Shown: positions 1 through 64,000 of the stretch, one piece after another | How positions within the stretch are numbered: position 1 is the first letter of the stretch | How the letters are laid out: each line of letters opens with the position of its first letter | DNA from: Brevundimonas subvibrioides | Lineage (GTDB): Bacteria > Pseudomonadota > Alphaproteobacteria > Caulobacterales > Caulobacteraceae | Assembly (NCBI RefSeq): GCF_002280785.1 | Contig: NZ_NCEQ01000006.1 | Coordinates: forward strand, 62,001-126,000 | Direction: 5' to 3' | Length of the DNA: 64,000 nucleotides | Program-made: the position numbers and the translations under genes | The notes under the pieces: model-generated | Database searches by the model: none | Told to the model about the DNA's origin: nothing | The model's input: only the letters and a program-made list of their open reading frames with translations

Positions 1-572
1 CCGGTGCGAACCGCCGTCAGCAGATAGTCGGCCTTCATGGCGCCTGAGATCAGGGTCTTGCCGCCGTTGACGACGAAGACGTCGCCCTTGCGCTCGGCGG
101 TCGTCGTGAAGCCCGACACGTCCGACCCGCCGCCGGGTTCGGTCACGGCGAAGGCGATTTTCTTGTCCCCGGCCAGCACGGGCCGGGCGACGCGGTCCAG
201 CATTTCGGGCGTTCCGCCGTTGATGATCGGCGGCAGGGCGATCCAGGGTGTGGCGAGGTCGGCGAAAACCACGCCTGAGCCCATGCGGAAGAACTCCTCG
301 GCGAAGATGATCCGATGCCACAGGTCGACGTTCTCGCCGGTGCCGCCCAGGTCCTCACGGAAGCCCATGCCGCTGATCCCTTCCCGGGCGGCATCGTTGT
401 AGAGGCTGTCGGGGAAGTCGGAGGCCGCGTCCCATTCGTCCAGATGCGGCGCGATATAGCCGTTCACGAACCCGCGCAGCTTGCCTCGCCAGGCGTCATG
501 CTCCGACGTCATGAAGGGGCTGGGCGGCCTGAGGCCGTCGAAGTCCAGCGCGGGCGGGGTATGATCGGCCAT
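1..572 (-). CDS. Acyl-CoA dehydrogenase, N-terminal part (gene runs off the window)
   Basis: The first 190 residues of an acyl-CoA dehydrogenase are visible, starting at the ATG at 572-570 (MADHTPPALDF). The segment has the alpha-helical N-terminal domain and reaches the middle-domain FAD-binding pattern FAVTEPGGGSDVSGF, which is typical of the family. These flavoenzymes make the alpha,beta double bond of an acyl-CoA ester. The gene diverges from the carotenoid oxygenase gene at 707, with 134 bases between them, so they probably share a control region. Its place beside thiolases and CoA ligases suggests a role in the same catabolic pathway. The catalytic glutamate lies outside the window, so substrate class cannot be judged. 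The family call is firm. Confidence 0.9.
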   Translation of the reverse strand, partial: MADHTPPALDFDGLRPPSPFMTSEHDAWRGKLRGFVNGYIAPHLDEWDAASDFPDSLYNDAAREGISGMGFREDLGGTGENVDLWHRIIFAEEFFRMGSGVVFADLATPWIALPPIINGGTPEMLDRVARPVLAGDKKIAFAVTEPGGGSDVSGFTTTAERKGDVFVVNGGKTLISGAMKADYLLTAVRT

Positions 573-653
573 GGTCGTTTCCCTCAGGCGCCGGCGTGTC
601 CGGCATCGCTTTCACTTTCATACTAATCTGCTCTCGCCATTCGCCGCAAGCAT

Positions 654-668
654 GGTATGCTAACGCAA
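654..668. promoter_or_regulatory. Candidate operator in the divergent promoter region
   Basis: The 15 bases GGTATGCTAACGCAA match 13 of 15 bases of GGTATCTTAACGCAA at 13805-13819, upstream of the other carotenoid oxygenase gene. The site also overlaps an inverted repeat AGCAT-GGT-ATGCT (649-661 area). It lies between the divergent acyl-CoA dehydrogenase and carotenoid oxygenase starts. The binding protein is unknown; the HxlR-type regulator at 17068 is a candidate by proximity only. Confidence 0.4.
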
Positions 669-706
669 CCCACTGGGCGACGGCCCGGCGGCTTGAGGAG
701 CGACCG

Positions 707-2236
707 ATGGGACTGGAACAGACGGGCGAGGCCCGCACATCCTTCAAGGACGGCGTCGCACAGGCGCCGCTGAAGATCACGCTGACCGACCGCGAACACC
801 CCTATATGCAGGGCGCCTGGACGCCTCAGCACGAGGAGCACACTGCCGACGACATGCAGGTCATCGGGGTGATCCCGACCGATATCGACGGCGTCTATGT
901 GCGCAATACCGAAAACCCGGTGCATCAGCCTTTGGGCCGCTATCATCCGTTCGACGGCGACGGCATGCTGCATGCGATCTCGTTCAGGGACGGCAAGGCC
1001 AGCTATCGAAACCGTTTCGTCCGCACCAAGGGTTTCGAGGCGGAGCAGGAGGCGGGTCGCGCCCTGTGGGCCGGTCTGGCCGAGCATCCGTCGCTGTCCG
1101 AGAAGCCCGGCTGGGGCGCGCACGGCGGGCTGAAGGATTCGTCCTCGACCGACGTCATCATTCACGCCGGCGCCATTCTCTCGACCTTCTACCAGTGCGG
1201 CGAGGCCTATCGGCTGGATCCCTATACGTTGGAGCCGATGGGCACGGACGGCTGGTGCCCGCCGGAGGGCATCTCGGCCCACCCCAAGGTCGATCCGAAG
1301 ACGGGCGAACTGCTGTTCTTCAACTATTCCAAGGCCGCTCCCTATATGCACTACGGCGTCGTCGGCGCCGACAATCGGCTGAAGCACCTCACGCCCGTGC
1401 CCCTGCCTGGGCCGCGCCTGCCGCACGACATGGCCTTCACGACCCACTGGTCGATCCTCAACGACTTCCCCCTGTTCTGGGAGCAGGATCTGCTGCCCAA
1501 GGGCTTCCACGTCGCCCGCTTCCATGCGGACATGAAGTCCCGCTTCGGCCTGATCCCCCGCTTCGGAACCGCGAAGGACGTCCGCTGGTTCGAGGGCGAC
1601 GCCACCTATGTGCTGCATTTCCTGAACGCCTGGGAAGACGGCGACGCGGTGGTTCTGGACGGCTATTTCCAGGACAATCCGGTGCCCAAGACCAGCCCGG
1701 ACGCCTGGCCCGGGCATGAGCGGATCATGACCTTCCTCGATCAGAACATGCTGCAGCCCAAGCTGCACCGCTGGCGCTTCAACCTGACGACCGGCGAGAC
1801 GACGGAGCAGCGGCTGGACGACCGGGTGCTGGAGTTCGGCATCATCAACAACCAGTTCGCGGGCGTGAAATATCGCTGGGCCTATTCCGCCGTGTCCAAG
1901 CCGGGCTGGTTCCTGTTCACCGGCCTCGTCAAGCACGACATGGATACGCTCGAGAGCTGGGCCATCGACTTCGGGCCGGAACGGTATGGCTCGGAGCCCG
2001 GCTTTGCGCCGCGCGTCGGGGCGACCGAGGAAGACGACGGTTACCTGATCACCTATGTCACCGACATGATTGAGGACCGGTCCGAATGCGTCATCTATGA
2101 TGCGCGCAAACTGGCCGACGGTCCGGTGGCGCGCATCATTCTGCCGGGGCGGATCTCCAGCGGCACCCATGCGACCTGGGAACAGGGCGAGACCATCCGG
2201 GCCTCGAAGGCGATGCTGGCGGCCAAGGCAGCGTAA
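707..2236 (+). CDS. Carotenoid oxygenase / lignostilbene dioxygenase family protein
   Basis: A 509-residue non-heme iron(II) dioxygenase of the carotenoid cleavage (RPE65/lignostilbene) family, which splits a conjugated C=C bond into two carbonyl products. All four iron-binding histidines of the seven-bladed propeller can be placed: H192 (ISAHPK), H240 (LPHDMA), H304 (LHFLNAWEDGD) and H488 (GTHATW). The start at 707 is chosen because GAGGAG lies at 695-700; the frame is open further upstream but without family similarity. The thiolase gene follows after 12 bases, so the two are probably co-transcribed. A paralogue is encoded at 12296-13762. The nearby CoA ligases and aldehyde dehydrogenase favour a catabolic role. 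The substrate could be a stilbenoid, a phenylpropanoid dimer or an apocarotenoid; the sequence alone does not decide. Confidence 0.9.
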   Translation: MGLEQTGEARTSFKDGVAQAPLKITLTDREHPYMQGAWTPQHEEHTADDMQVIGVIPTDIDGVYVRNTENPVHQPLGRYHPFDGDGMLHAISFRDGKASYRNRFVRTKGFEAEQEAGRALWAGLAEHPSLSEKPGWGAHGGLKDSSSTDVIIHAGAILSTFYQCGEAYRLDPYTLEPMGTDGWCPPEGISAHPKVDPKTGELLFFNYSKAAPYMHYGVVGADNRLKHLTPVPLPGPRLPHDMAFTTHWSILNDFPLFWEQDLLPKGFHVARFHADMKSRFGLIPRFGTAKDVRWFEGDATYVLHFLNAWEDGDAVVLDGYFQDNPVPKTSPDAWPGHERIMTFLDQNMLQPKLHRWRFNLTTGETTEQRLDDRVLEFGIINNQFAGVKYRWAYSAVSKPGWFLFTGLVKHDMDTLESWAIDFGPERYGSEPGFAPRVGATEEDDGYLITYVTDMIEDRSECVIYDARKLADGPVARIILPGRISSGTHATWEQGETIRASKAMLAAKAA

Positions 2237-2248
2237 GGATAACCTGAC

Positions 2249-3466
2249 ATGACCTATATCCTCGGCGGCTGGCAGTCGGACTTCGCGCGCAACTATGCCC
2301 GAGAGGGGCTGGAGATCGGCGACGGCTTCGCGGAGGCTGTCCACGGCGCCCTGGCCGAGACCGGTCTGGAGCCCGAGGACATCGACGTGGGCCACGTCGG
2401 CAACTTCGTCGGCGACCTGTTCACCGGGCAGGGGATGCTGGGCGGCTTCTTCGCCATGACCGACGAGCGGTTCACCGGCATGCCCGCCTCGCGCCACGAG
2501 GCCGCCTGCGCCTCGGGAAGTCTGGCCATCATGGCCGCCGCCGCCGACATCGAGTCCGGCCGCTACGGCACGGCCATGGTCCTGGGTCTGGAGATGATGC
2601 GCAACGTTCCCGGCGTCACCGCCGCCGAGCATCTGGGCGCTGCGGCCTGGGCCGGGCACGAATATCTGGACGCGACCTACGCCTGGCCGCGCGCCTTCTC
2701 GGACCTGACCGAGGAATACGACCGCCGCTACGGCATCGACGAGGCCCATCTGCGTCGCATCTCGCAAATCAATTTCGAGAACGGCCGGCGCAATCCGAAC
2801 GCCCAGACCCGGAACTACAGCTTCTCGAACGCCAGCTTCACCGACGACGACGAGGCCAATCCGGTCATCGAAGGCCGGGTAAGGAAGACCGACTGCGGAC
2901 AGGTCACCGACGGCGCCGCCGCGGTCATCCTGGCCTCACCCGAGCGCGCCGCTGAGTATGCCCGGAAACGCGGCATCCCGCTGGAGAGCATCCCCCGCAT
3001 CAAGGGCTGGGGCCACCGCAACGCGCCCATCGACTATGGCCGCAAGATCAAGGCCAGCGAGGGCCAGCCCTACGTCTTCCCCCAGGTGAAGCGCGCCATC
3101 GATGACGCCCGCGCCCGGGCCGGTCTCGACCTGTCGGGCATCGACGCGGTGGAAACCCACGACTGTTTCTCCATGACCGAATATATGGCCATCGACCACC
3201 TGGGCCTGACCGCTCCGGGCGAGAGCTGGAAGGCGATCGAGGCCGGCGAGATCGAGATGGGCGGGAAACTGCCGATCAATGCGTCGGGCGGGCTGATCGG
3301 CTGCGGGCATCCGGTGGGAGCCACCGGGGTGCGGATGGCGCTGGATGCCTTCAAACAGACCACGGGCACGGCCGGCGACTATCAGGTCGAGGGTGCGAAG
3401 ACCGTCCAGACCCTGAATATCGGCGGATCGACCACGACGACGGTCAGTTTCGTGGTGGGAGTTTAG
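2249..3466 (+). CDS. Thiolase family protein (SCP2-thiolase-like acetyl-CoA acetyltransferase)
   Basis: A 405-residue thiolase-fold enzyme expected to cleave a 3-ketoacyl-CoA with CoA, or run the reverse condensation. The nucleophilic cysteine is C87 in HEAACASGS. The SCP2-type HDCF motif is at 304-307 (C306) and the GHPVGATG loop begins near 353, so the usual catalytic set is complete. This is unlike the two other thiolases of the cluster (8217 and 11125). The gene follows the carotenoid oxygenase gene by 12 bases with GGATAA before the ATG. After its stop comes a palindromic repeat (3475-3600) separating it from the convergent operon. Acyl chain preference cannot be inferred. Confidence 0.88.
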   Translation: MTYILGGWQSDFARNYAREGLEIGDGFAEAVHGALAETGLEPEDIDVGHVGNFVGDLFTGQGMLGGFFAMTDERFTGMPASRHEAACASGSLAIMAAAADIESGRYGTAMVLGLEMMRNVPGVTAAEHLGAAAWAGHEYLDATYAWPRAFSDLTEEYDRRYGIDEAHLRRISQINFENGRRNPNAQTRNYSFSNASFTDDDEANPVIEGRVRKTDCGQVTDGAAAVILASPERAAEYARKRGIPLESIPRIKGWGHRNAPIDYGRKIKASEGQPYVFPQVKRAIDDARARAGLDLSGIDAVETHDCFSMTEYMAIDHLGLTAPGESWKAIEAGEIEMGGKLPINASGGLIGCGHPVGATGVRMALDAFKQTTGTAGDYQVEGAKTVQTLNIGGSTTTTVSFVVGV

Positions 3467-3474
3467 CGCGCCCT

Positions 3475-3600
3475 TCCTCCCCCGTCGGGGGAGGGGGACC
3501 GCGAAGCGGTGGAGGGGGCTCGCCGCGAATACGGCGTTTGGGGTGAGCCCCCTCCGTCACTTCGCTGCGCTACGCGCCACCTCCCCCAATGGGGGAGGAT
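3475..3600. repeat. Intergenic palindromic element, family A, copy 1
   Basis: An imperfect inverted repeat of about 126 bases with outer arms TCCTCCCCC...GGGGGAGGA and an inner pair GGAGGGGGCTC/GAGCCCCCTCC. Similar elements lie at 34991, 45418 and 51171. It sits between convergent genes and probably forms a bidirectional hairpin terminator. Its right end (GGGGGAGGATCTA) runs into the TAG stop codon of the thioesterase gene, the same arrangement as at the recA stop. Confidence 0.85.
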
Positions 3601-4062
3601 CTATCTCGCCGCCCGGATCGCCACGCCGACGGTCCCCTGCGCCACCACCACGCCCGTATCAGTCCGCACCTCGGCCGCGACCACGGCCTTGCGGTCGTCC
3701 CGGTAGGTGACCGTCCCCGTCGCCTCCAGCCGCGCTGTGTCGCTGGGCGCGGCGTTCAGGAACCGCATTGTCAGATCGCTCGTCACCAGGGTCTGGCCGG
3801 GCTTCAGAATGCTCATCACCGCCGCCCCGCCGGCCATGTCGATCAGGGACGCCGTCACTCCGCCATGGACCAGGCCGATGAAGTTGGCGTGCCCCGGGTC
3901 GATGTCCAGCGCCACCCGCACGAAGCCCTCGCGCCCCTCGACCGGATGCGCGCCCAGTCGCTTCAGGAAGCCGCCGACCCCGTCGCCCGCCTCCATCCAG
4001 CGTCGCAGCAGGTCCAGCCCGTCGACGGTCGGGTCCAGTTTGAACCGGACGGGTTCGCTCAC
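3601..4062 (-). CDS. PaaI-type hotdog-fold thioesterase
   Basis: A hotdog-fold acyl-CoA thioesterase of about 153 residues, last gene of the minus-strand catabolic operon. The hallmark HGGVTASLIDMAGG stretch, with the catalytic aspartate in the long helix, is present, followed by the usual beta-strands (TSDLTMRFLNAAP). Such enzymes hydrolyse aryl- or acyl-CoA esters and often recover CoA from dead-end intermediates. The GTG at 4062 is preferred because it overlaps the upstream stop as GTGA, as elsewhere in this operon; an in-frame GTG at 4074 is the alternative. The TAG stop lies at the edge of a palindromic repeat, so the original C-terminus may have been changed by that element. Confidence 0.87.
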   Translation of the reverse strand: MSEPVRFKLDPTVDGLDLLRRWMEAGDGVGGFLKRLGAHPVEGREGFVRVALDIDPGHANFIGLVHGGVTASLIDMAGGAAVMSILKPGQTLVTSDLTMRFLNAAPSDTARLEATGTVTYRDDRKAVVAAEVRTDTGVVVAQGTVGVAIRAAR

Positions 4063-5012
4063 GCCGCCCCGCACAGAGCCGGCCGTCTGAACGTCTTGCG
4101 TTCGAAGCGCTCGATTGCGGCGATGTACTCTCGCTCGAGCTGGCTGACGACGTCGGCGACCGGCTCCACGGCCTTGACCGACTCGATGCCCTGGCCGGCG
4201 GCCCAGATGTCGCGCCAGCGCTTGTTGTCGCCGCCGGAGGCATAGTCGCGCACGGCCGGCCCGCCCAGATTGTCCGGGTCCCGACCGGCGGCCGCCAGCG
4301 ATGGCTTAAGCCACGAGGCGGCAGTGCCGGTGACCGAGTCCGACACCACCAGATCGTCCGGCCCGGAGTCGATGACCATCTGTTTGTAGGCCGGCTGGGC
4401 CATGCTCTCGGTGGTCGCGAGGAAGCGGGTGCCCATATAGACGAAGTCCGCCCCGGCCGCGACCGCACCCGCGATCCCGGCCCCGTCGCCCACGCCGCCG
4501 CCTACCGCGATATAGCCGTCGAAGAACTCGCGCACCGCCGAGATGAAGGCGAAGGGCGACAGGTGCCCGGTGTGTCCGCCCGCGCCCGCACTCACACAGG
4601 CCAGGCCGTCGACCCCGGCAGCTGCCGCCTTCTTCGCCAGGGTCATGGAGATGACATCGGCGAACACCAGCCCGCCGTAGGCCTTGACCGTCTCCATCAC
4701 CGGCTTCGGCGACCCCAGGGCGGTGATCACGACCGGCGGCTTGTACTGGGCCACCAGGCGCAGATCCTCGGCCAGACGCGCATTGGTCGAATGCGTGATC
4801 AGGTTGGCGATCCAGGGCGCGTCGCCGGGCTTCAGGGCTCCGGTGATCCGGGCCATCCAGCCGTCAAGGTCCTCGACCGTGCGGCAGTTCGTGGTCGGGA
4901 AGGCCCCGCCGATCCCGGCCTTGCAGGCGGCGATGACCATCTCCGGCCCCGAGACCAGGAACATGGGCGCGGCGAAGACGGGCAGGCGAAGCGTATCGAA
5001 GGGGGGGGTCAT
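4059..5012 (-). CDS. Nitronate monooxygenase / 2-nitropropane dioxygenase family flavoprotein
   Basis: A 317-residue FMN-dependent TIM-barrel protein of the nitronate monooxygenase family. Visible signatures are LPVFAAPMF at the N-terminus, GAGGHTG (about residues 150-156) in the phosphate-binding region and ADFVYMGTRF near residue 200. Family members oxidise nitronates, but many bacterial ones are uncharacterised or act on CoA esters, and the setting in a CoA-ester operon favours the latter. Its ATG overlaps the upstream ligase stop (ATGA), and its own stop overlaps the thioesterase start. The family is secure; the reaction in this pathway is not. Confidence 0.85.
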   Translation of the reverse strand: MTPPFDTLRLPVFAAPMFLVSGPEMVIAACKAGIGGAFPTTNCRTVEDLDGWMARITGALKPGDAPWIANLITHSTNARLAEDLRLVAQYKPPVVITALGSPKPVMETVKAYGGLVFADVISMTLAKKAAAAGVDGLACVSAGAGGHTGHLSPFAFISAVREFFDGYIAVGGGVGDGAGIAGAVAAGADFVYMGTRFLATTESMAQPAYKQMVIDSGPDDLVVSDSVTGTAASWLKPSLAAAGRDPDNLGGPAVRDYASGGDNKRWRDIWAAGQGIESVKAVEPVADVVSQLEREYIAAIERFERKTFRRPALCGAA

Positions 5013-6724
5013 ACGGTCTCGGTCTGGTTGAAGGCGGCGCGCAGGTCGCGTTTCAGCACCTTGCCCACCGGATTGCGGGGCAGGGCGTCCAGCGTTTCCA
5101 GCCGCTCGATCTGCTTGTAGACGGCGACCTGACGCTCGACGGTGAGGAAGCGATTGATCTCGTCCATCGTCGCCGTCTGGCCCGGCCGGAAGACGACGAA
5201 GGCCGCCAGACGCTCGCCGAGGTTCGGGTCGGGCGCCCCGACGACGGCGGCCTCGGCCACGGTCGGGTGGGCGACGAGGTGGTTCTCGATCTCCTCGGAC
5301 GAGATGTTCATCCCGCCCCGGATGACGATGTCCTTCAGCCGGCCGACGAACTTCAGATACTGCAACCGGTCGCCGGCCAGTTCGAACAGGTCGCCGGTGC
5401 GAAACCAGCCGTCCCTGTCGAAGGCCCGGGCGTTGATCTCCGGCGCGCGCCAGTAGCCCGAGAAGATGGTCGCCCCCTTGACCCGCAGCTCGCCGGGCTG
5501 GCCCGATTGCGTGATCTCCCGCTCCGTCTCCGGATCGATCAGCCGGGTGAAGATCCGGTCATGGAGCAGGCAGTTCCATTTGAACCCGTCGCCCAGGCGC
5601 GGAAACAGGGTGGCGCGCTCGGCCGGGTCCGGAATGTCTTTCAGGGCGCTGGGGAAGGAGGCGCCTTCGTTGGAGCCGAAATAGTTGACGATCTGCACGC
5701 CATGCTTCTCGTGGAAGGTCCGCACCATCCATTCCGACAGGGGCGCAGAGCCCGAGCCGATGGACTTCAACCGTTTGAAATCGATGCCCTCCAGCAGCGC
5801 CTCGTTCTGCAGCAGCAGGTTCAGAATGGCGGGCGGGGCGACGGTGTAGTCGATCCTCTCCTCGCGGATCTGGCGCAGCAGGATCGGCAGGTCGAAGGGC
5901 TGGTGCTGGATCAGCACGCCGCCCAGCAGCAGCCAGCCGATGAAGGCCGTCGAGATGCCGGCCATATTGACCATCGGGAAGGGGTTCAGAAGCCGCGCCC
6001 CCGGCTCCAGGTCCGCTGCGTCGATGACGCCGGCGCCCATGATGATCCATTCGTTATGGCTGCGCGGCACGCCCTTCGGCTGGGCCTCGGTGCCGGACGT
6101 CCAGCAGATGGTGAAGATGTCGTCGGCGGTGATGCGAGCGTCCCTGGCCGCCTTCTGCGCCGCGCGGTGCTGTTTGCCGGTGACCCCGTCCATCAGGGGT
6201 TCGAGATCGAGCGCGCCGGTCGGGCAGGTCTCGCCCAGGACGAAAACGGTCTTCAGCGTCGGGCAGCGGGCCTTGAGCGCGACGATCATCTGGCCGTGCT
6301 GCTGCTTGCCGATCCGGTCGGCGGTGATCGCGGCGACGGCTTCGGTCCTGTCGATGATGTAGGCCAGCTCGCTCTCGCGGTACTGGACCGGGGCCGGGCT
6401 GGCGATGACGCCCAGCCGCAGACAGGCCAGATAGGCGATGCTGAGTTCGGCGATATTGGGCAGCTGGATGACGACGACCTTGTCCTTGGTGATCCCATGC
6501 GCGACCAGGACCGCCGCCAGCCGATCGACGGCGTGGGCGGTCTCGCGCCAGGTCAGGCGGTCGGGCTGGCCGCCGACGACATCGGCTGCGTTCAACGGAT
6601 CGACCAGAGCCTCGATGTCAGGATGGGCGGCGACATGTTTCTGGAACAGGTCGTCCAGCGTCTGGTCGCCCCACCAGCCCTTCGACTTCATCTCCTTGAT
6701 GCGGTCCTTCGGGATCACGATCAT
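5009..6724 (-). CDS. AMP-dependent acyl-CoA synthetase (ligase 1 of operon)
   Basis: A 571-residue ANL-superfamily ligase that activates a carboxylic acid through an acyl-AMP. The phosphate-binding motif TSGTEAQPKGV, the motif RTGDLFEL, the hinge GRLKDIVIRGGMNIS and the C-terminal lysine of NPVGKVLKRDL are all present. The start ATG at 6724 (MIVIPKDRIKEM) overlaps the stop of the next ligase as ATGA; the frame is open further upstream only inside that gene. The N-terminal WWGDQTLDDL pattern resembles cyclohexanecarboxylate-type CoA ligases, a weak hint of an aromatic or alicyclic acid. A second, different ligase is encoded just upstream, so the two may activate the two halves of a cleaved substrate. 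Confidence 0.9.
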   Translation of the reverse strand: MIVIPKDRIKEMKSKGWWGDQTLDDLFQKHVAAHPDIEALVDPLNAADVVGGQPDRLTWRETAHAVDRLAAVLVAHGITKDKVVVIQLPNIAELSIAYLACLRLGVIASPAPVQYRESELAYIIDRTEAVAAITADRIGKQQHGQMIVALKARCPTLKTVFVLGETCPTGALDLEPLMDGVTGKQHRAAQKAARDARITADDIFTICWTSGTEAQPKGVPRSHNEWIIMGAGVIDAADLEPGARLLNPFPMVNMAGISTAFIGWLLLGGVLIQHQPFDLPILLRQIREERIDYTVAPPAILNLLLQNEALLEGIDFKRLKSIGSGSAPLSEWMVRTFHEKHGVQIVNYFGSNEGASFPSALKDIPDPAERATLFPRLGDGFKWNCLLHDRIFTRLIDPETEREITQSGQPGELRVKGATIFSGYWRAPEINARAFDRDGWFRTGDLFELAGDRLQYLKFVGRLKDIVIRGGMNISSEEIENHLVAHPTVAEAAVVGAPDPNLGERLAAFVVFRPGQTATMDEINRFLTVERQVAVYKQIERLETLDALPRNPVGKVLKRDLRAAFNQTETV

Positions 6725-8220
6725 CGGGCAAGCTCCAGCGGTCGGGATTGGGATCCGCGGCACAGGGCGCGGACGTCGTCTCGCACCACCTTGCCGACGG
6801 GGTTGCGGGGCAGGGCGTCCAGCAGGTGCAGCCGTTTGGGCGTGCGCACCGGGCCGATCCGGTCCCGGACGAAGGCGGTGATGGCGGCGGCGTCCGCATC
6901 GGGGGCTGCAGAGACCGCCGCCTCCAGACGCTCGCCCCAGACGTCGTCGGGCTCGGAAAAGGCGCACGCCTCGCGCACCATCGGATGCAGGTTCAGCGCC
7001 GCCTCGACCTCGCCGGGATAGACGTTGTAGCCGCCGGTAATGATCAGGTCCTTGGACCGGCCGATCAGATGCAGCAGACCGTCGTCGTCGATCCGGCCGA
7101 TGTCTCCTGTCTTCAGCCAGCCCTCGTGGCGCGACGCCGCCGTCAGCTCGGGCGCATCCAGATAGTGGGTCCGGGTCAGGTCGCCGCCGACCATGATCTC
7201 GCCCTCGCCCCGCTCGACCAGATCTCCGTTGGCCGTCAGCAGGCGGACGGGCGTGTCCGCGAACGGCCGTCCGACGCTGGCCCTCATATCGGGATCGGCC
7301 ATCTCCGCGGGCGACAGGCCGGTGATGGTCATGGGCGCCTCGGTCTGGCCGTACAGGGTGGAGACGACGGGGCCGAAACGGAAGATAGCCTGGGCGATCC
7401 GGTCCGGCGACATGGGCGCGGCGGAATAGGTCAGGTGGCGCAGGCCGGGGAAGTCGTCGGGCTGGAACCCGGCTTCGCCCATCAGCAAGGCGATCAGGGT
7501 CGGCGGCATGAAGACGGTGGTCACCCTCGTCTTGAGTTCGGTCAGTATCGCCGCGCGGTCGGGTTCCGCCAGCAGGATGTGCGCTCCGCCCGCCGCCAGC
7601 ACCGGCAGGACGTAGTGCGATGACCCGTGGGTCAGGGGCGCGACGGCCAGGTTCATGTCGCCGGCAGTGAAACCGTAGAAGTCCGACAGCGAGCGCAACG
7701 CCGCCGCGCCGCTGGCCTGGCTCTGGACGACGCCCTTGGGCACGCCGGTGGAGCCGCCGGTGAACTTCAGGGCGAACGGCGCGCCGGGATCATCCGTGAT
7801 CGGAGGCGGAGGCGGAGTCGGAGTCGCGGCGCCCAGGCCATCCAGCCAGGTCTCCAGCGACAGGGGGTTGGCTGAGGCGCCGGCGGACTCGCTCGATGCG
7901 GCGTCGATCAGGGTCAGGGCCAGATTCGCGCGCGCCTGGAAGTCGCTGTTCAAACGGGCGCCGTTGCGGGGATTGAGCGGCGTCCACACCGCGCCGGCCC
8001 GGAGGATGGCCAGATAGGCGACGACGTGGCGCCAGCTGTTCCGCGCGCAGAGTCCGACACGGTCGCCCGGTCCGACGCCGCGCGCCGCCAGATCTCCAGC
8101 CGCCGCCTCGACCCGTGAGATCAATTCGCTGTGGCTCAGGGTCACATCGCCATCGAACAGGGCGGGACGATCGGCCTTGGCGGCCCGGTTGTCATAGAGG
8201 GCGCGGATCGGGTGGGTCAT
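6721..8220 (-). CDS. AMP-dependent acyl-CoA synthetase (ligase 2 of operon)
   Basis: A 499-residue ANL-superfamily CoA ligase. Motifs in order are FTGGSTGVPKGV (AMP/phosphate binding), LYGQTEAP, KTGDIGRIDDDG, GRSKDLIITGGYNVYP and the C-terminal NPVGKVVRDD with the catalytic lysine. It is shorter than its neighbour and closer to the medium-chain/aryl CoA ligases of fadD-like type. Both ends overlap neighbours by four bases (ATGA), so it is translated as part of the operon. Expected product: the CoA ester of an acid released by the dioxygenase and aldehyde dehydrogenase steps. The exact substrate is unknown. Confidence 0.9.
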   Translation of the reverse strand: MTHPIRALYDNRAAKADRPALFDGDVTLSHSELISRVEAAAGDLAARGVGPGDRVGLCARNSWRHVVAYLAILRAGAVWTPLNPRNGARLNSDFQARANLALTLIDAASSESAGASANPLSLETWLDGLGAATPTPPPPPITDDPGAPFALKFTGGSTGVPKGVVQSQASGAAALRSLSDFYGFTAGDMNLAVAPLTHGSSHYVLPVLAAGGAHILLAEPDRAAILTELKTRVTTVFMPPTLIALLMGEAGFQPDDFPGLRHLTYSAAPMSPDRIAQAIFRFGPVVSTLYGQTEAPMTITGLSPAEMADPDMRASVGRPFADTPVRLLTANGDLVERGEGEIMVGGDLTRTHYLDAPELTAASRHEGWLKTGDIGRIDDDGLLHLIGRSKDLIITGGYNVYPGEVEAALNLHPMVREACAFSEPDDVWGERLEAAVSAAPDADAAAITAFVRDRIGPVRTPKRLHLLDALPRNPVGKVVRDDVRALCRGSQSRPLELAR

Positions 8221-9443
8221 GCCGCCCGCTCCAGAATGGTCACGACGGTCGCGGCTTCCTCGACGCCGAGGAAGCCGCCGCCGTTCTCGGCCGCGGCGAT
8301 GCGCGCGCCCTCGACCTGCCGCGCCCCGGCCTCGCCGCGCAACTGGGTGGTCAACTCGAACAGCTGGGCGATCCCGGTCGCCCCGACCGGATGCCCCTTG
8401 GACACGAGACCGCCTGACGGATTGACCGGCGTCCGGCCGCCCAGGGCGAAGTCGCCTGCGCGAAGGCGGGCGCCGACGGTGCCCGGTTCGGCCAGACCCA
8501 GGTTCTCGATTTGCTGCACCTCGGCATAGGCGGTGGCGTCATGGACCTCAACGAGATCGACGGCGACCGGCCCGATGCCGGCCTGTTCGTAGGCCTTCGC
8601 CGCCGCGCGGCGGCCGATATGATTCTCGAAGTCGTTCGCCGCCCGGTCGCTGGCGCTGACGAGGACGCAGGCGCGCACGCGGACAGCCCGCCCCGGCCCG
8701 CACAGGCGCGCCAGACCGGCCGCCGAACAGACCACCGCCGCAGCCGCACCGTCGCTGACAGGGGCGCACATGGCGCGGGTGAAGGGGAAGACCACGGGCT
8801 TGTCGGCCAGCACCTGGTCGACCGTCATGGGCGTGCGGTACTGGGCGCGCTCGTTCAGGGCGCCGACGCTGTGGTTCTTGGACGCGATACGGGCGAAGTC
8901 TTCCTGGGTCGTGCCGTGGCGAGCCATATGGGCGCGGGCCTGGGCGGCATAGAGGTCCATGAACAGGCTGCGATCGGGCCCAGGGTCTTCGCCGCCCATC
9001 GACCGGATATAGGCGACGACCCCCTCGCGGTCGTGGATGTCCGTGCCGCCGGCGAAGGCCGCGGCGACGCGCTCGGGGCGGTCCGGCCAGACCATCTTCT
9101 CGACCCCGACGATCAGGGCGATATCGCCCGCGCCGGCCTTGATCCAGTGGATTGCCGAGAGCAGCGCCGTCGAGCCGGAGGCGCAGGCGTTCTCGACGTT
9201 CACGACCGGAATACCGGTCAGGCCCAGCGGCCGCAGGGCGATCTGGCCCCGCACCGTGTTCTGGCCCTCCAGCATCGGCTGGCGCGTGTTGGAGAACCAG
9301 GCCGCCTCGATGTCGCCGACGGCTGCGCCCGCGTCGGCAAGGGCCGCCGTCACGGCCTCGGCGGTCAGGGACTTGACGCTGTCGTCCGGCCGCTTGCCGA
9401 AGCGGGTCATCGAAATCCCGGCGATGAAGACGTCGCCGCTCAC
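8217..9443 (-). CDS. Thiolase-like protein lacking the second catalytic cysteine
   Basis: A 408-residue SCP2-type thiolase-fold protein. The nucleophile position C87 (NVENACASGS) and the GHPVGATG loop are present, but the usual HDCF motif reads EVHDATAYAEV, so the second cysteine is replaced by alanine. Related thiolase-like proteins without this cysteine (for example Ltp2-type partners of DUF35 proteins) act as retro-aldolases, which makes aldol cleavage a possible role here, though no DUF35 gene is visible. The GTG start at 9443 overlaps the aldehyde dehydrogenase stop as GTGA; its stop overlaps the next ligase as ATGA. The fold is certain; the reaction is open. Confidence 0.85.
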   Translation of the reverse strand: MSGDVFIAGISMTRFGKRPDDSVKSLTAEAVTAALADAGAAVGDIEAAWFSNTRQPMLEGQNTVRGQIALRPLGLTGIPVVNVENACASGSTALLSAIHWIKAGAGDIALIVGVEKMVWPDRPERVAAAFAGGTDIHDREGVVAYIRSMGGEDPGPDRSLFMDLYAAQARAHMARHGTTQEDFARIASKNHSVGALNERAQYRTPMTVDQVLADKPVVFPFTRAMCAPVSDGAAAAVVCSAAGLARLCGPGRAVRVRACVLVSASDRAANDFENHIGRRAAAKAYEQAGIGPVAVDLVEVHDATAYAEVQQIENLGLAEPGTVGARLRAGDFALGGRTPVNPSGGLVSKGHPVGATGIAQLFELTTQLRGEAGARQVEGARIAAAENGGGFLGVEEAATVVTILERAA

Positions 9444-11125
9444 GCCGGTCTGCGTCGCTGAACGATGCGGAAACGCGAGGCGACGAAGGCGAGGTCCGCG
9501 AGGCAGGCATTGCCCGCCGGGTTCAGCCCCGTGACGTGATAGTCGCTGTATGCGGCGGCGAAGTTGATCCACATCGCGCCGGTCAGGTTGATCGACAGAT
9601 TGGCGCCGGCGGCCTCGTAGGCGGGCGTGGCGCTGTCGATGAAATCCTCGTCGGTCGAATAGAGGTAGGACGAGATCGAGCCCTTGGTGCGGGCGAGCCA
9701 GGTGGCCTCCATCACCGCCTCGTCGGCGTCCTTTCTCACCAGGAACAGGACCGGACCGAACCGTTCCTCCGCATACAGATCGACGTGTTGGCCGTCCTCC
9801 ACGGCGATGACCAGCGGGGTCAGGGTGCGGGCGGCCGGGAACTGCGGATGGGCGTAGGGCGCGGGGTCGCGGATCGTCCGCACCCCGGCCAGGTCTGTGA
9901 CGGCGGCGCGCGCCTCGGCCACGACCGTCAGGGACACCTCGCCCTGGATCGCGCCCATGATGCCGGCCGCCTGCGCGGGGTCGGAGGCGATGGCGTCGAT
10001 CTGTTCGACGATGGCGGCGGACATGGGCTCGAACAGATCGGGCGCGATGTAGATCACCTGCGGGCTGGTGCACATCTGGGCCGAGAACAGGCTGGACGAA
10101 CGGGCGACGGCGCGGGCGACCGCGTTGAGATCGGCGACGCTCTCGATGACCACCGTGTTGACCCCGGCCGTCTCGGTGAACAGCGGCTTGCCGACGACCG
10201 TGCGTTCCAGATAGCCGCCGTAGCGGGGGCTGCCGGTGAAATCGATGATCTGCACCCGCGGGTCGTCGACCAACATCTGCGCGACAGGATCTGTGAGGGT
10301 ATCGACGGCGAGCGTCACCAGGTTGGGATCGAAGCCGAACTCGGTCAGCACGGCGCGGCTGGTCTCGACCACGATGGCCATGGGCAGGATGGCGATGGGG
10401 TGCGGCTTGACGATGACCGGATTGCCGGTGGCCAGGCTGGCGAACATCGCCGGATAGGCGTTCCACGTCGGGAAGGAGGCGCAGCAGATCACCAGCCCCA
10501 CGCCGCGCGGGACCAGCACATAGGTCTTCTCCAGGGTGACCTCTTCACCGGCGAAGGTACGGCGCCAGGTCGCCGACGGCGCCACATCGCGCATCGCCTT
10601 GGCGGCATAGGCGAGCGCCTCGACCCCCCGGTCCAGCGCATTGGGGCCGGAGCCGCTGAACGCCTGGGTATAGCTCTGGCCGGCGACATGCATGACCGCG
10701 TGGGCCATCTCGAAATTTCGGTCGTAGAGACGCGCCGCGATCTCCAGGCACAGGGCGATGCGCAATTCGAAATCGGCCTCGCGCCAGTCGCCCATGGCGC
10801 TCACGGCCGAAGCGACCAGGGCCTCCGGATCGCTCTGCGGATAGCGGATGCCGAGCGGCTTCTGGGTGAAAGGCGAGACCTCCTCGCCGACCTCGCCGAC
10901 GACGCCGGGTTGGCCCAGGTCGAAGGTCGTGCCCAGACGCGCCTCGAACGCCGCCTTGCCCGCGCCCGGCTTGTCGGGGCCGTGGATCTTCGTGGACGGA
11001 CTGTCGCTGTAAGGGCTCCAGCTCTTGCGGGTCTCGACCGCGTCGATGGCGGACGCCAGCGTCGGCGCATGGCGCGCGATCAGCGCGATGCGACGGTCGT
11101 CCAGACTGGTCGCGGACCCGTCCAT
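9440..11125 (-). CDS. paaN: PaaN-like aldehyde dehydrogenase
   Basis: A 561-residue NAD(P)-dependent aldehyde dehydrogenase of the stand-alone PaaN type, longer than ordinary ALDHs because of an N-terminal extension. The pattern AFEARLGTTFDLGQPG and the segment CASFPTWNAYPAMFASLATGNPV are recalled from PaaN proteins annotated in phenylacetate clusters. The catalytic cysteine is C352 in SAQMCTSPQ, and a glutamate sits in FTETAGVN. No other paa gene (paaABCDE, paaG, paaZ) is in view, so it probably oxidises an aldehyde from dioxygenase cleavage or ring opening rather than working in the classical pathway. It starts one base into the upstream thiolase stop (TGATG). The symbol reflects family likeness only. 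Confidence 0.8.
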   Translation of the reverse strand: MDGSATSLDDRRIALIARHAPTLASAIDAVETRKSWSPYSDSPSTKIHGPDKPGAGKAAFEARLGTTFDLGQPGVVGEVGEEVSPFTQKPLGIRYPQSDPEALVASAVSAMGDWREADFELRIALCLEIAARLYDRNFEMAHAVMHVAGQSYTQAFSGSGPNALDRGVEALAYAAKAMRDVAPSATWRRTFAGEEVTLEKTYVLVPRGVGLVICCASFPTWNAYPAMFASLATGNPVIVKPHPIAILPMAIVVETSRAVLTEFGFDPNLVTLAVDTLTDPVAQMLVDDPRVQIIDFTGSPRYGGYLERTVVGKPLFTETAGVNTVVIESVADLNAVARAVARSSSLFSAQMCTSPQVIYIAPDLFEPMSAAIVEQIDAIASDPAQAAGIMGAIQGEVSLTVVAEARAAVTDLAGVRTIRDPAPYAHPQFPAARTLTPLVIAVEDGQHVDLYAEERFGPVLFLVRKDADEAVMEATWLARTKGSISSYLYSTDEDFIDSATPAYEAAGANLSINLTGAMWINFAAAYSDYHVTGLNPAGNACLADLAFVASRFRIVQRRRPA

Positions 11126-12273
11126 CAGCCCAGTCGCTCGACAATCATCGCCGAGCCGACGCCCTGGGCTCCGTGCGCCACGACGATGCCGTAGCGTCCT
11201 TCGCAGGCGTCGAGCGCGTCCAGCAGCGACGACAGCAGGATGGCGCCGGTCGCCCCCATCGGGTGGCCCTTGGCCATGTGGCCGCCGCCGACATTGACCT
11301 TGTCGGGGTCGACCTTCCGCTCGCGCATGAACTTGACGATGGTGACGGCGAAGGCCTCCATGAACTCGATCCGGTCCATGTCGTCGAGGCTCAGGTTCGC
11401 CCTGGCCAGCGCCCGGTCCATGGCCGTGAACCCGGCGGTCAGGGACGCGGCCGGGTCGCCGCCCGCCTCGGCATAGGCGACGATCTTCGCGCGCGCCCCG
11501 GCCGCCTCGCCGGTGACGATGGCGAGGCCGGCGCCGTCACACATCGGCGGGGCGTGGGCGACGGTGTGTCGGTGGTCGATGACCCTGCCTTCCAGAGCCT
11601 CGGCATACTGTTCGCCCAGCGCGCCGAAGGCGGCGGGCATGGCGGCCAGGCTCTCGGCGGTGGTCGAGCCCCGGGCCGGTTCCTCCTTGTCGAGGCCGTT
11701 GAGCGGAATTCGGGATTTGACCAGGGGCGTGCCCTCGGCGGCGGCCGTCCTTTGCTGCGAGGTGAGGGCCGCGGCGTCCATCTCCTCGCGGCTGACGCCG
11801 AGGTCCTCCGCCAACCGGTCGGCGGCGACGACGACGGGGATGTAGCGGGTACGCGGCGGGAAGCTGGCGTCCTCGTAGTAGTCGGCCTTGTCACCCATGA
11901 AAGGCACGCGCGACATCATCTCGACCCCGCCGGCCAGAGCGGTTTTCGCCCCGCCCGCCTCGACCATCTGCGCCGCCTGCCCGATCGCGGTCAGGCCCGA
12001 GACGCAGTAGTTGTTGATCGAGAAGGCATAGGCCTCGTCCGGCAGCCCGGCGTACATCTTGGACACCAGGGCGACGTTCGCCCCCTGCGCCCCGACCTGG
12101 CCGACGGCTCCCAGGATCAGGGCGTCGACCTTTCGCGCCGCGCCGCCATTGCGGGCGTCGAGGGCGTCGATCAAACCGCCGATCAGCTCATGCGGCTTCA
12201 TCGAGGCCAGGCCTCCGTCGGGGCGGGCCTTGGCGCGCGGCGTGCGCACGGCGTCCAGAATGTATGCGGTCAT
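11125..12273 (-). CDS. Thiolase family protein with altered active site
   Basis: A 382-residue degradative-type thiolase fold. The nucleophile C90 (NNYCVSG) and H337 in GHPMGATG are present. Two otherwise conserved positions are changed: NEAFA reads MEAFA, and the C-terminal cysteine of the CxGGGxG loop is replaced by H367 (VAHGAQGVGSAM). The C-terminal cysteine normally acts as general base/acid, so the enzyme may run a different or one-way reaction. The gene lies 22 bases after the carotenoid oxygenase gene and is coupled to the PaaN-like gene by TGATG. GGGGAG precedes the ATG. The family call is sound; thiolytic activity is doubtful. Confidence 0.85.
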   Translation of the reverse strand: MTAYILDAVRTPRAKARPDGGLASMKPHELIGGLIDALDARNGGAARKVDALILGAVGQVGAQGANVALVSKMYAGLPDEAYAFSINNYCVSGLTAIGQAAQMVEAGGAKTALAGGVEMMSRVPFMGDKADYYEDASFPPRTRYIPVVVAADRLAEDLGVSREEMDAAALTSQQRTAAAEGTPLVKSRIPLNGLDKEEPARGSTTAESLAAMPAAFGALGEQYAEALEGRVIDHRHTVAHAPPMCDGAGLAIVTGEAAGARAKIVAYAEAGGDPAASLTAGFTAMDRALARANLSLDDMDRIEFMEAFAVTIVKFMRERKVDPDKVNVGGGHMAKGHPMGATGAILLSSLLDALDACEGRYGIVVAHGAQGVGSAMIVERLG

Positions 12274-12295
12274 AAGCTACTCCCCGAGGTTCGGA

Positions 12296-13762
12296 TCAGG
12301 CCGCGATCTGGTCGCCGGGCGCCCAGGTTCCGTGGAATCCGGCGGGCACGCGGACGGGCAGGGGGATGCGTGCGATCGGGCCCTTGTCGAAGTCCTGGGC
12401 GTTCAGGACCTGCACCTCCGAGGTTCCGTCCGGCGCCGTGGCGAAGACCACGACATAGCCGTCGTCTTCGGACGTCGATCCGACGCGGGGTGCGAACACG
12501 GGCTCGGACCCGCCGATGCCGCCGCCGAACTTGTACTCCTGCGCCTGACCGGTGCCGAGGTCGTACTTCAGCAGACCATCGAACCGCTGCAGTTCCTCCG
12601 GCGCCATCGACACGTGGTAGGACCATTTCGACCTGGCGCCGGTGTGGTCGAGGTTGATCACAGGGAATTCGCCGATGCGGTCGTCGAGCTGGCGTTTCTT
12701 CACCTCGCCCGTGACCATGTTCATCCGCCACTCGACGGGCACGGCGTTCAGCGCCAGAACGTTGACCATCGAGGCGTAGGGGCCATAGGCCGGGTTTGGC
12801 GGGAAGCCGTTCGGCTGCATCATGCAGGCGGTCATGACGACCTCGTCGCCGTCCTCCCAGGCGTTGACGACATGATAGATGTAGCAGGTCTCGGTCTCGA
12901 ACCATCTGATCTGGTCGCCCGTGCCGTATTTGGGCGCGACTCCGAACCGGGCCGGCTGATCGGCCACCTTGATCTGCCACATGTGGTTGCGCAGCCCGCC
13001 CTCGGTGAAGACCACCGGCAGGTCGTGCAGGATGACGTAGTTCTCGGTCAGCCCCATATCGTGCGGCAGGCGCGGCCCGGGCAGGTCGACGCGCTGGAAA
13101 TTGGTCAGGACGTTGTCCTTCGACACCACGCCCCAGGTCATCCACGGCTCGGTCAGGGAATAGTCGAAGAAGCAGAACTCGCCCGTCCTCGGATCGACCT
13201 TTCCGTGGGCCGAAACATGGCGTGGCAGGGCGCCGCCGAAGGTCTCGTTACCGAGCGTCTCAAGGGTGCGCGCATCGACCCGCACCGGCTTGCCGGAGAT
13301 ATACCACAGGGCCATCAGCGAGCCGTTGTGGAAGACCAGGTCGGTGTTGGCCGTGTCCTTGTAGACAAGCTCGCCCCGCGTCGAATCCGGCCGCGACTTC
13401 GACGACGGCATCAGGACGCCGCCGGCGCCGATCGCCTTGCCGGCCTTCTCGGCGCGATAGTCGTCGGCGCCGATATAGCGGTTGCGGTACTCCGCCTTTC
13501 CGTTCTCGAAATAGACGGCGTGGATCATGCCGTCGCCGTCGAACCAGTGGTGCATCCCCTCGGGCGCCTCATGTGGATTCGGGCCATTGCGGACGAAGGA
13601 CCCGTGCAGATCCTTCGGGATCTCGCCGATGACCGGCAGTTCCAGCGCCGTCGTCTCGGCCGCGACGGGCTCGTACAGGCCCTGCAGATAGGGATTCAGG
13701 GTGTTAAGGCCGGTCAATTCGCCGGTCGAGATCCTGCGGGCTACGGCGGCGTCGTCGGCCAT
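12296..13762 (-). CDS. Carotenoid oxygenase / lignostilbene dioxygenase family protein (paralogue)
   Basis: A 488-residue iron(II) dioxygenase of the carotenoid cleavage family with all four histidine ligands: H186 (VSAHGK), H234 (LPHDMG), H297 (YHVVNAWEDGD) and H477 (GFHGTW). It shares the overall pattern of the enzyme at 707 (RLPHDM, NAWEDGD, FAPRVGSTSEDDGY) but is clearly diverged, so the two may attack different bonds or different intermediates. It is followed by the thiolase gene after 22 bases. The 65-base gap to the SDR gene upstream holds operator-like motifs, so it may have its own promoter. Substrate is not decidable from sequence. Confidence 0.9.
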   Translation of the reverse strand: MADDAAVARRISTGELTGLNTLNPYLQGLYEPVAAETTALELPVIGEIPKDLHGSFVRNGPNPHEAPEGMHHWFDGDGMIHAVYFENGKAEYRNRYIGADDYRAEKAGKAIGAGGVLMPSSKSRPDSTRGELVYKDTANTDLVFHNGSLMALWYISGKPVRVDARTLETLGNETFGGALPRHVSAHGKVDPRTGEFCFFDYSLTEPWMTWGVVSKDNVLTNFQRVDLPGPRLPHDMGLTENYVILHDLPVVFTEGGLRNHMWQIKVADQPARFGVAPKYGTGDQIRWFETETCYIYHVVNAWEDGDEVVMTACMMQPNGFPPNPAYGPYASMVNVLALNAVPVEWRMNMVTGEVKKRQLDDRIGEFPVINLDHTGARSKWSYHVSMAPEELQRFDGLLKYDLGTGQAQEYKFGGGIGGSEPVFAPRVGSTSEDDGYVVVFATAPDGTSEVQVLNAQDFDKGPIARIPLPVRVPAGFHGTWAPGDQIAA

Positions 13763-13788
13763 GGCTCAAGCTCCATCCATCCAGAAAG

Positions 13789-13821
13789 GCAAGTTACGCG
13801 TGGCGGTATCTTAACGCAAGT
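13789..13821. promoter_or_regulatory. Candidate operator pair upstream of the second carotenoid oxygenase
   Basis: The gap between the SDR gene and the dioxygenase holds GCAAGT at 13789-13794 and again at 13816-13821, the second inside TTAACGCAAGT. Read on the minus strand the latter is ACTTGCGTTAAGA, matching 11 of 13 bases of ACTTGCGTAAAAG at 14749-14761. It also contains the 15-base match to the site at 654. This supports a shared regulator acting on several promoters of the cluster. Confidence 0.42.
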
Positions 13822-13827
13822 CAGGTC

Positions 13828-14730
13828 TCACGCCCTGGGAGGCGTGGCGGCCAGGAACTCCTTGTGAGCGGCTATGCCGTCATGGGGACGCGTCCAGGTC
13901 TCGACAGACATCATCGCCTCGCGGCCCGCGTCGAACCGCTCCAGCGGCATGTCCGGATCCCGTCCGAAATCCAGTCCCGGCCCCTCGACCCGCCAGGCGG
14001 GCCGTACCTTGCCGGCCCCGGCGACCAGGGTCTCGCCGTTCAGTTGACACCCTGCGCTGACCAGCCAGCTGACCACAGGCGCGACCAGTTCGGTCGGCAT
14101 GGCTGCGGCGGTGGCCTCATCGACGTATTTCTCGGTCATGGCGGTCAGGGCGTAGGGCGCGACGGCATTGGCGTGGACGCCTTTGGGCCCGCCCTCCAGG
14201 GCGATGACCCGCATCAGGCCGATCACCGCCGCCTTCGACGCCGAATAGGCCGCCATGCCGTGCACCCCGTGCAGGCCGGCTGCCGAGGTGGTCATCACGA
14301 TTCGGCCCGACCCTTGTTCGCGCATGTGCCGGTAGATCGGCAGGGTCGCCGTAAGGGTTCCGAAGAAGTTGATGTCGAAGACGCCCCGCACCTGTTCGAC
14401 GCTCTGTTTGTGCAGGCTCATCGCCTCGGGCACCCCGGCGTTGTTGATCAGTCCGTCGATGCGACCGAACCCGTCCAGAGCCGCCGCAAGGAGCCGGTCT
14501 CCGGCTCCGTCCTGCTCGACGGCCAGGGCACAGGCCACGGCCTTGCCGCCCTCCGCGCGGATTCGGGCGGCCACCGCATCGGCTGAGGCCGGTTGGCCCT
14601 GAGCCCTGGGTCGGGTGTTGACCACCACACTCGCGCCCCGCGCCGCCAGATCCAGCGCATAGGCCAGACCCAGGCCGCGCCCTGCCCCCGTGACGATGAC
14701 AACACGGTTCTCCAGCGATCGGTCGGCCAT
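13828..14730 (-). CDS. Short-chain dehydrogenase/reductase
   Basis: A 300-residue classical SDR, first gene of the minus-strand catabolic operon. The cofactor motif TGAGRGLG is at 14-21, NNAG at 96-99, the catalytic serine near 149 and Y162-x3-K166 in YSASK. The fit to the 3-hydroxyacyl-CoA dehydrogenase-like SDRs of multifunctional beta-oxidation proteins suggests oxidation of a hydroxyl to a ketone ahead of a thiolase. There is no clear acidic residue after beta-2 (VVVNTRPRAQ), which hints at NADP rather than NAD. It diverges from the TonB receptor gene and its start lies next to operator-like repeats. Confidence 0.9.
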   Translation of the reverse strand: MADRSLENRVVIVTGAGRGLGLAYALDLAARGASVVVNTRPRAQGQPASADAVAARIRAEGGKAVACALAVEQDGAGDRLLAAALDGFGRIDGLINNAGVPEAMSLHKQSVEQVRGVFDINFFGTLTATLPIYRHMREQGSGRIVMTTSAAGLHGVHGMAAYSASKAAVIGLMRVIALEGGPKGVHANAVAPYALTAMTEKYVDEATAAAMPTELVAPVVSWLVSAGCQLNGETLVAGAGKVRPAWRVEGPGLDFGRDPDMPLERFDAGREAMMSVETWTRPHDGIAAHKEFLAATPPRA

Positions 14731-14748
14731 GAACTCTCCTCGCTCAAC

Positions 14749-14772
14749 ACTTGCGTAAAAGGACTTGCAAAT
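14749..14772. promoter_or_regulatory. Direct-repeat operator candidate in the SDR/TonB receptor intergenic region
   Basis: ACTTGCGTAA at 14749-14758 and ACTTGCAAAT at 14763-14772 form a direct repeat with a 14-base period. A third related half, GCGCAAG (14784-14790), is in inverted orientation. The second copy is the exact reverse complement of ATTTGCAAGT at 18117-18126, upstream of the feruloyl-CoA-synthetase-like gene. The site lies between two divergent starts, as expected for a shared operator. Confidence 0.45.
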
Positions 14773-14826
14773 CTGGTCTGTTGGCGCAAGCCTCTCGGCA
14801 GAGCTTCCGGCAACAGGAGGCCAATC

Positions 14827-14850
14827 ATGGGAACGGGACCGCCAACATGA
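14827..14850 (+). CDS. Candidate seven-codon leader ORF coupled to the TonB receptor start
   Basis: The ORF MGTGPPT-stop begins six bases after a strong Shine-Dalgarno AGGAGG (14815-14820). Its TGA overlaps the ATG of the receptor (ATGA at 14847-14850). The receptor ATG itself has no good ribosome site at normal spacing, so ribosomes may load at the leader and restart. It could also be chance; a seven-residue peptide cannot be supported by similarity. Confidence 0.35.
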   Translation: MGTGPPT

Positions 14851-17061
14851 AGACCATCATCGGGAAGACCGCGTCCGCCGCCGTGCTGATCCTGGCCGCC
14901 GGCCTGGCCACGCCGACCTTCGCACAAAGCACTGGAACGCCCGCACCGCAGGACGAGGCCGCCTCGCTGGACGACATCATCGTCACCGCCCAGCGGCGCG
15001 AACAGTCGCTGCAGGACGTGCCGATCGCCATCACAGCCTTCGACGCCGAGACGTTGGAGCGTACGGCGGCCCAGGGCATCCAGGATGTGGCGTCCAAGGC
15101 GCCGGGCGTGACCCTGACCCAGTTCAATATCGGCGAGCCCCAGCTCTACATCCGCGGTGTCGGCACCACGAGCGACTCGGCCGCCAGCGACCCCTCCATC
15201 GGGGTCTCCATTGACGAGGTGTCCATCGGTCGAGCTGGAGCCAGTTCCCTGGCCTTCCTCGACATCGAGCGGGTCGAGATCCTGCGCGGGCCCCAGGGCA
15301 CCCTCTACGGCCGCAACGCCTCGGGCGGCGCGCTGAACGTCTATACCCGCAAGCCCCCGGCTTGAAGACACGACGATGGCGCTGCTGCGCTATGGCAGCT
15401 TCAACGAATGGGGCGGCGAGGCGGTGATCAACCGCATGATGGGCGAGGCTTCGGCCGCCCGCCTGGCCGTCCGCGTCAACTCCAACGACGGCTATGCCGA
15501 GAACGTGCCCTCAGAGCGAGGGCTGGAGGGCGGCAGCCAGTTCGGCGCGCGAGTCTCGCTGATGACCGAGGCCGGTCCCTGGACGCTGACCGGATCGGTC
15601 GATGTGTCTCGCGACCGGATGGACGGTCACGCCCGTATTCCGGTCACGACGTCGAGCACGGCTCCGGCCTTTGTCGCCCTCATCAACGGCCTTCGCACCG
15701 GGCTGGATGTTCGCCAGAGCTATTCCTCGCCCGACAACTATCAGGACCGCGACAACTGGGGCGCCACGGTGCGGGCCGAGTATGCCGCCGAGGCGTTCGA
15801 CGTCGTCTCCCTGACCTCCTATCGCAACAACGAATACAGCTGGCGCGATAACCTCGGCGGGCTGCCGTTCCCGAACTTCCCGCTGATGGTCGACGACCGG
15901 GCCACGGAGGACGCCAGCCAGTTCAGCCAGGAGTTCCGCCTGGTTTCCAAGCCGGACTCGGCCGTCAGTTGGGTCGCCGGTGTCTACTACTTCAGCGAGG
16001 ACGTGGACCGCTCGGAGCGCTTCGTCGTCCAGGCCGCCCTGCCGATCGCGCCGCCGTCGTTCGGCGGTGACACGACCTTCAACCAGACCGCCGCGAACTC
16101 GAGCTACGCCGCCTTCGGTCAGGCGACCATTCCGTTCGCCAATATCTGGGAACTGACCCTCGGCGCCCGCTGGACCCATGACGAGCGCGAGATCCATCAG
16201 GTCGCGCTGGACAATGACCTGGGTCTCAACCCGCCCGTCGGCATCCCCCTCGGGCCGACCGGGTCCCCCTACAACGTCCGCGCCGACGCCAGCTTCGAGG
16301 AGCCGACCTGGAAGATCGCCCTGGCGGTCGAGCCGTTCGACAACGTGCGCCTCTATGCTTCCTATGACCGGGGCTACAAGGCCGGGTCCTTCCCGTCAGG
16401 CGCCCAGACGGGCGTCCAGGCCGGCACGCCGCTGCGCTCGGAACTGCTCGACAACTACGAGCTCGGACTCAAGTCGACGGTGATGAACGGCCGGCTGCGC
16501 TTCAACGCCGCCGCCTTCAAGCTCGAGTACGACGATCTGCAGGTCTATGAGCTGCTGGGTCTGAACCTGGTCACGTCCAATGCCCAGGCCGAGGTCAATG
16601 GCTATGAAATCGAGAGCGCCTTCGCAGTCACGAACAACCTGACGATCGGCGGTTCCTACACCTCGCTGGACGCCCAGTTCACCTCGAACGCCGTCTCTGG
16701 CGCCTCGATCCTCCGCTACAACGGCCTGATCCTGCCGCGTTCGCCCGAGAGCCAGTACACCCTGTACGCCGACGGCGAGTGGGATATGTGGGGCGGCGAG
16801 CTGGCTGCCCGCATCGACTATCAATGGACGGACGACTTCTTCTTCGACCCGTCGAACAATCCTGAGGTCCGCTCGCCGGCCCACAGCCTGGTCAGCGCCT
16901 ATGCGTCATGGGAGGCCGCGAACGGGGTGAAGATCGCCGTCTACGGCAAAAACCTGGGCGACGAGGAATACCAGCAGCACATCATCAAGAACGTCGGGGT
17001 GGGCTTCAGCGTCTTCGGCCCGCCACGCTCCTACGGCATCGCGATCAGCCGCAGCTTCTGA
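14847..17061 (+). pseudogene. TonB-dependent receptor, frameshifted (outer-membrane importer)
   Basis: Two reading frames together encode one TonB-dependent outer-membrane receptor of about 737 residues. Part one (14847-15365) has a signal peptide ending TFAQS, a TonB-box-like DDIIVTAQRREQS and the full plug domain (LYIRGVGTTSD, VEILRGPQGTLYGRNASGGALN), then stops. Part two (open from before 15376, ATG at 15376, to 17061) is the beta-barrel, ending in the expected terminal phenylalanine (IAISRSF). The break falls at a run of five C (15354-15358): with four C the frame reads KPRLEDTTMALLRYG and continues. This is either a real inactivating or phase-variable change, or a sequencing error. It diverges from the SDR gene and probably imported the pathway substrate. 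Confidence 0.85.
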
Positions 17062-17067
17062 TCGGAC

Positions 17068-18024
17068 TCAGGCGGCGCTGGTCTCGACCGGCGCCGCCGC
17101 CTCGACCTCCCAGCGGATGTTGCGCGGGTCAATCTTCCGCCCGGTCGCGATGTCGCAGACCACTGCCGAGATCGGGTCGACCGTCCCGGTTTCGATCAGC
17201 CGCAGCGGCGAGCCGTCCGGGCACAGCCATCGCTCCGACCAGCCGTGCATGGCCATGATCATCGGATAGAGGTCGCGGCCCGCCTCGGTCAGCCGGTATT
17301 CGAACCGCGGCGGCGCCTTCTGATAGAGGCGCTTCTCCAGCACCCCCTGCAACACCATGGTCTTCAGCCGGTCGGCGAGGATGTTGGTCGCCACGCCCAG
17401 CGCTTCGTGGATTTCGTCGAACCGCCGCAGGCGGAAGAAGGCGGCGGCCAGCACGGCCCAGCTCCAGTAGTCGCCCATGATGTCGGTCGAGCGATCGATG
17501 ATCGCCCGGTCGGTCTCGATCGGCTGGGTACGCCGCCGACGCGAGGTCGGCGGGGCGATGGGGACCAGGCCCTCGCGCACCTCCCAGCGGACGTGATGCG
17601 GCTCGATCGGTCGACCGCCCTCATGGTCGAAGACCGCAGGCGTGACCCGCGCGCCCGTCTCCCGGTCGAAGAAGGCCATGGCGTAGCGTTCCTGAAGCGG
17701 CGAACGCGCCCATTTCCGCTCCCACTGACCCTGCATGACGGCGACCCCGAACATGTCGAGACCCATCTCGGTCAGCCGGTATTCCATCCGCGTCGCCGAC
17801 CCCCTGGCCTCGCGCTGTTCCAGCAGGCCTGCGGCCGTCAGCCGGTTCAGCCGGTCGGTCAGGACGCTGCGCGGCATGCCCAGCCGATCGCGCCAGTGCG
17901 AGAAGCGCCGCGCGCCATAGAAGGCCTCGCGCAGGATCAACTGGGTCCAGGCGTCGCCGGTCACGGCAAAGGCGCGGGCCACGGGATTACCCATGATCAG
18001 GTCGCGGGTGGAGGGAAGCGTCAC
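17068..18024 (-). CDS. Transcriptional regulator with two tandem HxlR winged-helix domains
   Basis: A 318-residue protein made of two HxlR-type winged helix-turn-helix domains, at about 8-100 (WTQLILREAFYGARRFSHWRDRLGMPRSVLTDRL) and about 178-265 (WSWAVLAAAFFRLRRFDEIHEALGVATNILADRL). Single-domain HxlR proteins of about 110-150 residues act as dimers; a fused tandem would work as an internal pseudo-dimer. The N-terminal cysteine common in HxlR proteins is absent. A GTG at 18024 is used here; the ATG ten codons later is an alternative. It diverges from the feruloyl-CoA-synthetase-like gene and is probably the cluster regulator, sensing a pathway compound; this is inferred from position. Confidence 0.85.
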   Translation of the reverse strand: MTLPSTRDLIMGNPVARAFAVTGDAWTQLILREAFYGARRFSHWRDRLGMPRSVLTDRLNRLTAAGLLEQREARGSATRMEYRLTEMGLDMFGVAVMQGQWERKWARSPLQERYAMAFFDRETGARVTPAVFDHEGGRPIEPHHVRWEVREGLVPIAPPTSRRRRTQPIETDRAIIDRSTDIMGDYWSWAVLAAAFFRLRRFDEIHEALGVATNILADRLKTMVLQGVLEKRLYQKAPPRFEYRLTEAGRDLYPMIMAMHGWSERWLCPDGSPLRLIETGTVDPISAVVCDIATGRKIDPRNIRWEVEAAAPVETSAA

Positions 18025-18116
18025 GCGGAATCGTCTTTGTCTTCAACCCGATCTGCGTCGGGCCGAGTCGATCCTAGCACCAGATCGCGCCATACGTCGC
18101 CCGCCGATAAATCCTG

Positions 18117-18131
18117 ATTTGCAAGTGACTT
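18117..18131. promoter_or_regulatory. Palindromic operator candidate upstream of the acyl-CoA synthetase gene
   Basis: ATTTGCAAGT (18117-18126) is the exact reverse complement of a motif in the receptor promoter (14763-14772). The core also forms an 11-base palindrome, CAAGT-G-ACTTG (18122-18132). It lies between the divergent HxlR-type regulator and ligase genes, a usual place for autoregulation. Confidence 0.45.
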
Positions 18132-18152
18132 GGCCGGGCTTAGGATCGCGCC

Positions 18153-19979
18153 ATGACCGACACGCTTTCCGCCATCGACCTGACCGCCGCGCCCTGTCGT
18201 CCGGTGCGGTTCGGAGAAGTGGGGGTGGAGATCGAGCGCCGTCCCGACGGGGTGGTCATCGTCTCTGCCAGGGCGCCGCTGAAACCCTACGACCCCAACC
18301 TGGCCGCCACCTTCCGGCGTCATGCCGATGCGACGCCGGACCGGCCGTGGCTGGCGAGGCGAGAGGGACCGGAGCGGGACTGGACCCGACTGACCTACGG
18401 CGAGGGTTGGTCGCGCGTGGCCTCGGTCGCCGCCTGGCTGATGGATCGCGGGGTGACCGCCGACCGGCCGATCCTGGTCCTGTCGGAGAATTCGCTGAAC
18501 CACGCGGTCCTGATCTTCGCCGGAATGGTGGCGGGCGTCCCGGTCACCTCGGTCAGCGTCAACTATTCGCTGCTGTCGACCGACTTCGAGCGGCTGCGCC
18601 ACGTCGTCGACCTGATCCGGCCAGGCGTGGTCTACGCGGAACAGGGCGGGCTCTTCGCCGCAGCCATCGCCGCCGTCGCGCCCGATGACGCGATCATTGT
18701 CACCGCCGCGCCGGGGATTCCGGGCGCCGTCGACTGGAGCGAGGCTGTCGGCTTCCCGGCGCCGGACCTGTCCGCTCACATCGCCGCCCTCGACCCGACG
18801 AAACCGGCCCGCTACCTCCTGACTTCCGGCTCGACCGGACGGCCCAAGGCGGTGATCCACACCATGGCCATGGCGACGGGCAACACCCACTCGGGCTTCC
18901 AGGCCATGGGCGACGCCTTCGCCTGGGACCGTCAGGCGCTCGACTGGCTGCCCTGGAGCCACATCGCCGGCTCGTCGCTGATGACCAATATCACCTGCCT
19001 CGGCGGCGCCCTCTACATCGACGACGGGCGACCGATGCCCGGCAAGTTCGACGAGACGATCCGGAACCTGAAGGAGATTCCGCTTCGCTACTACGGGACC
19101 ATGCCGAACGGCTATGCGATGCTGGCCGATGCGTTGGAGGCCGATGGAGACTTCGCTCTCCGCTTCTTCACCGAGCTGCGCGCCATGCTGTTCGGCGGCG
19201 CGGGCCTGCCCCAGGCGCTGCATGACCGGCTGCAACGGATCGCGGTGCGCGCCACGGGACGGCGGTTCGTCTTCGTCTCCGGCTACGGCTCGACCGAGAC
19301 CGGTTCGGCGATCAGCTACACATGGTGGGAAGACACCCGCGTCGGCATCGGCCTGCCGGTCCCGGGCGCGGCGTTCAAGCTGGCGCCCTGCGACGGCGTC
19401 TATGAGGTGCGGGTCAAGGCGCCGTCCGTCACGCCCGGCTATTTCGCCGACCCGGACCAGACCGCTGCGGCCTTCGACGAGGAGGGGTTCCTGCGCATGG
19501 AGGACCTCGCCGACTTCCACGACCGTGACCGGCCGGAAGGCGGCCTGTATTTCGCCGGCCGCCGTGCGGAGCAGTTCAAGCTTATGAACGGCACCTTCGT
19601 CATCGCCGGTCGCCTTAGGGATTCCCTGCTCGGCCGGCTCGCCGGCGTGGTGCGCGAGGTCGTCATCTGCGGTGATGGCGAGGCCGAGGTCGCCGTCCTT
19701 GCCTGGGCCGATCTGGAGGGTGTCCGTCGCCTGACCGGGGGGGCGGACACGGATCATCCGGCCGTCGTCTCCGCCGTCGCCCAAGCGCTTGCGTCTCACA
19801 ACCGCGACAACCCCGGCCAGTCCAGCCGTATCGGTCGTCTGTTGTTCCTCGCCGATCCGCCAGACCCGGAGGCGCACGAAGTCTCAGACAAGGGCTCGAT
19901 CAACCGACGGATGGTGCTGAACCGGCGGGCGGACGACGTGGCGCGGCTGTTCGCGGGCGAAGGGATCGGGCCAGCCTGA
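18153..19979 (+). CDS. Feruloyl-CoA synthetase-like AMP-binding protein
   Basis: A 608-residue ANL-superfamily ligase with the long N-terminal region typical of feruloyl-CoA synthetases (PVRFGEVGVEIERRPDG, APLKPYDPNLAATFRRHA, LTYGEGWSRV, VSVNYSLLSTDFERLRHV). The phosphate loop is LLTSGSTGRPKAVIHT and the adenine region is GYGSTETGS. The hinge GRRAEQFKLMNGTFV differs from the GRxKDxI of ordinary CoA ligases, as in the feruloyl-CoA group. Expected reaction: activation of a cinnamate-like acid with ATP and CoA. It starts at the ATG at 18153, 11 bases after AGGA, and diverges from the HxlR-type regulator. No enoyl-CoA hydratase/lyase gene (ech) is visible, so the classical ferulate pathway is incomplete here. 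Confidence 0.8.
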   Translation: MTDTLSAIDLTAAPCRPVRFGEVGVEIERRPDGVVIVSARAPLKPYDPNLAATFRRHADATPDRPWLARREGPERDWTRLTYGEGWSRVASVAAWLMDRGVTADRPILVLSENSLNHAVLIFAGMVAGVPVTSVSVNYSLLSTDFERLRHVVDLIRPGVVYAEQGGLFAAAIAAVAPDDAIIVTAAPGIPGAVDWSEAVGFPAPDLSAHIAALDPTKPARYLLTSGSTGRPKAVIHTMAMATGNTHSGFQAMGDAFAWDRQALDWLPWSHIAGSSLMTNITCLGGALYIDDGRPMPGKFDETIRNLKEIPLRYYGTMPNGYAMLADALEADGDFALRFFTELRAMLFGGAGLPQALHDRLQRIAVRATGRRFVFVSGYGSTETGSAISYTWWEDTRVGIGLPVPGAAFKLAPCDGVYEVRVKAPSVTPGYFADPDQTAAAFDEEGFLRMEDLADFHDRDRPEGGLYFAGRRAEQFKLMNGTFVIAGRLRDSLLGRLAGVVREVVICGDGEAEVAVLAWADLEGVRRLTGGADTDHPAVVSAVAQALASHNRDNPGQSSRIGRLLFLADPPDPEAHEVSDKGSINRRMVLNRRADDVARLFAGEGIGPA

Positions 19980-19985
19980 CCTGTT

Positions 19986-20008
19986 CCTTCTCCCGCAAGG
20001 GGAGAAGG
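19986..20008. terminator. Bidirectional hairpin, family B palindromic element, short copy
   Basis: CCTTCTCCC-GCAAG-GGGAGAAGG forms a perfect nine-base-pair stem with a five-base loop between convergent genes (stops at 19979 and 20013). The same hairpin forms the outer arms of the longer elements at 30869 and 47421. No T-tract follows, so termination is probable but not certain. Confidence 0.7.
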
Positions 20009-20012
20009 AAGA

Positions 20013-20972
20013 TCAACCCAGCTCCGGTCCGCCCGTCGGGTCCCTCGGATCCAGCGGCAGCCCCGCCGCCTGTCTCGCCTTCAGCACCCGCAGCCAGCCG
20101 TGCATGGCCTCGCAGTCCAGACCGTGCATCATCAGCCGGAACCCCGCCTGCAGCGTCGACAACGTCACCAGCGGGTGCCCGTTCTTGACGAAATGCATGT
20201 GGTAGTCGGTCCCGAGAATCCGGCCGATATAGATGCCCACGATCTCGTCCAGCTGCAGCGAATGGCTGGCCCGCATGAAGTCGGCGCGGGGCAGCATCAG
20301 GGCATAGAGCGGGGTGTAGAACTCGACCGCCGTCTGGATGTCGATGCGGTTCAGCGGGCCGGTCGGGAAGGTCTCGAAGTCCGGCTCGATGTCCGACAGC
20401 ATGGAGAAGTCGACCCGCTCGGGCGGCGTGATCTCCTTGCCGGCGGCCCGCAGAGCCATGTTCAGCTCGATGATGAAGTTGAAGATGTTCAGGTCGTGCT
20501 GGAGGAAGACATTGTCCTCCAGGTCCTTCAGGGTCAGGGGCTTCAGCGGCACGGTCTTGACCAGGGCCGGATCGACGCCGGCATTGGCCTTCATGAAGGC
20601 CAGCAACTCCGTCCCGACGTGGAAATGCCGCAGAATCAATGTGTTGCACTCGGGGCTGCCGAAGGTCCGAAGGCCCCAGTGGATGGACTTGTGCAACAGG
20701 CCGTTCAGGTTCGGGTAGCGCGGCGAGATCGCCCGCAGCACCTTCACGAGGCCGAAGAACAGGAAGACCAGCGGCCGCGAGACCGGGAACAGCCAGCGCC
20801 GGGACCACGACCGCGCGCCCAGCAACAGCGCCCGCTTCGCCTGCGGATCGATCGGCAGGGAGTGGTCGAGATAGAGCGCCAGCCACGGGTCGGGATCGTT
20901 GGCGTCATAGCGGCGCGCATCGAACGGATCGGTCTTCCACCCGGCCGTGTCGCCGCCGTCGGACAGGCTCAC
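20013..20972 (-). CDS. Uncharacterised protein (possibly DUF6999 family), third gene of KAS III operon
   Basis: A 319-residue protein whose function is not recognised; it may belong to the DUF6999 family, a recollection that is not certain. It is rich in His/Glu pairs that could bind metal (H116 and H118 with E122, H159-D160, E169, H237 with E243). One hydrophobic stretch near 66-80 (RPLVFLFFGLVKVL) could be a membrane anchor. Its ATG overlaps the stop of the heme-oxygenase-like gene (ATGA), so it is made together with that enzyme and the KAS III-like protein. A role in tailoring, handling or transferring their lipid product is an inference. The gene ends at a family B hairpin. Confidence 0.75.
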   Translation of the reverse strand: MSLSDGGDTAGWKTDPFDARRYDANDPDPWLALYLDHSLPIDPQAKRALLLGARSWSRRWLFPVSRPLVFLFFGLVKVLRAISPRYPNLNGLLHKSIHWGLRTFGSPECNTLILRHFHVGTELLAFMKANAGVDPALVKTVPLKPLTLKDLEDNVFLQHDLNIFNFIIELNMALRAAGKEITPPERVDFSMLSDIEPDFETFPTGPLNRIDIQTAVEFYTPLYALMLPRADFMRASHSLQLDEIVGIYIGRILGTDYHMHFVKNGHPLVTLSTLQAGFRLMMHGLDCEAMHGWLRVLKARQAAGLPLDPRDPTGGPELG

Positions 20973-21664
20973 GCCGCGATCTCCTCGATCTGCAGCGCAT
21001 ACAGCCGCGCTGTGACCTTGGCGGTCATTACGATGCGTTCGGCCACGGCGGCGTCGGGGAGGACCATGCGCAGCATCTCTTCGAACTCGCGCATGTGCTC
21101 GGCGTCGTTCTCGCCGTGATAGAGCAGGAACCGCACCGCCTCGTCGGGCAGGTTCAGACGCTCCTTGACCAGCCGGCCCCAGGGCGCGGCCTTGATCGAG
21201 CCCAGCCCCTCGATGATGAACATGGCGCCCAGCAGGCCGAACGGGTCGGGCTTGGACGCCTCATGGAACATCCAGGCCGAGAGGGCCTCGGAGCCGACGT
21301 TCTTGGGCGCCGAGCGGATCACCTCGACCTCGCCGCCGGAACAGACGAAGTCGGCTTCCAGCAGGCGGAAGTCGCGATGTTCGGTCACCGCATGGCGCAT
21401 CAGGGTCGAGCGCAGTTCCAGATGGGCCTCGCCGACGTTCGACGCCGCCCGGCTCATCCACAGCGCCCCGTCCTTCACCTGCTGGCGCAGGTTGATCAGG
21501 AACAGCTGATAGTCGGCCAGTTCGAACCGGCCGCGCGTCAGCTTGCGGATCAGGGGCGTCGCCTCCAGCCGTTGTTCGAAATCGGCGAAGACCACGGCCA
21601 GCTTGCGCAGGGTGTCCGCGACCTGGTCGTCCCCCCGCTGCTCAATGCGTGAACCGTCCGCCAT
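20969..21664 (-). CDS. Iron-containing redox enzyme family protein (heme-oxygenase-like diiron fold)
   Basis: A 231-residue all-helical protein of the heme-oxygenase-like / TenA-PqqC superfamily. The C-terminal helix H183-x3-D187-x2-H190 (YHGENDAEH) and E152 (FIIEGLG) fit the metal ligands of heme-oxygenase-like diiron oxidases such as UndA, BesC and CADD. The N-terminal ligands would come from H91, E95 and H96 but are less clear. Members of this fold use O2 to decarboxylate, desaturate or cleave fatty acids and amino acids. The start ATG at 21664 overlaps the KAS III-like stop (TGATG), and its stop overlaps the next gene (ATGA). An oxidative step on the condensing enzyme's product is the likely role. 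Confidence 0.8.
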   Translation of the reverse strand: MADGSRIEQRGDDQVADTLRKLAVVFADFEQRLEATPLIRKLTRGRFELADYQLFLINLRQQVKDGALWMSRAASNVGEAHLELRSTLMRHAVTEHRDFRLLEADFVCSGGEVEVIRSAPKNVGSEALSAWMFHEASKPDPFGLLGAMFIIEGLGSIKAAPWGRLVKERLNLPDEAVRFLLYHGENDAEHMREFEEMLRMVLPDAAVAERIVMTAKVTARLYALQIEEIAA

Positions 21665-22806
21665 CACACTACCTCGCACATCATGAACCCGACCATGGCC
21701 CGTCCGCTCTCGGGCACGATCAGCAGGACCTTCTCGCCCCGCTTCGCCCGCCCCGATTTCATGAACGCGTCCAGCATGACCCAGATCGAGGCCGCGCCGA
21801 TGTTGCCCACGGTCGGCAGGTTCGAGAACCACTTTTCCTCGGGGATCATGGCGGCGGTGCTGTTCAGGACCGAGACGATCTCCTCCCGCAGCGACCGGGC
21901 CGAATAGTGACACAGCAGGTGATCGACCTCGTCCGGCACGATCCGCCCCTGATCGACCTTCTCCAGCCAGACGCCGATCCAGGCGCGGATGACGATCTTC
22001 AACAGCTCGAAATCCTGCACCAGGGCGATCGACCCCGACGCATGGGCTGCGACCGGCCCCGCATGGCTCCAGGCCGACTTCATGTCCGCCCGGTCGGCGA
22101 AGGTGGAGCCCGCCCACATACAGGGATCGAACCTGCCGGCCAGCGAGGTCAGGTCGATCCAGTCGATCTTCAGCGACAGGCCGTCCGGTCTGGGTTTCGG
22201 CTCCATCACCACCGCGCCGGCCCCATCCGACAGGGTGAAGCGCAGGAAGTCCGCCTCGACCCGCGCCCGACCCTTGGCGTCGACCAGCGACGTGCCCTCA
22301 TAGAACTCTGGCCGGAACCAGCGAGACGAGAACTCGCCCGCCGCCGCCGCCGCGACCTCGGCCTCTCCGGCCCGGACCTGCAGCCACGCCCCCTTGGCCG
22401 CCATCAGGGCGGAGGCGCAGACGGACTGATAGCTGGCGATCTCGATCGGGCCGGCGCCCAGTTCCGCATGCACGGCGCTGGCGTGGCCGGGGACGATGTA
22501 GTCGCCCTGGGTCGTGGCCGTGGCCAGGTGCCCGAGGTCGCCGACCGACAGCCCCGCATCCTCCAGCGCCGCCTTCGTCGCCTCAGCCGTCATCGAGGCG
22601 TTGGAATGCAGCGGGCGGCCCTCGGGCGTCAGGGCATAGTGGCGCGTCTCGACCCCGTTCCAGCGCAGGGCCCGCCGACCGACTGCGGAGCTGCGCCGTC
22701 CGATGCGGCCGATGAAGTCCTCCATCACCTCGACGCCGACAGGTTCGCCGGGCAGGAACGCGCCGGTTCCCGTGATGTAGACGTCGCGAAGCAGACCCGG
22801 AGACAT
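21664..22806 (-). CDS. 3-oxoacyl-ACP synthase III-like condensing enzyme
   Basis: A 380-residue FabH/OleA-type condensing enzyme with the full catalytic triad: C130 (SYQSVCASAL), H300 (LLCHYSAR) and N335 (LPTVGNIGAAS). It joins acyl-CoA or acyl-ACP units by decarboxylative or head-to-head condensation. The sequence is longer and more divergent than housekeeping FabH (about 320-330 residues), which argues for a specialised role. The chosen start (MSPGLLRDVYITGTG, ATG at 22806) fits the family N-terminus; the frame is open further upstream without similarity. It heads a tightly overlapping three-gene operon and diverges from an SMR transporter gene (22979). Its acyl substrate cannot be read from sequence. 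Confidence 0.87.
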   Translation of the reverse strand: MSPGLLRDVYITGTGAFLPGEPVGVEVMEDFIGRIGRRSSAVGRRALRWNGVETRHYALTPEGRPLHSNASMTAEATKAALEDAGLSVGDLGHLATATTQGDYIVPGHASAVHAELGAGPIEIASYQSVCASALMAAKGAWLQVRAGEAEVAAAAAGEFSSRWFRPEFYEGTSLVDAKGRARVEADFLRFTLSDGAGAVVMEPKPRPDGLSLKIDWIDLTSLAGRFDPCMWAGSTFADRADMKSAWSHAGPVAAHASGSIALVQDFELLKIVIRAWIGVWLEKVDQGRIVPDEVDHLLCHYSARSLREEIVSVLNSTAAMIPEEKWFSNLPTVGNIGAASIWVMLDAFMKSGRAKRGEKVLLIVPESGRAMVGFMMCEVV

Positions 22807-22978
22807 GGTTCCCAATGCGCACAATTGCGCCTCCGCCCGCAAGCCGACGATCCCTGACGAGGCTGTGAGTGGAACGTCAGACCCAGGCCGAACGCTATCA
22901 GTTGTGAAGCCGAAGAAGCCGCCCCGCGTTCTCGGCCTGCCCGATTTGCGCCGCATTGCGTGTGGTAGCCGGGCGGGC

Positions 22979-23308
22979 ATGAAGTACCTCATGCTCGCCA
23001 TAGCCATCATCGCCGAAGTCATCGGCACCACGGCCATGAAGCAGTCGGACGGCTTCAGCCGCCCGCTGTGGACCGTGGTGACCATCGTCGGCTACGCGGT
23101 CGCCTTCTACTTCCTGTCGATCACGTTGAAGTCGATTCCGACCGGCGTCGCCTACGCCATCTGGTCGGGCGCCGGCATCGTGCTGATCTCGGCCGCCGCA
23201 TGGGCCTTCAATGGCCAGAAGCTGGACGCGCCCGCCGTCATCGGCATGGCGTTGATCATCTCAGGCGTGGTGGTGATGAACGTCTTCTCAAAGATGTCCT
23301 CCCACTAA
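22979..23308 (+). CDS. Small multidrug resistance (SMR) family transporter
   Basis: A 109-residue inner-membrane protein with four predicted helices, of the EmrE/QacE type. The essential acidic residue is E13 in IIAEVIGTTAMK, and the later helices (GVAYAIWSGAGIVLI, ALIISGVVVMNVF) fit the family. SMR dimers exchange protons for cationic compounds or guanidinium. The start ATG at 22979 follows GGGCGGG. It diverges from the KAS III-like operon with 172 bases between and converges on the acyltransferase gene, leaving six bases. Whether it exports a product of the neighbouring operon is unknown. Confidence 0.92.
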   Translation: MKYLMLAIAIIAEVIGTTAMKQSDGFSRPLWTVVTIVGYAVAFYFLSITLKSIPTGVAYAIWSGAGIVLISAAAWAFNGQKLDAPAVIGMALIISGVVVMNVFSKMSSH

Positions 23309-23314
23309 AGCCGA

Positions 23315-24466
23315 TCATCCCTCGATCGAGACCACCGCGCCCTGTTCGACCGGTCGGCGCGAGGTCCGGCCGCGCGCCAGCCGGCGCTTGATCCAGGTCT
23401 GCATCGGGTCGTCAATCACGGCGTGGAAGGCGAAGGCGAAGCCGACGGCGGCCAGCAACCCCGCGCCCCAGATGGCCCATTGGACTTCGGTCGACAGGGC
23501 GTATTTCGCGATCAGGACATTGGCGACGCCGAACCAGGCGATGCGAACCACCTCGTTGGTGATGAACATCGAGAAGGAGACGACGCTGGCCCGCTCGATC
23601 AGCTTCGAGGGTCGCAGCACCGGGATCGCGCCCGCCGCCAGGATGATCAGGGAGATGAAGGTCAGGCTGATCAGGGCGTTCTTGCCGTAGAACTGCACGA
23701 TCGCCAGCCCCACCGCCGCCACGATCCCGACGATCCGGGCCAGGCGCGGCGCCACGAACACCTTCTCCGAAAACACTGCCAGCCCCATGCCCAGCACGAA
23801 CAGCGGCAGGGCTCGCAGGAAGCCGAACTTCAGGGGCATCTGATAGACGGGGTAGCCGAGAAAGGCGTGGCAGGCCTCGTTGGCGACGAGATACAGCAGG
23901 ATGACGCCCGCCAGCGCGCCCCACGGCCCGACGCTCTTCAGCGTCCGCAGGATATAGGGGAACAGGACATAGCAGCCGACGAGGGCCGAGACCGACCAGC
24001 TCGGTGCGTTCCAGCCCAGGCCGCCGTGAATGCCGAACGCCTGCGTCAGGGTCAGCTGCGCCGGCAACTGGTCCCAGGCGAACCATTCCGGATTGCGCGG
24101 CGACATGCCGAACGCGGCGCTCAGCAACACCAGCGCCACCAGGGCCAGACCCATGATCAGGTGCGCCGGATAGACTCTGAGGAACCGCTTGATGAAGAAG
24201 TCGCCCGGCGACATCGCGCCGCGTCCCACGGCGCCGCCATAGACGCGCATGAGCACATAGCCGCTGTCGATCAGGAAGAAGTTGGTCAGCAGGAAGCCGC
24301 CGCGCTCGAACACCGGATGCAGGCTTTCCGCCAGCGGAACCGGGCCCGCCGCCTGGAAATGATGCAGGATGATCATCGAAGCCACAATGAAACGCAGGGC
24401 GTCGAGCCAGCCGCCGCGCGCGATGGGCGGTGTCTCGTTTCGGGTCGAAATCGCGGTCCAGACCAT
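23315..24466 (-). CDS. Acyltransferase 3 family membrane protein
   Basis: A 383-residue multi-pass inner-membrane protein of the acyltransferase-3 (OafA/NodX/ExoZ) family. It opens with the expected GGWLDALRFIVASMIILHHF, carrying the conserved R and the histidine of the first helix, followed by about ten hydrophobic segments (for example HLIMGLALVALVLLSAAF). These enzymes move acetyl or other acyl groups to surface sugars or lipids. GAAGAGAGA precedes the ATG. A surface glycan modification is likely, but the neighbouring condensing operon leaves open that it acts on that product. The C-terminus is basic (KRRLARGRTSRR). Confidence 0.87.
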   Translation of the reverse strand: MVWTAISTRNETPPIARGGWLDALRFIVASMIILHHFQAAGPVPLAESLHPVFERGGFLLTNFFLIDSGYVLMRVYGGAVGRGAMSPGDFFIKRFLRVYPAHLIMGLALVALVLLSAAFGMSPRNPEWFAWDQLPAQLTLTQAFGIHGGLGWNAPSWSVSALVGCYVLFPYILRTLKSVGPWGALAGVILLYLVANEACHAFLGYPVYQMPLKFGFLRALPLFVLGMGLAVFSEKVFVAPRLARIVGIVAAVGLAIVQFYGKNALISLTFISLIILAAGAIPVLRPSKLIERASVVSFSMFITNEVVRIAWFGVANVLIAKYALSTEVQWAIWGAGLLAAVGFAFAFHAVIDDPMQTWIKRRLARGRTSRRPVEQGAVVSIEG

Positions 24467-24558
24467 GGGAAATCTCTCTTCCGAGGCGAAATCCGCAAGG
24501 ACCGGGCCGCTTTGCCGCCGCCGAACATCGGTCTAGTCTGGCGTCTTCAGGGGGCTGG

Positions 24559-26367
24559 ATGACCGACGAAGATCCGCGCGAGGGACGCATCCGGCTGGGC
24601 CGGCGTCGCGACAAGGCGACCGAGAGCCTCGACGCCATCGAGATGGCCGAGAACGCCATGGAGGCCACGGAAGAGGCCATGGGTCCGCCCGACCCGGCCG
24701 TGCTTCTGGTCGAGGAACAGCGCCGCCTGATCAAGGCCCAGGTGTCCAACGAGCGGATGGGATTCGTCCTGCGCGTCATGACCGCCCTGGTCGGAGTCGC
24801 CTTCGTCGCAGGCCTGGCCATGATGGTCTGGACCGCCGCCCACTCGCGCGCGGTGGTCGTGGATCCGTTCGACAGCCCCTATGGCCTGACCCGGAGGGGG
24901 CACACGGGCCAGGTTATCGCCCGCGGCGTCGCCGACGTGGTCACGACCATCGGCACGGACGCTCGAAACTCAGCCGAGAACCGCGCCGTGGCCCTGAACT
25001 GGACGCGCGACGTCGCTGTCGTCGTGCCTTCGACCGGGGTCTCGCTGGGCGAGATCGACAAATTGCTGCGCGGCTGGTTCGGCAAGGAGACCCACATCGG
25101 CGGCGCCGTGACCGTCAGCCAGGACGGCGAGGTCTCCCTGACCATCCGCGCCGACGGCGTGCGCGGCCGCACCTTCACCGGCCCGGAATCGGAGATGCCG
25201 CGCCTGATCACCGAGGCGGCGGAATATATCTACGGCCGGTTCGAGCCCCAGCTGTTCGCCAGCTACCTGCTCGAGACCCGGCGTTACGAGGACGCCGAGC
25301 GGTTCATCCCCGACGCCTATGCGCGTCACCCCGGATCCCGCGCGGCCCTGGCCTACGACTGGGGCATCCTGCTGGCGACCCTCGGCCGCCCGACGGAAGC
25401 GGCCGACAAGCTCCGGCTCTCGCTCAATATCGAGCCTGACGACCCGGATGTCTGGGAGATGCTCGTCACCACCCTGTTCGACGCGGAGGGCGAGGAAGCC
25501 GCCGCCCGCGCGGCGCGCCAGATGGCGGCGCGATCGACCCCCGACGGCGAACCGATGCTGAGCGCCAACGGCCTGTTGCTGACCCAGGACTGGACCGGCG
25601 CCATCGAGCGCGCCGAGGCCGATATCGACCGGACCGGCGGGGAGGGCGCCCTGGGCGGTCAGGAGGTCAGCCTCGCCGATTCCGAAGGCCGCCGTCATGA
25701 CTACGCCGGCGCATTCCGCCATCTCGCCGGCGCGGCTCCCGACGCTCCCCTGACCCTCGCGGCCCGGCGCATGATCGAGACCTACCGCGCTCTCGGCTCA
25801 GGCGACCGCGCCGGGGCTCTCACCGCCGCCGAGGCTCTGGATGGGATCTGGCAGTCCGATGACGATGTCGCCTTCACCTTCTACGAGGCGCCCTGTTTCC
25901 TCGGTCTCGCCGAGGGGCTGTCCGGACGGTATGCCCAGGCCGAGGCGGGCTTCCTGCGCGGAGACCGCTACGTCGCCTGCGCCGCCTTCCGCGCCGATGT
26001 GCTGGAGGCGCGCGGCCTGCACGCCGAGGCCGACCGCCAGTACGGAGTCGCCATCCGCCTCGCTCCGTCCCTGCCGTTCGCCTATCAGCGCCGCGCCCTG
26101 ACCCTGCTGGGGCGCGGCGACACGGCCCGCGCCGTCACCCGCTTCCGGGACGCCCACCAGCGCGGCCCGCGCTGGGCCGATCCGCTCAAGGGCTGGGGCG
26201 ACGCCCTCGCCGGCCAGGGACGCTGGGCCGAGGCGGCGGAGAAATACGCCCAGGCTGAACCGTTCGCCCCGCACTGGCGGGCGCTGCATCTGGCGCATGC
26301 CGCGGCGCTCGACCGGCTCGGGCGACGTCAGGACGCCGAAGGGCAGCGCGAGAAGGCGGCAGCCTAG
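24559..26367 (+). CDS. TPR-repeat membrane-anchored protein of unknown function
   Basis: A 602-residue protein with an acidic and basic cytoplasmic N-terminus, one transmembrane segment at about 67-92 (MGFVLRVMTALVGVAFVAGLAMMVW) and a large domain with TPR-like helices. TPR-like units are seen near 225-300 (YEDAERFIPDAYARHPGS, GRPTEAADKLRLSLNIEPDDPDVW) and 480-600 (RYAQAEAGFLRG, PFAYQRRALTLLGRGDTARAV). The start at 24559 (MTDEDPREG) fits the change to coding composition. It lies upstream of fliQ in the same direction, but a gap of 280 bases with a CtrA-type site separates them, so it is not part of the flagellar operon. Its function is not recognised. Confidence 0.75.
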   Translation: MTDEDPREGRIRLGRRRDKATESLDAIEMAENAMEATEEAMGPPDPAVLLVEEQRRLIKAQVSNERMGFVLRVMTALVGVAFVAGLAMMVWTAAHSRAVVVDPFDSPYGLTRRGHTGQVIARGVADVVTTIGTDARNSAENRAVALNWTRDVAVVVPSTGVSLGEIDKLLRGWFGKETHIGGAVTVSQDGEVSLTIRADGVRGRTFTGPESEMPRLITEAAEYIYGRFEPQLFASYLLETRRYEDAERFIPDAYARHPGSRAALAYDWGILLATLGRPTEAADKLRLSLNIEPDDPDVWEMLVTTLFDAEGEEAAARAARQMAARSTPDGEPMLSANGLLLTQDWTGAIERAEADIDRTGGEGALGGQEVSLADSEGRRHDYAGAFRHLAGAAPDAPLTLAARRMIETYRALGSGDRAGALTAAEALDGIWQSDDDVAFTFYEAPCFLGLAEGLSGRYAQAEAGFLRGDRYVACAAFRADVLEARGLHAEADRQYGVAIRLAPSLPFAYQRRALTLLGRGDTARAVTRFRDAHQRGPRWADPLKGWGDALAGQGRWAEAAEKYAQAEPFAPHWRALHLAHAAALDRLGRRQDAEGQREKAAA

Positions 26368-26560
26368 AACCAGGCCTTGAGCCCGACGACCTCGAGGGCG
26401 TCGTCCGCCTCGCCGCCTCGCCGCCTCGCCGCCTCGCCGCCTCGGGCCTGGAAATGGTCGGCGCTGTCTCCGAGCGCGCGGCTCCCTTCGACGCCGAGAT
26501 CGCCGTCGTTCGACAGGAAGGCGGCGGCGCCCACGGGTGGCGCGGGCGTGAATAGACCCG
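26364..26560 (-). pseudogene. Possible remnant of a gene 3' end
   Basis: On the minus strand this stretch reads as an open frame with GC-rich third positions, including NDGDLGVEGSRALGDSAD and ending DALEVVGLKAWF-stop. The end alternates hydrophobic residues and finishes in phenylalanine, as outer-membrane barrel proteins do. No start codon with a ribosome site is visible, an upstream stop is close, and a tandem 8-base repeat interrupts it. A C-terminal fragment of a lost gene is the best guess; chance coding on the opposite strand is possible. Confidence 0.3.
26405..26444. repeat. Tandem repeat, five copies of an 8-base unit
   Basis: The unit CCGCCTCG is repeated five times without interruption, just after the TPR gene. 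Eight is not a multiple of three, so any change in copy number would shift a reading frame across it. It lies inside the possible gene remnant on the minus strand. Confidence 0.9.
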
Positions 26561-26586
26561 TTAAAGGCAGGGGTTCCGTCGTCGCG

Positions 26587-26602
26587 CTAACCCCCCGTTA
26601 AC
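26587..26602 (+). promoter_or_regulatory. CtrA-type binding box upstream of fliQ
   Basis: CTAA-CCCCCCG-TTAAC fits the CtrA consensus TTAA-N7-TTAA(C) with one mismatch and lies 45 bases before the fliQ start. In Caulobacter the fliQ promoter is a well-known CtrA target. The genes for CckA and ChpT, which feed phosphate to CtrA, are in this same window. Activation of the flagellar export operon by CtrA is therefore likely. Confidence 0.7.
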
Positions 26603-26646
26603 CACGCTCCCGGCATTTTCTGCCCAGTAGTTACCAGGGTTGGACA

Positions 26647-26910
26647 ATGAGCGGCGCGGAAGTTCTGGATGTGGGCCGCGACGCCCTGTGGCTGACGATC
26701 CAGCTCTGCGCGCCCGTGCTCCTCGTCGGTCTGGTCGTCGGCGTCGGCATCGGTCTGTTCCAGGCCCTGACCCAGATCCAGGAACAGACCCTGGTCTACG
26801 CCCCCAAGATCATCGCCATCTTTATCTCCCTGCTGCTGTTCCTGCCGCTGATGGGAGGCCTTCTCGGCGCCTTCATGCGGACCATCGCGGCGCGCATCTC
26901 GAGCATGTAG
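26647..26910 (+). CDS. fliQ: Flagellar biosynthesis protein FliQ
   Basis: An 87-residue inner-membrane protein with two hydrophobic helices (LWLTIQLCAPVLLVGLVVGV and IIAIFISLLLFLPLMGGLLG). The conserved FQALTQIQEQTLVYAPKI loop is diagnostic for FliQ. FliQ forms the export gate of the flagellar type III apparatus with FliP and FliR. Length equals the usual 86-90 residues. It is the first gene of a fliQ-fliR-flhB operon, with a CtrA-type box 45 bases upstream. fliP is not in view, which fits Caulobacterales, where fliO/fliP lie elsewhere. Confidence 0.96.
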   Translation: MSGAEVLDVGRDALWLTIQLCAPVLLVGLVVGVGIGLFQALTQIQEQTLVYAPKIIAIFISLLLFLPLMGGLLGAFMRTIAARISSM

Positions 26911-26919
26911 CGGGGCGGA

Positions 26920-27693
26920 ATGGAGCCCTACGCCACCGCCGATCAGGTCTGGGCCGGCGGGCTGATCTTCGCCCGCATCGGCGCGATGATCCTGACCCTG
27001 CCGGGCATCGGCGAGACCTATGTCCCGCCGCGCATCCGCCTGTCCCTGGCCCTCGTCATCTCGCTTTGCCTGTGGCCTGTCATCGGCGGGTCCCTTCCGG
27101 CCCTGCCCGACAGCCTCGGCGCCACGGTCGGTTGGGTCATCCGTGAGGTGATCACCGGCCTGATGATCGGCTCCATCCTGCGGATCTTCACCAGCGCCCT
27201 GTCGACCGCCGGCGAGATCGTCTCGCTGCAGACCACGCTCAGCTTCGCCCAGACCGCCAACCCGCTCATGGGCGGCCAGAACACCACCATCGCCGCCTTC
27301 CTGATGCTGTTCGGCACGGTCCTGGTCTTCGCCACCAACACCCATCATCTGTTCATCGCCGGGCTGGTGGGGTCCTACGAGCTGATCGCCCCGGCGCGTC
27401 CCTTGATCGCCGCCGACTTCGCCGAACTGGCCATCCGCACGGTGGGCGACAGCTTCATGCTGGGCGTCCAGTTGTCGGCGCCGGTGATCGTCTTCGCCCT
27501 GATCTTCAACCTCGCGGCGGGCCTGGTCGGGCGGGTGATGCCGGCCTTCCAGATCTTCTTCGCCGCGGCCCCGCTCAGCATCATCCTGGGCCTGTCGATC
27601 TTCGCCCTGTCGCTCGGCGTGCTGGGAACGGTCTTCATCGACCGCTACCGCAACCTGGCCAACCTGTTCGTCTCGGGAGGGGTCGGTGGCTGA
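26920..27693 (+). CDS. fliR: Flagellar biosynthesis protein FliR
   Basis: A 257-residue inner-membrane export-gate protein with six hydrophobic segments. The N-terminal ARIGAMILTLPGIGE and the central region with EVITGLMIGSILRIFTSAL and NPLMGGQNTTIAAFLML are typical of FliR. It completes the FliP-FliQ-FliR gate of the flagellar secretion system. It starts nine bases after fliQ and ends eight bases inside flhB, so the three genes are translationally linked. Length matches the family. Confidence 0.95.
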   Translation: MEPYATADQVWAGGLIFARIGAMILTLPGIGETYVPPRIRLSLALVISLCLWPVIGGSLPALPDSLGATVGWVIREVITGLMIGSILRIFTSALSTAGEIVSLQTTLSFAQTANPLMGGQNTTIAAFLMLFGTVLVFATNTHHLFIAGLVGSYELIAPARPLIAADFAELAIRTVGDSFMLGVQLSAPVIVFALIFNLAAGLVGRVMPAFQIFFAAAPLSIILGLSIFALSLGVLGTVFIDRYRNLANLFVSGGVGG

Positions 27694-28756
27694 CGACAAG
27701 GATCCCGACTCGAAGACAGAAGAGGCGACACCCCAGAAACTCGAGGAAGCGCGAAAAAAGGGCGACGTCGCGAAATCCGCCGACGTCGCCCCGGCCCTCA
27801 GCCTCCTCGGCGCCACCGCCGTCATCGTCATGGGTGGCGGCTATTTCGCCACCTCGATCGGCGAGGCCTTCATGCCCTTCATCGCCTCGCCCCACCTGCT
27901 GATCGGCGGGCTGGAGGCGGGCGCCGGCGTCGAGATCGGCATGAACGCCGTCTGGGCCGTAGCGCCCTTCCTCGGCGCGGTCATGCTGGCCACCATCATC
28001 GGCGGGGTGGGCGGGAACGTCTTCCAGTCCGGCTTCCTGTTCTCCGCCGAGAAGATGAAGCCCAAATGGGAGAAGGTCAGCCCGATGGGGGGGCTCAAAC
28101 GCATCTTCGGCCCGGACGGCCTGATGCAGTTCGCCCAGACCTTCGCCAAGCTGATCGCCGTGTCGGTCATCTGCTGGATGGTCCTGAAGCCGCACATGCG
28201 CGAGTTCGAGAACATGGCGGCGATGTCGCCTGCCGCGATCCTGCCGCTCACACGCGACCTGATGATCGCCCTGATGGCCTCGACCCTGGTCTTCCTGGTT
28301 CTCGGCGCCGGTGCGGACTTCATCTGGCAGCGGATGCGGTTCGCCAAGCGTCAGCGCATGACCAAGGAAGAGGTCAAGGAGGAGTACAAGAACACCGAGG
28401 GCGACCCCCATGTGAAGGCCAAGCTGAGGCAGATCCGAATGCAGCGCAGCCGCCAGAGGATGATGCAGAACGTCCCGAAAGCCACGGTCATCGTCACCAA
28501 CCCGACCCACTATTCGGTGGCCCTGCGCTATGAGGCCGGCGACGCCGCCCCCGTCTGCGTCGCCAAGGGCGTCGACGCCCTGGCCCTGCGCATCCGCGAG
28601 GTCGCGCGCGAGCACGACGTCCCTATCGTCGAGAACGTGCCTCTGGCCCGCGCCCTCTACGCCGCCGTCGACATCGACGAGACCATCCCGCGCGAACATT
28701 TCGAGGCGGCGGCCCGGATCATCGGCTTCGTCATGCAGAAGCGGAAGCGGCGATAG
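27686..28756 (+). CDS. flhB: Flagellar biosynthesis protein FlhB
   Basis: A 356-residue export-apparatus protein with four membrane segments and a cytoplasmic C-terminal domain. The N-terminus DKDPDSKTEEATPQKLEEAR is the classic FlhB opening. The self-cleavage motif NPTH is present (TVIVTNPTHYSVALRYE), which switches substrate class from rod/hook to filament proteins. The start is a GTG at 27686 that overlaps fliR by eight bases and lies after GGAGGGG. cckA follows 41 bases downstream, the same gene order recalled for Caulobacter. Confidence 0.96.
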   Translation: MADDKDPDSKTEEATPQKLEEARKKGDVAKSADVAPALSLLGATAVIVMGGGYFATSIGEAFMPFIASPHLLIGGLEAGAGVEIGMNAVWAVAPFLGAVMLATIIGGVGGNVFQSGFLFSAEKMKPKWEKVSPMGGLKRIFGPDGLMQFAQTFAKLIAVSVICWMVLKPHMREFENMAAMSPAAILPLTRDLMIALMASTLVFLVLGAGADFIWQRMRFAKRQRMTKEEVKEEYKNTEGDPHVKAKLRQIRMQRSRQRMMQNVPKATVIVTNPTHYSVALRYEAGDAAPVCVAKGVDALALRIREVAREHDVPIVENVPLARALYAAVDIDETIPREHFEAAARIIGFVMQKRKRR

Positions 28757-28797
28757 CGCTGTATGATCAGCCTACTGATTCGCGGGGCTGACTTGCC

Positions 28798-30861
28798 ATG
28801 ACCGTCTCAAACGCGCCGCCGGCGCCGAAGTTCGACATCACCGTGATCCTGATGGCGGCCGGTTTCGCCGTGGCCATCGCCGCCCTGGCCTGGCCCGCCT
28901 TCCAGGCCGGGCCCCTGACGACGCCGCACATGATTCTGCTGGTCACTGTGGCCGCAGTCGCTCTGATGGGCCTGTTCGCCTTCAACCGGATCGATGTCCA
29001 CAGCAGTAGCGACCGGCCCGCCGGCGACGTGGCGGTGGAGATGCTGGACGCCATGGCCGAGCCCGCCGCCCTGGTCTGGGCCTCCGGCGCCGTGCTGGCC
29101 TACAACGGCGCCTGGGCCTCCCAGAATGGCGCGACCGTCAATCTGCCCAAGGGCAAGTCGGCCCAGGCCCTCTACATGGCCTTCGCCCAGGCCCGCAAAG
29201 GCGAGCAGGGCCGCGCCATCGTCCTGATCGGCGACCGTGAGATCGAGGTCCTGATCGGTCAGGCCGGGGAGGGGCGTTTCCTGGTCCGGGAGGCGCCCGA
29301 GGCGACCCTCAGCCACACCCCGACCGCCGTCCCCGCGCCCGCCTATGCCGCCTCGAACGGAGACGCGCGCGCCATGGCCGCCGGCGCTCCGTTCGGCTCG
29401 GCCGTCATCGCGGGGGACGACATCTTCGCCGGCCGCGCGGAGGAGCCCAATCCGGCGCTGGCGACCCTGACCGGCCCCGCCTCGGCCCGCGACGCCGCCT
29501 TCGGCCATCTGTTCGATCCCGCCGGAGTGACCGAGGCCCGCGCCCGCATCGCCGCCGGCTCGACCGGCCCGATCGAACTGGTCGCTCGCGCCCATCCCGA
29601 CAGGATGCTGCACCTCTATGTCGCCCCGGAAGGCGACAAGCGCCGGGTCTGGCTGTTCGACGTCTCGGCGCAGAAGTCGATGGAGCTGCAACTGTCGCAG
29701 GCCCAGAAGATGCAGGCGGTGGGTCAGCTGGCTGGCGGCGTGGCCCACGACTTCAACAACCTGCTGACCGCGATCCAGCTCCAGCTGTCCGAGCTGCTGG
29801 AACGCCACCCGGTCGGCGATCCGTCCTATGACGGCCTGAACCAGATCCGCCAGACCGGCATCCGCGCCGCCGACCTGGTGCGCAAGCTGCTCGCCTTCTC
29901 GCGCAAGTCCACCGTGCGTCGCGAGCGGCTCGATCTCGGCGAGCTGGTCGGGGAGTTTGCGGTCCTGCTGCGCCGCCTGCTGCGTGAGGACGTGCGGCTG
30001 GAGACGGACTATGGCCGCGACCTGCCGGTGGTCATGGCCGACAAGTCCCAGCTGGAGACGGCGGTCATGAACCTTGCCGTCAACGCCCGCGACGCCATGC
30101 GCGGCGTGGTCGAGCCCGGCGCAGGCGTCGTCACCATCAAGACCCTGCGTCTGACCCAGGCCGATGCGCGGACCCTCGGCTGGCTTGAGGCGCCCGACGG
30201 CGAGAGCGCCTTGATCGAGGTCTCCGACACCGGCCCCGGCGTCCCGCCCGAGCTGCTGGACAAGATCTTCGAACCCTTCTTCACCACCAAGGCGGTCAAT
30301 GAGGGCACCGGCATGGGCCTGGCCACCGTCTACGGCATCGTCCAGCAGGCCGGGGGCCATATCGGCGTCACCAATCTGGAGGGGGCGGGCGCGGCCTTCC
30401 GCATCTTCCTGCCCGCCGCCTCGGAACAGGAGCTGATCGAGGTCGGCCCGGTCGTGGCCAAGGTCAAGAGCGCCCCCCGCGACCTGTCGGGCAACGGCCG
30501 CATCCTGTTCGTTGAAGACGAAGCCGCGGTGCGCGGAATCGCCGCCCGTCTGCTGCGCCAGCGCGGCTACGAGGTCATCGAGGCCGCCGACGGCGAGGAG
30601 GCCCTGTTGCTCGCCGAGGAGTGGGCCGGCCAGATCGACATGATGATCTCCGACGTGATCATGCCGGGCCTCGACGGGCCGAGCCTGCTGAAAAAGGCCC
30701 GCCAGTACCTCGGCGACGCCCCGGTCATGTTCATCTCCGGCTATGCCGAGAGCGACTTCTCCGACCTGCTGCAGGACGAGGCTGGGGTCTCCTTCCTGCC
30801 CAAGCCGCTGGACATCAAGACGCTCGCCGAACGGGTGAAGCAGGAACTTCGGCCGGGGTGA
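28798..30861 (+). CDS. cckA: Hybrid histidine kinase CckA (cell-cycle kinase)
   Basis: A 687-residue hybrid sensor kinase. It has two membrane helices near the N-terminus (VILMAAGFAVAIAALAWPAF and MILLVTVAAVALMGLF), a PAS-like sensory region, and a HisKA domain with the phospho-acceptor H317 (GGVAHDFNNLLTAI). The ATPase domain has NLAVNARDAM, DTGPGVP and GTGMGLATVYGIV, and the receiver domain has D619 (MISDVIMPGLDG). CckA passes phosphate through ChpT to CtrA and CpdR and controls replication, division and flagellar genes. chpT is at 57467. Its position after fliQ-fliR-flhB matches Caulobacter. A GANTC site (28777-28781) lies just upstream, suggesting possible CcrM influence. Confidence 0.95.
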   Translation: MTVSNAPPAPKFDITVILMAAGFAVAIAALAWPAFQAGPLTTPHMILLVTVAAVALMGLFAFNRIDVHSSSDRPAGDVAVEMLDAMAEPAALVWASGAVLAYNGAWASQNGATVNLPKGKSAQALYMAFAQARKGEQGRAIVLIGDREIEVLIGQAGEGRFLVREAPEATLSHTPTAVPAPAYAASNGDARAMAAGAPFGSAVIAGDDIFAGRAEEPNPALATLTGPASARDAAFGHLFDPAGVTEARARIAAGSTGPIELVARAHPDRMLHLYVAPEGDKRRVWLFDVSAQKSMELQLSQAQKMQAVGQLAGGVAHDFNNLLTAIQLQLSELLERHPVGDPSYDGLNQIRQTGIRAADLVRKLLAFSRKSTVRRERLDLGELVGEFAVLLRRLLREDVRLETDYGRDLPVVMADKSQLETAVMNLAVNARDAMRGVVEPGAGVVTIKTLRLTQADARTLGWLEAPDGESALIEVSDTGPGVPPELLDKIFEPFFTTKAVNEGTGMGLATVYGIVQQAGGHIGVTNLEGAGAAFRIFLPAASEQELIEVGPVVAKVKSAPRDLSGNGRILFVEDEAAVRGIAARLLRQRGYEVIEAADGEEALLLAEEWAGQIDMMISDVIMPGLDGPSLLKKARQYLGDAPVMFISGYAESDFSDLLQDEAGVSFLPKPLDIKTLAERVKQELRPG

Positions 30862-30868
30862 ATTGCTG

Positions 30869-31048
30869 CCCTCTCCCCTTGCGGGAGAGGGAGATCGCGC
30901 ACGGCGGCGTTAGCCGCCGTTCTGGCGCGGTCGGGTGAGGGGTCACACCGACTGGAAAAGTCATCGCGCGATCCGCTCATCTCGACCATCGGTGTGACCC
31001 CTCATCCGTCAGCCTTCGGCTGCCACCTTCTCCCGCAAGGGGAGAAGG
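30869..31048. repeat. Intergenic palindromic element, family B, long copy 1
   Basis: A 180-base composite with hairpin arms at both ends (CCCTCTCCC-CTTGC-GGGAGAGGG at 30869-30891 and CCTTCTCCC-GCAAG-GGGAGAAGG at 31026-31048). An inner inverted pair, GGGGTCACACC/GGTGTGACCCC, lies about 60 bases apart. The same parts in reverse order form the element at 47421. It follows cckA and may terminate its transcript. Confidence 0.85.
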
Positions 31049-31121
31049 ACCGTCGCGGTCGCCCCCTTGCCTCCCGGCCCTGCTTGCGCCCCTATGCGCC
31101 CGTCCCAGTTCCGGAGTTCCC

Positions 31122-32951
31122 ATGTCCGTTCGTCGCCTGCTGACCGCGTCCGCCTGCTTCGCCGCCCTGACCTTCGGGGCCGGCCTCTCACACGCCCAGG
31201 ATTACGACGTCAGCTTCGACAACGCGGTCCACCACGAGGCGCGGATCACCGTCACCTATCGTGAGGTCGGTTCGGCCCCGGTGCGGTTCCAGATGTCGCG
31301 CTCCTCGCCCGGCCGTTATGCGGTCCACGAGTTCGCCAAGAACATCTATTCCGTCTCCGCAGTCGACGGGCGCGGGCGTCCGCTGACCATCGATCGGACC
31401 GATCCCTACGGCTGGACCGTTCCGGGCCATGACGGCACGGTCAGCCTTTCCTACACCCTGTTCGCCGATCGCTCGGACGGCACCTATTCCCAGATCGACG
31501 CGAGCCACGCCCACCTGAACATGCCCGCGACCCTCGCCTGGGCGACGGGCTTCGACGACCGGCCGGTCGTCGTGCGGTTCAAGCCGTTCTCGCCCGACTG
31601 GATCGTCGCGACCCAGCTCCAGCCGCAGGCAGAGCCCAACACCTTCGCCGCTCCGAACCTGCAGTATCTGATGGACAGTCCGACCGAGCTCAGCGCTCAC
31701 ATGGTGCGCGAGTGGACGGTCGATGACGCGGGCGTTCCCCGCACCATCCGCATCGCCATGCACCATGCCGGCACGGACGCGGAGATGGACACATTCACCG
31801 AGCGCGCCCGCCGCATCGTGGACCAGCAGATCGCCGTCTTCGGCGACGTGCCCGACTACGATTTCGGGACCTATAGCTTCATCGCCGACTACCTGCCCTG
31901 GGTGAACGGCGACGGGATGGAGCATCGCAACTCCACCATCATCAACGATACCCGTTCCCTGAAGGACGCAAACTTCGACCAGCTGGGAACCCTCAGCCAC
32001 GAGTTCTTCCACTCCTGGAATGTGGAGCGCATCCGCCCCGAGGAACTGGAACCGTTCGACTTCACCCGCGCCAATCCGACCCCTTCCCTGTGGTTCGCCG
32101 AAGGCTTCACCAGCTACTACGGCCCTCTGACGATCCGCCGGGCGGGCGTGGCCAACACCGACGCCTTCCTCGGTGAGATGGGCGGCCAGCTGGACTTCGT
32201 TCAGAACGCGGCCGGCCGTCGCTTCGGTTCGCCCCAGGAGATGAGCCTGCGCGCGCCGTTCGTCGATGCGGCCACGTCCATCGACCCGACCAATCCGAAC
32301 ATCTTCGTCTCCTACTATCCGTATGGCGCGGTCATCGGCTTCGGTCTGGATCTGACCTTGCGCCAGCGGTTCCCCGGCGTGACGCTGGATGACCTGATGC
32401 GCGCGATGTGGCGCACCCACGGCGTGCCCGAGCGGCCCTATGCGCCCGCCGACATCGAGGCCGCTCTGGCCGAGGTCACCGGCGATCCCGCCTTCGCCCG
32501 GAACTGGTTCGCCCGCACGATCGAGGGTAGCGACCTGCCCGACTTCGGCCCGCTGCTGGCCCAGGCGGGGGTCCTGATCCAGCCCGTCCGTCCGACCGCC
32601 GCCTGGGCGGGAGCGGTCCGCCTTCCGGCAATGGGCGCTCCCGTCATCGCGGCCGCCCTCGCGCCCGGCACGCCACTCTACGCCGCCGGCCTGGATCGTG
32701 GCGACCAGATCGTCGCGGTGGGCGACAAGGCCATCGCCGGCCAGACGGACTGGACCGCCGCGCTCGCCGCCGCGAAGCCCGGCGACGAGGTCTCGATCCG
32801 CTTCCTCCAGCGCGGGGTGGAGCGATCCGCCATGTTGCGCTTCGCCCCCGATCCGTCGTTCACCCTGGTGCGCGTCGAGGCTGGCGGCGGGCTTGTTACG
32901 CCTGCACAACTGGCCTTCCGCGAAGCCTGGCTCGGCGCCGCGACGGAATGA
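31122..32951 (+). CDS. M61 family metallopeptidase (glycyl-aminopeptidase type) with PDZ domain
   Basis: A 609-residue secreted zinc peptidase. The signal peptide (MSVRRLLTASACFAALTFGAGLSHA) is followed by the M61 beta-sandwich domain. The catalytic helix has H293-E-x2-H in SHEFFHSWNVERIRPEEL, and the third ligand is the glutamate of WFAEGFTSYY. A C-terminal PDZ-like region near 510-575 carries GTPLYAAGLDRGDQIVAVGD. M61 enzymes trim N-terminal glycine or alanine from peptides, in the periplasm here. The ATG at 31122 follows CCGGAG. It precedes the DUF885 block, and all are likely part of peptide use, but each gene appears to have its own promoter region. Confidence 0.92.
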   Translation: MSVRRLLTASACFAALTFGAGLSHAQDYDVSFDNAVHHEARITVTYREVGSAPVRFQMSRSSPGRYAVHEFAKNIYSVSAVDGRGRPLTIDRTDPYGWTVPGHDGTVSLSYTLFADRSDGTYSQIDASHAHLNMPATLAWATGFDDRPVVVRFKPFSPDWIVATQLQPQAEPNTFAAPNLQYLMDSPTELSAHMVREWTVDDAGVPRTIRIAMHHAGTDAEMDTFTERARRIVDQQIAVFGDVPDYDFGTYSFIADYLPWVNGDGMEHRNSTIINDTRSLKDANFDQLGTLSHEFFHSWNVERIRPEELEPFDFTRANPTPSLWFAEGFTSYYGPLTIRRAGVANTDAFLGEMGGQLDFVQNAAGRRFGSPQEMSLRAPFVDAATSIDPTNPNIFVSYYPYGAVIGFGLDLTLRQRFPGVTLDDLMRAMWRTHGVPERPYAPADIEAALAEVTGDPAFARNWFARTIEGSDLPDFGPLLAQAGVLIQPVRPTAAWAGAVRLPAMGAPVIAAALAPGTPLYAAGLDRGDQIVAVGDKAIAGQTDWTAALAAAKPGDEVSIRFLQRGVERSAMLRFAPDPSFTLVRVEAGGGLVTPAQLAFREAWLGAATE

Positions 32952-33137
32952 CGATCAAGGATTTTATTCCGATTCTACCCTTGCGCCGAATGGGACCGAC
33001 AACCATCTGAAGGCGCGTGATCTTTGAAACGTCCCAAGGTTTTCCGTCTGTCCGTTTCGTCCAAAAATTTCCGATAATCCCGCCGCCGGCCCCTTCGGGC
33101 TCAGGCAAGTCTCTGATTTTACTAGAACGGCTCGTCA

Positions 33138-33176
33138 GTTCGTCCGTTTCGTCACCCTGTTTTTGGTCCGGATAAT
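33138..33176 (+). repeat. Left copy of a 39-base inverted repeat flanking the DUF885 block
   Basis: The segment starting GTTCGTCCGTTTCGTCA and ending GTCCGGATAAT matches the reverse complement of 40125-40163 at 36 of 39 positions. A second partial copy of GTCCGTTTCGTC is at 33050-33061. The end forms a hairpin GGTCCGG/CCGGACC. It lies 32 bases before the first DUF885 gene. Confidence 0.85.
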
Positions 33177-33208
33177 GCCGCCGGACCCGCGTTCTGGAAG
33201 GTTCTCCC

Positions 33209-34990
33209 ATGCTCGATCGTCGTAGCCTCATGCTCTCCGTCGCCGGCGCCGGCCTCATCGCCGCCCTTCCGGTCACGGCCTTCGCCCGGTCGCAGCAGGA
33301 CGCCGCGCTCGACGCCCTGCTGACCGAGTGGTTCTACGACAACGTCGAGCGCAGCCCGACCTTCGCCACCAGCCTGGGGATCGACAAGGACGACCGCGCT
33401 CATCTGGCGGGCCGTCTCGGCGACCTCAGCCTCGAGGCGGAAGCTGAGGACAAGGCGCGCGACATCGCCCGCTGGGAGCGGCTCAAGGCCTGGTCGAGCG
33501 AGGGCCTCTCGGACAGCATGAGAGTCACCCTGGCGGTCTCGCAATTCCAGGCCGAGACGGCCGCGATGCGCGCCGAACTGCCCTTCGTCGGCTCGCCCTA
33601 TATCGTCGCCCAGAACGGCGGCACCTATTTCAGCGTCCCCGACTTTATGACCAACCAGCACCGGCTGGAGACCACGGCCGACGCCGAGGCCTTCCTGTCG
33701 CGGCTCAAGGCCTTCGCGGTCCAGCTGGATCAGGAGAACGCCCGGCTTGAGGCGGACGCCGGGGCGGGCATCACCCTGCCGGCCGTGATCATGGACAAGA
33801 CCCTGACCCAGCTGAAGACGCTGCGCGATACGCCCGCCGCCGAGATGGCCATGGTCCAGGCCCTGGTCCGCAAGACCGGCGAGAAGTCGCTAGCCGGAGA
33901 CTGGGGCGCCCGCGCCGCCGTCATCGTCGACGAAGAGATCAGGCCGGCCCTGACCCGCCAGATCGCGGTGTTCGAGGCCCAGCGCCCGACCGCCTCGAAC
34001 GATGTCGGTGTCTGGCGCCTGCCGCAGGGCGAACGGCTCTACAACCTCGGCATCCGGGGTTACACGACCACCACCTACACCGGCGCCGAGATTCACGAGA
34101 TCGGCCTGCAGCAGGTCGCCTCGATCCAGGCCGAGATCGACACCATCCTCAAGAGCCTCGGCATGACCGAGGGCACGGTCGGCGAACGGGTCAATGCGCT
34201 CGGCCAGGACCCGCAGCACCTGTGGCCCAACACCGACGAGGGCAAGGTCGCCCTGATCGCATCACTGAACGACATGGTCGCGGCCATCACGCCGCGCCTG
34301 CCGGAGGTCTTTTCGACCCTGCCCCAGGCGCCGGTCGAGATCCGGCGCGTGCCGGTGTCGATCCAGATCGGGGCGCCGGGCGGCTACTACCAGGCGGCGT
34401 CGCTGGATGGCTCGCGACCGGGCGCCTATTACATCAACCTGCGCGACACGGCGAACCGGCCGAAATGGTCGTTGCCGACCCTGACCTATCATGAGGCGGT
34501 GCCGGGCCATCACTTCCAGATCTCGGTTGCGCGCGAGGCCGGGACCCTGCCGATCTATCGCCGGGCCAGCGGCTTCTCGGCCTACAATGAGGGTTGGGCC
34601 CTGTACTCGGAGCGCGTCGCTGCCGATGACCTCAACATGTACGAGGGCAACCCGCTGGGTCGGATCGGCTACCTCCAGGCCTACCTCTTCCGCGCCGTCC
34701 GCCTGGTCGTCGATACCGGCCTGCACGACAAGCGCTGGAGCCGCGGACAGGCCATCGCCTATATGATCGCCGAGGCCGCGACCCCGGCCAACTCGGCCCA
34801 GTCCGAGGTCGATCGCTACATTGTCTGGCCGGGTCAGGCCTGCTCCTACAAGCTGGGTCAGACCGTCATCGAGGGCCTGCGTCAGGAGGCGGAAGCGAAG
34901 CCCGGCTTCGACATCAAGGCCTTCCACGACCGGATGCTCCTCAACGGCTCGGTGCCGCTGGCGGTGCTTCAGGGCATCATGCGGGCGTAA
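33209..34990 (+). CDS. DUF885 family protein, copy 1 (predicted secreted metalloprotein)
   Basis: A 593-residue DUF885 protein. The N-terminus (MLDRRSLMLSVAGAG...AFA) has a twin-arginine and hydrophobic core, so Tat export is likely. The zinc-type motif THEAVPGHHFQ-like stretch (TYHEAVPGHHFQ) and the following YNEGWALYSERV are conserved in the family, as is GAPGGYYQAASLDGSRPG. DUF885 proteins resemble gluzincin-type peptidases but their substrates are unknown. It is the first of three copies within 7 kb; a fourth is at 45565. GGAAGG precedes the ATG at 33209. Transcript control is probably separate from the M61 gene because a 257-base gap with repeats lies between. Confidence 0.9.
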   Translation: MLDRRSLMLSVAGAGLIAALPVTAFARSQQDAALDALLTEWFYDNVERSPTFATSLGIDKDDRAHLAGRLGDLSLEAEAEDKARDIARWERLKAWSSEGLSDSMRVTLAVSQFQAETAAMRAELPFVGSPYIVAQNGGTYFSVPDFMTNQHRLETTADAEAFLSRLKAFAVQLDQENARLEADAGAGITLPAVIMDKTLTQLKTLRDTPAAEMAMVQALVRKTGEKSLAGDWGARAAVIVDEEIRPALTRQIAVFEAQRPTASNDVGVWRLPQGERLYNLGIRGYTTTTYTGAEIHEIGLQQVASIQAEIDTILKSLGMTEGTVGERVNALGQDPQHLWPNTDEGKVALIASLNDMVAAITPRLPEVFSTLPQAPVEIRRVPVSIQIGAPGGYYQAASLDGSRPGAYYINLRDTANRPKWSLPTLTYHEAVPGHHFQISVAREAGTLPIYRRASGFSAYNEGWALYSERVAADDLNMYEGNPLGRIGYLQAYLFRAVRLVVDTGLHDKRWSRGQAIAYMIAEAATPANSAQSEVDRYIVWPGQACSYKLGQTVIEGLRQEAEAKPGFDIKAFHDRMLLNGSVPLAVLQGIMRA

Positions 34991-35116
34991 TCCTCCCCCA
35001 TCGGGGGAGGGGGACCACGAAGTGGTGGAGGGGGCCGGCCTCAAACTCTGGCGTCTGGGGCGAGCCCCCTCCGTCTCTACGCTTCGCTTCGAGCCACCTC
35101 CCCCGACGGGGGAGGA
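34991..35116. repeat. Intergenic palindromic element, family A, copy 2
   Basis: Arms TCCTCCCCC/GGGGGAGGA enclose GGAGGGGGC and GAGCCCCCTCC, as in the copy at 3475. It begins at the first base after the DUF885 stop. Its right 40 bases lie inside the LysR reading frame and encode that protein's last residues, so the element extends into coding sequence. Confidence 0.85.
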
Positions 35117-36027
35117 AGAAGCGCGATCTCGGCGGCGATGTCGGGATCGGCTGCGGCCTCGGCCAGCAGCCAGTCGCGGAAGCGGGCGATCTTGGGCGAT
35201 CGCCTGCGGTCCTCCGGCCAGGCGATGAAATAGCCTTTCGACAGTCTCACCGTCTGGCGGAACGGCCGGACCAGCAGCCCCGCCCTGATCTCCCGGGCGA
35301 ACAGGATCGGCGACCCCAGGGCGACCCCCTGACCACCCATGGCCGCCGCGACCTCCAGCCCCTGGATGTCGGCCCGCAGCCGGGACGCGGGCGTCGCGGC
35401 CGTCGTGACCCCGGCGCAGGCGAACCAGGCCGCCCACTCCTTCTCATCCCCGACCCGGGGCGCATCGACCAGGTCGGCCGGAGTCTCCAGCCCCAGCCGC
35501 TCGCACAGGGCCGGACTGCAAAGGGGGGTGAACACGCTGGGCATCAGCATGGCGCATTCGACGCCCGGCCAGTCGCCGTCCCCGGACCTCAGGGCGATGT
35601 CCATGTTTTCGCGCGCCAGGTCGATGATGGTTGGACTGGTGTCCAGCCGCACCGCCAGCCCCGGATTGGCGACCTGGAACGCCCCCAGCCGGGGCGCCAG
35701 CCACTGGGTCGCGAGGGTCGTCAGGGTGGTGATCGAGAGTACGCCCTGATCCGCCTCGGTCACCTCGGCGAAGGCGCGGCGGAGAAGGGTCATGGCCTCG
35801 GTCGCGGCCCGCGAAAGCCGCTCACCTGGTTCCGTCGGCTGCACCTCCCTCGGCAGGCGACGGAACAGGCTGAAACCCAGCCGCGTCTCCAGCGCCTTGA
35901 TCTGCCAGCTGACCGCCGCCTGGGTCATGCCCAGTTCCTCCGCCGCGCGGGTGAAGCTGTTCAGACGCGCAGCCGCCTCGAACACGCGGATCGACGAAAG
36001 GGGGAGGCCGGCAAGCGGATCAGGCAT
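35077..36027 (-). CDS. LysR family transcriptional regulator (GcvA-like)
   Basis: A 316-residue LysR-type regulator. The N-terminal helix-turn-helix (SSIRVFEAAARLNSFTRAAEELGMTQAAVSWQI) carries the GcvA/AmpR-like pattern, and the substrate-binding domain follows (ITTLTTLATQWLAPRL). The last residues (PPPSGEVARSEA) are encoded inside a family A repeat, so the natural C-terminus was probably extended or replaced by that element. It diverges from a small ORF at 36127 with about 100 bases between, the usual LysR arrangement. Its position inside the DUF885 block suggests control of the DUF885 genes or of the small ORF, but no target is proven. Confidence 0.9.
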   Translation of the reverse strand: MPDPLAGLPLSSIRVFEAAARLNSFTRAAEELGMTQAAVSWQIKALETRLGFSLFRRLPREVQPTEPGERLSRAATEAMTLLRRAFAEVTEADQGVLSITTLTTLATQWLAPRLGAFQVANPGLAVRLDTSPTIIDLARENMDIALRSGDGDWPGVECAMLMPSVFTPLCSPALCERLGLETPADLVDAPRVGDEKEWAAWFACAGVTTAATPASRLRADIQGLEVAAAMGGQGVALGSPILFAREIRAGLLVRPFRQTVRLSKGYFIAWPEDRRRSPKIARFRDWLLAEAAADPDIAAEIALLPPPSGEVARSEA

Positions 36028-36126
36028 AAGGGCACCTATGGCTAACCTGTCATACTACTGGTTTGCGAACGGGTGTTGTCAAGCCGATACGTCCAATATC
36101 GAAGGCAATCGGAACGGGAGACCGCC

Positions 36127-36300
36127 ATGGAAGAGATCCATCATAAACATAAGGACACCGCGTGGGGCTGGCTGGCTGTCGTCGTCGCCGTCCTCGACGG
36201 ATTTCCCAGGCGCCGCGCGCGGACGCCGGCGGCGCAGCGCCGTTCGACGGACGTGGTGACCCCCTGGAGCCACCATTCGCCCAGCGGCTGGTCCGCCTGA
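36127..36300 (+). CDS. Small hypothetical protein divergent from LysR
   Basis: A 57-residue ORF starting at an ATG (36127) with GGGAG six bases upstream. It is histidine-rich at the start (MEEIHHKHKDTAW), has a short hydrophobic stretch (GWLAVVVAVLDGF), then a basic arginine-rich part (PRRRARTP). The hydrophobic stretch followed by positive charges could be a membrane peptide with the C-terminus inside. It faces the LysR gene across about 100 bases and may be its regulated target. No similarity is recognised, so it may also be non-coding. Confidence 0.5.
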   Translation: MEEIHHKHKDTAWGWLAVVVAVLDGFPRRRARTPAAQRRSTDVVTPWSHHSPSGWSA

Positions 36301-36377
36301 CGGATTTGTAACGACAGAGCGCTTGTCCAGGCGGCGTGGTTGGTGACCAATGCTCCCGTCATTTTCGGGAGCCCGCC

Positions 36378-38204
36378 ATGATCGATCGTCGCCGCCTGAT
36401 GTTCACCGCCGCCGCCGGAGCCAGCCTGCTGGCGGCCGGGCAGGTCATCGCCCGGCCCCAGGCCGGAACGGCATCGGCGGCCTTCACGGCGGTCATGAAT
36501 TCGATGGTTCAGGAGACGCTGATGACGTCTCCGGAGCTGCTGACCTCGCTTGGCTTCGACAAGGGTCCGAACGCGCCGATGAAGGCCCGGCTCGACGACC
36601 GGTCCCAGGCCAAGATCGATGCGGACAAGGCGACCTTCCGCCGGCAGATGACCGAGCTGAAGGCCATCGACCGCGCCGCCCTGAGCACCGACGAGAAGGT
36701 CTGGTACGATTCGCTTGAGTATTTCGGCGACACGGCCATGATCGGCTACGCCTTCCCCTACGGCGGCGGGTTTAGCCCCTCGCCCTATAGCGTCAGCCAA
36801 CTGACCGGGTCCTATCAGGGGATTCCCGACTTCCTCGACAGCCAGCACTCGATCGAGACGTCGGAGGATGCCGAGGCCTACCTCAGCCGCGTCTCGGCCT
36901 TCGCCACGGCCCTGGACCAGGAGACGGCGCGAATCGAGGCCGAGTTCGAGGCCGGGGCGGTCCCGCCCGATTTCATCATCGCCCGCACCCTGAGCCAGAT
37001 GGAGTCGCTTATGTCGCCTGGCGCGGCGGGGACGACTCTGGTCCAGTCGGTCGTCCGCCGGACGGGTGAGAAGTTGATCTCCGGCGACTGGGGCTCGCGC
37101 GCCGAGGCCATCGTCAACGACGCCGTGTTCCCGGCCCTGAGCCGTCAGGCGGACGCGCTGCGGGCGCGTCAGGCCGGGGCGACCCATGACGCCGGCGTCT
37201 GGCGCCTGCCGAACGGCGAGGACTTTTATCGCTTCGGCATCAAGAGCTACACGACGACCGACCTGTCGGGCGACGAGATCCACGAGATCGGCCTGGCCCA
37301 GCTGGCCGAGCTGTCGGCCCGCGCCGACGAACTGCTGAAGGCCCAGGGTCTGACGCAGGGATCGGTGGGCGCGCGGATCAAGGCGCTCGGCGAAGACCCG
37401 GCCCAGCGCTATGCCAATACGGACGAGGCCAAGGAGCAGTTGCTGCGCGACCTCAATACCCAGACGGAGGAGGTCCGCCGCCGCATGCCGCAGTATTTCG
37501 GCCGCCTGCCGCAGGCCGCCGTCGAGATCCGGCGCGTGCCCAAGGCGATCGAGGCCGGCGCGCCGGGCGGCTACTACAACGCGCCCGCGCTGGATGGGTC
37601 GCGGCCGGGCATCTACTACATCAACCTGCGCGACACGGCGGAGTGGCCGAAGCTGCAGCTGCCGACCCTGACCTATCACGAGGCAGTGCCGGGCCATCAC
37701 CACCAGATCAGCCTGGCGCAGGAGAAGGCGAACACGCCGCTGCTGATGAAGGTGCTGGGCTTCTCGGCCTATTCGGAGGGCTGGGGTCTGTACGCCGAAC
37801 AGCTGGCCGACGAGATCGGCATGTACGAGAATAATCCGACCGGGAAGATCGGATACCTGCAGTCGCTGATGTTCCGGGCCACGCGTCTGGTGGTCGACAG
37901 CGGCATGCACGCCAAGCGCTGGAGCCGCGAACAGGCGATTCGCTTCATGGTCGATGCGCTGGGCGACGCCGAGAGCGCGGTGACCACGGAGATCGAACGC
38001 TACTGCGTCTGGCCGGGCCAGGCCTGCTCCTACAAGCTGGGCCACACCAAATGGGTCGAGCTGCGCGAGAGAGCGAAGGCGACGCTGGGCGACAGGTTCG
38101 ATATCAAGGCCTTCCACGACACGGGCATGAATACCGGCGGGGTTCCTTTGACGGTGCTCGAGCGGGTCATCACCGAATGGACGGCGGCCCAGGCGGCCGC
38201 CTGA
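36378..38204 (+). CDS. DUF885 family protein, copy 2 (predicted secreted metalloprotein)
   Basis: A 608-residue DUF885 protein. Start chosen at 36378 (MIDRRRLMFTAAAGASLLAAG), which gives a Tat-like signal peptide matching the other copies; an earlier in-frame start would add residues before the twin arginine. The family motif TYHEAVPGHHHQ and YSEGWGLYAEQLADEIGMY are present, plus GAPGGYYNAPALDGSRPG. Copy 3 follows after 24 bases, so the two are probably one operon. Peptidase-like fold is likely from the HExxxxH pattern; the substrate is unknown. Confidence 0.9.
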   Translation: MIDRRRLMFTAAAGASLLAAGQVIARPQAGTASAAFTAVMNSMVQETLMTSPELLTSLGFDKGPNAPMKARLDDRSQAKIDADKATFRRQMTELKAIDRAALSTDEKVWYDSLEYFGDTAMIGYAFPYGGGFSPSPYSVSQLTGSYQGIPDFLDSQHSIETSEDAEAYLSRVSAFATALDQETARIEAEFEAGAVPPDFIIARTLSQMESLMSPGAAGTTLVQSVVRRTGEKLISGDWGSRAEAIVNDAVFPALSRQADALRARQAGATHDAGVWRLPNGEDFYRFGIKSYTTTDLSGDEIHEIGLAQLAELSARADELLKAQGLTQGSVGARIKALGEDPAQRYANTDEAKEQLLRDLNTQTEEVRRRMPQYFGRLPQAAVEIRRVPKAIEAGAPGGYYNAPALDGSRPGIYYINLRDTAEWPKLQLPTLTYHEAVPGHHHQISLAQEKANTPLLMKVLGFSAYSEGWGLYAEQLADEIGMYENNPTGKIGYLQSLMFRATRLVVDSGMHAKRWSREQAIRFMVDALGDAESAVTTEIERYCVWPGQACSYKLGHTKWVELRERAKATLGDRFDIKAFHDTGMNTGGVPLTVLERVITEWTAAQAAA

Positions 38205-38228
38205 TCCTCGAACCTCAAGGATACCGAC

Positions 38229-40028
38229 ATGATCGACCGTCGCCGCCTGCTCGGCTCCGCCGCCGCCGCGGCGGGGCTCGCCGCCCTGCCGACCCTGGCC
38301 TTCGCTCGTCCTGCGGATGAGGACGCGCGCCTGGACGCGATCCTGTCCCGCCAGTTCGAGGCCGACCTGAACGACGCCCCGCAGCAGGCGACATCGCTCG
38401 GTCTGGATGTCGGCGCGCGGGCCGGCCAGCGCGCCCGCCTGAACGATCGCTCCCTCGCCCATGCCGAGGCCGGCCGGTCCGAGGCGCGGGCGCAGCTGGC
38501 CGAACTCCAGACCATCGATCCGGCCGCCCTCTCGAACGCAGGGCGACTGAGCTACGACATCCTGGGCTTCCAGAAGGAGGTCGCCGCGGCCGCGGCCGAC
38601 TTCCCGTGGCACACGGCCAGCGGCTGGCGGCGCACCCCCTACGCGGTTAGCCAGATCAACGGCGCCTATATCGACGTGCCGAGCTTCCTCGACACGACCC
38701 ATCCGGTGAAAACCCGCGAGGACGCCGACGCCTTCATCGAGCGGCTTAACGCCTTTGCCGGCGCGCTGGACGGCGACACCGAACGCAGCGTCGCCCACGC
38801 GGGGATGGGGGTGGTCGCGCCTGACTTCATCCTCGACACAACGATCCGGCAGTTGACGGCGCTGCGGGACCAGCCGGGCGCAGACCAGGCCATGGTCAGC
38901 AGCCTGGCCCGCAAGATGTCGGAGGCCGGCATCGAAGGCGACCACGTCGAGCGGGCGACGACCCTGCTGGACGGACCGGTGCGCGCCGCGCTGGAACGCC
39001 AGATCGAGGCCCTGAAGATCCAGCGCGAGAGCGCCGTCCACGACGCGGGCATCGGACGGCTGGCGCGCGGCGACGCCTACTACGCCCTGAACCTGAAGGC
39101 CTTCACCACCACGACCTCGACCGCCGCCGAGATCCACCAGCTGGGTCTGGACCAGGTCGCCGAGATTCAGGCCCAGGCCGATGAGCTGCTGAAGGGCGAG
39201 GGCTATTCCCAGGGGTCGGTCGCCGAGCGGATGGCGGCCCTGCGCACCGAGGCCCGGTTCGTGTGGCCCAATACAGACGCCGGTCGCGCGGACCTGCTGA
39301 CTTACCTGAATGCGGAGATGGACCGCGTCCGCGCGCGCATGCCCGAGGTCTTTGCCCGGGTTCCGATCAGCGAGTTCCTGGTCAACCGGGTCCCGCCCGC
39401 GATCGAGGCCGGGGCGCCCGGCGGCTACGCCCAGGGCGGCAGCCTGGATGGGACGCGGCCGGGCATCTACTTCATCAACCTCAAGGACACGGCGGACTGG
39501 CCGCGCTGGACGCTGAAGACCCTGACCTATCACGAGGCGGCGCCGGGTCACCTGTTCGAGGGCGCGCTGGCGCTGCAGTCGGCGGACCTGCCGCTCTATC
39601 GCAAGACGGTGGGGTTCTCGGCCTATGGCGAGGGCTGGGGGCTGTATGCGGAGCGGCTGGCCGATGAGCTGGGCCTGTACGACGGCGATCCATTCGGCCG
39701 CATCGGCTATCTGGAGAGCTTCCTGTTCCGTGCCTGCCGTCTGGTGGTCGACACCGGCCTGCATTCCAGGGGCTGGAGCCGCGAACAGGCGATCCGCTAC
39801 ATGGCCGAGAACGTCGGCGATCCGAACGAGACGGAGATCGACCGCTATTGTTCCGCGCCGGGTCAGGCCTGTTCCTACAAGATGGGCGAGATCGCGATCA
39901 CGGCCCTGCGTGAGGATGTGAAGGGCCGTCCGGGCTTCGACCTGAAGCGGTTCCACTCGGCCGTGCTGGAGGGCGGGCGGATGCCGTTGACGGTCCTGGA
40001 GCGCCGGGTGAGGGCGGCCTTCGCCTGA
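38229..40028 (+). CDS. DUF885 family protein, copy 3 with diverged metal motif
   Basis: A 599-residue DUF885 protein with a Tat-like signal (MIDRRRLLGSAAAAAGLAALPTLAFA). The metal-site motif reads TYHEAAPGHLFEGAL, where the other three copies have HEAVPGHH; the histidine after GH is leucine and the following glutamine is glutamate. The downstream YGEGWGLYAERLADELGLY is intact. It lies 24 bases after copy 2 and ends the DUF885 block; downstream is a non-coding stretch holding the right inverted repeat. The altered residue suggests changed specificity or reduced activity. Confidence 0.9.
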   Translation: MIDRRRLLGSAAAAAGLAALPTLAFARPADEDARLDAILSRQFEADLNDAPQQATSLGLDVGARAGQRARLNDRSLAHAEAGRSEARAQLAELQTIDPAALSNAGRLSYDILGFQKEVAAAAADFPWHTASGWRRTPYAVSQINGAYIDVPSFLDTTHPVKTREDADAFIERLNAFAGALDGDTERSVAHAGMGVVAPDFILDTTIRQLTALRDQPGADQAMVSSLARKMSEAGIEGDHVERATTLLDGPVRAALERQIEALKIQRESAVHDAGIGRLARGDAYYALNLKAFTTTTSTAAEIHQLGLDQVAEIQAQADELLKGEGYSQGSVAERMAALRTEARFVWPNTDAGRADLLTYLNAEMDRVRARMPEVFARVPISEFLVNRVPPAIEAGAPGGYAQGGSLDGTRPGIYFINLKDTADWPRWTLKTLTYHEAAPGHLFEGALALQSADLPLYRKTVGFSAYGEGWGLYAERLADELGLYDGDPFGRIGYLESFLFRACRLVVDTGLHSRGWSREQAIRYMAENVGDPNETEIDRYCSAPGQACSYKMGEIAITALREDVKGRPGFDLKRFHSAVLEGGRMPLTVLERRVRAAFA

Positions 40029-40349
40029 TGCTTCTTGGAGCGCTACCGCTCGACGCGCCCCCCGGTCCGATCTCCGATCGGCCGGAGGACAGGCTCTGTC
40101 TCGCTGCTTGAGCGCTTTGTCCGGATCATCCGGACGAAAAACAGGATGACGAAACGGACGAACCGGTTAGTCGGTTGAGAGAAATCAACACCTTGTTCCA
40201 CCCGAAATGTCCGGTTCGACCGCAGTCCCGGCATTTGCCACCGGTGCTGAATTGAACCGTCAAAGATTCATTCCGGACGTGGGAAGCAGGGTCATGCTGC
40301 GCAAGGGGTGGGTAAGAATAAATTCTTTACCCCGGTTTGGGCAGGGAAA
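40029..40349. other. Intergenic region of 321 bases with inverted repeat, no gene seen
   Basis: Between the convergent DUF885 copy 3 and FAD oxidoreductase genes there is no credible ORF. The stretch holds a perfect 17-base palindrome (GTCCGGAT-C-ATCCGGAC, 40119-40135) and the right copy of the 39-base inverted repeat. From about 40130 on its base composition is noticeably more AT-rich than the coding DNA around it (for example AAGAATAAATTCTTTA at 40315-40330, itself nearly palindromic). No promoter could be assigned. Confidence 0.7.
40125..40163 (-). repeat. Right copy of the 39-base inverted repeat flanking the DUF885 block
   Basis: Its reverse complement matches 33138-33176 with three mismatches in 39 bases. 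The two copies face inward around a 7-kb block of three DUF885 genes, a LysR gene and a small ORF. It overlaps a perfect palindrome at its left end. Confidence 0.85.
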
Positions 40350-41261
40350 CTAGACGGTCTGCCCATCCTGCTGACGCAGGGTATTGTGGATGTCCGTGGC
40401 GGCGACAGCGGCCTCGGCGGTGGCGACAGCAATCTGGTTGAGGCCGCGCACGACGTCGCCAGCCGCATAGAGGCCGGGGACGCTGGTCTTCTGATGCAGA
40501 TCGACCTCGAGGCGGCCGTCGTCGGCCAGTCGTGCGCCGAGCGCCTGGGCCAGCCCGGCGTTCGGCGACGTGCCCAGCGCCGAATAGACGAGGTCGAACG
40601 ATCGGTCGGCGCCGCCCCAGCAGAAGGCGGTGACCCGGTCGCCTTCCAGTCGAACGGCTTCGATCGGCGTCTCGACCAGTTCGATGCCCAGACGCACCAG
40701 CGCGTCGCGCTCGGTCAGGTCGCCAGGCGGTCCGACGTGGATCAGGGTCACCCGGTTCGAATAGGTGCGCAGAAAGGCCGCCTCGCTCACGCCCTTGTCG
40801 CTGTGACCGAGGACCGCGACCGCCTTGTCGGTGGCTTCATAGCCGTCGCAGATCGGACAGATGCGGACGAGCGCCCGCTCGATGGCGCGCTCGACGCCCG
40901 GCAGATCGGGGTGATGGTCGACGACGCCGGTCGCCAGCAACACAGCCCGCGCCCGGACCTCGCGGCCGTCGATCGACGCGGTGAACCCCGCGCCGTCGCG
41001 GACGAGGCCCTGCACCCAGCCGGGCTCGATCCGCGCCCCATATTCCTCGGCCTGTTCGCGCATCCGGGCGAGGATGGCGTCGCCGCTGATCCCGGCAGGA
41101 AAGCCCGGCGTGTTGTGGCTGAGGGGGATCCAGCTCGCTCTGGGGCAGCCTCCGTCCGCGACAAGGACCGAGCGACGGAAGCGGGCGAGATAGTTGGCGG
41201 CCGTCAGCCCCCCAGGACCGGCGCCGACGACGAGGACGTCGATGTCCGTGCGAGCTGTCAC
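40350..41261 (-). CDS. Thioredoxin-reductase-like FAD/NAD(P) oxidoreductase
   Basis: A 303-residue two-dinucleotide-domain flavoprotein. The FAD motif is VLVVGAGPGGLTAANYLARF, the active-site-like pair is CPIC (RICPICDGYEA), and the C-terminal FAD contact is GLYAAGDVVRGLNQIAVATAEAA. True thioredoxin reductases have CATC, so CPIC fits the related NAD(P)/FAD oxidoreductases, and its electron acceptor is unknown. The GTG at 41261 overlaps the stop of the DUF1176 gene as GTGA, giving a good N-terminus (VTARTDIDVLVVG); earlier starts add an unrelated tail. It is probably co-translated with the DUF1176 lipoprotein. Confidence 0.87.
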   Translation of the reverse strand: MTARTDIDVLVVGAGPGGLTAANYLARFRRSVLVADGGCPRASWIPLSHNTPGFPAGISGDAILARMREQAEEYGARIEPGWVQGLVRDGAGFTASIDGREVRARAVLLATGVVDHHPDLPGVERAIERALVRICPICDGYEATDKAVAVLGHSDKGVSEAAFLRTYSNRVTLIHVGPPGDLTERDALVRLGIELVETPIEAVRLEGDRVTAFCWGGADRSFDLVYSALGTSPNAGLAQALGARLADDGRLEVDLHQKTSVPGLYAAGDVVRGLNQIAVATAEAAVAATDIHNTLRQQDGQTV

Positions 41262-42358
41262 TCGCTGACCCAGGTTGTCGGCCAGTAGTCGCCGGGCACG
41301 CCCCAGCATTCGGACATCTCCGACGACGACTTGAGGACGAAGCCCTGGCCGGTCCAGGTCCAGCTGTCAGCCATGCCGCAGTCGCCGAGGCCGCGCCCCT
41401 TGTTGAAGGCGTCGATTACCCGCGTCGCCGGGTCATAGGCGGCGTTGACCAACTGATCCTGAGGCTCGCCGGACGCAGTGGGGAAGGTGACCCGGCGCGG
41501 GTTGGCGCCCTGGGGCGTCGCGGTGAACCAGGCGCTGGAGAAGTTGTAGGCCCCGGCTCCGCACGGCACGCTCCACAGGACGGTGTTCGCGTCCAGCCGG
41601 GCGGAAGAGATCACCTTCTGCAGGTCGGGGTTGAAATCGGTGTCGGCGCGGCACTGGACCACGGCAGGCAGGGCCTCGATCGCGGCCGGCAGGGTCTGGC
41701 CCTCCTGATCGCCGTATCCTGTCTGGGACACGGCCGGCGCCGGCGTGACGCGGGGGACGGGAGCCGCCGCGGGGACGGCGGAGGCGGGGCGCGATCCCTT
41801 GCGGATCAGGGCGGTGGTCGTGTCCAGCCGTCCCTGATGCTCATCGATCCACAGGAGGGAGGCGGCGGCGCCGCTCAGGGAGATCGGCACGGTCTCGGCG
41901 CCGGCGTTCAGGGTCATGGTCTGGCCCTGAGCCATCTGATCGACCAGGGCGCGGGCCATCCCGGGACCGACCGTGGCGAGGGAGGGGGCGTCCTCGCCGG
42001 TCGCCGCCGTCAAGCCGTTGAAGGTGGTCGTGTCCACTCGCGCCGTTACCGGCCCGCTGAACCTCCCGTTCTCGGGCCAGAAGCCGACGGCGATCCGGGG
42101 CGTCGCCTCCGGTCCGGCGGCCATGGTGATCCGGACCCAGCCGGTTCCCTCGGTCGCATGACCGAAGGCGTGGCAGGTCCCGACGTTGTCGCAGACGACC
42201 AGCCAGTCGCGGAAGGTGCGCTGGTTCGGGTTCCGGGCGGCAGCCTCGGCGCCCGCCGACGCGCCGCGCACGCCGCCCCCGGGATCAGCCATGGCGGACT
42301 GGCCATCGCCACAGGAGGCCAGCAAGGCGGCCATGGCCGTCAGTGGGATCATACGCAT
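41258..42358 (-). CDS. DUF1176 domain-containing lipoprotein
   Basis: A 366-residue predicted lipoprotein; the lipobox is LLASC at residues 12-16. The mature part starts with RNPNQRTFRDWLVVCDNVGTCHAFG, typical of DUF1176 proteins, with conserved cysteines and a C-terminal TWTGQGFVLKSSSEMSECWG. The start at 42358 has GGGGGGAAAG before the ATG. Function of the family is unknown; it is often periplasmic. It is coupled to the FAD oxidoreductase gene (GTGA overlap), which may hint at a redox link through its cysteines, an inference only. Confidence 0.85.
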   Translation of the reverse strand: MRMIPLTAMAALLASCGDGQSAMADPGGGVRGASAGAEAAARNPNQRTFRDWLVVCDNVGTCHAFGHATEGTGWVRITMAAGPEATPRIAVGFWPENGRFSGPVTARVDTTTFNGLTAATGEDAPSLATVGPGMARALVDQMAQGQTMTLNAGAETVPISLSGAAASLLWIDEHQGRLDTTTALIRKGSRPASAVPAAAPVPRVTPAPAVSQTGYGDQEGQTLPAAIEALPAVVQCRADTDFNPDLQKVISSARLDANTVLWSVPCGAGAYNFSSAWFTATPQGANPRRVTFPTASGEPQDQLVNAAYDPATRVIDAFNKGRGLGDCGMADSWTWTGQGFVLKSSSEMSECWGVPGDYWPTTWVSE

Positions 42359-42389
42359 CGGTCTTTCCCCCCAATGCGCAGAGGCTGCC

Positions 42390-42600
42390 TCAGGCCTTGC
42401 GCAGTTCCGACGTCCTGTGTGCGGCGCGGGCGCCGGTCTTGCCGCGTTCGACCCGATATTCGGGGTTATCAGGGGAGGCCGCAACCTTGTGGGTCTTGAT
42501 GGCTGCGGGGCGGGTCAGCTTGTGGACGATCCTGCCGGCCGTGGTCCCCTGGCCGTGGCCTGTTCTGCCCGTTCGCCGGCCTGAAGGTCTTTTCAGTCAT
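42390..42600 (-). pseudogene. DUF2945 (HVA1-like) small protein gene, frameshifted
   Basis: The 3' part reads GQGTTAGRIVHKLTRP, KTHKVAASPDNPEYRVERGKTGARAAH and SELRKA-stop, which matches the DUF2945 family, usually about 65-70 residues. The ATG at 42600 (MTEKTFRP) fits the family's start but is in another frame. Between them the sequence that should encode the first beta-strand is short by several bases. So the gene has lost its N-terminal reading frame. It overlaps the preceding small ORF as ATGA. A sequencing error is possible but more than one change seems needed. Confidence 0.6.
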
Positions 42601-42731
42601 GGGGTCCGTGTCTCCTGCTTCGCTTCGACATCGGCAAGCACCGTCCGCATCAGATCCGCGTCGACCAGGATCGGCACTTCGCAAAAGGCGGTGATCCAGC
42701 GTTGAATCAGGCGTTCGGTCTCTGTGTCCAA
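42597..42731 (-). CDS. Small hypothetical protein upstream of the DUF2945 gene
   Basis: A 44-residue ORF with a candidate TTG start (42731) nine bases after AGAGGG. The product (MDTETERLIQRWITAFCEVP, then ILVDADLMRTVLADVEA) is amphipathic and may be one or two helices. Its TGA overlaps the ATG of the DUF2945 gene (ATGA), which supports real translation. An in-frame GTG further upstream is an alternative start. No family is recognised. Confidence 0.4.
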   Translation of the reverse strand: MDTETERLIQRWITAFCEVPILVDADLMRTVLADVEAKQETRTP

Positions 42732-42923
42732 GTCGCGTATCCCTCTGGAGCAGGGCACGCCCTTCCACCGCGGAAAACCCACCTGGCAGGAGCGGGTTCA
42801 GCTTGACCGCAGGCGGCTTTTTTCGGGCATGGTGAATCGCCCGCGTCTGCCCCTTTGCCTCGCGCGCCCGCGCTCGCTATACCGCCGCCACCTCCGGAAA
42901 CTTGCAGAACAGGACAAAGCCGC

Positions 42924-44144
42924 ATGGCCAAGATCAAGGTCGCCAATCCCATCGTGGACATCGACGGCGACGAGATGACCCGGATCATCTGGCAATGGAT
43001 CAAGGACAAGCTGGTCTTCCCGTTCGTGGACGTCGAGCTGGACTACTATGACCTGGGCATGGAGCACCGCGACGCCACCGATGACCAGGTGACGATCGAT
43101 GCCGCCTACGCCATCCAGAAGCACGGCGTCGGCGTGAAGTGCGCCACCATCACGCCTGACGAGGCGCGTGTCGCCGAGTTCGGCCTGAAGAAGATGTGGA
43201 AGTCTCCGAACGGCACCATCCGCAACATCCTGGGCGGCGTGGTCTTCCGTGAGCCGATCATCTGCCAGAACGTGCCCCGTCTGGTTCCGGGCTGGACCCA
43301 GCCCATCGTCGTCGGCCGTCACGCCTTTGGCGACCAGTACAAGGCCACTGACTTCCTGGTGCCCGGGCCCGGCAAGCTGACCATGAAGTGGGTCGGCGCC
43401 AATGGCGAAGAGCTGAACTACGATGTCTTCGACTTCCCGTCCTCGGGTGTCGCCATGGGCATGTACAACCTCGACGCCTCGATCCGTGATTTTGCCCACG
43501 CCTCGTTCAGCTACGGCCTGGCGCGCAACTATCCGGTCTATCTGTCGACCAAGAACACGATCCTGAAAGCCTATGACGGTCGCTTCAAGGACATCTTCCA
43601 GGAGATCTTCGACGCCGAATATGCCGACAGGTTCAAGGCCGCCGGCCTGACCTATGAGCACCGTCTGATCGACGACATGGTGGCCGCGGCCATCAAGTGG
43701 TCGGGCGGCTTCGTCTGGGCGTGCAAGAACTACGACGGCGACGTGCAGTCCGACATCGTCGCCCAGGGCTTCGGCTCGCTGGGCCTGATGACCTCGGTGC
43801 TGCTGACGCCGGACGGCAGGGTGATGGAGACCGAGGCCGCCCACGGCACCGTGACCCGCCACTATCGCCAGCACCAGAAGGGCGAGGCCACCTCGACCAA
43901 CTCGATCGCCTCGATCTTCGCCTGGACGGCCGGCTTCAAGCACCGCGCCAAGCTGGACGACAACGCCGAACTGGCCCAGTTCGCCGAGACCCTGGAGAAG
44001 GTCGTCGTCGACACCGTCGAGGACGGCTTCATGACCAAGGACCTGGCCCTGCTGGTCGGCGATCAGCAGTCGTGGCTGACCACCGAGGGCTTCCTCGACA
44101 AGGTGGCCGAGAACCTGAAGAAGGCGCTGCCGTCGGTCGGCTAA
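42924..44144 (+). CDS. icd: NADP-dependent isocitrate dehydrogenase
   Basis: A 406-residue homodimeric NADP-dependent isocitrate dehydrogenase of the eukaryote-like subfamily common in alphaproteobacteria. It decarboxylates isocitrate to 2-oxoglutarate in the TCA cycle. Visible signatures are [21 protein letters not shown] at the N-terminus, [13 protein letters not shown] with the substrate-binding serine, the metal-binding [20 protein letters not shown], and the cofactor stretch [23 protein letters not shown]. The start at 42924 ([10 protein letters not shown]) has AGGACA upstream. A strong intrinsic terminator follows at 44169, so it is a single-gene unit. Confidence 0.97.
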
Positions 44145-44168
44145 GCGAACCCGGTTCGAATCTTTCGA

Positions 44169-44200
44169 CCCCGCCGGAGCTTCTCCGGCGGGGTTTCGTT
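44169..44200 (+). terminator. Intrinsic terminator of icd
   Basis: CCCCGCCGGA (44169-44178) and TCCGGCGGGG (44184-44193) form a perfect ten-base-pair stem with a short GCTTC loop, followed by TTTCGTTT. It begins 25 bases after the icd stop. Confidence 0.92.
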
Positions 44201-44260
44201 TGAGCGGTGAGCCTCGACGTGCATTGATGGCGTCTGCGTCGGAGGAGGGGAGACCACCGC

Positions 44261-44857
44261 GTGAGAAACGTATTCGGCAAACTGGTGCTGGTCGCTATCG
44301 CTCTGGCGGTGGTCAGCTTCTTCGCGGCCCCGGCCGTGGCGTTCTTCGGCATCCGCTCGGCGGCTCAGTCGGACGATGTTGCGGGGCTGCAGAGACTGGT
44401 CGATTTCGACGCGGTGCGCGCCTCGCTGCGGCCCCAGCTGTCGGGGCGGCCGGAGGCCCTGACGCCGCCGCCGTCCTTCATGAACGACCCCATCGGCGCC
44501 GTCCGCCGCCAGTTCGAGGAGGCCGCCGCGCCCCAGGGGCCGAGCCCGGATGCCTATCTGACGCCCGACGCCATCGACGGCCTGACGCGCGCCGAAGGCC
44601 GCTACGCCGCGGTGCGCCCGGCCCGGCCGGGCACGGATGAGGCCTCGGCGCCCTGGCCGAGGCCGATCTACTGGGGCATCAACCGCGCCCGGATGGCGGT
44701 CACGGACGAGGGCGGGTCGGACACGGTCTTCACCTTCGAGCGCAAGGGGCCGTTCGAGTGGAAGCTGGTCCACATCGGCCTGCCCGACGGCTCGACGCCG
44801 CAACCCGTTGCGGCAGTTGCCGCGCCTGTCACGCCCGCCCCGGAGACGACACGATGA
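44261..44857 (+). CDS. DUF2939 domain protein, copy 1
   Basis: A 198-residue membrane-anchored protein of the DUF2939 family. The N-terminal helix (LVLVAIALAVVSFFAAPAVAFF) is followed by the family pattern IRSAAQSDDVAGLQRLVDFDAVRASLRPQL. The C-terminal part has FTFERKGPFEWKLVHIGLP, shared with the next gene. Start is a GTG at 44261 with GGAGGAGGGGAG upstream. The stop overlaps the next start (ATGA). Function is unknown; the two copies arose by tandem duplication and probably act together. Confidence 0.82.
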   Translation: MRNVFGKLVLVAIALAVVSFFAAPAVAFFGIRSAAQSDDVAGLQRLVDFDAVRASLRPQLSGRPEALTPPPSFMNDPIGAVRRQFEEAAAPQGPSPDAYLTPDAIDGLTRAEGRYAAVRPARPGTDEASAPWPRPIYWGINRARMAVTDEGGSDTVFTFERKGPFEWKLVHIGLPDGSTPQPVAAVAAPVTPAPETTR

Positions 44858-45411
44858 AAGGCTTCATCAAGGGGGTAGTCGTCCTGGCGGTCCTCGCCCT
44901 GGTCGTCGCCTATCTGGCCTCGCCGATCCTGACGGTGAACGCCATCGTCGCGGCGGCCAAGGCAGGCGATGAGGCGGCGCTGGAGCGAATGGTCGATTTC
45001 CCCGCCTTCCGCGACAGCCTGAAGGATGAACTGACCGCGCGCCTGATGGCGGAGGCCCAGGCTGATCCTGACGTTCGCAACAGCGGCCTGGGCGGGCTCG
45101 GCATGATGCTGGCGCCCATGCTGGTCGGCGGAGCGGTGGACGCCCTGGTCAACGCCCCGACCATCGCCGCCATGGTGCGCACCGCCGAGACGCCCGATCC
45201 GATCGACGCCGCGACGACGACGAGGCCCGAGCCGGAGAGCGAGGACCGGGACATTCGCCAGAGCTACGCCTATCGCGACCTGAACACCTTCGTGCTGGGC
45301 CTGACCGATCCGGACCGGCCGGACCAGACGCTGAAGCTGCTGTTCAAGCGCCAGGGCCTGTTCGGCTGGAAGCTGGCGGGGATCGACCTGCCGGACGCTC
45401 GCACGACCTGA
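44854..45411 (+). CDS. DUF2939 domain protein, copy 2
   Basis: A 185-residue protein with one N-terminal membrane helix (GVVVLAVLALVVAYLASPIL) and the DUF2939 pattern IVAAAKAGDEAALERMVDFPAFRDSLKDEL. The end, LLFKRQGLFGWKLAGIDLP, mirrors copy 1. It starts inside the stop of copy 1 (ATGA), so the pair is translated together. A family A repeat follows, probably ending the transcript. No function can be assigned. Confidence 0.82.
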   Translation: MKGFIKGVVVLAVLALVVAYLASPILTVNAIVAAAKAGDEAALERMVDFPAFRDSLKDELTARLMAEAQADPDVRNSGLGGLGMMLAPMLVGGAVDALVNAPTIAAMVRTAETPDPIDAATTTRPEPESEDRDIRQSYAYRDLNTFVLGLTDPDRPDQTLKLLFKRQGLFGWKLAGIDLPDARTT

Positions 45412-45417
45412 TCTGTC

Positions 45418-45560
45418 TCCTCCCCGTCCGAAGGATGGGGAGGTGGCTCGTAGCGAAGCGGAGAGACGGAGGGGTTCTTTCTGCGTGCAAGAAGAGCCCC
45501 TCCGTCAGCTCGCCAGGGCTCGCTGCCACCTCCCCATGCGCAAGCACGCATGGGGAGGAG
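45418..45560. repeat. Intergenic palindromic element, family A, copy 3
   Basis: Located between convergent genes. Arms TCCTCCCC/GGGGAGGA enclose GACGGAGGGG and CCCCTCCGTC, and an extra hairpin sits at its right end (CCTCCCCATGCG...CGCATGGGGAGG, 45530-45558). It is more diverged than copies 1 and 2. Confidence 0.8.
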
Positions 45561-45564
45561 ACGG

Positions 45565-47352
45565 TCACCGTGCCTGCTGCGTCGCGATCCAGGCGTCCAT
45601 GCGGCGGTCGAGCAGGTCGAGCGGCAGGGGGCCGTCGACCAGCAGGGCGTCGTGGAAGTCGCGCAGGTTGAACCGTTCGCCCAGGGCCTGTTCCGCCCGG
45701 GTGCGGATGGCGCGCAGACGGATTTCACCGATCTTGTAGGCCAGGGCCTGACCCGGCCAGCCGATGTAGCGTTGCAGCTCCGTCTCGATATTGTGCGGCG
45801 ACAGGGCGGAGTTGTCAGTGAAACAGGCGCGAGCCTGTTCGATGGTCCAGCCCATCCAGTGCATGCCGGTGTCGGCCACGAGGCGACAGGCGCGCCACAT
45901 CTCGTAGCTGAGGCGGCCGAACCGCTCCTCCGGCGTGCGGTAGAAGCCCATCTCCTCGCCGAGGAACTCCGAATACAGGCCCCAGCCCTCGGTAAAGGCG
46001 GTGACGCCCGCATTGCGGCGGAAGGCCGGACCCGCCGCCGCCTCCTGCTGCAGGGCGATCTGGAGATGGTGGCCGGGGACCGCCTCGTGCAGGGTCAGGG
46101 CCGGCAGTTCGTAGAGCGGCCGCTGGTCCAGCTTGCCGGTGTTGACGATATAGCCGCCGGGCACCCCCTCCTCGAGCGAGCCGCCGTTGTAGCGGCCGGT
46201 CGTATAGTTGTCCTCGATGTCCAGGGGCACGGGCCGGACGTTGTAGGTCAGGCGCGGCAGGGTGCGGAACAGGGCGGGAAGGCCGCCGTCGGCCCGCTTG
46301 GCCATCTCCGAGGCCTTCTCCAGCATGTCTTCGCGCGAGGTGGCGTAGAACTGCGGATCGGTGCGCAGGTGGTTGAGGAAGCCGGCGAAGTCGCCGGTCC
46401 AGCCGGAGGCGATCATCTCCGCGTCCATGCGGGCGCGGATGCGGGCGACTTCGTCCAGGCCGATCTGGTGGATCTGGTCGGGGGTCAGGTCGGTGGTGGT
46501 GTAGCGGCGCGCCTCGAAGGCGTAGAAGTCGCGGCCGCCGGGCCGTGAGCCGATGCCGACCTCGGCGGGGGCGGCCGGCAGGTATTCGTTGGCGGTGAAA
46601 TCGACCCAGGCCTGGCGACGGGGGACGATCTCGGCGGCGACGATGGCGGCGGCGCGGGTGCGCAGAGCGTCCTGGTCGGCCGCAGGAATGGACGGGGGCA
46701 GGCTGGCGAAGGGCCGCAGCAGGGGGTCGGTCGCAGGCGTGAAGGCCGCCTCGTTGCGGAAGATGGCGAGGGCGCTTTCGACCACGGACCTCGGCTGGAC
46801 GAAGCCGGTCGCCAGACCCCGGCGGGCGTCTGCGAGGCCTTCGTCGTACCAGGCGGACAGGCCTTCAAGGCGACTCAGCCAGGCGTCGGCGTCGGCGCGA
46901 TTGGTGATGCGCGTACCGGCAGCGAGAAAGCCCGCGCTCTGGCCGGGCCCGCCCTCGGAGTTGAAGGCGAGACGGCCGCCGTCGAGGCCGATGGATTCGA
47001 TCGACCGGTCGACGATGATGGCGAGGAAGTCGCGGTTCAGGGCATCGTTCGAGGACAGGGTCGAGACGTCGACGGCGGCGAGGCGGCGCTTGAAGGCGGT
47101 CAGCGGTTCGAGGCGGGCCAGCTCGGCGGCTCGCGAGACGTCGGACAGTCTGAACTTGGCCGACTGGTCGCCCTCACGCGCCGCCTGCTCGGGGCTGAGG
47201 CTCAGCTGCCAGGCGTCGTAGTCGGCGATGATCGAGGCGAGGGCGGGGTTCTCGGCCATGGCGGCCGGGGGTGCGGGAGTCTGGGCGGAGGCGGTCATCG
47301 CCGAGGTGGACAGAAGCAGACCCGCGACTGCGGCGACGACGAAGCGATTCAT
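45565..47352 (-). CDS. DUF885 family protein, copy 4 (predicted secreted metalloprotein)
   Basis: A 595-residue DUF885 protein with an ordinary Sec signal peptide (MNRFVVAAVAGLLLSTSAMTASAQ) instead of the Tat-like ones of copies 1-3. The motif TLHEAVPGHHLQIALQQE and FTEGWGLYSEFLGEEMGFY are intact, as is GYIVNTGKLDQRP. The start at 47352 is fixed by the signal peptide; upstream in frame is repeat DNA. It stands alone between two palindromic elements, 12 kb from the other copies, and is more distant from them in sequence. Confidence 0.9.
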   Translation of the reverse strand: MNRFVVAAVAGLLLSTSAMTASAQTPAPPAAMAENPALASIIADYDAWQLSLSPEQAAREGDQSAKFRLSDVSRAAELARLEPLTAFKRRLAAVDVSTLSSNDALNRDFLAIIVDRSIESIGLDGGRLAFNSEGGPGQSAGFLAAGTRITNRADADAWLSRLEGLSAWYDEGLADARRGLATGFVQPRSVVESALAIFRNEAAFTPATDPLLRPFASLPPSIPAADQDALRTRAAAIVAAEIVPRRQAWVDFTANEYLPAAPAEVGIGSRPGGRDFYAFEARRYTTTDLTPDQIHQIGLDEVARIRARMDAEMIASGWTGDFAGFLNHLRTDPQFYATSREDMLEKASEMAKRADGGLPALFRTLPRLTYNVRPVPLDIEDNYTTGRYNGGSLEEGVPGGYIVNTGKLDQRPLYELPALTLHEAVPGHHLQIALQQEAAAGPAFRRNAGVTAFTEGWGLYSEFLGEEMGFYRTPEERFGRLSYEMWRACRLVADTGMHWMGWTIEQARACFTDNSALSPHNIETELQRYIGWPGQALAYKIGEIRLRAIRTRAEQALGERFNLRDFHDALLVDGPLPLDLLDRRMDAWIATQQAR

Positions 47353-47420
47353 GGAGACCCCCGAACTGAGGGCGGCATGGGGACCCGAACGCGGGCGGGA
47401 GGTCAATGGGGGGGATGGTC

Positions 47421-47596
47421 CCTTCTCCCCTTGCGGGAGAAGGTGGCAGCCGAAGGCTGACGGATGAGGGGGCACGCCGGCGGGTGGAATGAGGGCGGGG
47501 TTCAGCGGAAGGGCTGGTGTGACCCCTCACCCGATCGCGCAAGGACGACGGCTGCGCCGCCGTGCGCGAGCTCCCTCTCCCGCAAGGGGAGAGGGG
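47421..47596. repeat. Intergenic palindromic element, family B, long copy 2
   Basis: Hairpin arms at both ends (CCTTCTCCC-CTTGC-GGGAGAAGG at 47421-47443 and CCTCTCCC-GCAAG-GGGAGAGG near 47574-47594). Inner blocks shared with the copy at 30869 (GGCAGCCGAAGGCTGACGG, GTGTGACCCCTCA) are in inverted orientation. It lies seven bases beyond the alaS stop and before the DUF885 gene. Confidence 0.85.
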
Positions 47597-47602
47597 AACA
47601 GA

Positions 47603-50275
47603 CTACCCCGCCAGCGCCGCGCGAACGGCCGCGAGGCCTTCCTCGGCTTTCGACCCGTCAGGCGCGCCGCCCTGGGCGAAGTCGGCCTTGCCGCCGGCGC
47701 CCTGGCCGCCCATCGCGATGACGGCGGCGCGGGCGAGGTCGGCCGAGTTGACGCGGTCGGTGACGTCGGACGTCGCGGCGACGGTGACCGCCGCCTTGCC
47801 GTCAGTGACGCCGATCAGGGCGACGACCCCGGAGCCGACCTGGGTGCGGAACTCCTCGGCCACGCCGCGCAGGCCCTTGCCGTCGACGCCGTCGAGGATG
47901 CGGGCGATCAGCTTGATGCCGTTGATCTCTTCCGGCGCGGCATTGGCCGATGCGCCGCCGCCGCCCAGGGCCAGCTGTTTCTTCAGGTCGGCGACCTGTT
48001 TCTCCAGCGACTTGCGTTCGGCCGACAGGGCCTCGACGCGGGCGGGGACGTCCAGGGGCTGAACCTTGAACGACTGGGCGAGCGTCCTGGCGACCCCGGC
48101 CTGGGCCAGCAGGTATTGGCGGGCGGCCTCGCCGGTCACGCCCTCGACGCGGCGGATGCCGGCGGCGATGCCGGTCTCGCCCGTGATCTTGAACAGGGCG
48201 ATGTCGCCAGTGCGGGCGACATGGGTGCCGCCGCAAAGCTCGACGGAGTAGGGGCCCTTGTTGTCGCCCGTCAGGGCGCGGCCGAGGGTGACCACGCGGA
48301 CCTCGTCGCCGTATTTCTCGCCGAACAGGGCGACGGCGCCGGCCTCGATGGCGTCCTGGGGCGTCATCAGCCGGGTCGTGACCGGGACGTTCTGGCGGAT
48401 GACCGCGTTCACCTCGGTCTCGATGGCGGCCAGCTGGTCCTCGGTCACCGGGGCGTTGTGGCTGAAGTCGAAACGCATGCGTTCGGCGTCGACCAGTTGA
48501 CCCTTCTGGGCCACATGCGGACCGAGCACGTTCTTCAGCGCCGCGTGCACCAGGTGGGCGGCGGAGTGGTTGGCGCGGGTGGTCAGGCGTTGTTCAGCAT
48601 GGGCGCGCAGCTGGGCGCGGGCGCCGATGGTCAGGGTCCCGGACTCGATCTCGATCTTGTGGGCATAGAGGTCGCCGCCGGCGTGCTTCTGCACGTCGAG
48701 CACCACGCCGAAGCCTTGCTGGCCGCTCGCATCGGTCCATTCGACCTCGCCGCGATCGCCGGTCTGGCCGCCGCCTTCGCCATAGAAGGGGGTCTGGTCG
48801 AACAGGACCTCGGCCGTCTGGCCGGGCTCGAGGGCGTCGATGGATTCACCGCCGCGGACGAGCGCCAGGACCTCGCCCGAGCCCTCGATGGCGTCATAGC
48901 CGGTGAAGACGGTCGGTCCGAGGCGGTCGCGCAGGGACAGCCATTCGCCGGCCGAGGCCGTCTGGCCGGAACCCTTCCAGTTGGCCTTGCCGCGTTCGCG
49001 CTGCTGGGCCATCGCGGCTTCGAAGGCGTCGTTGTCGACGGTCAGGCCGCGACGCCGAGCCTCGTCCTGGGTCAGGTCGAGGGGGAAGCCGTAGGTATCA
49101 TAGAGGCTGAAGGCGGTCTGGCCGGAGATGACGCCGCCTTCGGACAGGCCCGAGGTCGCCTCGTCCAGCAGGCCCATGCCGCGGCCCAGGGTGGTGCGGA
49201 AGCGGATCTCTTCCTGCTTCATCGTGTCTTCGATGGAGGCCTGGGCGCGGGCGAGTTCGGGGAAGGCCTCGCCCATCTGGTCCACGAGAGTCGGGACGAG
49301 GCGGTGCATCAGGGGATCGGCGGCGCCGAGCAGGTGGGCGTGACGCATGGCGCGACGCATGATGCGACGCAGGACATAGCCGCGCCCTTCGTTCGAGGGG
49401 GTCACGCCGTCGGCGATCAGGAAGGACGACGAGCGCAGGTGGTCGGCGATGACGCGGTGGCTGGCGGCCTGTGCCCCTTCAGCCTTCGTCGAGGTGGCGT
49501 CTTCGGAGGCGGCGATCAGGATCTGGAACAGGTCGGTGTCGAAGACCGAGTTCTTGCCCTGGAGCACCGAGGTCATCCGCTCCAGGCCCATGCCGGTGTC
49601 GACCGAGGGTTTGGGAAGGCTGCGAACGATCTCGTCGTTCTCCTTCTCGAACTGCATGAAGACGTTGTTCCAGATCTCCACATAGCGGTCGCCGTCCTCA
49701 TCCGGCGAACCGGGAGGGCCGCCGGCGATATGGTCGCCGTAGTCCCAGAAGATCTCGGTGCAGGGGCCGCAGGGGCCGCTGTCGCCCATGGCCCAGAAAT
49801 TGTCGGAGCCGGCGATGCGGATGATCTTGTCGTCGCCGAAGCCCGTGATCTTCTTCCAGATCGCGGCAGCCTCGTCGTCGTCGATGTAGACGGTGACGAG
49901 CAGACGGTTCGGGTCGAGGCCGTAGTCCCTGGTGACCAGGTTCCACGCGCGCTCGATCGCGTGTTCCTTGAAATAGTCGCCGAAGGAGAAGTTCCCCAGC
50001 ATCTCGAAGAAGGTCAGGTGGCGGGCAGTGTAGCCGACGTTGTCGAGGTCGTTGTGCTTGCCGCCGGCGCGGACGCACTTCTGCGAGGAGGTGGCGCGGG
50101 GGTAGGGCGGCACGGCGGCGCCGGTGAAGTAATCCTTGAACGGCACCATGCCCGCATTGACGAACATCAGCGTCGGGTCGTTCTGCGGCACCAACGGGGC
50201 CGAGTGGACCTTCGTGTGCCCGTCGGCCGCGAAATAGTCGAGGAAGGTCGAGCGGATCTGTTTCAGGCTGGCCAT
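47603..50275 (-). CDS. alaS: Alanyl-tRNA synthetase
   Basis: An 890-residue class II alanyl-tRNA synthetase, full length for the family. The aminoacylation domain starts MASLKQIRSTFLDYFAADGHTKVHSAPLVPQNDPTLMFVNAGMVPFKDYFTG. The editing domain has the metal-binding HSAAHLVHAALKN and CGGTHVARTGD, and the C-terminal coiled coil and oligomerisation part (ALSAERKSLEKQVADLKKQL) are present. It charges tRNA-Ala and clears mischarged Ser or Gly. The start at 50275 follows no strong ribosome site but fits the conserved N-terminus. The small acidic ORF at 50367 is 91 bases upstream in the same direction. Confidence 0.97.
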   Translation of the reverse strand: MASLKQIRSTFLDYFAADGHTKVHSAPLVPQNDPTLMFVNAGMVPFKDYFTGAAVPPYPRATSSQKCVRAGGKHNDLDNVGYTARHLTFFEMLGNFSFGDYFKEHAIERAWNLVTRDYGLDPNRLLVTVYIDDDEAAAIWKKITGFGDDKIIRIAGSDNFWAMGDSGPCGPCTEIFWDYGDHIAGGPPGSPDEDGDRYVEIWNNVFMQFEKENDEIVRSLPKPSVDTGMGLERMTSVLQGKNSVFDTDLFQILIAASEDATSTKAEGAQAASHRVIADHLRSSSFLIADGVTPSNEGRGYVLRRIMRRAMRHAHLLGAADPLMHRLVPTLVDQMGEAFPELARAQASIEDTMKQEEIRFRTTLGRGMGLLDEATSGLSEGGVISGQTAFSLYDTYGFPLDLTQDEARRRGLTVDNDAFEAAMAQQRERGKANWKGSGQTASAGEWLSLRDRLGPTVFTGYDAIEGSGEVLALVRGGESIDALEPGQTAEVLFDQTPFYGEGGGQTGDRGEVEWTDASGQQGFGVVLDVQKHAGGDLYAHKIEIESGTLTIGARAQLRAHAEQRLTTRANHSAAHLVHAALKNVLGPHVAQKGQLVDAERMRFDFSHNAPVTEDQLAAIETEVNAVIRQNVPVTTRLMTPQDAIEAGAVALFGEKYGDEVRVVTLGRALTGDNKGPYSVELCGGTHVARTGDIALFKITGETGIAAGIRRVEGVTGEAARQYLLAQAGVARTLAQSFKVQPLDVPARVEALSAERKSLEKQVADLKKQLALGGGGASANAAPEEINGIKLIARILDGVDGKGLRGVAEEFRTQVGSGVVALIGVTDGKAAVTVAATSDVTDRVNSADLARAAVIAMGGQGAGGKADFAQGGAPDGSKAEEGLAAVRAALAG

Positions 50276-50366
50276 GGTCGGTTCAGTCGTTTGCGCGTCG
50301 GATATCGGGGAACGCGCATATAGAGACTGGCGGGGCCGCGAGCCAAGAGTTTCCGGTCAAGGCGGG

Positions 50367-50567
50367 TCAGTCGGGCGTGACGGTCTCGTCCACCGCGTCG
50401 TCCTCGTCCGAGAGGAGGGCGTCGAGGGCCTCGATGATGGCGTCGATCTGTTCGGCGCTGGCGGCGACGCGAAGCACGGCGCCGTCGCTGCCGGCGATCT
50501 CCAGCAGGTAGCCGTCGTCGCTTTCGGCCAGGTTGAACTGGGTCAGGGTCGGGATGTCTTCGGCCAT
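50367..50567 (-). CDS. Small acidic hypothetical protein
   Basis: A 66-residue protein starting MAEDIPTLTQF with GGAGACTCC-type sequence before the ATG on its strand. It has a two-strand then helix pattern (YLLEIAGSDGAVLRVAAS, AEQIDAIIEALDALL) and a very acidic tail (SDEDDAVDETVTPD). It is 91 bases upstream of alaS and could share its transcript. No family is recognised; the regular secondary-structure pattern and codon use support a real gene. Confidence 0.6.
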   Translation of the reverse strand: MAEDIPTLTQFNLAESDDGYLLEIAGSDGAVLRVAASAEQIDAIIEALDALLSDEDDAVDETVTPD

Positions 50568-50670
50568 GGGGAGTCTCCTCGGCGAATGAACCGCCGGCAG
50601 GCGGAAGGCTCGCGTTCTAGGGCGTCGGCGTGACGCGGGGCAATGACGAGGTGGGGTGCTATGCTGGGGA

Positions 50671-51024
50671 ATGTCCACGCTTGAAGTCTGGTTCGATGGC
50701 GATTGCCCGCTTTGCCGACGGGAAATCGCCCTGCTGCGGCGTCTCGATCGGCGGGGTGCGATCGTTTTCACCGATGTGGCGACAGGCGAGGGACACTGTC
50801 CCATCGATCGCGCCGTCTTGCTCAGCCGGTTTCACGCACGGGAGGACGGGCGTCTGGTGTCCGGCGCCGAGGCCTTCGCGGCGATGTGGCGGGCGATTCC
50901 CTTGCTGGCCCCTCTCGGCCGTCTGGCGAGAAACCGGCACGTGCTGGCGGCGCTTGAGCGGCTCTATCTGGTGTTTCTGAGGGTGCGGCCGGGCTTGCAG
51001 CGGGCCCTGGGTGGACGGGGCTGA
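50671..51024 (+). CDS. DUF393 family thiol-disulfide oxidoreductase-like protein
   Basis: A 117-residue protein of the DUF393 (DCC) family. The motif FDGDCPLCRREIALLRRLDR carries the DxxCxxC-type pair, as in thioredoxin-like redox proteins. GAEAFAAMWRAIPLLAPLG and LERLYLVFLRVRP are the further family hallmarks. The ATG at 50671 gives the standard start (MSTLEVWFDGDC). The cysteine pair suggests a redox role, but no partner is known. It converges on recA, with the recA terminator and a repeat in between. Confidence 0.85.
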   Translation: MSTLEVWFDGDCPLCRREIALLRRLDRRGAIVFTDVATGEGHCPIDRAVLLSRFHAREDGRLVSGAEAFAAMWRAIPLLAPLGRLARNRHVLAALERLYLVFLRVRPGLQRALGGRG

Positions 51025-51059
51025 GCGCCGGTCTGCAGATGTGGGTGACCGCCTGACCG

Positions 51060-51096
51060 GAACAGAAAAGAGCCCGCCCGGACGAACCGGGCGGGC
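51060..51096 (-). terminator. Intrinsic terminator, probably of recA
   Basis: On the minus strand GCCCGCCCGG-TTCGT-CCGGGCGGGC forms a perfect ten-base-pair stem (51072-51096), followed by TCTTTTCTG. It points away from recA and lies about 205 bases beyond its stop, with a family A repeat in between. It may also stop the converging DUF393 transcript. Confidence 0.85.
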
Positions 51097-51170
51097 GGCT
51101 CCGTCCAGCCCGAGCCCCGCGGGGGTCGGCGGCGGGTCGCAGGGACCGGCCGGGCGGAGTGTCTCGTTGG

Positions 51171-51300
51171 TCCTCCCCCGTCGGGAGAGGTGGCGCGTCG
51201 CTTCTTGAGCGACGTGACGGAGGGGGTCGGCCGCGGACCCGGTGTCTGGGGTTGCCCCCTCCACCGCGAAGACGCGGTCCCCCTCCCCCGATGGGGGAGG
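51171..51300. repeat. Intergenic palindromic element, family A, copy 4
   Basis: Arms TCCTCCCCCGTCGG...CGATGGGGGAGGA enclose GACGGAGGGGG and CCCCCTCC. It sits between recA and the terminator at 51060. Its edge GGGGGAGGATCTAG merges with the TAG stop of recA, as copy 1 does with the thioesterase stop. Confidence 0.85.
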
Positions 51301-51302
51301 AT

Positions 51303-52406
51303 CTAGCCGTCGAGATCCTGACCTTCGTCCGGCTCGGGCGTGCCCAGGAGCTCGTCGGCGATCCTGGAGGTCGACTTGCGGACCTTGTCCTCAATGGCGT
51401 CGGCCATGTCGGGGTTGGCTTTCAGGAAGGCGCGGACGTTCTCGCGGCCCTGACCGATGCGGGTCGAGTCGTAGGAGAACCAGCTGCCCGACTTCTCGAT
51501 GATCCCGGCCTTGACGCCCAGGTCGATGATCTCGCCGAGCTTGGAGATGCCCTCGCCGTACATGATGTCGAAGATGACCTCGCGGAACGGCGGGGCGACC
51601 TTGTTCTTGACGACCTTCACGCGGGTGGTGTTGCCGACGACCTCGTCACGATCCTTGATCGCGCCGGTGCGGCGGATATCGAGACGGACCGAGGCATAGA
51701 ACTTCAGCGCATTGCCGCCCGTGGTCGTTTCCGGCGAGCCGTACATGACGCCGATCTTGTGACGGATCTGGTTGATGAACAGGACGATGCAGTTCGACTT
51801 GGAGATCGAGGCGGTCAGCTTGCGCAGGGCCTGGGACATCAGACGGGCCTGAAGGCCCGGGAGGCTGTCGCCCATCTCGCCCTCGATCTCGGCGCGCGGC
51901 GTCAGGGCGGCGACCGAGTCGATGACCACGATGTCAACGGCGCCTGAACGCACCAGGGTGTCGACGATCTCCAGCGCCTGTTCGCCCGTGTCGGGCTGCG
52001 ACACCAGCAGGTCGTCCAGGTTGACGCCCAGCTTCTGGGCATAGCCGGGGTCCAGCGCATGTTCGGCGTCGACGAAGGCGGCGGTGCCGCCGGCCTTCTG
52101 GATCTCGGCCACGGTGTGCAGGGCCAGGGTCGTCTTGCCGGAGGATTCAGGACCGAAGACCTCGATGACCCGCCCGCGCGGCAGGCCGCCGATGCCCAGC
52201 GCCATGTCGAGGCCGAGCGAGCCGGTGGACACCGAGGGGATCACGTCGGCGACCCCGCCCTTGCCCAGCTTCATGACCGAGCCCTTGCCGAAGGCGCGGT
52301 CGATCTGGGCGATCGCCGCCTCCAGCGCGCGCTGCTTGTCGCCGTCGTCCTTGCCCACCAATTTCAGATTCGCCTGAGCTGCCACCTTGCCACTCTCCCT
52401 TGCCAT
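51303..52406 (-). CDS. recA: Recombinase RecA
   Basis: A 367-residue RecA. The Walker A motif GPESSGKT is at 85-92, the Walker B region is [12 protein letters not shown], and the DNA-binding loops are [11 protein letters not shown] and [37 protein letters not shown]. RecA forms ATP-dependent filaments for recombination and triggers LexA cleavage. The protein ends ...DEGQDLDG, and its TAG lies at the edge of a palindromic element, so the last residues may be altered. A putative promoter and operator lie upstream (52480-52524). Confidence 0.98.
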
Positions 52407-52483
52407 GATTCCCGTTGAGACCCTGGGGAGAGGCCCGCCTTCGGTCCGATGACCGTGACCCGCTCCCTGTGAGCAGGACTATG

Positions 52484-52524
52484 TGCATGGTTTGTTCTGG
52501 TTGCCAATATGTTCTTTTCGGAAC
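52484..52524 (-). promoter_or_regulatory. Candidate recA promoter with palindrome
   Basis: On the minus strand TTGGCA and CATAGT, 18 bases apart, could be -35 and -10 elements. Just upstream is the palindrome GTTC-CGAAAA-GAAC (52511-52524). The usual alphaproteobacterial LexA box is the direct repeat GTTC-N7-GTTC, which is not seen here, so the link to LexA is uncertain. Confidence 0.4.
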
Positions 52525-52562
52525 GACGGACGCAGCCGTGAGGCTACGTCCGTTTCTGACGC

Positions 52563-53384
52563 CTACTCCTTCAGATGGGCATCCAGCAGGGTGTACCAGG
52601 TCGAGGTCAGGCGCTCGAACTCGGCCGGGCACTGTTCGGCGCGTTCCGGGGTCAGCCATTCCTCCTCGAGGAGGTTGGCGTATTTGTCGGTGTCGGAGCC
52701 GTAAACCAGGCAGGTCAGGGTATAGTAGCGCTGCTGGCTGAGGGAGTGTTCGTCGGCGAAGTCGCTCTCGTCGACCTCGGTCGCCTCTTCGGGGTCGGTG
52801 TAGAAGCTGAGGGCGCCGGCGATGGCCGATTCCTCGCCTTCATCGCCGTCGATCAGCCACCAGGCGGCCAGGCTGTCGGCCGTGTCTTCCTCGCGGCCGG
52901 TGAAGGGAATCTCGAGAACGTCGACCAGGGCGTGGCCGACCTCGTGGAAGACGGTGAACAGGAAGGAGCCGTTGACCGCGTCCTCGATCTCTTCCTCGGT
53001 TTCGTAGTAGGCGGCGAAGTTCTCGCGCTCGCCTTCGAACATCTCGATGCAGATCTGGATCTCGCGATCCTCGGGGATGTAGTAGGCGTTGTTCTCGCCG
53101 CATTCGGCGAAGCGCAGGCCGATATCGACGGGCAGGATCAGGCTCTCGTTCAGAACGTCGGCGACGTCCTCCAGCCAGCGCTCCTCGCTCAGTTGGGCGG
53201 CCAGATCGGTGTAGTCGTCGCTTTCCAGCACGGCCGGGCGGACGACGAAGTCGCCGCGATCCAGGGCAGGGCGGGCGGCGGAGGCCTCGGCCGAGGCGGT
53301 CCCGTCCTCGCAGGCGGAGATGGCCAGGGCCGTGAAGGCGATAAGCGTGAAGCGACGCGCGTGCGTCCCGATTGACATGGACAT
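52563..53384 (-). CDS. DUF4344 family metallopeptidase-like lipoprotein
   Basis: A 273-residue protein with a lipobox (LAISAC, cysteine at about residue 25) and a zinc-type helix FHEVGHALVDVLEIPFTGREEDTADSLAAW. The HExxH and following E/D residues match the DUF4344 metallopeptidase family. It is very acidic and has cysteine pairs (AECGENN, IQICIEMF). It is exported and anchored, probably to the outer membrane. It lies upstream of recA in the same direction, but a 156-base gap with the recA promoter separates them. Substrate is unknown. Confidence 0.87.
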   Translation of the reverse strand: MSMSIGTHARRFTLIAFTALAISACEDGTASAEASAARPALDRGDFVVRPAVLESDDYTDLAAQLSEERWLEDVADVLNESLILPVDIGLRFAECGENNAYYIPEDREIQICIEMFEGERENFAAYYETEEEIEDAVNGSFLFTVFHEVGHALVDVLEIPFTGREEDTADSLAAWWLIDGDEGEESAIAGALSFYTDPEEATEVDESDFADEHSLSQQRYYTLTCLVYGSDTDKYANLLEEEWLTPERAEQCPAEFERLTSTWYTLLDAHLKE

Positions 53385-53410
53385 GGTGTTCCCCCTGAAC
53401 GCAGGCTGTC

Positions 53411-53429
53411 TAGCGCCGCAGGGGCGCTA
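53411..53429. terminator. Hairpin between methyltransferase and DUF4344 genes
   Basis: TAGCGCC-GCAGG-GGCGCTA forms a perfect seven-base-pair stem, 34 bases beyond the methyltransferase stop on the minus strand. There is no T-tract, so termination is only probable. Confidence 0.5.
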
Positions 53430-53462
53430 CGCCAACGTCCGCGAACGGAGCGTCAGACTCCG

Positions 53463-54155
53463 TCAGTGCGAGGTGGGGTCGCGCACCGCGATCAGGGACT
53501 TGGTCAGGCCGGCCACGACTTCGTCGTGGTGGGCCGCGTCGGGATAGAGAAAACGGAACTGGGCCTTGTCCAGCAGGCGGGCGTGCTGGACGTCGCGCAT
53601 GGCCGCGCCCATGTCCGGCGCCTTCTGCGAGAAGCCGTGGCGGCGTTTGAGCAGGGAACGGGCGCGGCTCTGTTCCGAACGCCAGTGGAAGAAGGGGGCC
53701 GAGAAATGCGGCTCCACCGGGAACCAGAAATAGGGCGTCTGGACGTAGTAGCGCGGGGCCAGGCGGCGGCATTCGGCGGCGAAGGCCTCCATCCGCGCCC
53801 AGTCGCCGACGTGTTCGATCACCGAGTTGGAGTGGACCATGTCGAACGCGTGGTCTTCGTATTGCGGCAGGGCGCAGGCGTCGCCGTCGATGACGGAGAA
53901 CAGGCGGGGGTCCGCGACCTCGTCGATGCCGCCCGGATTGACGAGGGTGATGCGGACCCTCGAGGCGTCCAGGAACTGGCGATCGAACAGGGTCCAGTAG
54001 TTGGCCTCGCCGCCCAGATCGATGATGTTCACCGCGCCCTTCCCGGCGTGGATCCTGGTGATCATCGCAATGATCCTCCGTGCGCGGGCGCGGCGGAACC
54101 GCGAGACCAGCGAGTTGGGATCGGTGTTGTCCTGGAGGGCGTGGATCAGGTTCAT
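53463..54155 (-). CDS. Class I SAM-dependent methyltransferase
   Basis: A 230-residue Rossmann-fold methyltransferase. Motif I is NIIDLGGEANYW, the acidic residue of motif II is in VRITLVNPGG, and the motif III/IV region is DHAFDMVHSNSVIEHVGDW. The substrate part contains YYVQTPYFWFPVEPHFSAPFFHW, which is typical of a group found near polysaccharide genes, though no such genes are near here. Target molecule unknown. It is preceded by the M28 peptidase gene with 58 bases between, so they may share a transcript. Confidence 0.87.
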   Translation of the reverse strand: MNLIHALQDNTDPNSLVSRFRRARARRIIAMITRIHAGKGAVNIIDLGGEANYWTLFDRQFLDASRVRITLVNPGGIDEVADPRLFSVIDGDACALPQYEDHAFDMVHSNSVIEHVGDWARMEAFAAECRRLAPRYYVQTPYFWFPVEPHFSAPFFHWRSEQSRARSLLKRRHGFSQKAPDMGAAMRDVQHARLLDKAQFRFLYPDAAHHDEVVAGLTKSLIAVRDPTSH

Positions 54156-54213
54156 GCGCCCCTCGTACAGGACCGGCTTTGCCGCCCGCTTAAGTGGCAG
54201 GGTTACCGGAAGC

Positions 54214-56097
54214 CTAAGTGGGGCCGTCGGCGGCAGGCGCGGGCGCGGGCTCGGCGAATCGGGCCGTCAGCGACAGGCCGCAGGCGAGGATCAGACAGGC
54301 CGCCGCGGCCGCCCCCAGCCTGCCCTTCGAGCGCGGGGCGAGCGGGACGAGGAACAGCAGCACCAGCACAGTCATGAGCGCGAGGACGCCGGGCAGGTCC
54401 ATGCCGACGCCGAGGAAGACCTGGTGCGACAGGTTCAGGATCCAGGCCCCGCCGACGACCGTGGCGACGACCGCCGGGATCAGGGAGCGGGGGCTCTCCA
54501 GCCGCGCGCCGGTGAGGGCGCAGGCCGCCGCCGCGAGGGCCGCGAGCAGGCCCGGCCAGATGAAGATCAGGGCGGCTTCCGGCGCCGCAGCCTGGGCCAT
54601 CAAGCCGAAGACGAAGATCAGGGCGATCAGGCCGAGCCAACCGCCCCAGACCGTCCTGGGCGCACTCTGCGACCAGACCGTCAGGCCCAGAGCCACGACA
54701 CCGGCGCCGAGCACCACGGGATCGAGACCACCGAGGATCTGGGCGGCCGCGACCGCCACGATGATGACGCCGGCCAGCAGTTTCGACCCGAAGGCTTGAC
54801 GACCCGCCAGCAGGGCGAGGGCGACGGCGGCCATGGCAAGGCCTGTTCCGGCCTCCATCCACGGCAGGCGGCGGAGCAGGGTGTAGTAGACGTCGGCGGA
54901 CTCGGCGCGTGACGACATCGGCCCGGCCAGCACCCGCACGCCGTGGGCGACAACGATCCCCATGGCCACGACCCACAGGCCCGACAGCATCCCGCGTCCG
55001 ACGTCGGCGGCGGTCAGCCCGGTCGCATGGCGCGCCCCCCAGGCGGCAAAGGCGCCGAGCGCCGCAGTCAGGGCCAGCAGGGTCCAGCCGAGGTCGAGCG
55101 AATGAACGATGGTGAACAGGCCCAGATAGTCGCCGTAGACGACATTGCGGCCCGGGACCGGCAAGGCGTCGGCGCGGAGCAGGGCGTCGGTCGCCTCCAG
55201 CGCCTGGGAGCCGATATGCTGGACCGCGCCCTGATCAAGGTTGTCCGGGGTGGCGGTCGGGGAGTGGTACTGGGACGGGCGGCCGATGAAGGCGAAATTG
55301 ACCCCGGCGATGCCCCGGTTCCTCGAGATTGTGAAGTCGGTGCCGTTCGGCATGTTTTCATAGACGAAGATCGACAGGGAGCTGGACGAAGCCCCGCCGT
55401 CGGCCCGCCGGGCAGCCCGGCTGAACAGGTCGATGGTTTCGGCATTGCCGCGCCCGGTCTCGAACATGAAGGCGCGGCCGCCGCCGCCCCGGGCCTCCAG
55501 ATTGACCACCGCCCCGATCCGGTCGCGCAGGGGATGTTCGGAGAAGAAGATGCGGGCGCCGTCCAGATTCAGCTCTTCGGAATCGGTGAACACAACGACC
55601 AGGCTGCGGTCGGCAGGGCCACGCGCCTTGATGGCGCGCACGGCTTCGAGGATCGCCGCGACGCCGGCGCCGTCATCGGCGGCGCCGGGAGAGTTCCAGG
55701 CGCTGTCGTAGTGGGCCATCAGCAGCACGGCCGGGGCCGAAGGATCGCGGCCGGGCAGGACGCCGACGATATTGACCGCCATATTGCCTGCTGCGGCCGG
55801 ATCCCCGCCCCAACGGCGCAGACGCTCGATGGCTTCGGGCGACAGGGCCCCGGCCTGTAGCGCCGGGTTGAGCCCCTGCGCCGCCATGCGGCCGAACAGC
55901 CAGGATTGTACCCGCGCGTGGTCGGCCGAGCCGACGGGGTGGGGTCGGGCGCCGATGACGCGAACATCGGCCATGGCGCGGACGGCGGAGAAGTCGGCGG
56001 CGGGCGTGTCGGTCCCGCGCGCGCCGGGAACCTGAAGGGCCCACACGCCGATCAGCAGAGCGACTGCCAGCGATCCGAGAAACAGAGCCCAACGCAT
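54214..56097 (-). CDS. M28 family peptidase with C-terminal membrane domain
   Basis: A roughly 627-residue membrane zinc peptidase. A signal anchor (ALFLGSLAVALLIGVWAL) precedes the M28 domain, where the metal ligands sit in LMAHYDSAWNSPGAADDGAGVAAILEAV, FTDSEELNLDGA and NLEARGGGG. The C-terminal 300 residues hold about eight hydrophobic segments. The fusion of M28 to membrane helices is known for ER aminopeptidase-like proteins (Fxna type). The ATG at 56097 is preferred because GGAGG is eight bases upstream; the ATG at 56103 has too short a spacing. Function: probable aminopeptidase facing the periplasm. Confidence 0.88.
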   Translation of the reverse strand: MRWALFLGSLAVALLIGVWALQVPGARGTDTPAADFSAVRAMADVRVIGARPHPVGSADHARVQSWLFGRMAAQGLNPALQAGALSPEAIERLRRWGGDPAAAGNMAVNIVGVLPGRDPSAPAVLLMAHYDSAWNSPGAADDGAGVAAILEAVRAIKARGPADRSLVVVFTDSEELNLDGARIFFSEHPLRDRIGAVVNLEARGGGGRAFMFETGRGNAETIDLFSRAARRADGGASSSSLSIFVYENMPNGTDFTISRNRGIAGVNFAFIGRPSQYHSPTATPDNLDQGAVQHIGSQALEATDALLRADALPVPGRNVVYGDYLGLFTIVHSLDLGWTLLALTAALGAFAAWGARHATGLTAADVGRGMLSGLWVVAMGIVVAHGVRVLAGPMSSRAESADVYYTLLRRLPWMEAGTGLAMAAVALALLAGRQAFGSKLLAGVIIVAVAAAQILGGLDPVVLGAGVVALGLTVWSQSAPRTVWGGWLGLIALIFVFGLMAQAAAPEAALIFIWPGLLAALAAAACALTGARLESPRSLIPAVVATVVGGAWILNLSHQVFLGVGMDLPGVLALMTVLVLLFLVPLAPRSKGRLGAAAAACLILACGLSLTARFAEPAPAPAADGPT

Positions 56098-56158
56098 CGT
56101 CATCCCCTCCGACGTTGCGGCGACCATACGGGGCCGGGCGTGGCCGTGTCGACCGGGA

Positions 56159-56974
56159 TCAGGCGGCGCGGCTGAGGGCTGAGGGCGCCTTGACGAACAG
56201 GCCCTTGCGGCCGGTCACGGGACGGAAGGCGACGGTGTCGGCGTCGATTCGCTCGTCGGCTCCCAGAATCAGGACGCCGTCGTCCACCAGTCGCCGCTCC
56301 AGACCGTCCACGACCTGGCCGCGCCTGGCCGGATCCATTTCGGAGAGGATGTTTCGGCACAGGATGACGTCGAACCGGGCGGCGTCGGCCGGGGCGTCGA
56401 GCAGGTTGTGGCGGGCGAAGCGGACGGCGGCGCGCAGGGCCGGCTTGGCGACCCAGGCGTCGTCCGCCGGATCGAACCAGTTCAGCATCGTCTGGGCCTG
56501 CAGGCCGCGCTGGATCTCGAAGGCGGTGTAGGAGCCCGCCCGGCCGCGCTCGATCGCGCGCTGTGACAGGTCGGTGGCGACGATCTCGACATTGGCCCCG
56601 ACCTCGAGGCCGGCCATGGCGAGGGAGTAGGGCTCCTGGCCGTGCGAGCAGCCGGCGGACCAGACGCGCACCAGACCCTCAGGCCGGGCGCGGGCGATGG
56701 CGGGCAGCAGTTCGCGCGCAAAGGTGTCGAACACCGTCCGGTCGCGGCGGAACCAGGTCTCGGGGTTCAGCAGGGCCTCGATGACCGCCCAGCCGAGGCT
56801 GGCCACCGGCTTGGCCCACAGGCTGGCCAGCATGTCGTCGACGCTGTCGAAGCCCTCGCGACGGGCGACAGGGGCCAGCCGGTGCTCGGCGAGGTGGATC
56901 CGATCGCGCCCCAGCCGGAAGCCGGCGCGAGAGGCCATCAGGGCCTGCAGGCGGTCGAAATCGTCCTGGATCAT
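56159..56974 (-). CDS. cheR: CheR-type protein-glutamate methyltransferase
   Basis: A 271-residue CheR methyltransferase. The N-terminal helical domain (FDRLQALMASRAGFRLGRDR) is followed by the SAM-binding domain with ETWFRRD, VRVWSAGCSHGQEPYSLAM, FDVILCRNILSEMDPARRGQVVDGL and LILGADERID. It transfers methyl groups to chemoreceptor glutamates. No receptor or CheB gene is nearby; it lies beside a CheY-like gene and chpT, as recalled for Caulobacter. It may therefore belong to a secondary chemotaxis set. Start at the ATG at 56974. Confidence 0.9.
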   Translation of the reverse strand: MIQDDFDRLQALMASRAGFRLGRDRIHLAEHRLAPVARREGFDSVDDMLASLWAKPVASLGWAVIEALLNPETWFRRDRTVFDTFARELLPAIARARPEGLVRVWSAGCSHGQEPYSLAMAGLEVGANVEIVATDLSQRAIERGRAGSYTAFEIQRGLQAQTMLNWFDPADDAWVAKPALRAAVRFARHNLLDAPADAARFDVILCRNILSEMDPARRGQVVDGLERRLVDDGVLILGADERIDADTVAFRPVTGRKGLFVKAPSALSRAA

Positions 56975-57006
56975 GTGACGGCTACAGCGCGGGTCATGGC
57001 TGGGCT

Positions 57007-57378
57007 TCAGACCGCTCCGACTTCACTGAATTTGGAGTGGAGGATTTCCGAGTCGAACGGCTTCATCACATAGTCGTCCGCCCCGGCCGACAGGGCCTCG
57101 GCGATGCGTTCAGGCGCCGTCTCAATGGTGCAGAACAGGACCTTGGGCTTGTCGCCGCCGGGGGTGGTGCGCAGCCGACGCAGGAAGGCCAGCCCGTCCA
57201 TGACGGGCATGTTCCAGTCCAGCAGGACGACGTCGGGCATCATGCCGGTGCAGTAGGACAAGGCCTCGATCCCGTCGGCGGCTTCGTCGACCTCGAACCC
57301 GAGGCCTTCCACGATGCGGCGCGCGACCTTGCGGATGATCCGGCTGTCGTCAACGATGAGGCAGGTGCGGACGTCCAA
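57007..57378 (-). CDS. CheY-like single-domain response regulator
   Basis: A 123-residue receiver domain. D10 and D11 (LIVDDSRIIRKVARRI) and the phosphorylation site D54 (VVLLDWNMPVMDGLAFLRRL) are present, with the conserved threonine in VLFCTIE and lysine in YVMKPFD. The start is a TTG at 57378 with GGAG upstream (TTGGAGAAG); the in-frame TTG further up would add a tail not seen in the family. It lies between chpT and cheR. A half CtrA-type site GTTAACC sits upstream. Which output it drives (motor or other) is not known. Confidence 0.9.
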   Translation of the reverse strand: MDVRTCLIVDDSRIIRKVARRIVEGLGFEVDEAADGIEALSYCTGMMPDVVLLDWNMPVMDGLAFLRRLRTTPGGDKPKVLFCTIETAPERIAEALSAGADDYVMKPFDSEILHSKFSEVGAV

Positions 57379-57439
57379 CGCGGTCTTCTCCAAACGGCTC
57401 GAATCAAGCGCCGCTCCAACCGCCAATATCGCTTCCGGG

Positions 57440-57460
57440 CGGTTAACGAGGCGTTGGGAT
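57440..57460 (-). promoter_or_regulatory. Possible CtrA half site between chpT and the CheY-like gene
   Basis: On the minus strand CGTTAACC (part of CCAA-CGCCTCG-TTAAC) lies about 65 bases before the CheY-like start. Only the right half and AA of the left half fit the CtrA consensus, so this is a weak call. Confidence 0.25.
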
Positions 57461-57466
57461 TCGGGA

Positions 57467-58147
57467 TTAAGACGGCATCCGTACGGTCATCGACACGCGG
57501 CTTTCCACAGCTTCGACCGTGAGCGTTCCGCCCGCCTGATCGGCCGTGAGCCACAGCCAGTAAGGCTGAATCCACTGGCCCGCGAGGCCTTCGGTCAGCC
57601 GCTGGCCGGCCAGACCCGTCGCCGCCTCGGCCTTCAGCCGGGCCCGTGCTCCCTCGGCCACGCCCTCGATCACCAGTTGCGCGCCCTCGCGGCGCACGGC
57701 GACAGTGGCCGCCCCGCCCGTCGGCAAGGCCCCTACAGTCAGATAAGCCAGATTGACCAGGGCCCGGGCCTGGGGCTTGCCGAAGTCGCCGTCGCCGAGG
57801 TTCCAGGCCAGGGTGGCGCGTCCGCCCGCGACCACGTTATCGACCAGGGCCGTCAGTTCGGCGCCCGTGAACCGCTCGGCGGTCGTCGCGGCCCCGAAGG
57901 CGACGCGGCAGAACTGGACCAGGGCGACCATCTTTCTGGCGCTGTCGGCGATGAGGCTCATGGCGTCGTCGCGCATGTCCTGGGCCGTCGGATCGTCCAG
58001 CAGGTCCAGCCCCGACATGATCGCGCCCGAGGGCGAGATGAAGTCGTGGCAGAGCTTGGCGGCGATGAGGCTGGCCAGTTCCTGGCCATCGACGGGCAGT
58101 CCGCCCAACTGCGAACCAGACTGGGCGGAGACGGCGGCGTCGGTCAT
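57467..58147 (-). CDS. chpT: Histidine phosphotransferase ChpT
   Basis: A 226-residue ChpT. The N-terminal helices carry the phosphorylated H34 in KLCHDFISPSGAIMSGLDLL, and the C-terminal domain resembles a degenerate ATPase fold (LAYLTVGALPTGGAATVAVRREG). ChpT takes phosphate from CckA and passes it to CtrA and CpdR. With cckA at 28798 the window holds two of the four relay parts; ctrA and cpdR are not seen. The ATG at 58147 gives the standard length. The CheY-like and cheR genes follow downstream on the same strand. Confidence 0.92.
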   Translation of the reverse strand: MTDAAVSAQSGSQLGGLPVDGQELASLIAAKLCHDFISPSGAIMSGLDLLDDPTAQDMRDDAMSLIADSARKMVALVQFCRVAFGAATTAERFTGAELTALVDNVVAGGRATLAWNLGDGDFGKPQARALVNLAYLTVGALPTGGAATVAVRREGAQLVIEGVAEGARARLKAEAATGLAGQRLTEGLAGQWIQPYWLWLTADQAGGTLTVEAVESRVSMTVRMPS

Positions 58148-58244
58148 GCGGGGCTCGGGCTCGCTAGGGGCTTCAAGATCGGCCGGCACCCTCGCGTGAT
58201 TTGCGCCGTCGCGAAACCGCCCGCGATGGTCTATCCCCCGGCAA

Positions 58245-59027
58245 ATGACCGACAGACTGTCCTCCGACCTCGCCTCCGGCGCCCTGCATGACACCCTCGC
58301 CGAGATCGCGGAGGAGGCCGCCGCCGTCATCCTGCCCTACTGGCGGGCGGGCGGAGAGGTGTTCTCCAAGGCGGACGACAGCCCGGTCACCCTGGCGGAC
58401 CAGAAGGCCGAGGCCCTGATCCTGTCGCGCCTGTCGGCCCTCTATCCCGAAGTCCAGGCCGTGGCCGAGGAGCAGTCGGAGGCCCAGGGCAAGCCCGAGA
58501 GCGCCGCTGATCGGTTCTGGCTGATCGATCCGCTGGACGGCACCAAGGGGTTCGTCCAGGGCAAGGAAAGCTTCACCGTCAACATCGCCCTGATCGAGGG
58601 AAACCGTCCGGCGGTCGGCGTTGTCTCGGCGCCCGCGACGTCGCTGACCTGGCGGACCGCGCCCGGCGGCGGGGCCCAGATGCGCCGCTATGGCGACGCC
58701 TGGCGGACGATCCGGGTGCGCAACCGGCCGGATCAGGGCTTCGCCCTCTTGAGCCACAGCGTCACCGACGAGGAGGCCGGGCGCCTGGCCTCCCGCTACG
58801 GCTGCACCCAGTGGCAGGGGACGGATTCGTCGCTTAAATTCTGCCTGATCGCCGAGGGGCGGTTCGACGCCTATCCGCGCACCGGCCCGACCTCGGAGTG
58901 GGACACGGCCGCGGGGCAGGCGGTGCTGGAGGCCGCCGGAGGGCGGGTGCTGGGCCCGGACGGTCAACCGCTGGCCTACGGCAAACCGGGGTTTCTGAAC
59001 GGGCCGTTCGTGGCGATGGGCGGGTAG
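58245..59027 (+). CDS. cysQ: 3'(2'),5'-bisphosphate nucleotidase CysQ
   Basis: A 260-residue inositol-monophosphatase-fold enzyme. Motif one is LIDPLDGTKGFVQGKESFTVNIAL, motif two is TSEWDTAAGQAVLEAAGG, and the N-terminal metal-binding acid cluster is in VAEEQSEAQ. CysQ removes the 3' phosphate from PAP, a by-product of sulfate assimilation. The wording DGTKGFxxG with FTVNIALIEG fits CysQ better than inositol or histidinol phosphatases. It diverges from chpT with about 97 bases between. Standard length. Confidence 0.9.
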   Translation: MTDRLSSDLASGALHDTLAEIAEEAAAVILPYWRAGGEVFSKADDSPVTLADQKAEALILSRLSALYPEVQAVAEEQSEAQGKPESAADRFWLIDPLDGTKGFVQGKESFTVNIALIEGNRPAVGVVSAPATSLTWRTAPGGGAQMRRYGDAWRTIRVRNRPDQGFALLSHSVTDEEAGRLASRYGCTQWQGTDSSLKFCLIAEGRFDAYPRTGPTSEWDTAAGQAVLEAAGGRVLGPDGQPLAYGKPGFLNGPFVAMGG

Positions 59028-59147
59028 GGCGATACCAGGCGGACGGGACGGCTGGTCGCGGTTTTGCATCTGGGCGGGCCGCGCTCCAGAACTGGCCTTC
59101 CCTCTTCGCGCGTGGTCTTGTCGATTGACCAAGTCAAAGGGGCGCCT

Positions 59148-59555
59148 ATGTCATCGAAGCGGCTTCTCATCGTTGTGGCTATGCTGCTGGGCAGTTGTAC
59201 CGTCGCAGGCCCGCCGGGGAGCCTTGAGGCGCGGCAGCTGCTGGTTCAGACCGGCCAGTGTTTCCGGGGCGAAGAGGTGAACAACTTCAACGTCAAGGAC
59301 GCCCGCAACGCCTATGTCGCCACCCGTCGCGGCTATGTCTATCGGCTCGAGAGCGCCGGGGACTGTTTCGGTGAGGGCGTCATCAGCCTGTCGGTCCCTC
59401 ACCACCGGCTGAGCAGCCAGGGGATCTGCGTGGGAGAGGAGACGGCCGTCTACATCGCGCAGTGGCGCGGCGGGATCGGCCAGCAATGCGTGGCCCGGGT
59501 CTCGGGTCCGATCCGGGACAGCCGCGTCTCGGGACTTTGGTCCCGCCAGAACTAG
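59148..59555 (+). CDS. DUF6491-type small lipoprotein
   Basis: A 135-residue lipoprotein with lipobox LLGSC. The mature part (GQCFRGEEVNNFNVKDARNAYVATRRGYVYRLESAGDCF, then GICVGEETAVYI and QCVARV) has two disulfide-capable pairs and matches the DUF6491 pattern common in Caulobacterales. The start at 59148 has AAAGGGG upstream. Its stop overlaps the converging gene by four bases, so both share the last codons. Function is unknown. Confidence 0.8.
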   Translation: MSSKRLLIVVAMLLGSCTVAGPPGSLEARQLLVQTGQCFRGEEVNNFNVKDARNAYVATRRGYVYRLESAGDCFGEGVISLSVPHHRLSSQGICVGEETAVYIAQWRGGIGQQCVARVSGPIRDSRVSGLWSRQN

Positions 59556-60808
59556 GCCCGGACGGGCAAGCCCATCATCAGCCCCCTGGCGCGGTCGGCC
59601 AGCACCGGAACCCCGTGGTCGCGGGCGGCCTCGGCGGCCTCTGCGAGGACGAAGGCGGCCTGATCCGGGTCGGAACCCATCAGCTCGCTACGGGCGATCA
59701 TCAGCCGGGCCATGGCGATCTGGTCGACGGCCCAGTCGATGACCGAGGGGGCGCCGGTGCGGTCGGCGAGGCGGCGACGGACGCGCGTCTCGATCTTCGT
59801 GAGTTCGGTGAGGTCGCCGGCGGTCGCGGCCGTCTCGATCTCGCGCGCGACCAGCAGGTCGAGGGCGAGGGCGCCGAGGATCGTGCCGTGGCCGGTCGTC
59901 AGGGCGACGGACTGGCGGATCGGTTCGATGGGGGCGACCGGGTCGATGGAACGCGCGATCTGGATGGCGACCCAGTCCAGGGGGCTGTGATCGACGAAGA
60001 ACTGGTCGGCGGCGGCGTCGAACATCTCGTGGCCGGTCTGCATCGCGGCTTCGTCGTCAGCCATGGCGGCGAGGGCGGACAGGCCTGCGGCGCACAGGGC
60101 GAGCGCCCGGGCGCGGGTCAGGGGGCGTGTGTCCGGCGAGGAGGCTTCCACGAGGGCGGTCAGGTCGCGTCCCGCCTGGTCCAGCAGGCGGGCGTCGCGC
60201 TGGATGATGCCGCCTTCCAGCGCCAGCGCCGCGCTGTCGAGGCGCAGGTCGTCGGCCTCGAGCGGATTGTGCTTCGTGAGGGCATGCAGGGCCGCGTCCA
60301 TCAGGGCGGCGGCGTCCTGACGGTCGACGGTCTTTTCGCTCAAACGGGCCTGACGCGCGCGGATCCTGGCATGGACCCCGGCGCAGGAGGCGAGGGTCGG
60401 CAGGCGTTTCGAGGTCGCTTCGCGGGCCCACTCCGCCGCCTGGACGATGGCGTTGCGGTCTCCGAACAGGTCGAATTTCGTGATCTGGGCCTGGGCCCCG
60501 GCCAGCAGGGCGCGGGCGCGTTCGTCCTCGGTGCGGGCGGCCTTCAGGGAGTCCTCGGCGGCGGAGAGGGCGCGGGCGATGCTGTCGGGGGCGCCGCTGC
60601 GACGGGCATGCTCTCGCCACAGGATCGAGGCGCGATGCCAGGTCTGGGATGGTCGCAAGCAGGAGACGCGGCCGCCATCGGTGGTCAGGGACCGCGCCTC
60701 GCGCGCAAGAAGGTCGACGCCGATCAGCTCCAGCCAGCCCAGGTCGTCGCTTTCGCGCGCCTGAACGAAGAGCCGTCTCAGATCCTTGCCGAACTCGAAC
60801 ATGGCCAC
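59552..60808 (-). CDS. Hypothetical alpha-helical protein
   Basis: A 418-residue soluble protein, nearly all alpha-helical with Ala/Arg-rich helices. Possible TPR-like stretches (DSLKAARTEDERARALLAGAQAQI, SALAAMADDEAAMQTGHEMFDAA) are present, but there are no recognised catalytic motifs and no signal peptide. GTG at 60808 has GGAGAG seven bases upstream; the ATG two codons later is the alternative. It converges on the DUF6491 gene with a four-base overlap and diverges from the Old Yellow Enzyme gene. No family can be named; a scaffold or repeat protein is likely from composition. Confidence 0.75.
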   Translation of the reverse strand: MAMFEFGKDLRRLFVQARESDDLGWLELIGVDLLAREARSLTTDGGRVSCLRPSQTWHRASILWREHARRSGAPDSIARALSAAEDSLKAARTEDERARALLAGAQAQITKFDLFGDRNAIVQAAEWAREATSKRLPTLASCAGVHARIRARQARLSEKTVDRQDAAALMDAALHALTKHNPLEADDLRLDSAALALEGGIIQRDARLLDQAGRDLTALVEASSPDTRPLTRARALALCAAGLSALAAMADDEAAMQTGHEMFDAAADQFFVDHSPLDWVAIQIARSIDPVAPIEPIRQSVALTTGHGTILGALALDLLVAREIETAATAGDLTELTKIETRVRRRLADRTGAPSVIDWAVDQIAMARLMIARSELMGSDPDQAAFVLAEAAEAARDHGVPVLADRARGLMMGLPVRA

Positions 60809-60963
60809 GTCACTACTCTCCGGTCGTCCCGCATCGGGACCGTCTCAGGCGTTCACTCCCCTGTCTAGCAAACCCGACGCCGCGACCGGGTTCCATGCAC
60901 GCCCTGTTGCGCCGCACAGTTGGGGCGCCTACCTCTTCGCGACCGCAACACCAGGTGTTTCAC

Positions 60964-62061
60964 ATGACGACCCTCTTCGACCCTATCGACCTCGGCGCGA
61001 TCCATCTCAAGAACCGGATCGTCATGGCCCCCCTGACTCGCAGCCGGGCGATCGAGGGCGAGGTTCCGAACCCGCTGGCGGTCGAATACTACGCCCAGCG
61101 CGCCTCGGTCGGCCTGATCATCTCCGAAGCCACCCAGATCAGCCAGTCGGGTCAGGGTTATCCCAACACCCCCGGCATCTTTACCGAGGCGCAGGTCGCG
61201 GGCTGGAAGTCGATCACCGAGGCGGTGCATGCCAAGGGCGGCAAGATCGTCGCCCAGCTGTGGCACGTGGGTCGGGTGTCGATCCCCGACTATCAGCCCG
61301 ACGGCGGCCAGGCCGTCGCGCCGTCAGCCATCGCCGCAGTCGGCAATGCGATGAGGCGCGACTTCTCGATGACGCCATTTGAGACGCCTCGTGCCCTGAC
61401 GGTCGACGAAATCCAGGGCATCGTCGGCGACTATGTCCACGCCGCCGAACAGGCCAGGAAGGCCGGCTTCGACGGTGTCGAGATCCATGCCGCCAACGGC
61501 TATCTGATCGACCAATTCCTCAAGGATGGTTCCAACCAGCGCGACGACCGCTATGGCGGTTCGGTCGAGAACCGCGCCCGCTTCATGCTGGAGGTCACGA
61601 CCGCCGTGGTCGCCGCCATCGGCGCGGACCGGGTCGGCATCCGTCTGTCGCCGTCGAACGGCGCCAACGGAACGATCGACAGCGATCCGGCCTCGATCTT
61701 CCTCTACGCCGCTGCGGCCCTGAAGCCGTTCGGCCTGGCCTATCTGCATCTGATCGAAGGCGAACCCGAGACCCCGATGTCGATCAAGGGCGGCGCTCCG
61801 CAGCTGGCCGCGCAGATCCGCGAAGCCTTCAGTGGTCCGTTGATGCTGAACGGCGGCCTGACTCGCGAACTGGCCGAGAAGGCCCTCGCTGAGGGTCGCG
61901 CCGACCTGATCAGCTCGGGCGTGCCAGTGCTGTCCAATCCCGACCTGGTCGAACGCTGGAAGCGGAACGCGCCTCTCAACGCTCCCGACTATGCCACCTT
62001 CTACGGCGGCGGGGCCAAGGGCTACACCGACTATCCGTTCCTGGAGACGGCGGAGGCCTGA
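60964..62061 (+). CDS. Alkene reductase (Old Yellow Enzyme family)
   Basis: A 365-residue FMN-dependent TIM-barrel enzyme of the Old Yellow Enzyme family, close to NemA. It has the N-terminal LKNRIVMAPLTRSRA, the substrate-binding pair H and N in VEIHAANGYLIDQFL, and the FMN-phosphate part LMLNGGLTRELAEKAL. It reduces activated C=C bonds of enones, maleimides or nitro compounds using NADPH. The start at 60964 fits the family; the upstream 155 bases hold no gene. It converges on the gene at 62101 with a hairpin between. Confidence 0.93.
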   Translation: MTTLFDPIDLGAIHLKNRIVMAPLTRSRAIEGEVPNPLAVEYYAQRASVGLIISEATQISQSGQGYPNTPGIFTEAQVAGWKSITEAVHAKGGKIVAQLWHVGRVSIPDYQPDGGQAVAPSAIAAVGNAMRRDFSMTPFETPRALTVDEIQGIVGDYVHAAEQARKAGFDGVEIHAANGYLIDQFLKDGSNQRDDRYGGSVENRARFMLEVTTAVVAAIGADRVGIRLSPSNGANGTIDSDPASIFLYAAAALKPFGLAYLHLIEGEPETPMSIKGGAPQLAAQIREAFSGPLMLNGGLTRELAEKALAEGRADLISSGVPVLSNPDLVERWKRNAPLNAPDYATFYGGGAKGYTDYPFLETAEA

Positions 62062-62074
62062 TCGAACCCGTGAT

Positions 62075-62094
62075 CGCCGGCGTTCGCGCCGGCG
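62075..62094. terminator. Hairpin between convergent genes
   Basis: CGCCGGCG-TTCG-CGCCGGCG forms a perfect eight-base-pair stem with a stable TTCG loop, 13 bases after the alkene reductase stop and just before the next stop. It has no T-tract but probably acts in both directions. Confidence 0.7.
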
Positions 62095-62100
62095 GTCGCC

Positions 62101-62799
62101 TTAAGATCCGAAGCGGGCGTTCTCGGGCACGTCCTCGAGGCGGCAGAAGTTCCACAGGTCGTCCTCGGCGCTGTCGACATCGTCGCCCAGCCGGGCCGTG
62201 CGCTTGATGACGTCCGTGCCGATGACCTCATAGGTGACGTTGTAGGCGCCCGCGTCGCCGCCGCGTTCGGTCCTGCAACGCTGGGCCTCGCCCCAGCTGT
62301 TCGGCCCGGTCTGGAGGAACTGGCCCGGCTCGCAGCCGCCGAAGTCGATGGTGAAGGCCGTGGGGGTCACGAAGGCTAGGTCACCCTCGCCGGGCCAGAC
62401 CTGGTCGCAGTCCTTGTCGCCCCGGACGTAGTAGCCGAGCGTCATGGGGATAGGCTCCGGCTCGGTCTCGCCGGGCGCGAGGGTGACGCCGGCGGGGCCT
62501 TCGGCGACTTGAGGGGTCTGGTCCCGTGTGGAACCCAGCAGGTCTTCCAGAGTGCGGTCGCTGGATGGCGTCGTCGCCGGCCGCGTGGGTCGGGGCGGTG
62601 CGGGTTGCGGGCGTTCGGCGACCGTCAGCGGCGGCTGGGCGTCGGGGCGGGGCGTCAGGGTCGATTGCGCCGGGGCGGTGTTCAGGGATCGGGTCGTCGC
62701 CGAGCCCGGGCCTTGCTGTGCCGAGGCGGCGTTCGCAAGCAGCAGGGCTCCGGTCGCCAGAGCCAGGGTTGTTCCGCAGGTCTTCGCTCGTTCGATCAT
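62101..62799 (-). CDS. Secreted hypothetical protein with proline-rich linker
   Basis: A 232-residue exported protein. The signal peptide (LALATGALLLANAASAQQ) is followed by a proline/threonine-rich low-complexity part (QPAPPRPTRPATTPSSD). The C-terminal domain has paired cysteines (GDKDCDQVW, FGGCEPGQF, AQRCRTERG, WNFCRLEDV), so disulfides are likely and location is periplasmic. No family is recognised. It is preceded by the prfC gene on the same strand, but that gene ends 53 bases upstream, so a shared transcript is possible. Confidence 0.75.
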   Translation of the reverse strand: MIERAKTCGTTLALATGALLLANAASAQQGPGSATTRSLNTAPAQSTLTPRPDAQPPLTVAERPQPAPPRPTRPATTPSSDRTLEDLLGSTRDQTPQVAEGPAGVTLAPGETEPEPIPMTLGYYVRGDKDCDQVWPGEGDLAFVTPTAFTIDFGGCEPGQFLQTGPNSWGEAQRCRTERGGDAGAYNVTYEVIGTDVIKRTARLGDDVDSAEDDLWNFCRLEDVPENARFGS

Positions 62800-62851
62800 G
62801 CCGTCCTGTCGATCATGCCTGAACGACAAAACGATGGCGGGCGACAGAGGT

Positions 62852-64000
62852 TCAGCCGCGTTCCTTCGTCTTGGTGAACGCCACCTTCGTGAAACGCTCC
62901 ATGACGTAGCCGGTCTCCCAGCTCGACTTGGCGAGAAAGACCGGGGCCTGGTCGATATCGCGGGCCATCTGGCCGCGGTATTTGGACATGAAGTCCTCGA
63001 CGTCGGCCTTCTCCCCGTCGATCCAGCGGGCCTCGGCATAGGGGCTGTGCTCGAAGATGACTTCGAGGCCGTATTCCTCACCCAGACGATCGGCCATGAC
63101 TTCGAACTGCAACTGGCCCACGGCTCCGACGATGAAGTCCGCGCCGATCTCGGGACGGAACAACTGGGTCACGCCTTCCTCGGCCAGGCCGTCGAGCGCC
63201 TTCTTCAGGTGCTTGGCCTTGAGCGGATCCTTGACCCGCACGCGCTGCAGGATTTCCGGCGCGAAATTGGGCAGGCCGGCGAAGCGGATCAGGCCGCTCT
63301 CTGACAGGCTGTCGCCGACGCGCAGGACGCCATGGTTGGGGATGCCGATCACGTCGCCGGCGAAGGCGTCGTCGGCCAGTTCGCGGTCGGAGGCGAAGAA
63401 CATGATGGGGGCGTTCACCGACAGCTGTTTGCCGGTGTTCTGGACCTTCAGCTTCATGCCGCGCTTGAAGCTGCCCGAGGCCATGCGGAACATGGCGATG
63501 CGGTCGCGGTGCTTGCGGGCCGGCATGGTCTTGGGCGGCGGCGCCCAGTCGCCGATGGCGGCCAGAAGCTCGTCGATGCCGAAGTGGCGCAGCGCCGAAC
63601 CCCACAGCACCGGGGTCATATGGCCTTCGAGGAAGGCCTGGCGGTCGAACGCCGGGTAGCCGCCCTCGACCAGTTCTTTGGCGTCAATCAGGGCCTGATG
63701 CTCGCCCGCCTCGAAATACTCGCCGGCGTCGGCCAGCGGCAGGGCGTCCGGATGCGGCACTTCATCCTTCGAGCCGGCCGGCTTCTTGGCGTAGGGCTGG
63801 AACCGGCCGGTGCCCATCTCGACCATGCCGCGCAGGCGGTTGCCGCTCTCGGCCGGCCACCAGATCGGGGAGGGGTCGAGCTGCAGGCGCGAGGCGATCT
63901 CGTCCAGCAGGGCCATCGGGTCCTGGGCCTCGCGGTCCAGCTTGTTGATGAAGGTGATGATCGGGATGTCGCGCAGGCGGCAGACCTCGAACAGCTTCAG
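62852..64000 (-). CDS. prfC: Peptide chain release factor 3, C-terminal part (gene runs off the window)
   Basis: The visible 382 residues are the C-terminal part of RF3, a GTPase that recycles RF1 and RF2 from ribosomes. The G4 motif region FINKLDREAQDP is near the window edge, followed by the RF3-specific IASRLQLDPSPIWWPAESGNRLRGM. Domain II and III parts include FRMASGSFKRGMKLKVQNTGKQL, RPEIGADFIVGAVGQLQFEVMADRLGEEYG and the end FTKVAFTKTKERG. The N-terminal P-loop lies outside. Normal RF3 is about 530 residues, so roughly 150 are missing. Reading frame is intact here. Confidence 0.93.
   Translation of the reverse strand: MKLFEVCRLRDIPIITFINKLDREAQDPMALLDEIASRLQLDPSPIWWPAESGNRLRGMVEMGTGRFQPYAKKPAGSKDEVPHPDALPLADAGEYFEAGEHQALIDAKELVEGGYPAFDRQAFLEGHMTPVLWGSALRHFGIDELLAAIGDWAPPPKTMPARKHRDRIAMFRMASGSFKRGMKLKVQNTGKQLSVNAPIMFFASDRELADDAFAGDVIGIPNHGVLRVGDSLSESGLIRFAGLPNFAPEILQRVRVKDPLKAKHLKKALDGLAEEGVTQLFRPEIGADFIVGAVGQLQFEVMADRLGEEYGLEVIFEHSPYAEARWIDGEKADVEDFMSKYRGQMARDIDQAPVFLAKSSWETGYVMERFTKVAFTKTKERG

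Follow-up and report, generated by a model that had tools for sequence, protein, structure and literature searches.

Do three overlapping genes of Brevundimonas subvibrioides form one functional unit and, if so, what could such a unit make? The window considered here is the whole stretch of 64,000 nucleotides that was analysed, and the three genes lie on its minus strand. The ketosynthase gene K (22806-21664, minus) encodes 380 aa. It is followed by H (21664-20969, minus), a heme-oxygenase-like (PF14518) protein of 231 aa counted from the ATG at 21664, the reading frame holding one additional GTG codon upstream of this ATG, and by D (20972-20013, minus), a DUF6999 (PF22523) protein of 319 aa with a GTG start. 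K and H overlap by 1 base (TGATG), the final base of the K stop codon being also the first base of H, while H and D overlap by 4 bases (GTGA); the three overlapping genes of the original prediction are real and lie where it placed them. The nearest named relative of this K, 95% identical, is the K of a Brevundimonas MAG. Beyond D, an acyl-CoA synthetase-like gene (18153-19979) is found in convergent orientation and is outside the trio unit. Adjoining it at 17068-18024, on the minus strand, is a regulator gene whose single product matches the HxlR-type helix-turn-helix twice. The promoter/terminator scan displayed no promoter-like sites and 2 terminator-like sites versus 1.1 expected, which is uninformative, and no Rfam match at the gathering threshold was observed within the window.

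The conservation of the trio was examined by a search with D alone. Directly upstream of D, K and H were found in 26/26 contigs, K being cut by the contig end in 3 of them. These contigs come from Brevundimonas, Caulobacter, Phenylobacterium, Hyphomonadaceae and Sneathiella and from the planctomycetes Gemmata and Limnoglobus, the Planctomycetes being represented by two loci (L026, L027) only. Furthermore, all three genes are present in 22 of 24 further D-bearing places (11/13 in one set and 11/11 in another), although these places may partly repeat genomes of the 26 contigs. Indeed, L085 is probably from the same genome as L020 and therefore the D-bearing sets overlap. Within the own family of the source, gene context was read in 4 of the 10 D-bearing genomes other than the source itself. 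The trio is also carried by a Pseudoalteromonas plasmid. D was found in 6/289 alphaproteobacterial genomes, 5/299 genomes of the phylum sample, 6/274 and 10/200 genomes of the class and the order of G439 respectively, and 11/119 genomes of the own family. Among the 289 alphaproteobacterial genomes, the six that bear D have H at E 1.1e-87 or better, with the next best hit at 2.5e-19, and K at E<=1e-40 was observed in the same six and in the fragmentary genome G064. Hence K, H and D are one conserved unit, which extends beyond this strain from Caulobacterales to Planctomycetes in the neighbourhood survey, and the module is widespread and patchy.

Incomplete loci were observed as well. G064 shows K at E 9.2e-140, no D and, on a different contig, a weak HDO hit of E 4.4e-16; the contig with K is 3,162 bases long and runs on for 58 bases past the K match, and the genome is 68% complete, so that the assembly may lack H and D. 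In G611, one of the two exceptions among the 24 further places, both K and D are broken and no H match was found. K of L015 is matched only as far as residue 342, and L023 has an in-frame stop within D. G631 (L050 7889-9912), the other exception, displays DUF6999 only, near an ORF named IS3-transposase-like from its sequence, which looks like a trio disrupted by an insertion. In the phage collection, no K match was found at E<=1e-5.

Regarding the first protein, Pfam finds the KAS III C-terminal domain in K, and the predicted C130-H300-N335 triad is present and invariant in 37/37 rows (36 trio members and 1 Streptomyces relative). This and all other invariance counts exclude duplicate loci, L052, the L023 row of D and every K row shorter than 340 aa. 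With the FabH model K scores 61.7 bits, below the cut-off of 292.1, and a separate FabH-like ORF is found on another contig (C21) of the same genome; for these reasons K is not the housekeeping FabH, in line with the divergence originally noted. The best NCBIfam model for K is the StlD/DarB ketosynthase family NF005293, with 339.6 bits for a cut-off of 450, and the DarB model NF053539 gives 292.7 bits for a cut-off of 550, both scores thus being below the curated limits. The StlD/DarB alignment is full-length, with K residues 9-380 on model positions 1-378, and 19/19 members of the K alignment A3 (18 trio members and 1 Streptomyces protein) match the model. Moreover, the nearest solved protein is StlD (5gk0, E 6.1e-69), the next different one being FabH at 1.1e-11. 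StlD (5gk0-5gk2) is a ring-forming ketosynthase. K is nearest to the StlD/DarB ketosynthases, yet under the curated cut-offs, and is not filed as DarB. The earlier view that the locus matches no known pathway overlooked this relationship, with its 339.6 bits and its StlD match.

K is like these enzymes over its full length, with the Cys-His-Asn triad, but it differs in falling below both cut-offs and in having H and D as downstream neighbours. Published DAR clusters pair darB with darA, according to PMC3949708 and PMC4414361, and the former describes DarB as the cyclase and DarA as the aromatase of the DAR pathways. In Photorhabdus, cyclohexanediones are both intermediates and signals (PMC4414361). 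Since K is nearest to StlD/DarB, a product of the cyclohexanedione or resorcinol type is no less likely than an alkene or ketone. DarB-like ketosynthases were also observed in other settings. On the Bacteroidales plasmids L059 (7361-9131), L093 (2412-4137) and L094 (2409-4134) a regulator gene (TetR or helix-turn-helix) is found directly before the ketosynthase, which has no adjoining H or D. On the linear Streptomyces plasmid L045 (7703-15349) a DarB-like ketosynthase, 41% identical to K, is located between an acyl carrier protein gene and genes for a flavin monooxygenase, FabF and a P450, in what is possibly a natural-product cluster.

The second protein, H, carries the PF14518 domain, and its AlphaFold2 model, built from 25 aligned rows, has a mean pLDDT of 94. 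The model matches 3dde (Z 27.2), CADD (24.6), HrmI (21.2) and UndA (20.0), while heme oxygenases, TenA and PqqC give Z 20-22, i.e. as good as UndA. As modelled, H has the heme-oxygenase-like fold, which is common to HDOs, heme oxygenases, TenA and PqqC. With the HDOs (UndA, CADD, SznF, BesC, HrmI) H shares this fold, together with E152 and H183-x3-D187-x2-H190 on helices 2 and 3, residues that had been pointed out from the start and that are invariant in 39/39 rows. Helix 1, in contrast, has H91-x3-E95-x2-D98 in place of the usual E-H pair, and this in 39/39 trio members versus E95-x2-H98 in 12/12 non-trio relatives. Position by position, residue 98 is Asp in all 39 trio members versus His in all 12 relatives, and residue 91 is His in all 39 versus Tyr in 11/12. 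The 12 non-trio HDOs compared comprise all 8 weaker H hits among the class genomes and 4 taken from the 20 non-trio plasmid records. The HDO motif reference was taken from PMC11363339, not from the ligand numbers of UndA, CADD and SznF; in this survey, ~ 85% of HDO groups carry E-H-X-H-D-H or E-H-X-H-E-H. Hence the proposed likeness to the ligands of UndA, BesC and CADD stands for helices 2 and 3 but not for the helix-1 pair. H has an HDO fold with a non-canonical helix 1, and the rearrangement of the helix-1 residues is new here.

The absence of the usual helix-1 E-H pair means that oxidase activity of H is not assured and, judging from the residues, the change could abolish metal binding. 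This brings in an improbable alternative in which H is a scaffold without oxidase chemistry, metal-poor or cofactorless in the manner of TenA and PqqC, that would bind the K product while D does the chemistry. The replacement of the helix-1 His of the non-trio relatives by Asp in every trio member, the common fold with TenA and PqqC (Z 20-22) and the invariant His, Asp and Glu residues of D, which could hold a metal, are consistent with it. However, seven potential ligands of H (H91, E95, D98, E152, H183, D187 and H190) are invariant in 39/39 rows, which is more than a scaffold needs. Moreover, H91, E95 and D98 (i, i+4, i+7) lie on one helix face, and H91, which precedes E95 by about one helical turn, could take over from the lost helix-1 His.

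A second, unlikely alternative is the UndA-like route first proposed, in which the beta-keto or lengthened acyl product of K would be decarboxylated or desaturated by H with O2, giving an alkene, a ketone or a related hydrocarbon, with D as carrier or membrane partner. H indeed has the UndA fold (Z 20.0) and retains E152 and the H-x3-D-x2-H motif. On the other hand, K is nearest to ring-forming ketosynthases, 3dde and CADD are closer to H in fold than UndA, and helix 1 is unlike the E-H pair that PMC11363339 reports for UndA, CADD, SznF and BesC.

Among the nearest non-trio relatives of H is 3dde (Sden_3740, structural genomics), which keeps His at position 98 and, as read from the alignment, has His at position 91 as well. 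A non-trio HDO of G064, L100 (G064:C273:2700-3800), also displays His at both 91 and 98 and is a possible intermediate. Given this double His, both 3dde and L100 look like intermediates of a ligand shift. Plasmid HDOs from a cluster of T_hemolysin, AMP ligase, HDO and SDR genes are near H in sequence, but have His at 98 and another gene context. These clusters, whose first gene is annotated 'thermostable hemolysin' (PF12261), were observed on L060 (870-4544), L061 (753-4586), L062 (844-4412) and L063 (1839-5409). In L063 the AMP ligase and the HDO are one protein, which makes it a second case, besides K-H, of an HDO fused to an acyl-handling enzyme.

The third protein, D, is a member of DUF6999, as it matches PF22523 with 369.5 bits over positions 2-274 of 275 for a cut-off of 27. 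PF22523 has no stated function, and DUF6999 is named in no paper of the open-access literature searched. The His/Glu residues noted earlier in this protein are real and partly invariant: H116, H159, D160, D211, D242, H283 and E288 are found in 39/39 rows (38 trio members). The D model is helical with a mean pLDDT of 82.6. It has one hydrophobic segment towards the N-terminus; its most hydrophobic stretch, residues 61-79 with a mean hydropathy of 1.8, hints at membrane contact but is no proof of it. Foldseek of the model against the PDB gave a best E of only 2.4, VIA-align on the Foldseek candidates reached Z 3.4 at best, and a PDB search with the DUF6999 sequence profile had no match at E<=10; this missing fold match does not establish a new fold. 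With respect to DUF6999 being a second, hidden HDO related to H, comparison of the D and H profiles by hhalign, both profiles being shallow, gave a probability of 0.2% over 13 columns.

In 13 loci K and H are joined in one ORF, namely L026 and L027 among the planctomycetes, and L046-L049 and L086-L092 among the proteobacteria. Pfam finds both K and H domains in all three fused ORFs scanned, and in L026 a stop occurs eleven codons before the end of K-H. On the K tree, which contains long branches, the fused proteins need two changes in the best tree, while a single origin (one clade) of the fusion is not rejected (p-AU 0.207). A fixed stoichiometry had been deduced from the gene overlaps, which alone are weak evidence for it; the K-H fusion is better evidence. 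The fusion also bears on a very improbable reading in which H is a stress protein that would keep peroxide or free iron low, the role proposed for DtpC of Acinetobacter, while K and D would adjust membrane lipids. According to PMC13232832, the HDO-like domain of DtpC is needed for desiccation tolerance and residues E143, H153 and H232 matter; DtpC having no known product there, HDOs outside biosynthesis may exist. However, according to the same paper the DtpC gene sits with katE and with no ketosynthase, whereas H, being fused to K in 13 loci, is linked to acyl chemistry.

Flanking genes vary among the alphaproteobacterial trio loci. In the proteobacterial order of G439, by comparison, a PF04116 fatty-acid hydroxylase and/or a PF00487 desaturase is found just upstream of the trio in 10/10 D-bearing genomes: 7 of them have both genes, 2 have only the hydroxylase and 1 has only the desaturase. 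These Pfam domains were scanned in L048, L089 and L091, and assigned by similarity in the other loci; the L091 desaturase matches in two frames. Apart from overlapping antisense frames and minority ORFs, the trio has no further recurrent neighbour in this order, and no acyl carrier protein gene was seen as a conserved trio neighbour. The window's own locus has neither the PF04116 hydroxylase nor the PF00487 desaturase. The hydroxylase and desaturase neighbours are the best hint at a lipid substrate and, in this one order, would also suit the hydrocarbon or fatty-acid chemistry of the UndA-like alternative.

The operon, the co-occurrence, the fusion, the nearest family of K, the H fold and the helix-1 residues come from computation, whereas in the following proposal all reactions, the metals, the product and what D does are inferred. 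The reading that we put forward, tentatively and at somewhat less than even chances, is that the trio is a self-contained lipid module in which K condenses, H oxidises with O2 and D is the third partner. By condensing two acyl thioesters, K would most likely give a 2,5-dialkyl-cyclohexane-1,3-dione or else a beta-keto compound close to it. As a variant HDO adjoining or fused to K, H would then oxidise this product with O2, either by dehydrogenation/aromatisation or by hydroxylation, the step assigned to the aromatase DarA in DAR pathways. D would probably be a membrane-associated finishing enzyme that completes or anchors the step. Our guess is that H or D takes the place of DarA, and the product is probably a lipid not yet described. 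In a more specific and rather unlikely form of this proposal, the trio would be a DarA-independent, O2-dependent route to ring lipids, in which K hands a cyclic diketone directly, and inside a single polypeptide where the two are fused, to an H that represents a novel HDO subclass, its helix-1 His having moved seven residues, from 98 to 91, with the DUF6999 protein as third enzyme. The sub-cut-off scores of K, the helix-1 change and the lack of a known function for D could shift the prediction of the product, while the finding of a conserved module is unaffected.

Compared with the original prediction of a condensation followed by an O2-dependent oxidation, the part that holds is the coupling in one, probably lipid, pathway, given the co-occurrence, the K-H fusion and the lipid-gene neighbours in one order, together with the heme-oxygenase-like fold. 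An alkene or ketone as product, however, is not favoured over the cyclohexanedione/resorcinol type. The observation of the trio is sound and its first interpretation is partly right: the locus brings together known families, one unusual site and one protein with no known function. In the open-access literature searched, no description of the trio was found.

A Caulobacter vibrioides control genome matched both DUF6999 and PF14518, and the question could therefore be tested in this organism once the trio is confirmed there. Furthermore, with K and H naturally fused, one protein would serve as a biocatalyst for two steps. For the families concerned, the trio offers a testable function for DUF6999 and extends a rapidly growing oxidase superfamily by what appears to be a new arrangement of ligands. 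Finally, it predicts, for many environmental bacteria, a lipid or signal not yet seen.
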